Source: Microcaldota archaeon
GTDB lineage: Archaea; Micrarchaeota; Micrarchaeia; CAILAH01
Assembly: GCA_026413685.1 (NCBI GenBank)
Contig: JAOAKK010000004.1
Coordinates: forward strand, 1 to 38,376
Reading direction: 5' to 3'
DNA length: 38,376 nt
Part shown: positions 1-38,376 of the stretch, one piece after another
Numbering within the stretch: the stretch's first letter is position 1
Layout: each line of letters opens with the position of its first letter
Notes under the pieces: generated by a model
What the model was told of the DNA's origin: nothing
The model's input: the letters and a program-made list of their open reading frames with translations, nothing else
The model's database searches: none
Position numbers and translations under genes: made by a program

Positions 1-348
1 GGGCGTGATGTGTTTCTTAAGCACATATCTGAGATAGAGTCACCGCAAAAAGACCCTTTACAATATGATCTAGTCATAATAGGGACGCCCATATGGGCAA
101 GCACGATGTCCTTGCCAGTAAAGGCATACATCACCAAAATGTCCGGAAAGTTCAAGAAAGTTGCATTCTTTTGCACCGGAGGTGGGTTTGGCGCAAGAAA
201 TGTCTTCAAGGACATGTCCTACTTATGTGCGAAACAGGCAGTAGCAACACTTTCAGTTTCGCACATGAGCTATTTTAGTGGCGGATATAAGAAGTTAGTC
301 CATAAGTTTGCGAGCGAGATTATGGGCAGCTACGCTATGCAGCCTTGA
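1..348 (+). CDS. Flavodoxin-like protein, 5'-truncated by window edge
   Basis: Frame open from base 1; DLVIIGTPIWASTMSLPVKAYI and FFCTGGG resemble flavodoxin-like FMN-binding proteins. Confidence 0.7.
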   Translation, partial: GRDVFLKHISEIESPQKDPLQYDLVIIGTPIWASTMSLPVKAYITKMSGKFKKVAFFCTGGGFGARNVFKDMSYLCAKQAVATLSVSHMSYFSGGYKKLVHKFASEIMGSYAMQP

Positions 349-1477
349 GCAGCTCATTGAGCATGACGATGAACAGCAAAAGCAGGATAATCCCAGACAC
401 CAGGTGAATCTGCCGTATGTATTTCTCTTTCATCTCACCCACACTTTCAATAGTAGTCTTGCCAAAATATATAAGCAGGGTTATCGCAACCATAGGAAGC
501 ACAAAGAAGAGGTTGTAAACGACAAGATATGTTAGCGTTTGCAACGTTGCGGACTTTGCGATTAAGCCAAGTACCATCAAGTATGGCCCTGAGGAGCACG
601 GCAGAAGGAAAAGTGAGCAGAATACAGCTGCAAGGGCGACTCCCCAATTAGTAGTTGCCTTCTCGATGATTGCATGCGCATGCGGCCTTAGCCATAATGG
701 CATTTCCACAGCAAAGAAGCCGGGCTTATAGTTTATGTAGGCATTGAATTCCATTATTGCCAGCACAAGTGCAGCAAAAGTGACCAGTGCATAAAATATG
801 TGGCTTATCTCAAGCGTAGTGACAACTTTCATTATCCCAATACCATACAAGAAATACATCACAAATATTGTTGCTGCGAACAGCAGCCCTGCAACGAGCG
901 CCTCCTTCCTGCCTTTTGAGTATAGGATTGTGCTTATCAGCATTACCATTATCGCGATTGTGCACGGGTTGATTGAGTCAACAAGCGCAGCACCTATGAG
1001 CACAGGCCACGTCAGGGTGGATGCACTATCTTTTTCATGTATGATGTTGAAGTTCTTTTGTGTTATCACCCCTATCGGGCAGGTTTCCTCTTTGCACGCA
1101 GCATCAAAAAGCTCTCTCCATTGCTCTTCAGTGAGCTCACCAACCACAAACGCCTTCCCTTGGACAACAGAAGTAGGCACTCCTCCCTTGCTTATGCTTA
1201 CATTGAACCGCTCATACTCCTTAAACATCCTTTGGCGGTTCTCTGCGTTCTGGTATACCTCATACTTGGTAATATTCAGCTCGTACTCAGCGCTTAATTT
1301 TTCAAGTATCTTTTCAGTTGCTGCACAATGAGGGCAGCCTATGCCATAATAGAAATCTATTTTTATAGGGGAGGCCTTTTGTGCGTTCCCTGAAGGAGTG
1401 TAGGGGCTGCTCTCAATAGCATACCCCCCGCAAACAAGAATAATAAGCAAAAACAAAGAAGCAAGCGCAAAACGCAT
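335..1477 (-). CDS. Signal peptide + thioredoxin-like domain (CPHC) fused to CcdA/DsbD-type transmembrane domain
   Basis: DFYYGIGCPHCAATEKIL redox motif; SINPCTIAIMVML and LPCSSGPYLMVLG CcdA-like TM motifs; 3' end overlaps the convergent flavodoxin-like gene by 14 bp. Confidence 0.85.
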   Translation of the reverse strand: MRFALASLFLLIILVCGGYAIESSPYTPSGNAQKASPIKIDFYYGIGCPHCAATEKILEKLSAEYELNITKYEVYQNAENRQRMFKEYERFNVSISKGGVPTSVVQGKAFVVGELTEEQWRELFDAACKEETCPIGVITQKNFNIIHEKDSASTLTWPVLIGAALVDSINPCTIAIMVMLISTILYSKGRKEALVAGLLFAATIFVMYFLYGIGIMKVVTTLEISHIFYALVTFAALVLAIMEFNAYINYKPGFFAVEMPLWLRPHAHAIIEKATTNWGVALAAVFCSLFLLPCSSGPYLMVLGLIAKSATLQTLTYLVVYNLFFVLPMVAITLLIYFGKTTIESVGEMKEKYIRQIHLVSGIILLLLFIVMLNELLKAA

Positions 1478-1570
1478 GCATCCTTTTACCAGAATAATTT
1501 TTTAATACTTTTTTTAATACTTGGACTTTGATGAGGTCGTATTTTTATTGGTTTGAGTGTAATATGATTG

Positions 1571-3241
1571 ATGCCCATGCCAAACAAACAAAGAAAGTAC
1601 ATCGCAATTCTTGGCTCTATAATGTCCGGCCTTGGGAAGGGGATACTTACAGCCTCAATATGCAAATTGCTGCAGCTGAAGGGCTACAAAGTAGTCCCTT
1701 TAAAATTTGACGGATACTTGAATGTTGATTGCGGCACAATGAACCCGTTTAGGCACGGCGAGGTGTTTGTTCTTGATGATGGCTCAGAGGTTGATATGGA
1801 TTTTGGGACATACGAGCGGTTCTTAAACATCTCAATGACAAAATTTTCAAGCATTACAGGGGGCAAGATATTCCAGCACTTAATACAAAAAGAGCGTGAA
1901 GGGCGTTTTCTTGGCCGTGATGTCCAGATTGTCCCACACCTGACAGATGAGCTTAAGGATTGGATACGCAGGCTTGGCGAAGAGGCAGATGCAGATTTTG
2001 TTATAATTGAAGTTGGCGGCACAGTTGGTGACCTGGAGAACTCATATTTTATTGAAGCAATCCGCCAGCTTTCCTATGAGGAGAAATACCTAATGGTAAT
2101 CCAGCTGACGCGCGTACCAAGCCTGAGCAAGGGCGAGCCAAAAACAAAACCAACACAGCACGCAAACCGCCTGATACAAAGCCTTGGCTTGCGACCAGAT
2201 GCAATTGTGTGCAGGGAGGATGAGCCATTAACAAAAGAGGCGATAGAGAAGATAGCCCAGTTTGCAAACATAAAGCCAGAGTTTGTTTATGATGACCCAA
2301 CCGTTGGCACGATATATGAGCTTCCTATAATACTGAACAGGCAAGGCATAATGCAGGCAATATCCTCACGCCTTGATATTGACCCCACACCACCAGACCT
2401 TTCATCATGGTGCACACTTGTAAACCGCATAACATCACCGTCAAACGGCGCTGTGAAAATAGCGCTAGTGGGCAAGTATACATCAACACGTGATGCGTAT
2501 GCTTCAGTGTATGAATCCATTGTCCACGCAGCAGCCCATTATGATGTCAAGCCTTTAATCGACTTTATCGAATCCGCCCAGCTTGAGGAATCAGGCCCGC
2601 AGCAGCTGTCTGGGTATGACGGCATAATCGTGCCGGGAGGATTTGGAAAGCGCGGGATTGAGGGCAAGATTTCGGCAATAAGCCATGCCAGAGTAAACAA
2701 CATCCCTTATCTTGGGTTATGCCTTGGGATGCAGCTTATGGTTGTTGAATATGCGCGCAACGTTTTGGGATGGGAAGATGCACACACAACTGAAATATAC
2801 CCCGAGACAAAACATCCAGTGATTGACTTGCTGCCTGAGCAAAAGACAATATACAGGAAAGGAGGAACGATGCGATTGGGCGCATACACAATGCAGCTCG
2901 TCCCGGGCACAGTTGCACATTCTTATTATGGCTTAGAGCTTGTTGATGAAAGGCATCGCCATCGCTATGAGGTTAACCCAGAATTTGTTCGTGATTTTGA
3001 GGAGCACGGCCTTGTGATTTCTGGAAGGCATAAGGATTCAGGCATTGTTGAGATGGTTGAGTGGCCGAATGGCCTTGGGATTGGCACGCAGGCACACCCA
3101 GAGTTCAAGAGCAGGCTTGAGAAGCCAGCACCACTTTTCCTTTTCCTTATTGAGAAAGCGCTGCAAAGGAGGAATAACTCAAAAGAATACTTGTGCAACG
3201 CAATCAATAACGAAGAGAATGAGCAGCGTGCTGCCAAATAA
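1571..3241 (+). CDS. pyrG: CTP synthase
   Basis: MSGLGKGI, HGEVFVLDDGSEVD, KTKPTQHA, GGFGKRGIEGK, GLCLGMQ, HRHRYEVN and HPEF motifs; synthetase + class I glutaminase architecture. Confidence 0.96.
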   Translation: MPMPNKQRKYIAILGSIMSGLGKGILTASICKLLQLKGYKVVPLKFDGYLNVDCGTMNPFRHGEVFVLDDGSEVDMDFGTYERFLNISMTKFSSITGGKIFQHLIQKEREGRFLGRDVQIVPHLTDELKDWIRRLGEEADADFVIIEVGGTVGDLENSYFIEAIRQLSYEEKYLMVIQLTRVPSLSKGEPKTKPTQHANRLIQSLGLRPDAIVCREDEPLTKEAIEKIAQFANIKPEFVYDDPTVGTIYELPIILNRQGIMQAISSRLDIDPTPPDLSSWCTLVNRITSPSNGAVKIALVGKYTSTRDAYASVYESIVHAAAHYDVKPLIDFIESAQLEESGPQQLSGYDGIIVPGGFGKRGIEGKISAISHARVNNIPYLGLCLGMQLMVVEYARNVLGWEDAHTTEIYPETKHPVIDLLPEQKTIYRKGGTMRLGAYTMQLVPGTVAHSYYGLELVDERHRHRYEVNPEFVRDFEEHGLVISGRHKDSGIVEMVEWPNGLGIGTQAHPEFKSRLEKPAPLFLFLIEKALQRRNNSKEYLCNAINNEENEQRAAK

Positions 3242-3275
3242 GGCCGTAAATATCAGCTGGTTGTACCTACACAAG

Positions 3276-5084
3276 CTATCTTGCACCGCCGCCACCACCT
3301 CCACCTCCGCCGCCAAACCCACCACCAAACCCGCCGCCACTGCCACCCTTTGCTTGGTAGGCTGGGCTCACAGATGAGCGCAGCATGCTCAATGCACCCA
3401 CGTTTGAGTATAGATATGTGCAGCGCGATTCTTTGACCCACGTAGGCCTTATTTTTTTCATTGATTGTATGGCCTTCTCTGCCACACCCAATGCGACAGC
3501 ATACTCCATATAATAATCCCACAGCTTTACACTCTCTATAGGATGCTCTTCAAGCGCGCTGAAATCAGACAGGTATTTTTTGAAATTTTCCCATTTTAAG
3601 TTGAGCACCCTGCCCTCCCTTGTCCATCTCCCCCAGAAGTTCTTTCTTGAAGAAACAACTGTGATGAGCAGGACATCAACAATAACGCCGCCAAACCCAG
3701 CCCACGTTACCAACCCGGGCATACATGATGATAAGAAAGCAATGAAAAAGGACACTAACATATGGAGTATCAGAAAACCCTCTGCAAGCTTGAACCCTCT
3801 CATATCTGCATATTTTTTCTCTTCGATGTGCTCACCAACAGTTTTGAGCCATTTTCTTGTGAAATTGTAAAATTCCCTTGTTGCGCCCGTACTGCTTGCA
3901 AAAGAGCGCATGCTAACCTCACCGTTAATGGCCTTCCTTTTTAGGTAGTCAAACAGCGCCAGCTCATAATCCCGTAGCATTCCCACAGGCTCTTTTACAG
4001 CAAAGACAGCATCCTTGGTTTTTCCAAACAGCCCGCTTATCTCTTTTTCCTGCACATCAAGCGCACCTTTGTTCACAAGAGATACGATTGTTGCAGAAAG
4101 CGCATTTGCGAGTGCCTCCTCATCATAATCCTTATTCATTGTTATAAAGAAAATGCACTCTGCAGGGCCAATTTTTTGGGGCGGCTCCTGCTCATAAACC
4201 CCAGTATACCCCGCCTCTTCCGGCGATAGCTCCCTCCCAAAAATAACATATGCTATTGCAACAGCGGCAAGCGGAGACAAAGCATATGCAACAACAAATG
4301 CAAAAATGATAATTTCATATTTCCTCTTGAACTCCAGCTCTCTCATTGTTTGCTCCTCAATTTTTATAATATCCTTCCTTGACATATCGCTTACATAGTA
4401 ATAATCGCCGCTCTCATTAAACCAATCCTTTGGCATAAGCAGGTTTATCTCCAATATCTTGTTTGCGGGCTGTTCTGGCACGTGTATGATAACCTTGTTT
4501 TTCTCAGTGCGGTCCTGCGGCTGGCCAGGGCTGTAATCATAATGGATAAAATATATCGCCTCTTTTGTGCTGCCAGGAATGGTTATCTCAACATCAAGTG
4601 GTACTGGCTTGTCCCACTTATCACCCCACACTTTGTAGTAGAACTGCGCTGTGTCTGGATACATTGTTATTGCCTTTATATCATAATCAAAAACAGCAGT
4701 TACGGTACCGCACCCACCACCGACAAGCCTATTTATAAGCTCCCTTTCACCAGTCACAGAAACGCCTGGCTCATCTACCCTAAATGAGCACACAACACCC
4801 TCGCAATGCCCCTGTGCATTCATTATCTTAAGGCCAGGGGGCTTTTGCAGGTATAACTCGTTAAACTTGTCAGCGCCATCGCACTGCAAGTCATACGTTA
4901 TTTTTTCGGTTATGTGCACATTCCCGTTTTCTTGTATGCTTATGAGAACATAGGCGTGCCTCAAGCTATAGCTTTTTTCAGCACCAACACAATTTACTAA
5001 GAGCACAAGAAAGACAGCTATGAGTGCAGCACACTTTATACAGTGCAGGTAACGCCCATATAGCAACAGGGAAAAGCCTGCCAT
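3276..5084 (-). CDS. DUF2207-family membrane protein with polyglycine C-terminus
   Basis: Signal peptide, N-terminal beta-rich ectodomain (ITEKITYDL...), TM segments, C-terminal GGSGGGFGGGFGGGGGGGGGGAR typical of DUF2207 proteins. Confidence 0.8.
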   Translation of the reverse strand: MAGFSLLLYGRYLHCIKCAALIAVFLVLLVNCVGAEKSYSLRHAYVLISIQENGNVHITEKITYDLQCDGADKFNELYLQKPPGLKIMNAQGHCEGVVCSFRVDEPGVSVTGERELINRLVGGGCGTVTAVFDYDIKAITMYPDTAQFYYKVWGDKWDKPVPLDVEITIPGSTKEAIYFIHYDYSPGQPQDRTEKNKVIIHVPEQPANKILEINLLMPKDWFNESGDYYYVSDMSRKDIIKIEEQTMRELEFKRKYEIIIFAFVVAYALSPLAAVAIAYVIFGRELSPEEAGYTGVYEQEPPQKIGPAECIFFITMNKDYDEEALANALSATIVSLVNKGALDVQEKEISGLFGKTKDAVFAVKEPVGMLRDYELALFDYLKRKAINGEVSMRSFASSTGATREFYNFTRKWLKTVGEHIEEKKYADMRGFKLAEGFLILHMLVSFFIAFLSSCMPGLVTWAGFGGVIVDVLLITVVSSRKNFWGRWTREGRVLNLKWENFKKYLSDFSALEEHPIESVKLWDYYMEYAVALGVAEKAIQSMKKIRPTWVKESRCTYLYSNVGALSMLRSSVSPAYQAKGGSGGGFGGGFGGGGGGGGGGAR

Positions 5085-5094
5085 TCAAGCACCA

Positions 5095-5364
5095 TCAGGC
5101 CAGGCCCCTGCAAGCATACAATGCCAACACACCACCAATAAGCAATATTATACCTGAGCAAGAAGGCATTCTGTTATGCTCATTGTAGCATTTTGCCATG
5201 CAATAATCAAACATAGCAAGCTCATGGTTGCTGCATTGGCGTTTATCCTGGTCATAAGTACCTTTTGCCTCAAAACAGCACCTTTTTGCACAGCTTTCAA
5301 CACTTTCAGCAAACACAGCTCCCGCGAGAACAGCAACAACTGCCAAAACAACCCATATCTTCAT
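5095..5364 (-). CDS. Small exported Cys-rich protein with C-terminal TM segment
   Basis: Signal peptide MKIWVVLAVVAVLAGAVFA, 7 Cys in the ectodomain, hydrophobic C-terminus; directly upstream of the DUF2207 gene, same strand. Confidence 0.6.
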   Translation of the reverse strand: MKIWVVLAVVAVLAGAVFAESVESCAKRCCFEAKGTYDQDKRQCSNHELAMFDYCMAKCYNEHNRMPSCSGIILLIGGVLALYACRGLA

Positions 5365-5453
5365 GCTTCTCCCCCTCTTTTAAGATACTGTATTTAACGA
5401 ATGCATAAAAGTATTGTGCGCACATTTTTAATAGTTTAAGTGCTCTTCAGCAC

Positions 5454-6335
5454 ATGGCAGGGATTTTGTATCCGTTTGGCGAGTTGGATGTCCTTTTGTA
5501 CTATTCCAAAGTTGCAGGGAAGCTCACAAGCTTTCTTGACAAAAAGGAGCTTGCGGGAAAAATCCTTTTTCCAGGCAACCCGCGCCCGTTACTTACACGT
5601 GGCACAAAGCTGGAGCCGCTTTATGTAACAGAGCTTGCAAAGAATGTTGATGAGCCATTTTTAAAATTACGGAGCGGCCATCACCTGGATGAAGTGAAAG
5701 ATAAGCTAACCCCTTTGCAACAAAAAATATGGAGGTATTTCCCACCACGCAAGCTTGCAGACTTTTTTTATGCAACGAATACTGAAAAAGGCAAGGAGAT
5801 CGATAGGATATTCTTTGACATTGATCGCGGTGAAGGCGTGGATGCGCAGGCAGCACAAGAAGTTGCGTATAACCTCATATGTGCCATAAAGGACGACAAG
5901 GATTTCGCTTCCATATGCAAATACGATATATACACACAGTATACGGGCAGCTCTTTTCACGTTTACATAATGTTACAAAACCCTGAACCAGCATCTTTTT
6001 ACAATGAGCATTTTACATATGGCAGGCCAGGCAAGCCGCCTACACTAACAGAAAAATGGGTTAAGAGCGCCCGTGCACAATCTCGCGTTAATGTTATTGC
6101 GGGCCACGAAAAGGTTAAGGGGGCAGTAATAATTGACCCTTCACAAACACCGCCAGGAAAGCTTGCCAGGGCGCCTTTCTCTCTGCACATGCGCGACCCA
6201 AAAACAGTTGATGGCATTGCAATTCCACTTACAGGCAAGCTTCTTGAGCAGGAAGGACTTATAGATGAGCTCTCATCATATACACCTGAAAAAGTGATTA
6301 AAGAGTTGGGTGTTCTTTCAAAAAGGATACCTTAG
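5454..6335 (+). CDS. Archaeo-eukaryotic primase (AEP) superfamily protein, PriS/LigD-polymerase-like
   Basis: IFFDIDRGEG (DxD), TGSSFHVYI (SxH), VIIDPSQTPPGKLARAPFSLHMRDP (PriS/LigD-Pol-like D...R.P.SLH motif). Confidence 0.7.
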   Translation: MAGILYPFGELDVLLYYSKVAGKLTSFLDKKELAGKILFPGNPRPLLTRGTKLEPLYVTELAKNVDEPFLKLRSGHHLDEVKDKLTPLQQKIWRYFPPRKLADFFYATNTEKGKEIDRIFFDIDRGEGVDAQAAQEVAYNLICAIKDDKDFASICKYDIYTQYTGSSFHVYIMLQNPEPASFYNEHFTYGRPGKPPTLTEKWVKSARAQSRVNVIAGHEKVKGAVIIDPSQTPPGKLARAPFSLHMRDPKTVDGIAIPLTGKLLEQEGLIDELSSYTPEKVIKELGVLSKRIP

Positions 6336-6376
6336 AATACAAATAAGCATATATTTATTTTAGCACAACTTCACAC

Positions 6377-8065
6377 ATGGCAAGGCATATTCCTCTCTTA
6401 ATAATCGGGCTGGTTTCATTCATGGCGTTGATGATGGGGTGTATAGCTTCACCAACTGTATGTGATGAGGCATATTCACCAGTATGTGGCAAAGATGGGA
6501 TTACGTATAAAAACCTCTGCAAGGCATTGGCAGCAGGGGCAACAGTCGCATATGGCGGCGAATGTGTAAATTGCACAGATACGGATAATGGCAAAAACAT
6601 TATGCAAGCAGGCACAACAACATTTAACGGCAATACAAGCACAGATTTCTGCTTGGACGGCAAGCTAACCGAGTTTTACTGCGAGAGTGGTGATATCCAG
6701 AAATCAACTGAAACCTGCCCAGCAGGGTATGTTTGTGAGAGCGGCGCGTGCACATTGCCAAAATGCATAGATACGGATAACGGGGTGGCACCATCCTCAG
6801 CTGGAAAGGCCACTAAAGGCGATATAGTTAAAGAGGATTTCTGCCTTGACAGCCAGCGTGCAATTAAGTATTATTGTGATGGCAACGAAATAAAGGAGAC
6901 AGCTGTGCCGTGCCAGGCAGGATACGCCTGCTCACAAGGCAAGTGTATTGAAAAATGCACTTCTACATCATCCCTTTACGACTCACCATATGACATTTAT
7001 GCAAAAGATACAGTTACTTTAGGCAGTGTAAACAAGACGGACACATGCTTTAACTCCCAAAAAGTAATCGATTATTTCTGTACGCCCAATGGCCAGATAG
7101 ATTCACAGGTAACAGTATGCCCGGTAGGGTTTGTTTGTGAAGATGGGGCGTGCAAGTCAAACAGCTGCCAGGATAGTGATGGCAGGGATATTTACACCCC
7201 TAGCAAGGCGTTTGTGCGCGGTATTGAGTATCCAGATGTGTGTGTTTCAGGGCAGTATGTCAAGGAGTACTACTGTGAAGGCCCAAAGCTCCAGACATTC
7301 ACTAAGAAATGCCCTGAAGGGTATGATTGCTACAGCGGCGCTTGTGTGAACTTGACAGCATCCTGCTATGATACAGATGTTGGGGAAGACAAGTATGTGC
7401 GTGGTGATGTTATATACCAATATCCGCAAGGCCAGTTCACAAGGTATAGGGATGAGTGTATAAACAGCTATACTGTAAAGGAGTATTTCTGCACGGAGTA
7501 CGGTGCAGCCGATTACAAGCTTATTCAATGCCCAAACAGTTATGTATGCTCAGTTGGCAAATGCATCCCCCAGGCCCAGGATGACAGTGGGAGCATAAGG
7601 TATGAATACTGTTATGACACAGATGGGGGCAATTTCCCAAAGAAATATGGTGTGCTGTCATATGGCACAGCCACGTATCAAGACACATGCCTTTCACTTG
7701 TTGCGCTTAGGGAGTATTATTGCCCATCTTCATATACCTATGCTTTCCAGGTGCACAATGCAAACAACTACCAGGAATGCTGGGAAGGCAAAATATGGGA
7801 TAATATTTACTGTATAGATCCGGATATAAGCGAAGGGGAGAATGCTATTTTCAAGAGGACAACAGTGATAAGAGGGCACCAGGCACAGACTGACCAGTGT
7901 GAAGGCAGCCAGGTAAAGGAATACTATTGCTCACCCGAAAACCAGATTGTTTTCAGGTATGTAACATGCCCAAAAGGATGCAGCAATGGTGCGTGCATAT
8001 TAGACTTAAATATTCTACCTCTTTCCAAGGTTTTCCAGGGTTTATTTGTAAAAAAGTATTGCTGA
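6377..8065 (+). CDS. Lipoprotein with Kazal-type domain and seven tandem Cys-rich repeats
   Basis: Lipobox-like MGCIAS; CDEAYSPVCGKDGITYKNLCKALAAGATVAYGGEC matches Kazal consensus; repeated C-x-D-(T/S)-D...C...(E/K)YYC...CP.GY.C..G.C units. Confidence 0.8.
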   Translation: MARHIPLLIIGLVSFMALMMGCIASPTVCDEAYSPVCGKDGITYKNLCKALAAGATVAYGGECVNCTDTDNGKNIMQAGTTTFNGNTSTDFCLDGKLTEFYCESGDIQKSTETCPAGYVCESGACTLPKCIDTDNGVAPSSAGKATKGDIVKEDFCLDSQRAIKYYCDGNEIKETAVPCQAGYACSQGKCIEKCTSTSSLYDSPYDIYAKDTVTLGSVNKTDTCFNSQKVIDYFCTPNGQIDSQVTVCPVGFVCEDGACKSNSCQDSDGRDIYTPSKAFVRGIEYPDVCVSGQYVKEYYCEGPKLQTFTKKCPEGYDCYSGACVNLTASCYDTDVGEDKYVRGDVIYQYPQGQFTRYRDECINSYTVKEYFCTEYGAADYKLIQCPNSYVCSVGKCIPQAQDDSGSIRYEYCYDTDGGNFPKKYGVLSYGTATYQDTCLSLVALREYYCPSSYTYAFQVHNANNYQECWEGKIWDNIYCIDPDISEGENAIFKRTTVIRGHQAQTDQCEGSQVKEYYCSPENQIVFRYVTCPKGCSNGACILDLNILPLSKVFQGLFVKKYC

Positions 8066-8140
8066 TAGCACACCGCCATCGGTGCGCAAATATATAATAT
8101 ATTTAAATAATAGCCGTCAAATTATACATTAGGCGGAACG

Positions 8141-9859
8141 GTGCGTCTTATGATAAAGAGGATCCTTCTACTTATAACGTTGCTTGCGCTGCCACTTTGT
8201 TATGGGGCAATAACAAGTGCGACAATCCTGAATGTCAGTTTTAGCCCTGCCCAACGTGTCCCTGTGAATATGAGTTGGGATATAGGCAGCACATCGTACA
8301 TAGACTCTGTAGGCGGCAATCCAGACACAGTAATACAGGTTTGTGTGGATAACCCAGCCAACATAGGTGAAATACAGAATAAATATGCAATGTTTGTGTA
8401 CCGTTCAGGAAACGTTGCCGGCTTCCAAAACATCTCTAAGGACAACACCGGAAAAGACCACACACAGCTTGTCAACTGCTCTGGCACATGCTGTATGAGC
8501 GCAATCAACAATGTTGGTGGCCAGCCCGTAGGCCCTTACAACTTTTACAGCGGGACGGCAGTTTATCCTGCATACATTTATGCAATCGTATCCAATGACC
8601 AGGTGTTTACTGAGGCAGATACGTTTATAGCAGTCGGGCAGAAGAGCCATCTCCGCGGCACATACACAACAAACGATGTTGAAAGCACATACAACAGCGC
8701 CACAGGCAACGTTACACTCATGATAACAGGTGTCACCAGCTATACACGCACAGGAAGTGCAACAAACAATGTCAACCAGCCTTATTTCCAGCTTGGTATA
8801 TGTGAGCCGTCCCCATCACTTTACGCATGGTCTTGCTCGGGCGGGCGCTCGGGCGCATCACGCGGTGTCCCATACTCCCTTCATACAGGAGTCATTTCAC
8901 CGCCAGACACTGTTAAGTATACAAAGCACTACCTGATTAATGGTATGAACAAGTCTTTCTGTATAGGCCCAGACCCTGCAGTGATGAGTGTCAATCTTAA
9001 CCCTTCAACGCAGTTTGCGGGCGGCCAGGTGCTTGTGACTGTCACGATAAGAAACGACGGTAATGTGGATATAACGCAACCATTCAGTGTTAATGTATAC
9101 TTTGACGGCAACCCAGTGCAGACGCTCACGGTTGCCGGGGGGCTCTCCAAGTATACATCAACAACTCGCTCATTTACGCTCAATACAGGGCTAAACTCAT
9201 CAGGGCCTCACATAGTTCTTGCACGGCTCGCACCAACAACAATTGCAGACTGCGACCCGCTAAACAACCAGAGCTCCTCAACACTTACAATAGTGAAGAC
9301 CTACCGTGTCCGCACGTTTATCAACGGTGTTGAGTCAAAAACGTTCCCGGACGCGGGAAGGCCATACAACCTTTCCATAATTGTTACTGATAGTGATGGC
9401 GTGCCAGCAAACGTCACCGTTCGGACATATGAGGTTAACGGTATCAGCCTGTTCTCGCCAATCCAGCGCATAGACAACACAGTTACGCCATACCGCGGCC
9501 TGAAGTCAATAAGCTATGGTGAGGCAAGGACACTATACGGGAAAGTCAATTATACGATAGTGCCTACAGGCAACAAGCTTTATACGCCTGAATACGCATA
9601 CCTGCAGGCACAAAACTATGTTGGCGGGTATTCGCTTTACCTGAAAATCTACAATACAACGAGCGGTGCTGAGCTTCAGCAGACCAACGGCACTGCCTTG
9701 ATAAGCCAGTATAATTTCACGCTCCTGAACATGAGTGTCCGTATACCTTCTATAGCGGAGGAGGGCAAGGCACACCCAATACACCAGGACGAGTATGTTT
9801 CGCAAATCACACAGTTTGCATACAACGTGTTTGCTGCGCTTTCAAAATGGATTGGTTGA
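8141..9859 (+). CDS. Secreted surface protein with CARDB-like domain (GTG at 8141 or ATG at 8150)
   Basis: Signal peptide; PAVMSVNLNPSTQFAGGQVLVTVTIRNDGNVDITQPFSVNVYFDG resembles CARDB; NxS/T sequons. Confidence 0.65.
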   Translation: MRLMIKRILLLITLLALPLCYGAITSATILNVSFSPAQRVPVNMSWDIGSTSYIDSVGGNPDTVIQVCVDNPANIGEIQNKYAMFVYRSGNVAGFQNISKDNTGKDHTQLVNCSGTCCMSAINNVGGQPVGPYNFYSGTAVYPAYIYAIVSNDQVFTEADTFIAVGQKSHLRGTYTTNDVESTYNSATGNVTLMITGVTSYTRTGSATNNVNQPYFQLGICEPSPSLYAWSCSGGRSGASRGVPYSLHTGVISPPDTVKYTKHYLINGMNKSFCIGPDPAVMSVNLNPSTQFAGGQVLVTVTIRNDGNVDITQPFSVNVYFDGNPVQTLTVAGGLSKYTSTTRSFTLNTGLNSSGPHIVLARLAPTTIADCDPLNNQSSSTLTIVKTYRVRTFINGVESKTFPDAGRPYNLSIIVTDSDGVPANVTVRTYEVNGISLFSPIQRIDNTVTPYRGLKSISYGEARTLYGKVNYTIVPTGNKLYTPEYAYLQAQNYVGGYSLYLKIYNTTSGAELQQTNGTALISQYNFTLLNMSVRIPSIAEEGKAHPIHQDEYVSQITQFAYNVFAALSKWIG

Positions 9860-9869
9860 GGTGCTAACG

Positions 9870-12251
9870 ATGCGGTTTAACACAAAGAAGCAGGTGAAAA
9901 CGCATGCCTCAGCAGTATTCCTATTTGTGGCCGCATTGTTATTCTTAGCCAACGCACCTTCTGCAGCCATAACTTCAGGCAGGCTTGTGTTTGCAAACAG
10001 CTCAAACGCCACGCTATATTTTGATACGGCAACGGCAACATATGTGGATACTTCACTCGCAAACCCAAACGTCTACGTAGAGCTCTGTGCTACGCACGGC
10101 ACAGACCTGGTAGGAAAGTTTGTGTCTGTTTACTACCGGTCTGGAGCAATAAACATAAGCATAGGCCTTGTCCCTGTGAAGATAATTTATGTGAACGCAT
10201 TGAATTGTACTGTGGTTGATGTTGACATAAGCGTATACAGGGCGTTTTACCCAGGCATACTTTCAATAGGTATCTCATCAACCCCCCAAATGAATAATCC
10301 CGTGTTCATAGACCTTACCAACCGTACAGGCCTTCTCTCAGGTGAATATAGGTATACTGACAAGTCCACATCAACAAACACTATAATACATCTTGAGAAA
10401 ATATATTATTCCGGGAACAATGAGATTACAACAGACAAGCCATACCTCATAGTCTCATTGTGGAATAGCAGCGGGTTTATCAACAGCACACTTGTAAACA
10501 GGACAACGGATGCAGTATTTCCATTAACAAGTTACTCTTTCATAAAAGTCAACAATCTCACAGCGAGGCTTTATGCGCCCCAATGCACAGTTGACCCTGA
10601 CTGTGGGCAATGCCAAAGATGCGCCAGCGGCACGTGTGTCCCAATCCCTGGGTGTGGAGATGCAGAAGCGCCGCAGAAACTTTATCTTTCAGTGTCAACA
10701 ACAGGCTATGTTGGCGACCCAGTCGTGTTTACTGTGAAGAGCAGGGGTGCGGTTAAGGATGCCACTGTTCGCATATATTACAGTGAAGGTGGCTCAGCAG
10801 TCCTTGTCGACACTGGAAAAACAGATTCAGAAGGCAAGTATACTGCGGATGCGGCAGCACTTGATAAGGCAGGCACGTATTATGCCTATGCATCAAAAGG
10901 AGGGTTTATCAGGTCAGATGAGGAATATTTTGAGCTCGAAAAGGCTAAGCTTTCAGTGGCGTCGTCCAGCGAGGTTTATGTGCGCACGGAAATTTCAGCA
11001 ACAGTGGCGGACCAAAGGACGGGAAAGCCAGTTGAAGGTGCGCAGGTTAAATTATACTCGCCTTCAGGCGCAGTGGTTGACACGTGCACTACAAGCCAAG
11101 AAGGCAGGTGTGTGTTCTCGGCCGGTGCAGTGCGCAGCCCTGGCACGTATGCTATAGTTGCAAAAAAGCACTTTTATGATGACGGTGCGGCTGTTGTTAA
11201 TGTGTTTCTTTACCCTCTCACAATTGAATACCCGGATAGTGTATATGCACGGCAAGAGTTTGATATGATGGCAGTCTCTTTCGGCCGCCCACTTGAGGAT
11301 GTGCAGATAAAAATCAAGGACAAGCCGGCTTACACCACAGGGAAGGACGGCAAGGTAACGGGCATAGTGTTTTCCCAGCCGGGTGATTATGAATTTACTG
11401 CGCGCAAAGAGGATTATCAAACATTCAAAGGCATAATACAGGTTAGTTGGCCACCTATAATCCCTCTTTTCCCGAAAGAAATGTACTCAAAGGAGAAGTT
11501 CGTAATAACAGCAACATCGCCTGACAAGGATTGCATAAGTGGTGTCAGGATAGTAATAGGTGATGGGTATATTTACAATACAAGCACGATTGGTGAGGCC
11601 ACTGTCCGTGTTGAAGTGCCGAACAATTACACAATTGTGATGTCAAAGGACGGGTGTGAGCCATACGTTGGCATAATAGAAATTCCAGAGAGGCCGCCTG
11701 AAAAGCCATACGAAAAGCCCATTGTGGAGAAAAAGCCGCCAAAATCAGCAGCAGAGCTCATATCAGAGACGATAGGGTTTGGTGCGCTAGTTAAGTCTGG
11801 CTGTGAAGGGTTTTATGTGGAAGGCCTTCCAGTTGTGCTGTGCGACCTGCTATGGCTTTTAGTAGTAGCAATGGCAGCGGCAGCGGCATACTTAGGCAAG
11901 ACAAACATGCACAAGGCAGCATATTTCTTTGTGCCCATCATTGCTGCGATTGCAACATTGCCAGTTATAGGTGTGCTGGTTGCTGCGTTGGTGCTTTCAT
12001 TTGCATACCGCGGGTGGGCGGATGAGAGGGCGAGAATAAGGGCGTTAAAGGAAGAGGCTGAGAAGGTCAGCAAGGAGCTTGCAGCTGGTAAGAGTGTTGG
12101 CGAAGTGTTGCGCGAAGAGGCCGGAGGCAAGCCTCCAGCGGATAAAACATCAACTCCCAAAAATAGCAGTGATGTAAAGAATAGTGGTGCAGGGGGAGCA
12201 GGTGTTGGTAGCAGCAAGGGTCAGCCGCCACAACAGCCGCAGAACCAATAA
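9870..12251 (+). CDS. Surface-anchored membrane protein with Ig-like/carboxypeptidase-regulatory-like repeats
   Basis: MRFNTKKQVKT... signal; repeats such as KDATVRIYYSEG...TDSEGKYTADA, EGAQVKLYSPSG...TSQEGRCVFSAG and EDVQIKIKDKPAYTTGKDGKVTG; C-terminal TM helices and Gln/Pro-rich tail. Confidence 0.7.
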   Translation: MRFNTKKQVKTHASAVFLFVAALLFLANAPSAAITSGRLVFANSSNATLYFDTATATYVDTSLANPNVYVELCATHGTDLVGKFVSVYYRSGAINISIGLVPVKIIYVNALNCTVVDVDISVYRAFYPGILSIGISSTPQMNNPVFIDLTNRTGLLSGEYRYTDKSTSTNTIIHLEKIYYSGNNEITTDKPYLIVSLWNSSGFINSTLVNRTTDAVFPLTSYSFIKVNNLTARLYAPQCTVDPDCGQCQRCASGTCVPIPGCGDAEAPQKLYLSVSTTGYVGDPVVFTVKSRGAVKDATVRIYYSEGGSAVLVDTGKTDSEGKYTADAAALDKAGTYYAYASKGGFIRSDEEYFELEKAKLSVASSSEVYVRTEISATVADQRTGKPVEGAQVKLYSPSGAVVDTCTTSQEGRCVFSAGAVRSPGTYAIVAKKHFYDDGAAVVNVFLYPLTIEYPDSVYARQEFDMMAVSFGRPLEDVQIKIKDKPAYTTGKDGKVTGIVFSQPGDYEFTARKEDYQTFKGIIQVSWPPIIPLFPKEMYSKEKFVITATSPDKDCISGVRIVIGDGYIYNTSTIGEATVRVEVPNNYTIVMSKDGCEPYVGIIEIPERPPEKPYEKPIVEKKPPKSAAELISETIGFGALVKSGCEGFYVEGLPVVLCDLLWLLVVAMAAAAAYLGKTNMHKAAYFFVPIIAAIATLPVIGVLVAALVLSFAYRGWADERARIRALKEEAEKVSKELAAGKSVGEVLREEAGGKPPADKTSTPKNSSDVKNSGAGGAGVGSSKGQPPQQPQNQ

Positions 12252-12270
12252 TTGGCATGTGAGTGGTTAG

Positions 12271-12867
12271 ATGGATAAGGTCTCATTCAAGAACATTGAT
12301 ATTGCGCTTGAGAGTTATGATGACCTTTATTCTGATTTTGACATATCCCATTATGCGAAGCGCGAGCTCTCAGAGGATTTTGTGAAGGAGCTTATTAAGC
12401 GCACGAGCGGTGAGCATGACACAAAAACATTGCAAATCACACTTTCAATACCTTCAGCCAAGCGTGATATCCCAGCTGAGCGTACAATAATCAGGAGGAT
12501 AAAACAGCATTTTGCTAAGAGGGCAGAGAGCTATTCGCTTGAGATACAAAATCACCAAAGAAGGGGCATTAAATACATATTTGTGGGCGCGTTGATAATT
12601 TTGGCAGATGTATTCATCCCTAAAGATGCTTTTCCCTTGTTGGGTGCAATATTCAGTGTGCTGATGGTTGCTGGCTGGTTTGGTGTGTGGACAGGGATAG
12701 CAAAAATACTCGATGAGCCGGCAGGGATGATTGCACAGAAAAAGATATACAGTAATCTTGCATCAGCCCATTATGTTTTTGTGAATGAGGAGGACATAGT
12801 AATGCTCAAGCAGGCAGAAAGCACGGAAATGCTGCTTAAGGAGCCTCCAAGACCACAAGCCCCTTAA
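12271..12867 (+). CDS. Conserved-looking membrane protein, function unknown
   Basis: 198-aa ORF with two central hydrophobic segments; follows the upstream gene by 19 bp. Confidence 0.6.
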   Translation: MDKVSFKNIDIALESYDDLYSDFDISHYAKRELSEDFVKELIKRTSGEHDTKTLQITLSIPSAKRDIPAERTIIRRIKQHFAKRAESYSLEIQNHQRRGIKYIFVGALIILADVFIPKDAFPLLGAIFSVLMVAGWFGVWTGIAKILDEPAGMIAQKKIYSNLASAHYVFVNEEDIVMLKQAESTEMLLKEPPRPQAP

Positions 12868-12918
12868 CGACTAATATAATAGAAATATTTTTATATATGT
12901 TTTGCACCAATACTTCCA

Positions 12919-14064
12919 ATGAGTGGGCTACTTAAGAAGGTTGTGGCATCAGTATTATTTCCAGGTGCGATTATTGCTGCAACGATGTTTTCGCCACCAC
13001 ACCAGCATAGTGGTAGCACTAAGGATGGGGAAAAACCGCCCATTGAGAATGTTTGCCGCCAGCATTCGCCTAGCGATGTAATCCAAATGTTCCCCGACCC
13101 CAACGGCGTGTGTGAAGAAAACCCACCCGAAGAAACACAGGAGAACTGCCCACAAATCCCAGTAGCAGATGCTTCTTTCAGGAAAAGCCCAAAGATGATT
13201 GTGGAATTGCTTGAAAAATGCCCTTCAAAAGCACAGCATATCCTCAGTGAAGCATGGGTTACTGAATATATGAAGGGCACACACGCCAATGTAATACCGG
13301 AATCTTTGCTGCGCACCCTCAATAGTGGTCAGTTTTACAATGCAGTCATGGGCTTCCGTAAAGGGCTGGCTGAAAGGGAAGCACAAACAGGGAAGCCACT
13401 GCCTGAGGATATACGAGAAATGTTTCTTGCATTATCATTTACTCCTGTTTTTGAGTCAAACTGGTCAAATAGGTGCTCGCCGCGTAAGGCATGTGGCCCC
13501 TATCAGTTTACACGGCAAACAGCAAAAAAATATGGCCTCGTGAAAGAGTACAGGGACCACCATGGAAAGCTGGTTGGCATTACAGACAATAGGCATAAGA
13601 ACTATGATTCTGCAAGGGCGGCAGCACATTTGCTTTATGATTTATACATCTCTTTTGGAGGAGATATGAATCTTGCACTCTCAGCATACAATTCAGGCCA
13701 GCCGTGGAAATATGCATCATTTGCGAGAAAAGCCAATTCCCCAATATCATATCAAGGTTATCTAAGTTTTCTTGCGGCACAAGCAAGAAGCACTAATAGG
13801 GGGCCTGACATTAGGGACATTGTCGAGAATGCAAACTACGTGCCAAAAGCGCTTGCCGTTCTTAAGATAATAAAAGAGCAGCATCCAGAGTTTGTGTTGT
13901 TTGCAGCTGGCAAAATCAGCTATGAAAAGCTCAGGCAAAAGGCACTTGCAGGCATACCCTGCACAACCGGCAAATGCGATATCAAGAAGATAAAAGATAT
14001 AAGGGCAAAAGGCCAAGGCAAGCCACAGTATGCAATCAGGGAGACACTTACAAAAAACATGTAG
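12919..14064 (+). CDS. Lytic-transglycosylase-like (SLT/lysozyme fold) exported protein
   Basis: N-terminal hydrophobic segment; TPVFESNWSNRCSPRKACGPYQFTRQTAKKYGL...NYDSARAAAHLLYDLYISFGGDMNLALSAYNSG matches SLT-domain motifs (ES, GPYQF, AYNSG). Confidence 0.75.
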   Translation: MSGLLKKVVASVLFPGAIIAATMFSPPHQHSGSTKDGEKPPIENVCRQHSPSDVIQMFPDPNGVCEENPPEETQENCPQIPVADASFRKSPKMIVELLEKCPSKAQHILSEAWVTEYMKGTHANVIPESLLRTLNSGQFYNAVMGFRKGLAEREAQTGKPLPEDIREMFLALSFTPVFESNWSNRCSPRKACGPYQFTRQTAKKYGLVKEYRDHHGKLVGITDNRHKNYDSARAAAHLLYDLYISFGGDMNLALSAYNSGQPWKYASFARKANSPISYQGYLSFLAAQARSTNRGPDIRDIVENANYVPKALAVLKIIKEQHPEFVLFAAGKISYEKLRQKALAGIPCTTGKCDIKKIKDIRAKGQGKPQYAIRETLTKNM

Positions 14065-14113
14065 TACCCCTCTAAATCGTATAATTTTTATTGCTTGGCG
14101 CATATCTTGTGTT

Positions 14114-14770
14114 ATGAGCGTTCGCACAGGAATCGTAAGGATGCTCGAACTGCTGAGTAAAGCATACGGGAGGCAGAAATGGTGGCCTGCAGATACGCCT
14201 TTTGAAGTTTGTGTAGGTGCAATACTGACACAGAATACTTCATGGAAAAATGTAGAGAAGGCAATTTCAAGGATGAGGAAGGAAGGATTGCTGGATGCAA
14301 GCGCCATACTCAATGCCCCGGCACACGTGCTTGAGGATGCAATCAGGCCGGCAGGGTTTTACAAGCAGAAAGCGCAAAGGCTTAAGCATTTCTGCACGCA
14401 TACCTATTTTAATGGGATTAGCCAGATGTCATTACAGGATGCACGTGCCCATCTTCTTTCATTAAAAGGCATAGGCCGCGAGACTGCTGATTCAATCCTC
14501 CTGTATGCATTTGGCAAGCCCATCTTTGTGGTTGATGCATACACGAAGCGTATATATGGCCGTGTTTTTGAGGGCAAGGATAGCACCGCATTAAGCTATG
14601 AGGAGGTTCGCACGGTGTTTGAGAAGGCACTTGGCAAAAACACACGCAAGCTTAATGAGATGCACGCCTTGCTCGTTGAGCACGCAAAACTCCACTGTAA
14701 GAAATCCTTCCCAAAATGCCAAGGCTGCCCGCTTCTAAAAATGTGCAATTTTGGCAGGAACCAGGCATAA
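14114..14770 (+). CDS. Endonuclease III-related HhH-GPD DNA glycosylase with 4Fe-4S cluster (COG2231/MagIII-like)
   Basis: LTQNTSWKNVEKAI, LKGIGRETADSILLYAFGKPIFVVDAYTKRI, and C-x6-C-x2-C-x5-C (CKKSFPKCQGCPLLKMC). Confidence 0.88.
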   Translation: MSVRTGIVRMLELLSKAYGRQKWWPADTPFEVCVGAILTQNTSWKNVEKAISRMRKEGLLDASAILNAPAHVLEDAIRPAGFYKQKAQRLKHFCTHTYFNGISQMSLQDARAHLLSLKGIGRETADSILLYAFGKPIFVVDAYTKRIYGRVFEGKDSTALSYEEVRTVFEKALGKNTRKLNEMHALLVEHAKLHCKKSFPKCQGCPLLKMCNFGRNQA

Positions 14771-14779
14771 TAAAAACCC

Positions 14780-15199
14780 CTATCCCTCTTCCATTGCTTT
14801 TGCAATCTCTTCCCTAACAATCTCTCTTATTTCAGAAGGTGCCTCTTCGTTGTATGGAAGGTTCTCAATCTTGGCAATGTAATCTCTTGCACCATAATCT
14901 GTTGGGACGAGATGTATATGGATATGGCTTTCAGACCTTTTTGTCTTTGGGTTTACAACAATTATGGGGTAGTGGCTATACACTTTATTGATTGCGTGCG
15001 AGCATTTCTCAACAACATCAAAAATTTCCTTTGCTTCCTCTTCTGTCAGCTCGTCAAAGGCCTCCAGATGGCGTTTAGGCAGTACAAGCACATGCCCGGG
15101 CTTGAGAAGCCTCAGGTTAACTAGTATGAAAGAATGTTTTCCTATATACGCGACATGTTTTCCCTTTTGCAATTCATCGCATAGAGCACACCTACTCAT
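14780..15199 (-). CDS. HIT family protein
   Basis: CALCDE...; LVLPKRHLEAFDELTEEE; HIT triad SHIHIHLVP. Confidence 0.92.
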   Translation of the reverse strand: MSRCALCDELQKGKHVAYIGKHSFILVNLRLLKPGHVLVLPKRHLEAFDELTEEEAKEIFDVVEKCSHAINKVYSHYPIIVVNPKTKRSESHIHIHLVPTDYGARDYIAKIENLPYNEEAPSEIREIVREEIAKAMEEG

Positions 15200-15208
15200 T
15201 ACCCCACC

Positions 15209-15661
15209 TCACATCTCAACTTCCTGGAACTTGTAATACCATACCTTTCCTTCCTTATCTACAACTGCGTAAATAAGGTCTTTTCTTGCCCTTCTCACAT
15301 CCTCCCTCAGCCTAGCCATATCTTCGAGTGTAATGCCCATATCTTTGATTGCTTTTACTGCAAACTTGCTTTCAGCGTGCTTTGGTATCATCCCTTTCTC
15401 ATACGCAAGCATAATCCCATCTTTTTCAACATAGTTTGCGACGTGCATTTTTTTCCTGAGGTCCTTAAACACAACATACGCAAGCGCAAGCTTTTCATCC
15501 TTCCTAATATAATCTAGCGCATCATCATACCTAGCCTTTCCGATTTCTGTTAGGTATGCAGCCTGGAGCACATCAACAAAAAGCTTCTCACCTTTCCTGT
15601 AGCCTATCCCGCGCATCTCAAGCTCTTCGGCAAGGCCGCCGTCCAGCACTTCATATTCCAT
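15209..15661 (-). CDS. endA: tRNA-intron (splicing) endonuclease, short form
   Basis: YVVFKDLRKKMHVANYVEKDGIMLAYEKGMIPKHAESKFAVKAI...RRARKDLIYAVVDKEGKVWYYKF; catalytic Tyr/His/Lys all identifiable. Confidence 0.85.
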   Translation of the reverse strand: MEYEVLDGGLAEELEMRGIGYRKGEKLFVDVLQAAYLTEIGKARYDDALDYIRKDEKLALAYVVFKDLRKKMHVANYVEKDGIMLAYEKGMIPKHAESKFAVKAIKDMGITLEDMARLREDVRRARKDLIYAVVDKEGKVWYYKFQEVEM

Positions 15662-15712
15662 GTGCTAGTTTTTGCTGTTACAAATTAAAAACCTTGGGTA
15701 CATAATTGTCTT

Positions 15713-16195
15713 ATGCCTAAGATGAGAACGGGCTGGATAACGTTTACGTGCAGTGAGGACAGCACAATAGTGTTTCTTGAGCTACTGAACAAGAATTTCT
15801 TTGACTGGTCAGAGCGTATGGAATTTGTGTATTGCAACGCACTCAAGAAAAGCGGTGATGTGCTCAAGGTTCGTGATGTGGATGTGTTTTTTGTTGAGGG
15901 TGCCATAAGCACGGAAGACGAGAAAAGGAAGCTTGAGCATATTCGCAGCATATCAAAATATGTTGTGGCCATAGGTGCATGTGCATGCACGGGCATGCCT
16001 TCTTCACAGCGCAATTTTTTTGATGAGAGGACAAAATCAGAAATAACGCCGCGGCTTGAAAAGTTTTGCCTTTTCAGCGAGGTCCAGCCCATAACCAAAT
16101 TCATAAAGGTTGATGATATGGTCATGGGTTGCCCGATGGATGAGAAAGCGTTTGTGAGGACGCTTGGCAAATACTTTGGCATATTTAAGGTGTAA
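15713..16195 (+). CDS. Minimal [NiFe]-hydrogenase small subunit (proximal-cluster domain only)
   Basis: FTCSEDST, VDVFFVEGAISTEDE, VVAIGACACTG, MVMGCPMDEKAF align with group 3 (sulfhydrogenase delta/MvhG-like) small subunits; ends after the GCP motif; 8 bp upstream of the large subunit. Confidence 0.85.
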   Translation: MPKMRTGWITFTCSEDSTIVFLELLNKNFFDWSERMEFVYCNALKKSGDVLKVRDVDVFFVEGAISTEDEKRKLEHIRSISKYVVAIGACACTGMPSSQRNFFDERTKSEITPRLEKFCLFSEVQPITKFIKVDDMVMGCPMDEKAFVRTLGKYFGIFKV

Positions 16196-16203
16196 GTGAT
16201 ATT

Positions 16204-17493
16204 ATGCATGCTGAAAACTTTGATATTACGCTTGAGTCGATAAGCAAGATTGAGGGCCATGCGGGGCTTGACATTTCTGTCCGTAACGGTGAGGTCCGCA
16301 ATGTCCGCCTCAAGGTGAGCGAGAACCTAAGGTTTTTCAAGGAAGCCGTCCGTGGCAAGAAATTTACAAGTGCACACCAGCTTGTTTCGCGCATTTGTGG
16401 GACTTGTAGCACGGCACATCTGATGGGATGCATTGAGTGCATAGAGAACATTTTTGGGATTGAGAGGCCACCCCAGGCAATCGTGCTCAAGCACCTGACA
16501 ATGAATGGGTTACAGGTGCGTGACCATGCAATGCACTTGTTTTTTTTCTGCCTTCCGGATGTGCTTGGCAAGGACTCAGTGTTAGACTTCAAATCAGATA
16601 AGGAGAAGGAAATCCTCCATAAGGCACTTCATGTTAAGGAGGTTGGGAACGCCATCGGGACGATAGTGGCAGGCCGTGCAGTCCACCCGACAATTCCAAC
16701 CATAGGTGGGTTCACAAAAGCCCCCTCCCCGGAAGACGTGAAGAAGCTTATATCTATGATTAAGGAGGAGCGCGATAGTGCGGTTGAATTTGTTGAGATG
16801 TTTGGTGAGTGGGACAAGGAATTGGCCAGGAAGACAAAATATGTTGCGACGAAGAGCACACTTTATAATTTTTGGGAGGGCCAGCTCTGTGACTCAAACG
16901 GCACGTGCATTCCTGAATTTTCCTTTACAGACCACCTCTACAAGGTGGTTATACCTTACTCGCAGGCTGAGGGGTTCCTGTATAAGGATGAGACGTATAT
17001 GGTCGGTGCGCTTGCACGCATGAATATCGGGAAGGAAACACTTCATAGGGATACGCGGCGCGATCTTGGGAAATACATCTCCAAGTTTCCGAGCAATAAC
17101 ATTTTCCACAATAACTTAGCGCAGGCGATTGAGATTGTCCATGCTCTTGACCATTCACTGGAGCTCCTTGAAACAACAGAGTTCAAGGAGGAAAAGCCAC
17201 CTGTGATTGAGCCAAAAGAGGCTGGTGGGACAGGCATTGTAGAGGCGCCGCGCGGCACGCTATATTACTATCTTGAGTTTGATTCAGGTGGGAACGTAGC
17301 TCGTGCAGACCTAGTAATACCTACAGCACAAAACCACATCATGATGGAGAAGGATGCAGGCCTTCTTGTCCAAAAGTGTTTAGAGCATGGCATCCCACGC
17401 GAGCAGATAGAGCGCGAGCTTGAAATGCTGATACGCGCATATGACCCGTGCATGAGCTGTGCCACACATTTTCTGCAGGTTAACTGGAAATAA
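16204..17493 (+). CDS. [NiFe]-hydrogenase large subunit
   Basis: SKIEGHAGLDI; L1 motif RICGTCSTAH; L2 motif DPCMSCATH followed by FLQVNWK; all four NiFe-ligating Cys retained. Confidence 0.92.
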   Translation: MHAENFDITLESISKIEGHAGLDISVRNGEVRNVRLKVSENLRFFKEAVRGKKFTSAHQLVSRICGTCSTAHLMGCIECIENIFGIERPPQAIVLKHLTMNGLQVRDHAMHLFFFCLPDVLGKDSVLDFKSDKEKEILHKALHVKEVGNAIGTIVAGRAVHPTIPTIGGFTKAPSPEDVKKLISMIKEERDSAVEFVEMFGEWDKELARKTKYVATKSTLYNFWEGQLCDSNGTCIPEFSFTDHLYKVVIPYSQAEGFLYKDETYMVGALARMNIGKETLHRDTRRDLGKYISKFPSNNIFHNNLAQAIEIVHALDHSLELLETTEFKEEKPPVIEPKEAGGTGIVEAPRGTLYYYLEFDSGGNVARADLVIPTAQNHIMMEKDAGLLVQKCLEHGIPREQIERELEMLIRAYDPCMSCATHFLQVNWK

Positions 17494-17531
17494 GCCAAAT
17501 GCACACACATGTGAACGCCGCAACGCTTAAG

Positions 17532-17900
17532 TCAAATTATTCCGGGTACAAGCGAGCTTATCATAAGCCCGACAGCAAAAGACGCGGCGTTTGCAAGCAA
17601 GGATATGCCGAAAGCGCATCTCCAGCCTATCGCAGGGAATACAAAATAGTACAAAACAGCCTCTACAACAAAAGCAAATATCTCTGGCCATACCGGCCCG
17701 ATACTAAGGAATGGGAAAGCAAACCATACAAAAGGAAGGGTAATGAGGCTTGCGGCACACCCCCATTTAATGATGTGCAGTGCAGCAAGCCTGCCTTTTA
17801 GCAGCACATACAAAACCGATAATTCAACGGCAAGCGTTATCCCTAACGCATTGATAAAACCCACAAAACCCCCATCATGATATAAGTGAGCGCTTTGCAA
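17532..17900 (-). CDS. Hypothetical multi-pass membrane protein
   Basis: 122-aa hydrophobic ORF; start overlaps the end of the next gene on the same strand. Confidence 0.5.
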   Translation of the reverse strand: MQSAHLYHDGGFVGFINALGITLAVELSVLYVLLKGRLAALHIIKWGCAASLITLPFVWFAFPFLSIGPVWPEIFAFVVEAVLYYFVFPAIGWRCAFGISLLANAASFAVGLMISSLVPGII

Positions 17901-18345
17901 TTGCCCCTATGAGTGCACCCCTATCTTGGCAATCTGACCATTCCTGCGTGTAAATGCCAGTATCAACATCAACCGCAACTTTATATTGGCCTGGCCTTGA
18001 GAAGTCAAAAAGCCCTGTCTCCTTATACGTTTCCCACTCACCCAGCTTATACCTGAACTTCCCCTGGCCAGGTGCATAGCAAGGGTTGAGCTTGTAAAAC
18101 CAATCCTCGTTTGTACATATCCCTTTATTGCACGCCAGTCTGGCAACCCTCTTACCCACAGGGCTGTCACTTTCAGGCCCTTCTTCAAGGCATACAAACT
18201 CTACCTCCGCACTGCCCGTGTACGGATTGCCTCCCTTAACCAAGGAAACAGTTATTTGTGGGCGGGGCGCTGTTGGCCCAACATCAGCAAACACAATCCC
18301 CATCACCAGGGCAGCCATTATAATGGTCAAATAAGCACTTGCCAT
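17875..18345 (-). CDS. Hypothetical exported protein
   Basis: Signal peptide MASAYLTIIMAALVMGIVFA; four Cys in the ectodomain. Confidence 0.55.
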   Translation of the reverse strand: MASAYLTIIMAALVMGIVFADVGPTAPRPQITVSLVKGGNPYTGSAEVEFVCLEEGPESDSPVGKRVARLACNKGICTNEDWFYKLNPCYAPGQGKFRYKLGEWETYKETGLFDFSRPGQYKVAVDVDTGIYTQEWSDCQDRGALIGAIAKRSLIS

Positions 18346-18369
18346 GTTTTCACCAATAACACCAGTTCT

Positions 18370-19020
18370 TTATTTTTTTGAAATGAGCTCAAGCACAACG
18401 GGCAGCTCGATAATCACGTTTATGACGGCATCCGCCCCGGCACCTACCAATTCCTCGCGCGGGAAAGAGCTTGTTATTGCAATGCATTTCATCCCAGCAG
18501 CTTTTGCACTCTTTACCCCATTTATTGAGTCCTCAACAACTACACATTCCTCAGGGCTTACTCCCATTTCTTTTGCTGCTTTTAGGTATGGCTCCGGGTC
18601 CGGCTTGCCTTTTACAACATCATCACCAGTTATTATCTGCTCAAAATATTTCCTTAGTTCAAACCTGTTAACAACCAGCTCAACAATCTCTTTTGGGCTT
18701 GAGCTCACAAGCGCAAGCCTATATTTTCCTTTGATATTGCCCAGTGCAGCGTGCAGGCCGGAGAACAGCTTTATATCCTCACTAAACATCCCAAAAACAG
18801 CAATCTTTTTTGCAAGTATTTCTTCAGGTGTTGCACCTTTTATATTATACATTTCAATGGCTTTCCTGTAAACATCCAGTTCTCTCATCCCTTTTATCTG
18901 TTTCCACCTGCTATCAAGCCTGACACCATACTCTCCCAATATTTTTGCATCTGCCTTTTCATGTGCAGGCTCGGTGTTTGACACAACACCATCCATATCA
19001 AAAAGCACGGTTGATATCAT
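18370..19020 (-). CDS. HAD-superfamily hydrolase (beta-phosphoglucomutase/phosphatase-like)
   Basis: VLFDMDGVVSNTEPAH, LVSSSPKEIV, KGKPDPEPYLKAAKEMGVSPEECVVVEDSINGVKSAKAAGM. Confidence 0.9.
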   Translation of the reverse strand: MISTVLFDMDGVVSNTEPAHEKADAKILGEYGVRLDSRWKQIKGMRELDVYRKAIEMYNIKGATPEEILAKKIAVFGMFSEDIKLFSGLHAALGNIKGKYRLALVSSSPKEIVELVVNRFELRKYFEQIITGDDVVKGKPDPEPYLKAAKEMGVSPEECVVVEDSINGVKSAKAAGMKCIAITSSFPREELVGAGADAVINVIIELPVVLELISKK

Positions 19021-19129
19021 ATTATTATCACACCTCATCAGGCAGGCTTTAGTAACCCAGGGCACACATACGCAGGAAATCATACAAAGAAGCAACAGCT
19101 TGCACTATTGCTTTGCTATGGCATATCAC

Positions 19130-19363
19130 CTAGAAGATGTGCTTGTACTTTGCAAACGCCCCAAGCCCAACAACACCCAGCAAAATGGCATAAGTGCCGC
19201 AGCAGCTGTTACTTCTGCTTCCCGAGGATGAGACACATTCGTTGCCATTGCAATACTCATTATAGCCGCAGTCGCTATCATCATAGCACCATTCTCCGGC
19301 CGCAAGAGCGCCACCGAAGAGAATAACCGCAAGCGCAAATATAGCGCGCAAGAGTTTTCCCAT
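19130..19363 (-). CDS. Small exported Cys-rich protein with C-terminal hydrophobic segment
   Basis: Signal peptide; WCYDDSDCGYNEYCNGNECVSS; then CCGTYAILLGVVGLGAFAKYKHIF. Confidence 0.6.
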   Translation of the reverse strand: MGKLLRAIFALAVILFGGALAAGEWCYDDSDCGYNEYCNGNECVSSSGSRSNSCCGTYAILLGVVGLGAFAKYKHIF

Positions 19364-19433
19364 GTCTAGATATCAACAGCAAAAGTTAAATACGAAAATA
19401 CAAAAAGTAAAAATTGGAAATGGAAAAAAGTGC

Positions 19434-20204
19434 TTATTCAACTGTTACTTTTGCCTTGCCACGGAGCAAGTTTCCTGCAAGCCAGTAGAGGCTGAACTCA
19501 AAGCTTGAGTCAGCAGTGAACTCAACATCTTGCATTTCACCAGGCTTGAGTGCGGGTGCATTTTTCCATCCAGGGCTTACTATGCGCACGCCCGCAGGGT
19601 TTACGTCACTGCCAACCTCAAAATGCATCTTCACAAGGTCGCCTTTGCGTACTGTAAATGTATTTGGCTCAAACCCTGCATTGATTACCATAACTTTGAA
19701 TTCCTTAACAGGCTGGCCCGCAGCACCAACTACCGCAAACGAGACTTCTTCGCTCCATATGTTCTTCCCATCAACAACAGTATGTGCACGTGCGTAGTAT
19801 GTGCCAGGCTCATCCATCTTTATTGAATCCGTGAACTTCCCTGGGATATTATAGCTGCCCCTTGGGTATCCAGGCGTCTTGAGCGTGTAAGATGTTTTGT
19901 CAGGCGCTGTGTTATCACTGACAGCATTGCTCTCCTTGCCAATATACACTGCCATGTAAGGGACACTTCCCTTTGCACCGCTAATGGACCATTTAAAGCT
20001 TGCAACCTCGCCAGCCTTGAGCTGTGAAGGGTAATCCTCAAGCACAATCTTTGGCTTCTCCTTTATTACCGTTGTTGTAGGCTTTTCAGGTGTTGCATTT
20101 TCTACAGGCTTCTCACCCTGTGCTTGCTGCGTACTTGGCTGTGATATACACCCCATAGTGATTGCCAGCAGCATTATCAATGCTAGTGCATATAATATCT
20201 TCAT
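19434..20204 (-). CDS. Lipoprotein with C-terminal cupredoxin-like domain
   Basis: Lipobox-like ITMGCISQ; FKVMVINAGFEPNTFTVRKGDLVKMHFEVGSDVNPAGVRI...LKPGEMQDVEFTAD resembles a cupredoxin fold. Confidence 0.65.
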   Translation of the reverse strand: MKILYALALIMLLAITMGCISQPSTQQAQGEKPVENATPEKPTTTVIKEKPKIVLEDYPSQLKAGEVASFKWSISGAKGSVPYMAVYIGKESNAVSDNTAPDKTSYTLKTPGYPRGSYNIPGKFTDSIKMDEPGTYYARAHTVVDGKNIWSEEVSFAVVGAAGQPVKEFKVMVINAGFEPNTFTVRKGDLVKMHFEVGSDVNPAGVRIVSPGWKNAPALKPGEMQDVEFTADSSFEFSLYWLAGNLLRGKAKVTVE

Positions 20205-20270
20205 ATGGTACCACCTATGTGGGTAATACACACATCAACAATTTTTAAGCATTTTGAGTGAATCATCAAT

Positions 20271-20624
20271 ATGGATTTCACTATTAGGCGCATAAGTATA
20301 TTTTCCGCAGCAAAGGTGCTTGCGCTGCTGCACGCAATCTTGTTTTTTATTGTAGGCATAATTTACAGCGGCGTGACGGTAATAATCTCAGTTATTAGTG
20401 AAGGGGAGGGAATGAGTGTTTTTGGCAGTGCCACAACGTGCCTCACATACATAATAGTACCACCAATTGCAGGCGTAATTTATGGTGCTGTTATAGGCTT
20501 GCTCCTTGGCTTCTTATACAATCTAATAGCGGATTATACAGGCGGGCTTGAGGTTGGCCTTGTTGAGAAGCCGCCCAAAGCACCAGCCGCACCAGGCCTG
20601 CAGGAAAAAGGCAGGCAAATGTAG
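20271..20624 (+). CDS. Small membrane protein, unknown function
   Basis: 117 aa with hydrophobic segments; TATVIPPIAGVIYGAVIGLLLGFLYNL-like TM region. Confidence 0.55.
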   Translation: MDFTIRRISIFSAAKVLALLHAILFFIVGIIYSGVTVIISVISEGEGMSVFGSATTCLTYIIVPPIAGVIYGAVIGLLLGFLYNLIADYTGGLEVGLVEKPPKAPAAPGLQEKGRQM

Positions 20625-20644
20625 GCAAGGACCAGGGATATGAA

Positions 20645-21130
20645 TTGGGCACAGAATACGATGCAGTTATCTGCCTTGGGAGGAAACCCGTAACACAAGA
20701 GGCGCGCGCGGATATAGCTTCACGCGTCCACCGCGCAGTTTCACTTTTTAAGGAGAGTGGCGCCCGCTACCTTATTCTTAGCGGCGGCAGGACGTTTGGC
20801 ACACCTTATTCTGAGGCCTTGTTTATGCAGCGAATTGCGCGCCGGCTCGGTGTTCCCAAGAAAGCCATCATTCTCGAAGAAAATTCAGGAAACACGCATG
20901 AAAATGCAAAGCATACCTACAAAATAGCCAAGAAATTGCGTATTGGCAGGGTTGCGGTTGTTACATCTAGCTATCATATCTTAAGGTCAGCGCTTATTTT
21001 TAAGAGGCAGTTCCGACGTGCAAAAATAGGCTTTTTTGCATCCCACTACCCAATTAACACGGCGTTTTTAGCACATTTGTTGCGTGAGCTTTTACAAATC
21101 ATCAGGGCTGAAGTGCTCGGATTGCGGTAA
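20645..21130 (+). CDS. YdcF/DUF218-family protein (TTG start)
   Basis: AVICLGRKP..., YLILSGGRTFGTPYSEALFM, LEENSGNTHENAKHTYKI, VVTSSYHILRS. Confidence 0.85.
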   Translation: MGTEYDAVICLGRKPVTQEARADIASRVHRAVSLFKESGARYLILSGGRTFGTPYSEALFMQRIARRLGVPKKAIILEENSGNTHENAKHTYKIAKKLRIGRVAVVTSSYHILRSALIFKRQFRRAKIGFFASHYPINTAFLAHLLRELLQIIRAEVLGLR

Positions 21131-21491
21131 TGGCCTGCTCCAAGGCTGCATTATCATCCATCCCATAAGGTATTCCAATGATGTGGATTTCCTTAATTAT
21201 GCCTATGTTAGTGAGCATCTTTAGCTGGAATGCAAGGTCAAAATCATGCATGCCTACTTTTGGAAAATCCCTAAGCCTATGAATGTCTTTTTCAGTCAGC
21301 ACCTCAACCTTGGTGATTCCTTTCACGACATCTATTATGAGCAGCTTTTCACATCCAGAGGGAATGCTTTCGTTAGGGTCAAACACCAAAAACTCATGCA
21401 TGGGGAACTCTTTTTCCAGCAAAGGCATTATCCTAACAGCTGTCCCATCCTCTTTATGCATAATGTTCCCAAGAACGAGAAAAGTGGCCAC
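21102..21491 (-). CDS. Putative hydrogenase maturation protease (HyaD/HybD/FrxA-like)
   Basis: FLVLGNIMHKEDGTAVRIMPLL, LLIIDVVKG, MHDFDLAFQLKML, IIGIPYG; candidate metal ligands Glu, Asp and His in the expected order. Confidence 0.7.
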   Translation of the reverse strand: MATFLVLGNIMHKEDGTAVRIMPLLEKEFPMHEFLVFDPNESIPSGCEKLLIIDVVKGITKVEVLTEKDIHRLRDFPKVGMHDFDLAFQLKMLTNIGIIKEIHIIGIPYGMDDNAALEQAITAIRALQP

Positions 21492-21528
21492 GATTAATGA
21501 TATAAATCAAAACGCATAATATACTTTG

Positions 21529-22590
21529 ATGATTGTACAGGACCCGCTCGTTGATGTAAAAGAAGATGGCACAATGCAGTGTAAGGCATGTGCGAGAAGG
21601 TGCATAATACGCTCAGGCGAGGCAGGGTTTTGCGGCATAAGGAAAAATGTGGGCGGCAAGCTTGACCTTATAGTTTATGGCCGGCCGGCTGCCTTTGGCA
21701 TCGATCCAGTTGAGAAAAAGCCGCAGTTCCATTTCCTGCCGGGCACTGGTGCATACTCGCTAGGCACTTATGGTTGCACGTTTATGTGTAAGTTCTGCTG
21801 CAATTGGGAGCTTGCACAGGCGATACGCGAGCACCTTCCGATGGATGGGTGGATGGACCTGCCGCCAGAGGAGGCAGTTGCAGGTGCAAAGGCGCACAAC
21901 TGTGATTCACTCGCCTATACCTACAACGAGCCGGTGATATGGTTTGAGTACCATCGTGACATTGGCAACATTGCGATGCGTGAGGGGCTTTTCAACATAC
22001 TTGTCACGGATGGCTATGGCACACCCGAGTTTTGGAAAGAGGCATCAAAATACATACACGCAACAAGCATTGATCTCAAGGGGTTCAACAGGAAATTTTA
22101 TGCTGATTATACAGGGGCACGTCTTGACCCGGTGCTGGACTCAATAAAAGAGGCAAAAAAGTACAACAACATTTGGGTAGAGGTTACATCTCTTGTCGTG
22201 CCCGGCAAGACAGACAGCAAAGATGAAATCAGGCAGGAGGCTGAATGGCTTGCAGCCATAGACCCTGAGATGCCGCTTCATCTCATAGCATTCCACCCGA
22301 ATTATAAGATGCTTGACGTGCCCGCTGCAACAGGGCAGCAGGTGCTTTCGCTGCGCGATGTTGCTATGGGTGCAGGGCTGAAATATGTTTATGCTGGCAA
22401 TGTGCGCTCACCAGCTGAGAGCACATACTGCCCAAAATGCGGTGCGCTGCTTGTTGAGAGGCAGTGGTTTTCATCCCGTATCACAGCAGAGTTTGACACA
22501 GCACGGTCAAAATGCAGGAGATGCGGGCAGCGCATACCAGGGGTGTGGGCAAAAGAGCAGGCGCAAGCACTAAAAAATAATAAGGATTAA
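21529..22590 (+). CDS. amrS: AmmeMemoRadiSam system radical SAM enzyme
   Basis: CKACARRCIIRSGEAGFCGIRKN; CTFMCKFCCNWELAQ (CxxxCxxC); TYNEPVIWFEYHRD; C-terminal CPKCG/CRRCG zinc ribbon. Confidence 0.93.
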   Translation: MIVQDPLVDVKEDGTMQCKACARRCIIRSGEAGFCGIRKNVGGKLDLIVYGRPAAFGIDPVEKKPQFHFLPGTGAYSLGTYGCTFMCKFCCNWELAQAIREHLPMDGWMDLPPEEAVAGAKAHNCDSLAYTYNEPVIWFEYHRDIGNIAMREGLFNILVTDGYGTPEFWKEASKYIHATSIDLKGFNRKFYADYTGARLDPVLDSIKEAKKYNNIWVEVTSLVVPGKTDSKDEIRQEAEWLAAIDPEMPLHLIAFHPNYKMLDVPAATGQQVLSLRDVAMGAGLKYVYAGNVRSPAESTYCPKCGALLVERQWFSSRITAEFDTARSKCRRCGQRIPGVWAKEQAQALKNNKD

Positions 22591-22602
22591 AGGAGGGATT
22601 TG

Positions 22603-23382
22603 ATGAGACCACCAGCAGTAGCAGGCACTTTCTACCCGGCAGATGGCCAGGAGTTGCTCAGGATGATTGAAGTCATGCTCAGGAACGCAAAACGCACACG
22701 TGTTCCCGGAAAGCTCCGGGCACTTATTGTCCCGCACGCCGGGTATGTTTATTCAGGAATAGTAGCAGCTGCGGGGTATAACATCCTGAAAGAGCACCGT
22801 GACGAGTATGATGAGATTATATTAATAGGGCCATCACATTACATGACATTTTATGGTGCGGCATCAGTAGTATCAGATGTGTGGGAGACGCCTCTTGGCC
22901 AGGTTGTAATGCAGCCAATGGCAGGCAAGCAAATAGTGCCTTTACGCGAGCCTCATATCCCAGAGCACTCGCTTGAAGTGCAGGTGCCTTTCCTGCAGGT
23001 ATGCGCACCCAACGCACGGATATTCCCACTTTTGATGGGTGGCAGTATAACTCCGGAAGAGATGGCGAATGATATATACAACAGGCTTACAGACCGCACG
23101 CTTGTAATTGCGAGCTCTGACTTGAGCCATTATCACCCTTATGATGAGGCGGTGCGCATTGACTCAGTTGCAAACTCGGCAATACCTGCGCTTGACATAC
23201 AGCGTGTTAAGCGCGATGTGGAAGCGTGCGGCAAGGCAGCAATACTTTCCGTGATGTATCTTGCACAGCATTTCAGTTGGAAAGGCATGCTTATTGACTA
23301 TCGCAATTCAGGAGATACCGGCGGTGATAAGGAAAGCGTGGTTGGTTATGGGTGTTATGGGTTTTTTGAGGGTGATGCTTGA
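22603..23382 (+). CDS. amrB: MEMO1 family protein (AmmeMemoRadiSam system protein B)
   Basis: RPPAVAGTFYPADGQEL, IVPHAGYVYSG, IGPSHY, PEHSLEVQVPFLQ, ASSDLSHYHPYDEA; AGGAGGG upstream of ATG. Confidence 0.95.
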   Translation: MRPPAVAGTFYPADGQELLRMIEVMLRNAKRTRVPGKLRALIVPHAGYVYSGIVAAAGYNILKEHRDEYDEIILIGPSHYMTFYGAASVVSDVWETPLGQVVMQPMAGKQIVPLREPHIPEHSLEVQVPFLQVCAPNARIFPLLMGGSITPEEMANDIYNRLTDRTLVIASSDLSHYHPYDEAVRIDSVANSAIPALDIQRVKRDVEACGKAAILSVMYLAQHFSWKGMLIDYRNSGDTGGDKESVVGYGCYGFFEGDA

Positions 23383-23399
23383 GCGGGTGGTGTGATTTA

Positions 23400-23954
23400 A
23401 TGCTGGCAGACGCAGATAAAAAATACCTTCTCCGCCTTGCCAGGTCTGCAATCGCTGCAGGCGTTTCGGGCAAAACGCTGGAGGTGCCACCACCGCCTTC
23501 ACAGGCGCTTCTTGAGAAGAGAGGTGTGTTTGTCACCCTAACGGAAGATGGCGAGCTCCGCGGGTGTATAGGGTATATTGAGCCGATAAAACCTATAGTG
23601 CAGGCAGTAATCGATAATGCACAGAATGCCGCATTTGAGGACCCGCGCTTTCCACCATTAACGGAAAATGAGCTTGGCAGGATAAAAATAGAAATATCCA
23701 TACTTTCACCAACAGAAGAGATCAGGGTCAACGGGCCATCAGAGCTGATTTCCAGGATCAAGCCAGGAGTCCACGGCCTCATTATACAGAAGGGATGGGC
23801 AAGTGCGACGTTTCTGCCACAGGTATGGGAGGAATTGCCATCGCATGAGCAATTTTTATCCAATCTTTGCCTCAAGGCAGGCCTTGGCCCTGAAGAATGG
23901 AAAAGGCCAGGCATGAGGTTTTTCACATACACTGTTGAGAGCTTTAGCGAATAA
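23400..23954 (+). CDS. amrA: AMMECR1 domain protein (AmmeMemoRadiSam system protein A)
   Basis: GVFVTLTEDGELRGCIGYIEP, NAAFEDPRFPPLTENEL, IEISILSPTEEI, LPQVWEELP. Confidence 0.95.
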   Translation: MLADADKKYLLRLARSAIAAGVSGKTLEVPPPPSQALLEKRGVFVTLTEDGELRGCIGYIEPIKPIVQAVIDNAQNAAFEDPRFPPLTENELGRIKIEISILSPTEEIRVNGPSELISRIKPGVHGLIIQKGWASATFLPQVWEELPSHEQFLSNLCLKAGLGPEEWKRPGMRFFTYTVESFSE

Positions 23955-23991
23955 TCCATAACCATTAAAATGTTTGGTGCGATTTTATCTT

Positions 23992-25239
23992 ATGCAAAAC
24001 CACGATATCGCTAATTTAAGGCTTGCGGGTGAGGGTGCAGCCAAGATTTATCTTGCTGAGAGGCAGATGCCGGTGCTCACAAACCTGCGGGCCACTTACA
24101 GCAAGTCAAAGTTCCTAAAAGGCCTCACAATTGGAATGTGCATGCACATAACAAAAGAAACAGCTGTATTGTGCAGGACGCTTTTGGCGGCAGGTGCCAA
24201 GGTTGCACTTTGCGCATCCAACCCGCTATCAACCCAGGATGACGTTGCAGCGGCTCTTGTAAAGGATGGGATACATGTTTATGGGAAAAAAGGTGAAACA
24301 ATAGGGGAGTACAAAAGGCATCTGCGTGCTGTTGCAATGCACAGGCCAAACATAATTCTTGATGATGGTGGTGACCTTACAGTTGAGATGCTCCAAAACC
24401 ACAAGGAAAAGCTTGGCTTGGTGATTGGCGGCTGTGAAGAAACAACAACCGGCGTGATCCGCCTGAAGGCGATGGAGCGCGATAACGTATTAAGATACCC
24501 TGTGATTGCGGTGAACGACAACAATACCAAGCGCCTTATAGACAATTATTACGGCACTGGGCAGTCAACAATAGACGGTATACTTCGTGCGACAAACATA
24601 CTGCTTGCGGGCAAGAGCTTTGTTGTGTGCGGCTATGGGCCGTGCGGCAAGGGGTTATCCTTGCGCGCAAAGGGGATGGGTGCAAATGTTATAGTGTGCG
24701 AGGTTAACCCATTCAACGCATTGCAAGCGCATCTTGATGGTTTTCGTGTAATGCCCATTGAGGAGGCTGCCAGGATAGGCGACATTTTTGTTACTGTGAC
24801 TGGGAATACGCATGTAATAACCTATGAGCATATGCTAACGATGAAGGATGGTGCAGTGCTTGCGAACAGCGGCCATTTCGACGTTGAGATTGATGTTGAG
24901 GCGCTCAACAAGAAGGCAAAGGCAAGGAAAAAGGTGCGCCAGCATCTTGATGAATATCTTCTCGTGAACGGAAGGCGCGTGTACGTGTGTGGTGAGGGGC
25001 GGCTTGTCAACCTTGCAGCTGCAGAGGGCCATCCTTCTGAAGTTATGGCCACAAGCTTTTTAGGGCAGTGTTTTGCGATTGAATACCTGGTTGAGAATAT
25101 GGGCAAGCTGCCTGCAAAAGTTATTCGCCTTCCTGAGGAGTATGACTTGAAGATTGCACGCTTGCAGCTCGAGGCGTTTGGCATAAAGCATGACAAAATG
25201 ACTGAAGAGCAGGAAAAATATGTCAAAAGCTGGAAATGA
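23992..25239 (+). CDS. ahcY: Adenosylhomocysteinase (S-adenosylhomocysteine hydrolase)
   Basis: ATNILLAGKSFVVCGYGPCGKGLSLRAKGMGANVIVCEVNPFNALQAHLDGF; VTVTGNTHVI; LANSGHFDVEID. Confidence 0.95.
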   Translation: MQNHDIANLRLAGEGAAKIYLAERQMPVLTNLRATYSKSKFLKGLTIGMCMHITKETAVLCRTLLAAGAKVALCASNPLSTQDDVAAALVKDGIHVYGKKGETIGEYKRHLRAVAMHRPNIILDDGGDLTVEMLQNHKEKLGLVIGGCEETTTGVIRLKAMERDNVLRYPVIAVNDNNTKRLIDNYYGTGQSTIDGILRATNILLAGKSFVVCGYGPCGKGLSLRAKGMGANVIVCEVNPFNALQAHLDGFRVMPIEEAARIGDIFVTVTGNTHVITYEHMLTMKDGAVLANSGHFDVEIDVEALNKKAKARKKVRQHLDEYLLVNGRRVYVCGEGRLVNLAAAEGHPSEVMATSFLGQCFAIEYLVENMGKLPAKVIRLPEEYDLKIARLQLEAFGIKHDKMTEEQEKYVKSWK

Positions 25240-25289
25240 TGCCTGATGGCTAGCATAATCTAAAACCTTTCGTTTATGCCCAAATCCAG

Positions 25290-25299
25290 TTTTATATAA
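25290..25299 (+). promoter_or_regulatory. Candidate TATA box for the DUF4011 helicase gene, consistent with a leaderless transcript
   Basis: TTTTATATAA about 25-30 bp upstream of the ATG at 25321. Confidence 0.5.
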
Positions 25300-25320
25300 T
25301 TATGAGGTATAATATATTTT

Positions 25321-28300
25321 ATGGGCGAACCGGAGGGAGAAGCTACTTCTATTCAGCAGAAGATTGAAAAGAAGATAGAGTTATGGAAAGGCAAGCTGCT
25401 CGATATCTCCCTGCGCAACAAGCTCATTAACTTCAAGGATGGCGGCAATTCCTGCCTGAGGCTGTCCGTGAAAAGCCCAGAGGCGTTCTATGATGAGCTT
25501 CTTTCGGGCACAGCAAAGTTCTTTTTTGCAAAAAGCAGCTCAACCGACCAAAAGCCAAACGTGCTGCGCTCTTTATACAACGATGCGGAAACTTACCGCA
25601 GGCTTTACCAGATTTATCTCACATCAAACGAAAGCCTCTCCGAACAGGGTGTGAACACGCTCTACCTGACGTTTGGCTATCTTGAATATGAAAGTAACGA
25701 AGAGGGCAATGGGGCCGCAAAGAAAAAAGCCAGAAGCAGGGATGAAGCTGCGACTGTTTTTGGGCAGCAGGGCACAACTGCCTTGAAAGCGCCGCTTGTG
25801 CTTGTCCCAGTCAGGATTGAGCGCAGGAAAGAGGCAGCACGTGATAAGCATCCGTTTTCAATATCATTCCTGGACGATGATATACACATTAACCCAGCGC
25901 TCAGGCAGAAGATTTTGCAGCAAAACAACATAGACATAGATTTCCCTTTTGAGACGCTCAGTGAATACTTGGGCAAACTCTCAGAGGAAGTGAAAAAGTT
26001 TGGCTGGAAAGTAACATCAGAGGATGTTTATCTTGGGATATTCTCATTCCAGAAGCTTTCACTCTACAGGGACCTTGAGCTTAACAGGGAGCGCATAACC
26101 AAGCACCCAGTTGTGCGTGCACTTGTGGGCGACAGGAGCGCATTGGCACAGCAAGCTTTTGAAAGCATTGATACAGATATGCTTGACCCGAAAGAGTCGT
26201 TTTTTGTGCTTGATGCTGACTCGAGCCAGCAGGAGGCAATAATCGCAGCCCGCAAGGGCCTTAGCTTTGTGCTGCAGGGGCCGCCAGGCACGGGCAAATC
26301 GCAGACGATTGCAAACATAATCGCACAGCAGCTTGCAGATGGCAAGAAGGTGTTGTTTGTAAGCGAAAAAATGGCCGCCCTTGAGGTTGTAAAGAAACGG
26401 CTCGATGCTGCCGGCATTGGGACCTACCTTCTTGAATTGCACAACGCAGATACGGCTGGCAAGAAATGGGTGCTTGAGCAGTTTGAGAAAGCGCTCGTTG
26501 AAAACAAGCTTTATGCCAGCAATGAGCAGCTGATAGACCAGCTCAAAGAGGCGCGTGCAATCCTTAAGGCGTATGGCAATGAGCTGGTTGGTGATGAGCG
26601 AGGGCCACTGCCACTCTACAGGATATTAGGCCGCCTTGCAAGGCTTGAGCACGTAAAAATCTCAGACATAGGCCTGAGCGTACGCCCGGATTTCAGCGAG
26701 TTCCAGCGCAATATGCATCTTATGGAAGAGCTCGACCTGTACGAGAAGCAGCAGCGTGAGTTTAATACGAGCATTCTTCGTTATGTAAACCACAAGAATT
26801 TCAGGGCGTTTACGGATTTCAAGCAGGAAACACTGAAAGAGCTTATAGGCACAGCAATTGAGGTAATCCAACATATCAAGGAGGAGAGCGACCAGCTTGA
26901 GGACAAGGCAGGCCTGTATGTCAGGAGGATTGTTGATTTCAAGCAGATGGACAATAAGCTATCACTTCTCATAAGGCAGCCAAAAGTGTCATACAGGATA
27001 AAAGAGGAATGGTTCAGCATTGGCATTGATGATATTATTATGCGCCTTAACAAGTATGCTACGAAATCCAGCGAGCATGCGGCACTGCGCAAATACTTGT
27101 TATCCAAATACAGGGAAAACCTTCTTTCCCATTCATACCACGAGCTTGAAGATATGGTATCAAAGCTCGATGGCCTTTACTCTGTAAAGGTGGTCAGGTG
27201 GGTTGACCCGAGATATAAGAAGATTTCAGACCATATCCACGCGCTTCTTCTTGAGAAGGCAAATCTCACGCACGAGGAAATGGCAAACGATATACGCAAA
27301 GCCATACTCTGCAAGAGGATTTGGGATGAGCTCTGCGAAGAGGCACGTGAGATTAAAGGCATCATCAAGGAAGAGCGGCTTGAGGTGGAAGAGCTGCAGG
27401 CAGTATTTTCATGGATACGCAGCTTGAAATCCATAGAAGGGATGTGCAATGGCCGGCTCATACGCTCGGTTTGTGCAGGCTTGGACCTTGCACCGCTTGC
27501 ACAAAAGTTCATCGCACATGCAAACACACTCACAGACAGCTATCTTGCGATAAGTGAATTTTTTGAGACAGAGGCCTCTGAACGGCTCCTGCTCTCAGCG
27601 TCCTGGGAGCGCCTGGAGGAGCGCCTGGAGCATATCTTACAGAATGCAGGCGAGATTTCTAAATGGGTTGAGTTTAAGGTGACCCTTGACAAGCTCACAC
27701 CCGAGCTGAGGAGGGTGTTTGACAAATGCATGACAATAGAGGGGAGGAACTACAAGGTCAGTGAGCTTTATGAGAAGATATTCCTGCAGGAATGCCTTTC
27801 AAGCATGGATGCTGATATTGCAAGGAAAAGCAGGGAGTATCTTGATATGGTCTACGCAAAGTTTGTTGAGAGCGATAAGGAGCATAAGTTTTACTCACGC
27901 AACCGCATCATTGAGATGATAGAAGCCAAGAAGCCAAAGATAAGCCTAACCTCACGCAGCTCTGAGGTAGGGATACTCTCAAAGGAGATAAGCAAGAGCA
28001 GGAGGCATAAGCCGCTGCGCAAGCTGTTTTCTGAGATAAAAAACCTCGTGTTTGTCCTCAAGCCGTGCTTTATGATGAGCCCGCTCTCGGTTGCTAGGTT
28101 TATCGACCCTGATGTTATAGAGTTTGATACAGTTATTTTCGATGAGGCATCACAGGTTATGGTTGAGGATGCAATAAGCTCGATAATCCGCAGCAAGCAG
28201 GTTATCATAGTTGGCGACTCAAAACAATTGCCTCCAACGATGTTTTTCAAGGTTAATGAGGGGATTGATGTTGAGGAAGGGCTGGAAGAGGCGGCAAGCA

Positions 28301-30075
28301 TACTTGATGAGGCATCAGCAGCCCTCCCCACACACATGCTCAGGTGGCATTATCGCAGCAGGGATGAGTCGCTCATAAACTTCTCAAACACGCATTTTTA
28401 CAATGGCGACCTGATAACATTCCCAAACAACCAAGTTGACAGCTTTGCAATTGATTTCACGTATGTCAGGAACGGTGTGTATGAGCGCGGCGGCAGCAGG
28501 CAGAACCGCGTTGAGGCAAGAAAGGTTGTTGAGCTTATAAAGCAGCACTTTGATACAACACCCGAGAAATCTCTTGGCGTGATAGCGTTTAGCATTGCAC
28601 AGCAGCAGGCAATACTTGAAGAGCTCGACCATTTCCTTACCTGGCACCCGTCATACCAGAAGCTTTTGAATGGCAGCAACCTGCGCGGGTTCTTTGTGAA
28701 AAATCTTGAGACTGTGCAGGGTGATGAGCGAGATGTTATCATATTGAGCATAGGATACGGCAGGGATGCTGATGGCAACCTATCACTTAACTTCGGCCCG
28801 CTGAACAAAGAAGGTGGCGTGCGCAGGCTTAACGTTGCAATCTCACGTGCAATTGAGCGCGTAAAGGTTGTGTCATCAATACTGCCGGAGGACATAAGCG
28901 AAGCGCGTGTGAGCAGTGAGGGAATCCTCCTTCTCAAGAAATACCTGCAATATGCACGTGCGGGTGAATCACTGCACAAAAGGCAAAACGAGTTTGATTC
29001 TGAGCTCCAGGAGGCTGTTTATAGGAAGCTTACCTCATATGGTCTCATAGCTGAAAAAAACATAGGGAGCTCACGGTTCAATATAGATATTGCAATCCGG
29101 GAGAGTGAGGATAGCAACCGTTACCTGCTTGCAGTTGAGCTTGATGGTAAGGCATACAGCAGTGCAAAAAGCACTCGTGACAGGGATAGGCTGAGGCGTG
29201 AGATGCTTGAGTCGCTCGGGTGGAAAGTGCACCGCATATGGTCTTATGACTGGGTCCTCAACCCTGAAAAGGAGGTTGAGCGCATAATTGAATTGATTAA
29301 TAAACAAGGCGGGCAGGCGCCGCGGCAAAAGGGTGATGATGAAGGCGCCAGGCAGAGGCAGCTTATTGCCAACAATGAGCTCTCTTTTGCAATAAAGGAA
29401 TACCCGACAATAGTATGCCCGTTGCTTGGCTCACCTGATGACTTTATGAAAACAGATTTCTTTAATGCCATACGCGACGTGATAAAGTCTGAAGGCCCAA
29501 TACACAAGGATTTGCTGATGAAGCGCATATTTGAGTGTTATGGGGTTAAGGATGGCACCCGTGCAAGAAACAGGTTTGATGAGATTCTTGGCCTTCACCT
29601 TCCATCTCAGGATATTTTCATTGAAGGAGATATTTACTGGGCCAGTGAGCCCAGGTTTATGTTCAACATCAGGAGAAGCGATGCGGAGATCCGCCCGCTG
29701 AATCTCATACCAATGCCAGAAATACGGCTTGCAGTCCTTCTTGTTGTAAGCAACGCAATCAGCATTGCGCGCGAGGATATACCACGTGAAGTGCTCGCAA
29801 TTTTTGGTGCACCCAAGATAACACCAAAGTTTAAAGGGCGTGTTGGTGTTGCAATAGATGAGCTTATAGAAAAAGGCTACCTCTCTGAAGACAGCGGCAA
29901 AATAATAATAGATAAGGAATTCCAGAAAAAGGCCGAAGAAAGCCAGAGGAAAGAACACCAGGCAGGCACCACAACCAAAGCACCAAAAGAGGATGATAAT
30001 ACTAGCAGCCAGCCGCCATTAAGCTACAAGCCGCACCTGCCGGGTGATAGCTCCCCCCCATCTGTTGTTTTTTAG
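25321..30075 (+). CDS. DUF4011 - SF1 helicase (AAA_11/AAA_12) - Vsr/DUF559-like nuclease - DUF3320 protein
   Basis: KIELWKGKLLDISLRNKLINFK (DUF4011-type N-term); LQGPPGTGKSQTIANII (Walker A); TVIFDEASQV (Walker B); VQGDERDVIILSIGYG and LNVAISRA (SF1 motifs); LLAVELDGKAYSSAKSTRDRDRLRREMLESLGWKVHRIWS (Vsr-like); C-terminal DUF3320-like region. Confidence 0.9.
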   Translation: MGEPEGEATSIQQKIEKKIELWKGKLLDISLRNKLINFKDGGNSCLRLSVKSPEAFYDELLSGTAKFFFAKSSSTDQKPNVLRSLYNDAETYRRLYQIYLTSNESLSEQGVNTLYLTFGYLEYESNEEGNGAAKKKARSRDEAATVFGQQGTTALKAPLVLVPVRIERRKEAARDKHPFSISFLDDDIHINPALRQKILQQNNIDIDFPFETLSEYLGKLSEEVKKFGWKVTSEDVYLGIFSFQKLSLYRDLELNRERITKHPVVRALVGDRSALAQQAFESIDTDMLDPKESFFVLDADSSQQEAIIAARKGLSFVLQGPPGTGKSQTIANIIAQQLADGKKVLFVSEKMAALEVVKKRLDAAGIGTYLLELHNADTAGKKWVLEQFEKALVENKLYASNEQLIDQLKEARAILKAYGNELVGDERGPLPLYRILGRLARLEHVKISDIGLSVRPDFSEFQRNMHLMEELDLYEKQQREFNTSILRYVNHKNFRAFTDFKQETLKELIGTAIEVIQHIKEESDQLEDKAGLYVRRIVDFKQMDNKLSLLIRQPKVSYRIKEEWFSIGIDDIIMRLNKYATKSSEHAALRKYLLSKYRENLLSHSYHELEDMVSKLDGLYSVKVVRWVDPRYKKISDHIHALLLEKANLTHEEMANDIRKAILCKRIWDELCEEAREIKGIIKEERLEVEELQAVFSWIRSLKSIEGMCNGRLIRSVCAGLDLAPLAQKFIAHANTLTDSYLAISEFFETEASERLLLSASWERLEERLEHILQNAGEISKWVEFKVTLDKLTPELRRVFDKCMTIEGRNYKVSELYEKIFLQECLSSMDADIARKSREYLDMVYAKFVESDKEHKFYSRNRIIEMIEAKKPKISLTSRSSEVGILSKEISKSRRHKPLRKLFSEIKNLVFVLKPCFMMSPLSVARFIDPDVIEFDTVIFDEASQVMVEDAISSIIRSKQVIIVGDSKQLPPTMFFKVNEGIDVEEGLEEAASILDEASAALPTHMLRWHYRSRDESLINFSNTHFYNGDLITFPNNQVDSFAIDFTYVRNGVYERGGSRQNRVEARKVVELIKQHFDTTPEKSLGVIAFSIAQQQAILEELDHFLTWHPSYQKLLNGSNLRGFFVKNLETVQGDERDVIILSIGYGRDADGNLSLNFGPLNKEGGVRRLNVAISRAIERVKVVSSILPEDISEARVSSEGILLLKKYLQYARAGESLHKRQNEFDSELQEAVYRKLTSYGLIAEKNIGSSRFNIDIAIRESEDSNRYLLAVELDGKAYSSAKSTRDRDRLRREMLESLGWKVHRIWSYDWVLNPEKEVERIIELINKQGGQAPRQKGDDEGARQRQLIANNELSFAIKEYPTIVCPLLGSPDDFMKTDFFNAIRDVIKSEGPIHKDLLMKRIFECYGVKDGTRARNRFDEILGLHLPSQDIFIEGDIYWASEPRFMFNIRRSDAEIRPLNLIPMPEIRLAVLLVVSNAISIAREDIPREVLAIFGAPKITPKFKGRVGVAIDELIEKGYLSEDSGKIIIDKEFQKKAEESQRKEHQAGTTTKAPKEDDNTSSQPPLSYKPHLPGDSSPPSVVF

Positions 30076-30118
30076 GCGAACAGCCATAATTTTAACATTT
30101 ACGTGCGCTTAATACAGC

Positions 30119-30733
30119 ATGGCAAGGCGCGCAATAATACTTGACTTGTTCGGGGTAATTGTTGACAACCCGCATTTCCTATCATACTTCCTTGTCCCAG
30201 AATTCCGTGGAAAGCCAGAGCATGTTGAGGTCAGGAAGATGTACTTTGATGTTTGTGAAGGGCGGGCATCGGAGCGTGATTTGTCAGCCCTGCTTGCCAG
30301 CAAGCGTATTGATTACGAGAGCAGGATTGAGTATGCAACTACACGGATGGTCGAGTTCATTGACCAGTCATTATTTTCGCTTGAAGAGGTAGGTGATGTC
30401 TTCCTTTATACTCATTTTTATACTAGGCCTTTGCGCGCTTTTCTACATAAGTCAAAGACTGACTCCGTATTTAAGCACGTGTTTTGCACAGATGTGCTTG
30501 CCTCCACAAAAGAAGACGGGTTTCCAGCTGTCAAGCGCTATCTGGACAACCTTGGGTATGTTGCGGAGGATGCAGTTGTCGTTGATGATACAAAGAGCGT
30601 GATTGAGGCAGCTAAGAAAAGCGGCTTCGGAATAACAATGCAGAAGATAACCGAGCCTAAAAGGATGGATGCGCTCGGTGCAGATTTTGTGATCTCTAGG
30701 CTTAGCCAGATAAAAGATGTCCTGCCATATTGA
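30119..30733 (+). CDS. HAD-superfamily hydrolase
   Basis: IILDLFGVIVDNPHFLSYF; FCTDVLASTKEDGFPAVKRYLDNLG; AVVVDDTKSVIEAAKKSGFG. Confidence 0.85.
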   Translation: MARRAIILDLFGVIVDNPHFLSYFLVPEFRGKPEHVEVRKMYFDVCEGRASERDLSALLASKRIDYESRIEYATTRMVEFIDQSLFSLEEVGDVFLYTHFYTRPLRAFLHKSKTDSVFKHVFCTDVLASTKEDGFPAVKRYLDNLGYVAEDAVVVDDTKSVIEAAKKSGFGITMQKITEPKRMDALGADFVISRLSQIKDVLPY

Positions 30734-30742
30734 ATTGGCAGT

Positions 30743-30928
30743 TCAGAACATCTGCTCCAAAACCCCATCATCACTTATTTTTTCTTTAAGCCCTTCGCTC
30801 ATATCCTCAAGGATCCAATACCTGCCGCACGTGCATTTTGCAGAGAACGTATAGCTTTCCCCCACATGCCTGTTTAGCAGCACTTTGCAGCCACAACAGC
30901 ATTCAATTGCCACCTTATCCTTTTCCAT
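30743..30928 (-). CDS. Small zinc-ribbon-like protein (61 aa)
   Basis: MEKDKVAIECCCGCKVLL...AKCTCGRYWIL, two CxC/CxxC-type knuckles. Confidence 0.5.
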   Translation of the reverse strand: MEKDKVAIECCCGCKVLLNRHVGESYTFSAKCTCGRYWILEDMSEGLKEKISDDGVLEQMF

Positions 30929-30948
30929 AAACCCACCACTCCTATACT

Positions 30949-31530
30949 TTATGCTGCACCCAGGAACGCAGATGCGCCGCTGAGTATGAATTGGACACCC
31001 CACGCGATTGTGACAATCCCAATCATTGTTGATAATACCTGCATCCCATTTTTCCCGAGAAGCTTGCTTATTGGCTGTACGAGCAGCAAGGATACAAGGA
31101 CAACAAGAAGGGCAAGCACACCAGCGATTAACGTGTTGGCCAGCCCGACCTGCTCAACAAGTATGATGGTTGTTGCAATCGTTGCAGGGCCGGTAATCAA
31201 GGGTGTCCCGATAACAACAGCCGCACTGCTGAGGTCTTTCTTCTCCCTGCTGAAAGTAATCCCAAGCGCCATTTGTATCCCTAAAAGTGAGAGCACAATG
31301 CCACCAGCCGCCTTGAAGCTGTTTATGTCAACACCAAGCACGTATAATACCAGCTTGCCGCCAAATGCAAACAGGAAGAACACAAGCGCGGCAACAAAAA
31401 CCGCCTTGAGTGCGATACTCCTTATTTCCTTGCCATCCTTGTTTCCAACAAGTGATAACAGTGCGCTCATGCTCACCAAAGGGTCCATAATCACAAGCAG
31501 AAGTATGAAGGGCTCAATAATGCCAAACAT
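30949..31530 (-). CDS. MarC family integral membrane protein
   Basis: IIEPFILLLVIMDPLVSMSALLSLVG; GTPLITGPATIATTIIL; six predicted TM segments. Confidence 0.9.
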   Translation of the reverse strand: MFGIIEPFILLLVIMDPLVSMSALLSLVGNKDGKEIRSIALKAVFVAALVFFLFAFGGKLVLYVLGVDINSFKAAGGIVLSLLGIQMALGITFSREKKDLSSAAVVIGTPLITGPATIATTIILVEQVGLANTLIAGVLALLVVLVSLLLVQPISKLLGKNGMQVLSTMIGIVTIAWGVQFILSGASAFLGAA

Positions 31531-31565
31531 AACTACACCTCGCCATCCAACCCACTCCTTTGCAA

Positions 31566-31681
31566 AGCCCCAGGGGAGATTTGAACTCCCGGCTTCGTCC
31601 TTATCAGGAAGCAGAAGTTACATCTGCACACATAACCAAGCCTTACCAAGGACGCACTCTACCAGGCTGAGTTACTGGGGC
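31566..31681 (-). tRNA. tRNA-Thr (anticodon GGT) with a 42-nt intron at 37/38 (intron 31602-31643)
   Basis: Reverse complement: acceptor GCCCCAG/CTGGGGC; D-stem ACTC/GAGT; anticodon stem CGTCC/GGACG; anticodon loop TTGGTA|A; T-arm GGGAG-TTCAAAT-CTCCC; discriminator T. Both intron junctions read TA^A, with TTGG/CTGA pairing as the central BHB helix. No encoded CCA. Confidence 0.93.
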
Positions 31682-31752
31682 GCGCAAAAGTTTAAGTGCG
31701 CATTATTTTTTATTCTTTATGAGCTACTCTCTATACGCCACAGTTGGTTGTT

Positions 31753-32706
31753 ATGGAAGATAAAATAGAAGGGTTCGATTTTGAGGATGTCAGGTCATAC
31801 TCAAAGCTGCTCAGGGCATACAAAAAACTAGGGATACAGGCAACTAACCTCTCACTTGCAGACGAGATACTGCACGAGATGGTATTTGACGAAAAAACAC
31901 TGCTTTTTTTCTCTTTTACATCAACCATTGCAAGCTCCGGCTTGCGAGAGGTTGCTGCACAATTCATACGTGATGCACGGCCAGGCATCATAATAACAAC
32001 AGCGGGCGCAATTGAGGAGGACATAATGAAATGCAGGGGAAACTTTTACCTTGGCAGCTTTAACACAGATGACTCAGAGCTTAGAAAGAAGGGGATAAAC
32101 CGCATAGGTAACATTTTTGTCCCAAACGAAAGGTATGAGGAGCTTGAGGCATATGTTGTGCCAATCCTGAAATCGCTCGACACAAAGGGCAACGGCAAGC
32201 CGGCCTCTGTAAGCGGCCTCATATCCGCGCTCTCAGAAGGCCTGAAGGATGACGGCTCAATCCTGAAAGCTGCCCGTGATACAGGTGCAAAGGTATTTTG
32301 CCCATCAATCATAGATGGTGCGCTCGGCCTCCAGCTTTATTTTTACAGGCAAAAGCACCCTAGCTTTGTGCTCGACCAGCTCGCAGATATGAGTGATCTG
32401 GCAAACACAACAATAAACGCAGAGCGCACTGGGGCACTCATAATAGGTGGTGGTGCGGTTAAGCATTACACAATAGGTGTTAACCTCCTGCGTGACGGCC
32501 TGGACAGGGCAGTTTACATTTCCACAGCGCACGAGTTTGATGCGTCCCTCAGCGGCGCCTTCCCGCACGAGGCGGTAAGCTGGGGAAAGATAAGGCCTTC
32601 CGCAAAATACGCCCTTGTAAATGATGAGGCATCAATCTCATTCCCACTTTTGGCACTCTCACTGCACGAAAAAGTAAGAAAAACGGCAAAACTAAGGAAA
32701 AGATAA
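31753..32706 (+). CDS. dys: Deoxyhypusine synthase
   Basis: TTAGAIEEDIMKCRGNFYLGSFNTDDSELRKKGINRIGNIFVPNERYE; HEAVSWGKIRPSAKY with the catalytic Lys region. Confidence 0.93.
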   Translation: MEDKIEGFDFEDVRSYSKLLRAYKKLGIQATNLSLADEILHEMVFDEKTLLFFSFTSTIASSGLREVAAQFIRDARPGIIITTAGAIEEDIMKCRGNFYLGSFNTDDSELRKKGINRIGNIFVPNERYEELEAYVVPILKSLDTKGNGKPASVSGLISALSEGLKDDGSILKAARDTGAKVFCPSIIDGALGLQLYFYRQKHPSFVLDQLADMSDLANTTINAERTGALIIGGGAVKHYTIGVNLLRDGLDRAVYISTAHEFDASLSGAFPHEAVSWGKIRPSAKYALVNDEASISFPLLALSLHEKVRKTAKLRKR

Positions 32707-32710
32707 AGAG

Positions 32711-33001
32711 TTATTTTATGTAGGGCGTGAGTATCTTAATCGCCCGTGTGATTGCATTCTTGACTTCCTCCTCGCTCTTCCCGCCGGTACATATAATCTT
32801 GCCATTCTTGAACAGCAGGAGTGATGCCTTGGGGTTCTTTAGCTTCAGTATTGCGCCGGGGAACTGCTCCGGCTCGTACTCTACATCATCAACCTCCATG
32901 GCTATTGAATAAAGGTCAAGCTCAACATCAAGCGCTGCTGAAGCAACGATATTTTCAATCCTGAATTTTGGCTGTGGAATCTTTTTTGGTTTTTTAGGCA
33001 T
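32711..33001 (-). CDS. Single-repeat TATA-box-binding-protein-like protein (half-TBP)
   Basis: KFRIENIVASAALDVELDLYSIAMEVDDVEYEPEQFPGAILKLKNPKASLLLFKNGKIICTGGKSEEEVKNAI matches one TBP repeat; ORF stops after one repeat; GGTGGT upstream of ATG. Confidence 0.88.
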   Translation of the reverse strand: MPKKPKKIPQPKFRIENIVASAALDVELDLYSIAMEVDDVEYEPEQFPGAILKLKNPKASLLLFKNGKIICTGGKSEEEVKNAITRAIKILTPYIK

Positions 33002-33039
33002 ATAACCACCGCTTTTAAATACCATATATAACTACCAAG

Positions 33040-33049
33040 TTAAATTTAA
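33040..33049. promoter_or_regulatory. Palindromic AT element TTAAATTTAA in the half-TBP/rpl21e divergent intergenic region (candidate shared TATA element)
   Basis: Exact 10-bp palindrome, about 40 bp upstream of the half-TBP ATG and about 73 bp upstream of the rpl21e ATG. Confidence 0.4.
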
Positions 33050-33121
33050 AAAGGTATTAAAACCCAAATAACCCATCAGGCAAAAGCGCACTCACCAGCA
33101 GTGTGGGGAAGGTTGTTTGAA

Positions 33122-33406
33122 ATGGTCAAAAGATCAAGAGGAACATTATCAACGTATACGCGGTCGCTAAAGTCCCAAGGCAAGCTTGGCGTGACTAAGA
33201 TATTTAAGGTGTTCAAGGAAGGTGATAAGGTTACAATATGCTTGAAAGCAGGCCATGGTGGCATGCCCCATCCACGCTACAGGGGCAAGCACGGCATAAT
33301 AGTCGGGAGGCAGGGCAGCTCGTATATTGTTGAGATACAGGATGGTGGGATGAAAAAGAGGCTCATCTCACAGCCAGTGCATCTTGAAATGGCAAAAAAG
33401 GAATAA
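33122..33406 (+). CDS. rpl21e: 50S ribosomal protein L21e
   Basis: MVKRSRGTLSTYTRSLKSQGK...GDKVTICLKAGHGGMPHPRYRGKHGIIVGRQGSSYIVEI. Confidence 0.96.
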   Translation: MVKRSRGTLSTYTRSLKSQGKLGVTKIFKVFKEGDKVTICLKAGHGGMPHPRYRGKHGIIVGRQGSSYIVEIQDGGMKKRLISQPVHLEMAKKE

Positions 33407-33417
33407 GTGGTGTGGCA

Positions 33418-33750
33418 ATGATAGGGAAGGAAATAAAGGGCATGAAGGCAATCCCTCTTTGCGAGGTTGCAAGAATGCTTGAAGAGAGGCAAAAGGAAGG
33501 TGAGCTGGGCTTTGAGCAAAAGGCAACCCTTGATTATGCCCAGAAATATAGCCACGTGAGTGTTGAGAAGGCGCACGAGCTGATGCAGAAAATAATGGAT
33601 TTGCAGTTTGCATCTGAAGTAATGGCTGTAAAGCTTGTTGACATTATGCCAAAGACAGAAGAGGAGGTCAAGCTCATATTCCAGCAGGAAAAGCGTGACA
33701 TAACAAGCGCCCAGGCAAAGCAGGTGCTTGATATATTGTCAGCATTATAG
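33418..33750 (+). CDS. rpoF: DNA-directed RNA polymerase subunit F (Rpb4-like)
   Basis: Size and helical HRDC-like sequence (LGFEQKATLDYAQKYSHVSVEKAHELMQKIM) plus synteny L21e-RpoF-DUF655-KsgA. Confidence 0.85.
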   Translation: MIGKEIKGMKAIPLCEVARMLEERQKEGELGFEQKATLDYAQKYSHVSVEKAHELMQKIMDLQFASEVMAVKLVDIMPKTEEEVKLIFQQEKRDITSAQAKQVLDILSAL

Positions 33751-33763
33751 ATAGGTTGTGTGT

Positions 33764-34336
33764 ATGGACCAGGAGCGCGCGACATTTGAGAAGCAGATGG
33801 AAGAGAATGCATACGTTCTGGATTTTCTCCCCTACGGCAAGTCAGACGACCCGCGCAGGCAGCCTGTAATCCAGCTTATAGGTGAGAAATTCTTCACGAT
33901 ACTTGAGGCATACCCAAAAATGGGTGTGACGTTTTCGGTTGGGGAGCGTGTGTATGTAGGTAAGGGTGAGCGAGACAAGATTGCGAGCATTAAGGGCCGC
34001 ATATTCTTTAATGACCTTACATCTGCGTCAAGGAGCAGCCTTCACGATGTAATAACAAAGATAATCTCGCTCCGTGAGCAGGAGTTTGTTGATTTCTTTA
34101 ACAGGAGCGGGCCAATCAACATACGCGTCCACCAGCTTGAGCTAATCCCAGGCATAGGCAAAAAAATAATGTCTTCTATTATTGAAGAGCGTGCAAAAAA
34201 GCCGTTCGAAAGCTTTATGGACATTGAAAAGCGCATTCACGTCAACAGGCTGCCGGATTTCCTTGCACAGCGTGTTGAGGAAGAGCTCCAGGGCTCAAAA
34301 TACTATTTATTTGTCAGGCCTGCAAGGTATAGGTAA
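33764..34336 (+). CDS. DUF655 domain protein (HhH-containing)
   Basis: AYVLDFLPYGKSDDPRRQPVIQLIGEKFFTILEAYPK...HQLELIPGIGKKIMSSIIEERAKKPFESFMDIEKRI. Confidence 0.93.
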   Translation: MDQERATFEKQMEENAYVLDFLPYGKSDDPRRQPVIQLIGEKFFTILEAYPKMGVTFSVGERVYVGKGERDKIASIKGRIFFNDLTSASRSSLHDVITKIISLREQEFVDFFNRSGPINIRVHQLELIPGIGKKIMSSIIEERAKKPFESFMDIEKRIHVNRLPDFLAQRVEEELQGSKYYLFVRPARYR

Positions 34337-34386
34337 AATGTGCAAGAGGCACACCAGGCTCAAGGCTTAAGATAACTGTATTGCCA

Positions 34387-35232
34387 ATGGGTAATATTAT
34401 GCCAGCAGGGGTTATGGGAATGCAAGGGCCGCATATCTTTCTAAGAAGGAAAAAATCATTGGGCCAGTGCTTCTTGTCAAGCCGTGAATATCTCGACGCA
34501 GAGGCAGAAATGATTGCCCCCTCACAGAAGATTGTGGCTGAAATAGGAGGGGGTGATGGGAGGCTCTCAGAGAGGATTGTGCTGCATGGTGCAAAGAAGC
34601 TTTTCATAATTGAGAAGGACGAGCGGTATACCAGGCTATTGAGAGAAAAGTTTTCCTCATATAATGTGGAAGTGATAAATAGTGATTTCTTGGATGTGCC
34701 CCCGCTTAAGGCAGATATTGTGTGTGGGAACATACCATACAATATATCCTCGCAAATAACCTTCCGCTTGCTTGAATGGAAATTCAAGCGGGCAGTGTTG
34801 ATGTACCAGAAGGAATTCTGTGAAAAAATGCTCGCATCTGGCAATGGCAAGTCTCGCCTATCATTCTTCTGCCAGTATTATTTTGATATGGAGCCATTGC
34901 TTTTTGTCCCGCGCACTGCATTTAGGCCTATTCCAAAGGTTGACTCTATGCTCCTTGAGCTGGTTCCAAAAAAGGCAAGGCCGTTAGGCAGTGAAGTCTC
35001 AGAGTCGATAACAATGCTCTTCCAGCACAGGCCAAAAATGCTCGCAACTTCACTAAAAATTATACTGAAACATGCGGGGAGGAAATATTACCCACTTGAG
35101 GATTTTGCCAGGTATGGGCTTTCAAAGCGCATATTTGAGCTTAGCAACGATGAGATACTTGAGGTCGGCACAAAGTTGGCAGGCCTGCTGCAAGACACAA
35201 AACAATTGGAAAAGCAAAATCAGAAAAAGTAA
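34387..35232 (+). CDS. rsmA: 16S rRNA dimethyladenosine transferase
   Basis: RRKKSLGQCFLSSREYLDAEAEMI, VAEIGGGDGRLSERIV, ADIVCGNIPYNISSQITFRLLEW; classic archaeal cluster position. Confidence 0.93.
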   Translation: MGNIMPAGVMGMQGPHIFLRRKKSLGQCFLSSREYLDAEAEMIAPSQKIVAEIGGGDGRLSERIVLHGAKKLFIIEKDERYTRLLREKFSSYNVEVINSDFLDVPPLKADIVCGNIPYNISSQITFRLLEWKFKRAVLMYQKEFCEKMLASGNGKSRLSFFCQYYFDMEPLLFVPRTAFRPIPKVDSMLLELVPKKARPLGSEVSESITMLFQHRPKMLATSLKIILKHAGRKYYPLEDFARYGLSKRIFELSNDEILEVGTKLAGLLQDTKQLEKQNQKK

Positions 35233-35245
35233 GAAAATTAAAAGA

Positions 35246-35647
35246 TTACCTTTTCTTCCTTACTCCCGCAGCGGCTTTTGCGGCCTTCTCCTTTTTCTCC
35301 TTGTAATCCATCGCTATCTGGTAAACGTCCATTATTGCAAGGACAAAGACGATGGGTGCTACGAACAGCGCAACAGCGGTCGATAGGCCCTTAAACATCA
35401 TCAGCATCGAGCTGCCGGAGAGTGTTGCCAGCACATAGAACGAAATCGTGCAGATAAGAATGTACACAAGCGCCTTGAGGAACCTCTCAAGCTGGGAGTC
35501 AAATATGTTTACAAGGCCAACAATCACGCCAAGCGCCATTAATATGTTATACATTGCATCATTACCAACACTTACAGTGCCCATAAAAACTGCTAGCAGG
35601 ACACCAAACAGGAAGGAGAACTCAGCGACAGTTTCCCATTTCACCAT
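35246..35647 (-). CDS. Hypothetical membrane protein
   Basis: 133 aa, about four TM segments, Lys/Ala-rich basic C-terminus. Confidence 0.55.
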   Translation of the reverse strand: MVKWETVAEFSFLFGVLLAVFMGTVSVGNDAMYNILMALGVIVGLVNIFDSQLERFLKALVYILICTISFYVLATLSGSSMLMMFKGLSTAVALFVAPIVFVLAIMDVYQIAMDYKEKKEKAAKAAAGVRKKR

Positions 35648-35762
35648 AGAAACACCTCTAATATCCTCTTGGTGGGAACATTTATAAATCAGATTGTATG
35701 TTAAACACGGTTTTTATAAGAAATACAAACAATAAATGCAATCCAAAGCAAAGCTGAAACGT

Positions 35763-35782
35763 GTAAGTTATAGTAAGTTATA
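35763..35782. repeat. Exact 10-bp tandem duplication (GTAAGTTATA x2) spanning the serS stop codon
   Basis: Direct reading of gtaagttatagtaagttata. Confidence 0.8.
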
Positions 35783-37043
35783 TCTTGTCTTTGCCACTCA
35801 TGTATTTTCTAAGGGCGTGTGGCACTGTGATTGTCCCATCCTCTTCCTGGAAATTCTCGACAATCGCCACAATCGCCCTTTCAGTTGCAAGTGCCGTTGA
35901 ATTTAGAGTGTGCACAACCTGCTTCTCACCGCCTTTCCTCAGCACCCTTACATTCATCTTTCTTGCCTGGTAATCTGTCGTATTTGAGCAGGATACCAGT
36001 TCCCTGTATGTGTTTTGGACAGGCATCCATACCTCAATGTCATACTTTCTTGCTGCATTGTCGTTCATATCCCCACTTGCAATGTCAACAACCCTATAAG
36101 GCAGCCCAAGGCCTTGTATGATGCGCTCGCTCGTCTCAATAAGCCTTTCATGCCACATCCAGCTTTCCTCAGGAAGGCAGTATATATACTGCTCAACTTT
36201 CTCGAACTGGTGCACCCTGAATATGCCCTTGGTATCCTTGCCGTGGGCACCTGCCTCTTTCCTAAAGTTTGTTGAAAACCCAGCAAGCTTGATGGGGAGC
36301 TCATCCTCGTTTAGGATCTTATCCGCGTAATACGATGCGAGCGGCTGCTCAGCTGTTGCAATAAGGAACGCATCTTCACCATCTATCTTGTATAGCGTAT
36401 GCTCAAAATCAGAAAGCTCAGCAGCCCTTTTCATATACTCTTTCCTCATTATGAAAGGGGTATGCATCGGTGTATATCCTTCATTAACCAGGAAATCTAT
36501 CGCATAATTTATGAGGGCAAAATTAAGCCTTACAAGCTCTCCCTTAAGAAAATAGAACCTTGCACCGCTGATTTCACCAGCAGTGTCAATGTCGGCAAGG
36601 CCTCGTTGCACAAGCAGGTCAACGTGGCTCTTAGGTGCGAAAGCCTTTTTTCTTATCTCACCCCATTCCCTTACAACCCTTGCGCCACTCTCATCCTTTG
36701 CAACAGGCACATCCTTGTGCAGCACATTCCCAATTGAATATCTGATTGCATCACGCTCTGCGAGCAGCAAGCCGCATTTTTTCTCAAGCTCGGCTATCTG
36801 TGCATTCACAAGCCTCATTTCCTCAATCTTGCCTTTTGTGTCCTTTCCCTCCTTCTTCATCTTATTTATCTCTTCAGACACAATGTTCCTTTTGTTTCTC
36901 AGCAGCTCCAGCCCCTTAAGGGCTTCTCGCCACTCCCCATCAAGCCTGATAACTTCATCCACCCTTTTCGGGTCCTTGAACCTCTTTTTTTCACTTTCAC
37001 GGATAGCATCCGCATCTTTCCTGAACATCTCGATATCTAGCAT
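35778..37043 (-). CDS. serS: Seryl-tRNA synthetase
   Basis: MLDIEMFRKDADAIRES; FYFLKGELVRLNFALINYAIDFLVNEGYTPMHTPFIMRKEYM; TAEQPLASYYADKIL; FRKEAGAHGKDTKGIFRVHQFEKVEQ. Confidence 0.95.
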   Translation of the reverse strand: MLDIEMFRKDADAIRESEKKRFKDPKRVDEVIRLDGEWREALKGLELLRNKRNIVSEEINKMKKEGKDTKGKIEEMRLVNAQIAELEKKCGLLLAERDAIRYSIGNVLHKDVPVAKDESGARVVREWGEIRKKAFAPKSHVDLLVQRGLADIDTAGEISGARFYFLKGELVRLNFALINYAIDFLVNEGYTPMHTPFIMRKEYMKRAAELSDFEHTLYKIDGEDAFLIATAEQPLASYYADKILNEDELPIKLAGFSTNFRKEAGAHGKDTKGIFRVHQFEKVEQYIYCLPEESWMWHERLIETSERIIQGLGLPYRVVDIASGDMNDNAARKYDIEVWMPVQNTYRELVSCSNTTDYQARKMNVRVLRKGGEKQVVHTLNSTALATERAIVAIVENFQEEDGTITVPHALRKYMSGKDKI

Positions 37044-37141
37044 GGGTAAAACTTAGCCTGTAATTATTTTATAGCGTATCTCATCCGCGGGCGCTTTACT
37101 TAGCTTTTGGTTTATATATGTTTCCGTTTTATGAGTAAATA

Positions 37142-38376
37142 ATGCAGCGTTTTGGCGGTCCTATATTTGTATTCAATGTAGTAATCATACTAGCACTGCT
37201 AAGCATATTTGCGACATTCTCAAATGATACTTTTACACAATACACAAAGTATGCGAACAGTACGCCAAATATCTCAGTGCAAGACGAGGTGCAAGCCAGG
37301 TGGAGCGTAGAAGACACTGAGGCACAGCAACAGCAAACAGCACAAGCTATGGCAGAGCTACCAGCAGGAACAACAAATTGGAATGCGGATAGCTTGAGCT
37401 CAAAGGAAAGCACAGCCAGCCAATCGCCAGCGGAGCAATTGTATATTGAGATAGACAGTTTGCACCAGAATGTAAGCGTGCCTGATTGTGCAGATTGCAA
37501 GTATGCCGAGATTGAGAATATTAAAGCAGCAAGCTCACCTGATGGGATTGCATCCCACTATGCAGAACCAGGCCCTATTGATTGGGGTATCTCTGATGAG
37601 GCTGGCACACAACTCGCTGCCAGCGAGCCTGGATATTTTAACGATACGAAATTGCTGCAGGAGCCCCCAGCCCCGGTAGAATTGGCAGAAAATGCAACCA
37701 CCAACGATTTGTCAAAGGAGGCGAAGGCGGAGGAGGAAGTGGTAAACAACAAGAAAATCGTATCTGCAGGAAAGGTGCTCGTTTCAGCAGATACTGCAGT
37801 TTACTGCCTCCCAGATAACATATGTGATGTGCCAATAGATATAGAATATCTTGGTGAGGGCAAAGGTGTCGAAATATTAATTGATGAGGCAAAATTTTCA
37901 AACCAGAAAGCCGTATCAAAGCCACAGTTGTATAAAGGCAAAAAAGTAAGGGACGGGGCTTTTGAGGTCATTGCCAAGCTTGACAAGAAAAAAGAAAAAT
38001 CCAAGGAAAAGGAGAAGGAGTATGATGTGCTGTATTTGGCACCTGGCGAGAAAAAGACAATTTTCCTGCGTGTAAACGTGAGCGAAGATGTAGAGTGGTC
38101 AATGAGATTTTACACTCCAGAAGGCTGGGTTACTCTCGACCCCACAATTTACATTTCAGGGTGCGCAAACCTGAATACAGCTGGGGCAACATACGTCCTT
38201 ACAAGGTCAATATCTGGTGTGCAATCAGATGGCCACTGTATAAATATCAATGCAAACAACATAATCCTCAATTGTAATGGCTATACCATAACCTCTTCCG
38301 CAAGCAGCCCTTCATATGTGTGGATATACGCGCTAAACAAGAGAAACATAACAATTTCCTCATGTACTATTGCAGG
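37142..38376 (+). CDS. Exported surface protein, 3'-truncated by window edge; start of a possible beta-helix domain
   Basis: ATG at 37142 and no stop to the window end (411 codons); signal anchor GGPIFVFNVVIILALLSIFATF; C-terminal CANLNTAGATYVLTRSISGVQSDGHCININANNIILNCNGYTI resembles right-handed beta-helix repeat entry. Not in the supplied ORF track because it lacks a stop. Confidence 0.8.
   Translation, partial: MQRFGGPIFVFNVVIILALLSIFATFSNDTFTQYTKYANSTPNISVQDEVQARWSVEDTEAQQQQTAQAMAELPAGTTNWNADSLSSKESTASQSPAEQLYIEIDSLHQNVSVPDCADCKYAEIENIKAASSPDGIASHYAEPGPIDWGISDEAGTQLAASEPGYFNDTKLLQEPPAPVELAENATTNDLSKEAKAEEEVVNNKKIVSAGKVLVSADTAVYCLPDNICDVPIDIEYLGEGKGVEILIDEAKFSNQKAVSKPQLYKGKKVRDGAFEVIAKLDKKKEKSKEKEKEYDVLYLAPGEKKTIFLRVNVSEDVEWSMRFYTPEGWVTLDPTIYISGCANLNTAGATYVLTRSISGVQSDGHCININANNIILNCNGYTITSSASSPSYVWIYALNKRNITISSCTIA

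What the first reader, a model, noticed from the sequence alone, without database searches (positions are those of the whole stretch)
32711..33001. Half-size, single-repeat TATA-binding protein
Seen: the ORF encodes one TBP repeat and then stops, 5 bp from the convergent dys stop, so no second repeat follows. It blends N-repeat features (IENIVAS) with C-repeat features (EYEPEQFPG, GKIICTGGKS). Both DNA-intercalating Phe positions are kept (EQFPG and LLFKNG). Known: canonical archaeal TBPs are about 180-200 aa with two imperfect repeats, and TBP is thought to descend from duplication of a single-repeat homodimer. Inference: this protein must homodimerise, or pair with a second half, to form the DNA saddle. 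It could be a retained or re-evolved symmetric TBP, or an accessory TBP-like regulator.
Basis: partly seen in the sequence, partly recalled or inferred. Interest (0 to 1): 0.88.

Follow-up and report, generated by a model that had tools for sequence, protein, structure and literature searches.

The report
Half-length TATA-binding protein in Micrarchaeota
This tiny archaeon and many of its relatives carry a TATA-binding protein, the universal 'find the promoter' factor, that is only half the usual length, so two copies probably have to pair up to grip DNA, and related lineages appear to have rebuilt the full-length version from such halves.

Summary
Window 32711-33001(-) encodes a 96-aa protein with exactly one TBP lobe (Pfam PF00352, E 1e-29). 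It is not an artefact: three relatives in the same family encode it at the same length (90-92% identical, dN/dS about 0.02 where measurable). The genome is a Micrarchaeota MAG, 64% complete, with no other TBP lobe but two full-length TFBs. Across 166 Micrarchaeota genomes at least 85% complete, about 45 contain a single TBP lobe in total, most of one large family (f5) carry two unlinked one-lobe genes, and 53 have two-lobe TBPs. All DNA-contact residues tested and the TFB-contact glutamates are kept. TATA boxes stand at the standard place in this genome (32/153 upstream regions against 5.5 expected, p=1e-15). Best reading: the half-TBP is the general TBP and works as a symmetric homodimer (inferred). 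Micrarchaeal two-lobe TBPs have lobes 67% identical to each other (45% in canonical TBPs), and the classical N-lobe/C-lobe tree is rejected (AU p 0.0007-0.003). So the two-lobe form was probably rebuilt by re-duplication, or homogenised by gene conversion. Single-domain archaeal TBPs are mentioned in print; the clade-wide sole-TBP use and re-duplication I did not find described.

The parts
32711..33001 (-). single-lobe (half-length) TATA-binding protein, 96 aa
   Evidence: PF00352 once, E 1.3e-29; same length in 3 family members; AF2 mean pLDDT 87; matches TBP lobes in PDB over ~78 residues at 0.8-1.6 A rmsd
33006..33010 (-). possible ribosome-binding GGTGG upstream of ATG 33001
   Evidence: sequence
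33045..33057 (-). probable BRE/TATA promoter of the half-TBP gene (ATACC + TTTTTAAA)
   Evidence: near-identical box upstream of the orthologues in L006, L008 and L010; inference, no transcript data
31744..32706 (+). deoxyhypusine synthase (dys), convergent neighbour; stop 4 bases from the TBP stop
   Evidence: PF01916 E 7.5e-90
33101..33406 (+). ribosomal protein eL21, divergent neighbour
   Evidence: PF01157 E 2.3e-19
33412..33750 (+). RNA polymerase subunit RpoF/Rpo4
   Evidence: PF03874 E 1.2e-10
33758..34336 (+). DUF655 protein of the same conserved neighbourhood
   Evidence: PF04919 E 4.7e-62; eL21-RpoF-DUF655 neighbourhood recognised by eye in L008 and L010
34381..35232 (+). KsgA-type rRNA dimethyladenosine transferase
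   Evidence: PF00398 E 2.9e-38

Best explanation
The gene encodes a genuine one-lobe TBP that serves as the general promoter factor of this archaeon. Two copies pair through the edge strand S1 into a symmetric saddle over the TATA box. Each half supplies one intercalating Phe pair and one minor-groove Asn/Val set, and each offers a TFB-binding stirrup. Because the dimer is symmetric, the direction of transcription must come from TFB reading the BRE on one side, not from TBP. Evolution (inferred): TBP lobes of Micrarchaeota and Iainarchaeota descend from one lobe type; one-lobe TBP is the more parsimonious ancestral state of Micrarchaeota, and two-lobe TBPs were re-formed later by duplication and fusion, or their lobes were homogenised by gene conversion. 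Shown: gene, conservation, residues, distribution, TATA boxes, and rejection of the classical lobe phylogeny. Inferred: dimerisation, DNA binding, sole-TBP status in this particular strain, TFB-set polarity.
For: Own genome: one TBP lobe only, two complete TFBs with Zn ribbon and two cyclin repeats. Family f1: four genomes, each with exactly one half-TBP; the chance that all four MAGs missed a second gene is about 0.001 from their completeness values (my arithmetic). About 45 of 166 genomes >=85% complete have one TBP lobe in total, including G009 (100% complete) and the 3-contig G013. dN 0.03-0.05 with dS >1.5 or saturated. N17, V19, F47 and F64 invariant in all 99 micrarchaeal one-lobe sequences; E43 99/99, E45 98/99, matching the two acidic C-lobe residues that contact TFB (PMC7221094). 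TATA-like hexamers at -30..-27 in this genome: 32/153 vs 5.5 expected, p=1e-15. Natural two-lobe relatives with two like lobes are predicted as the classic TBP saddle (pLDDT 92.5, TM 0.84 to 1mp9). Classical lobe tree rejected under two models (AU p=0.0007 and 0.003). Fewest changes on the RpoB tree put one-lobe TBP at the micrarchaeal root (3 vs 5).
Against: No biochemical or multimer-model evidence of a dimer. The MAG is 64% complete. A related MAG of the same genus (81% complete) shows no TBP at all, probably incompleteness. The N-terminal part of S1, the proposed dimer edge, is the least confident part of the isolated model (pLDDT 68-72 for residues 1-20), which suits a missing partner but does not prove one. 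Lobe trees rest on 79 columns; a single re-duplication in Micrarchaeota with later lobe losses is not rejected (AU p 0.11-0.17), and basal nodes of the RpoB tree are weak (25-51%).
Confidence: 0.75

Rival explanations
1. Obligate heterodimer: the window half pairs with a second, different half-TBP encoded in the unassembled 36% of the genome, as may happen in families f5 and part of f9.
For: f5 genomes, including single-contig G034 and G056 and the closed Ca. Micrarchaeum harzensis A_DKE, carry two distinct unlinked half-TBPs, class I and class II.
Against: None of the four f1 genomes with a TBP shows a second half; class II is seen only in f5 and f9; many nearly complete genomes of other families have one half only.
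Confidence: 0.08
2. Accessory TBP-like regulator beside an ordinary two-lobe TBP that is missing from the assembly.
For: Window genome is 64% complete; single-lobe TBPs in archaea are mentioned in print without a stated general role (PMC7221094).
Against: No two-lobe TBP in any f1 genome or in the one-lobe families sampled; ribosomal-protein/RNAP gene neighbourhood; extreme conservation; standard TATA boxes genome-wide.
Confidence: 0.05
3. For the origin of the DPANN two-lobe TBPs: not re-duplication but lobe-to-lobe gene conversion in an inherited two-lobe TBP, with one lobe then lost in several lineages.
For: A single micrarchaeal duplication with half-TBPs placed in either lobe clade is not rejected (AU p 0.11-0.17); in Nanobdellota the classical N/C pattern is not rejected (p 0.08-0.14).
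Against: Needs homogenisation plus several lobe losses, while the outgroup Iainarchaeota is also mostly one-lobe and parsimony favours a one-lobe micrarchaeal root.
Confidence: 0.3
4. Truncated or mis-assembled gene.
For: None found.
Against: Same length and stop in L006, L008 and L010; strong purifying selection; hundreds of related sequences.
Confidence: 0.01

Closest known systems
Canonical archaeal TBP (M. jannaschii 2z8u, S. acidocaldarius 1mp9, P. woesei 1ais)
   Same: Same fold per lobe (0.9-1.6 A over ~78 residues), same DNA-contact Asn/Val/Phe, same TFB-contact stirrup glutamates as the C lobe, standard TATA position.
   Different: One lobe instead of two; DPANN-wide signature FPGA and FKNG in place of FPG[L/V/I] and mostly F[S/R/G]SG.
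Monopartite TBP-domain proteins of some Archaea (Brindefalk et al. 2013; noted again in Ravarani et al. 2020, PMC7221094)
   Same: A protein made of a single TBP domain in an archaeon.
   Different: The 2013 paper is not held here, so its species list is unchecked; Ravarani gives one sentence. Neither text seen here shows clade-wide use as the only TBP or re-duplication.
Two-lobe TBPs of Micrarchaeota, Iainarchaeota and Nanobdellota
   Same: Share the FPGA/FKNG signature and C-type stirrup in both lobes; lobes up to 85% identical to each other.
   Different: Two lobes fused in one chain: in effect a covalent version of the proposed homodimer.
TBP folds of RNase HIII and poxviral VETF-l/VITF-3l (PMC12917281)
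   Same: Single or rearranged TBP lobes exist outside canonical TBP.
   Different: RNase HIII is an enzyme with a fused lobe; poxviral factors are multi-lobe or multi-domain; neither is a free half-TBP.

Membership tests
TATA-binding protein (PF00352) | TBP lobe (helix-grip) fold | tested here: met
   PF00352 E 1.3e-29; AF2 model matches PDB TBP lobes
TATA-binding protein (PF00352) | two tandem lobes in one chain | tested here: not met
   one lobe, stop codon, convergent dys 4 bases away; scores 68-98 bits against NCBIfam two-lobe TBP cut-offs of 181-347
TATA-binding protein (PF00352) | minor-groove Asn/Val and intercalating Phe pair | tested here: met
   N17, V19, F47, F64 invariant in 99 one-lobe sequences
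TATA-binding protein (PF00352) | acidic stirrup residues that contact TFB (C.L3.2, C.L3.4) | tested here: met
   E43 and E45 (definition from PMC7221094; mapping of these positions to E43/E45 is mine)
TATA-binding protein (PF00352) | TFB partner in the same genome | tested here: met
   two full-length TFBs
TATA-binding protein (PF00352) | genome with TATA boxes at the archaeal position | tested here: met
   32/153 vs 5.5 expected at -30..-27
TATA-binding protein (PF00352) | binds and bends TATA DNA as a saddle | not testable with these tools
   needs EMSA, FRET or structure of a homodimer on DNA
Monopartite archaeal TBP-domain proteins (Brindefalk 2013) | protein consists of a single TBP domain | tested here: met
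   96 aa, one lobe
Monopartite archaeal TBP-domain proteins (Brindefalk 2013) | membership in the sequences reported there | tested here: inconclusive
   paper not held

The most novel reading that the evidence does not exclude
The half-TBP of Micrarchaeota and Iainarchaeota is a direct survivor of the pre-duplication, homodimeric TBP, and two-lobe TBPs arose independently, at least once in other archaea and again within DPANN lineages, replaying the founding duplication and fusion.
Probability: 0.15. Interest if true: 0.95.

Novelty: new variant of a known kind. Interest (0 to 1): 0.75.

Why it matters
TBP is textbook two-lobe and is assumed to have arisen once by duplication of a homodimer that no longer exists. 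Here are living genomes whose only detected TBP is the half, beside near-relatives whose two-lobe TBPs seem to be recent covalent dimers of it. That makes the duplication hypothesis and the question of how promoter polarity is set (TBP asymmetry versus TFB/BRE) directly testable in vitro. Annotation impact: every TBP model returned by the NCBIfam search is a two-lobe model with a cut-off this protein does not reach.

Tried and rejected
Frameshift or truncation: rejected by three same-length relatives and dN/dS. Fission of a canonical TBP into an N half and a C half: profile scores do not sort the halves into clearly N-like and C-like types, and the classical N/C topology is rejected for Micrarchaeota+Iainarchaeota. 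Deciding whether the lobe came from the N lobe, the C lobe or a pre-duplication ancestor: not resolvable (AU p 0.25-0.60). TATA-box palindromy as a sign of a symmetric TBP: dropped, since the motif looks similarly symmetric in a two-lobe genome (by eye); the EM motif in G059 (62 upstream regions) failed. First RpoB tree used a wrong ORF for G024; redone. Brindefalk 2013 and a later TBP-evolution review could not be read.

Full report
What is there. The ORF at 32711-33001 on the minus strand has an ATG at 33001 and a TAA stop at 32711-32713. It encodes 96 residues that match Pfam TBP once, over profile positions 1-83 of 85, E 1.3e-29. The deoxyhypusine synthase gene converges on it and ends at 32706, four bases away, so there is no room for a second repeat. 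An alternative ATG lies at 33025. In relatives the conserved protein begins at the residue corresponding to 33001, and a promoter-like box ATACC-TTTTTAAA (33045-33057) is conserved upstream in three relatives.

It is real. The window is contig C44 of a 609-kb, 64%-complete genome. Database relatives found with the half-TBP alignment are labelled Micrarchaeota for the most part, with some Diapherotrites/Iainarchaeota. Three other genomes of the same family carry the same-length protein, 90-92% identical; pairwise dN is 0.03-0.05 while dS is above 1.5 or saturated, and the two measurable ratios are 0.011 and 0.022. Two of them show the surrounding eL21-RpoF-DUF655 order (L008, L010, by eye; window genes identified).

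How it is distributed. Among 166 genomes of the phylum that are at least 85% complete, I count 53 with two-lobe TBPs (families f3, f8, f11, f12, f15, f19, f21-f24) and about 45 with a single TBP lobe in the whole genome (f1, f2, f4, f6, f7, f9, f10, f13, f14, f16, f18, f25 and one f5). Most f5 genomes have two separate one-lobe genes, as do part of f9 and f6. Single-contig genomes G034 and G056 and the closed genome of Ca. Micrarchaeum harzensis A_DKE have two unlinked half-TBPs and no two-lobe TBP. These counts are read from the match tables; a strongly diverged second lobe in an ORF could escape the search. The sister phylum Iainarchaeota is also mostly one-lobe. In a sample of Nanobdellota (phylum of G177, name inferred), most genomes show two matches in one ~190-aa frame. 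In the window genome no other lobe is found. The four f1 genomes that have a TBP each have exactly one half; from their completeness values the chance of missing a second gene in all four is about 0.001.

Function. The residues that contact DNA in TBP are kept: N17, V19, F47 and F64 are invariant in all 99 micrarchaeal one-lobe sequences, and position 72 is T in 82 and S in 16. Ravarani et al. (PMC7221094, read) define two glutamates, C.L3.2 and C.L3.4, as the C-lobe signature that touches TFB/TFIIB. The corresponding E43 and E45 (my mapping) are present in 99/99 and 98/99, and in both lobes of nearly all DPANN two-lobe TBPs, whereas in the eight canonical N lobes position 43 is E only once. 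The window genome has two full-length TFBs, and the two-cyclin-repeat TFB is general in relatives. Promoters look standard: TATA-like hexamers start at -30..-27 from the start codon in 32 of 153 upstream regions against 5.5 expected (p=1e-15); a second one-lobe genome gives 20 of 193 against 6.2 (p=5e-6); two two-lobe genomes show the same peak. So the half-TBP occurs in genomes with an ordinary TATA/TFB system and no other TBP. The isolated half is predicted with mean pLDDT 87 and matches lobes of solved TBPs; its least confident part is residues 1-20, which include the start of strand S1. The two-lobe relative L105, whose lobes are alike, is predicted as the classic TBP fold at pLDDT 92.5 and TM 0.84 to S. 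acidocaldarius TBP. I infer a symmetric homodimer; nothing here demonstrates it.

Evolution. Within one protein, N and C lobes are on average 45% identical in canonical TBPs (8 proteins), 56% in Nanobdellota, 67% in Micrarchaeota and 84% in two Iainarchaeota. Nearly all DPANN lobes share FPGA and FKNG, absent from both canonical lobes. In topology tests on 99 lobes and 79 columns, the classical scheme (all N lobes together, all C lobes together) is rejected with AU p=0.0007 (LG+G4) and 0.003 (Q.pfam+F+R3). The same scheme for Micrarchaeota+Iainarchaeota alone gives p=0.002 under both models, and a single shared DPANN re-duplication p=0.005 under both. The classical scheme for Nanobdellota alone is not rejected (0.14, 0.08). 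Whether the DPANN lobe derives from the N lobe, the C lobe or before the duplication is unresolved (p 0.25-0.60). Within Micrarchaeota one duplication followed by losses is not rejected (p 0.11-0.17). On an RpoB tree the basal micrarchaeal families are one-lobe, and the one-lobe root costs 3 changes against 5, with weak support at several nodes (25-51%) and family f1 nested among two-lobe families. So f1's half-TBP may be inherited directly or may be a secondary return to one lobe. Gene conversion between lobes remains a live alternative to re-duplication.

Known or new. Single-lobe archaeal TBPs are mentioned in one sentence by Ravarani et al. 2020, citing Brindefalk et al. 2013, which is not held here; from memory its abstract mentions monopartite TBP-domain proteins in some Archaea. 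A 2026 paper still describes the monopartite TBP as an ancestral prototype like RNase HIII (PMC12917281). Among the papers found by my searches, a 2025 Micrarchaeota genome study does not mention TBP, and none described clade-wide half-TBP use or re-duplication. The library holds only openly licensed papers, so this is not proof of novelty. I file the finding as a new variant of a known kind.

Noticed in passing
L337:1464-3641 (G185, Iainarchaeota): A 726-aa ORF with four degenerate TBP lobes followed by a transmembrane-like segment (RHAKLNAFVLVVLLLALFSTALM) and a further C-terminal domain: possibly a membrane-anchored multi-lobe TBP.
   Followed up: partly
L339:1288-1941 (G191, Iainarchaeota): Two weak TBP lobes behind a lipoprotein-like N-terminus (AVAILLAGC): a possibly exported TBP-fold protein.
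   Followed up: partly
L338:1706-2836 (G185, Iainarchaeota): Two TBP lobes about 85% identical to each other plus a long Lys/Ala/Pro-rich tail: apparently a very recent lobe duplication.
   Followed up: partly
L055, L058, L060, L065, L067, L069, L071, L073 (families f5 and f9): A second half-TBP class (IKIQNIVVSADLHA...) shared by sister families f5 and f9: candidate partner for a heterodimeric TBP or an alternative TBP.
   Followed up: partly
G000:C11 and C12 (L174-L177): Two different full-length TFBs in the window genome; other f1 genomes also show four TFIIB-repeat matches, while most relatives have two, i.e. one TFB.
   Followed up: no
L340:2116-2385 (G197, phylum of G177): An isolated 90-aa half-TBP in a phylum whose sampled TBPs are mostly two-lobe, with FPGL instead of FPGA: possible transfer or contamination.
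   Followed up: no
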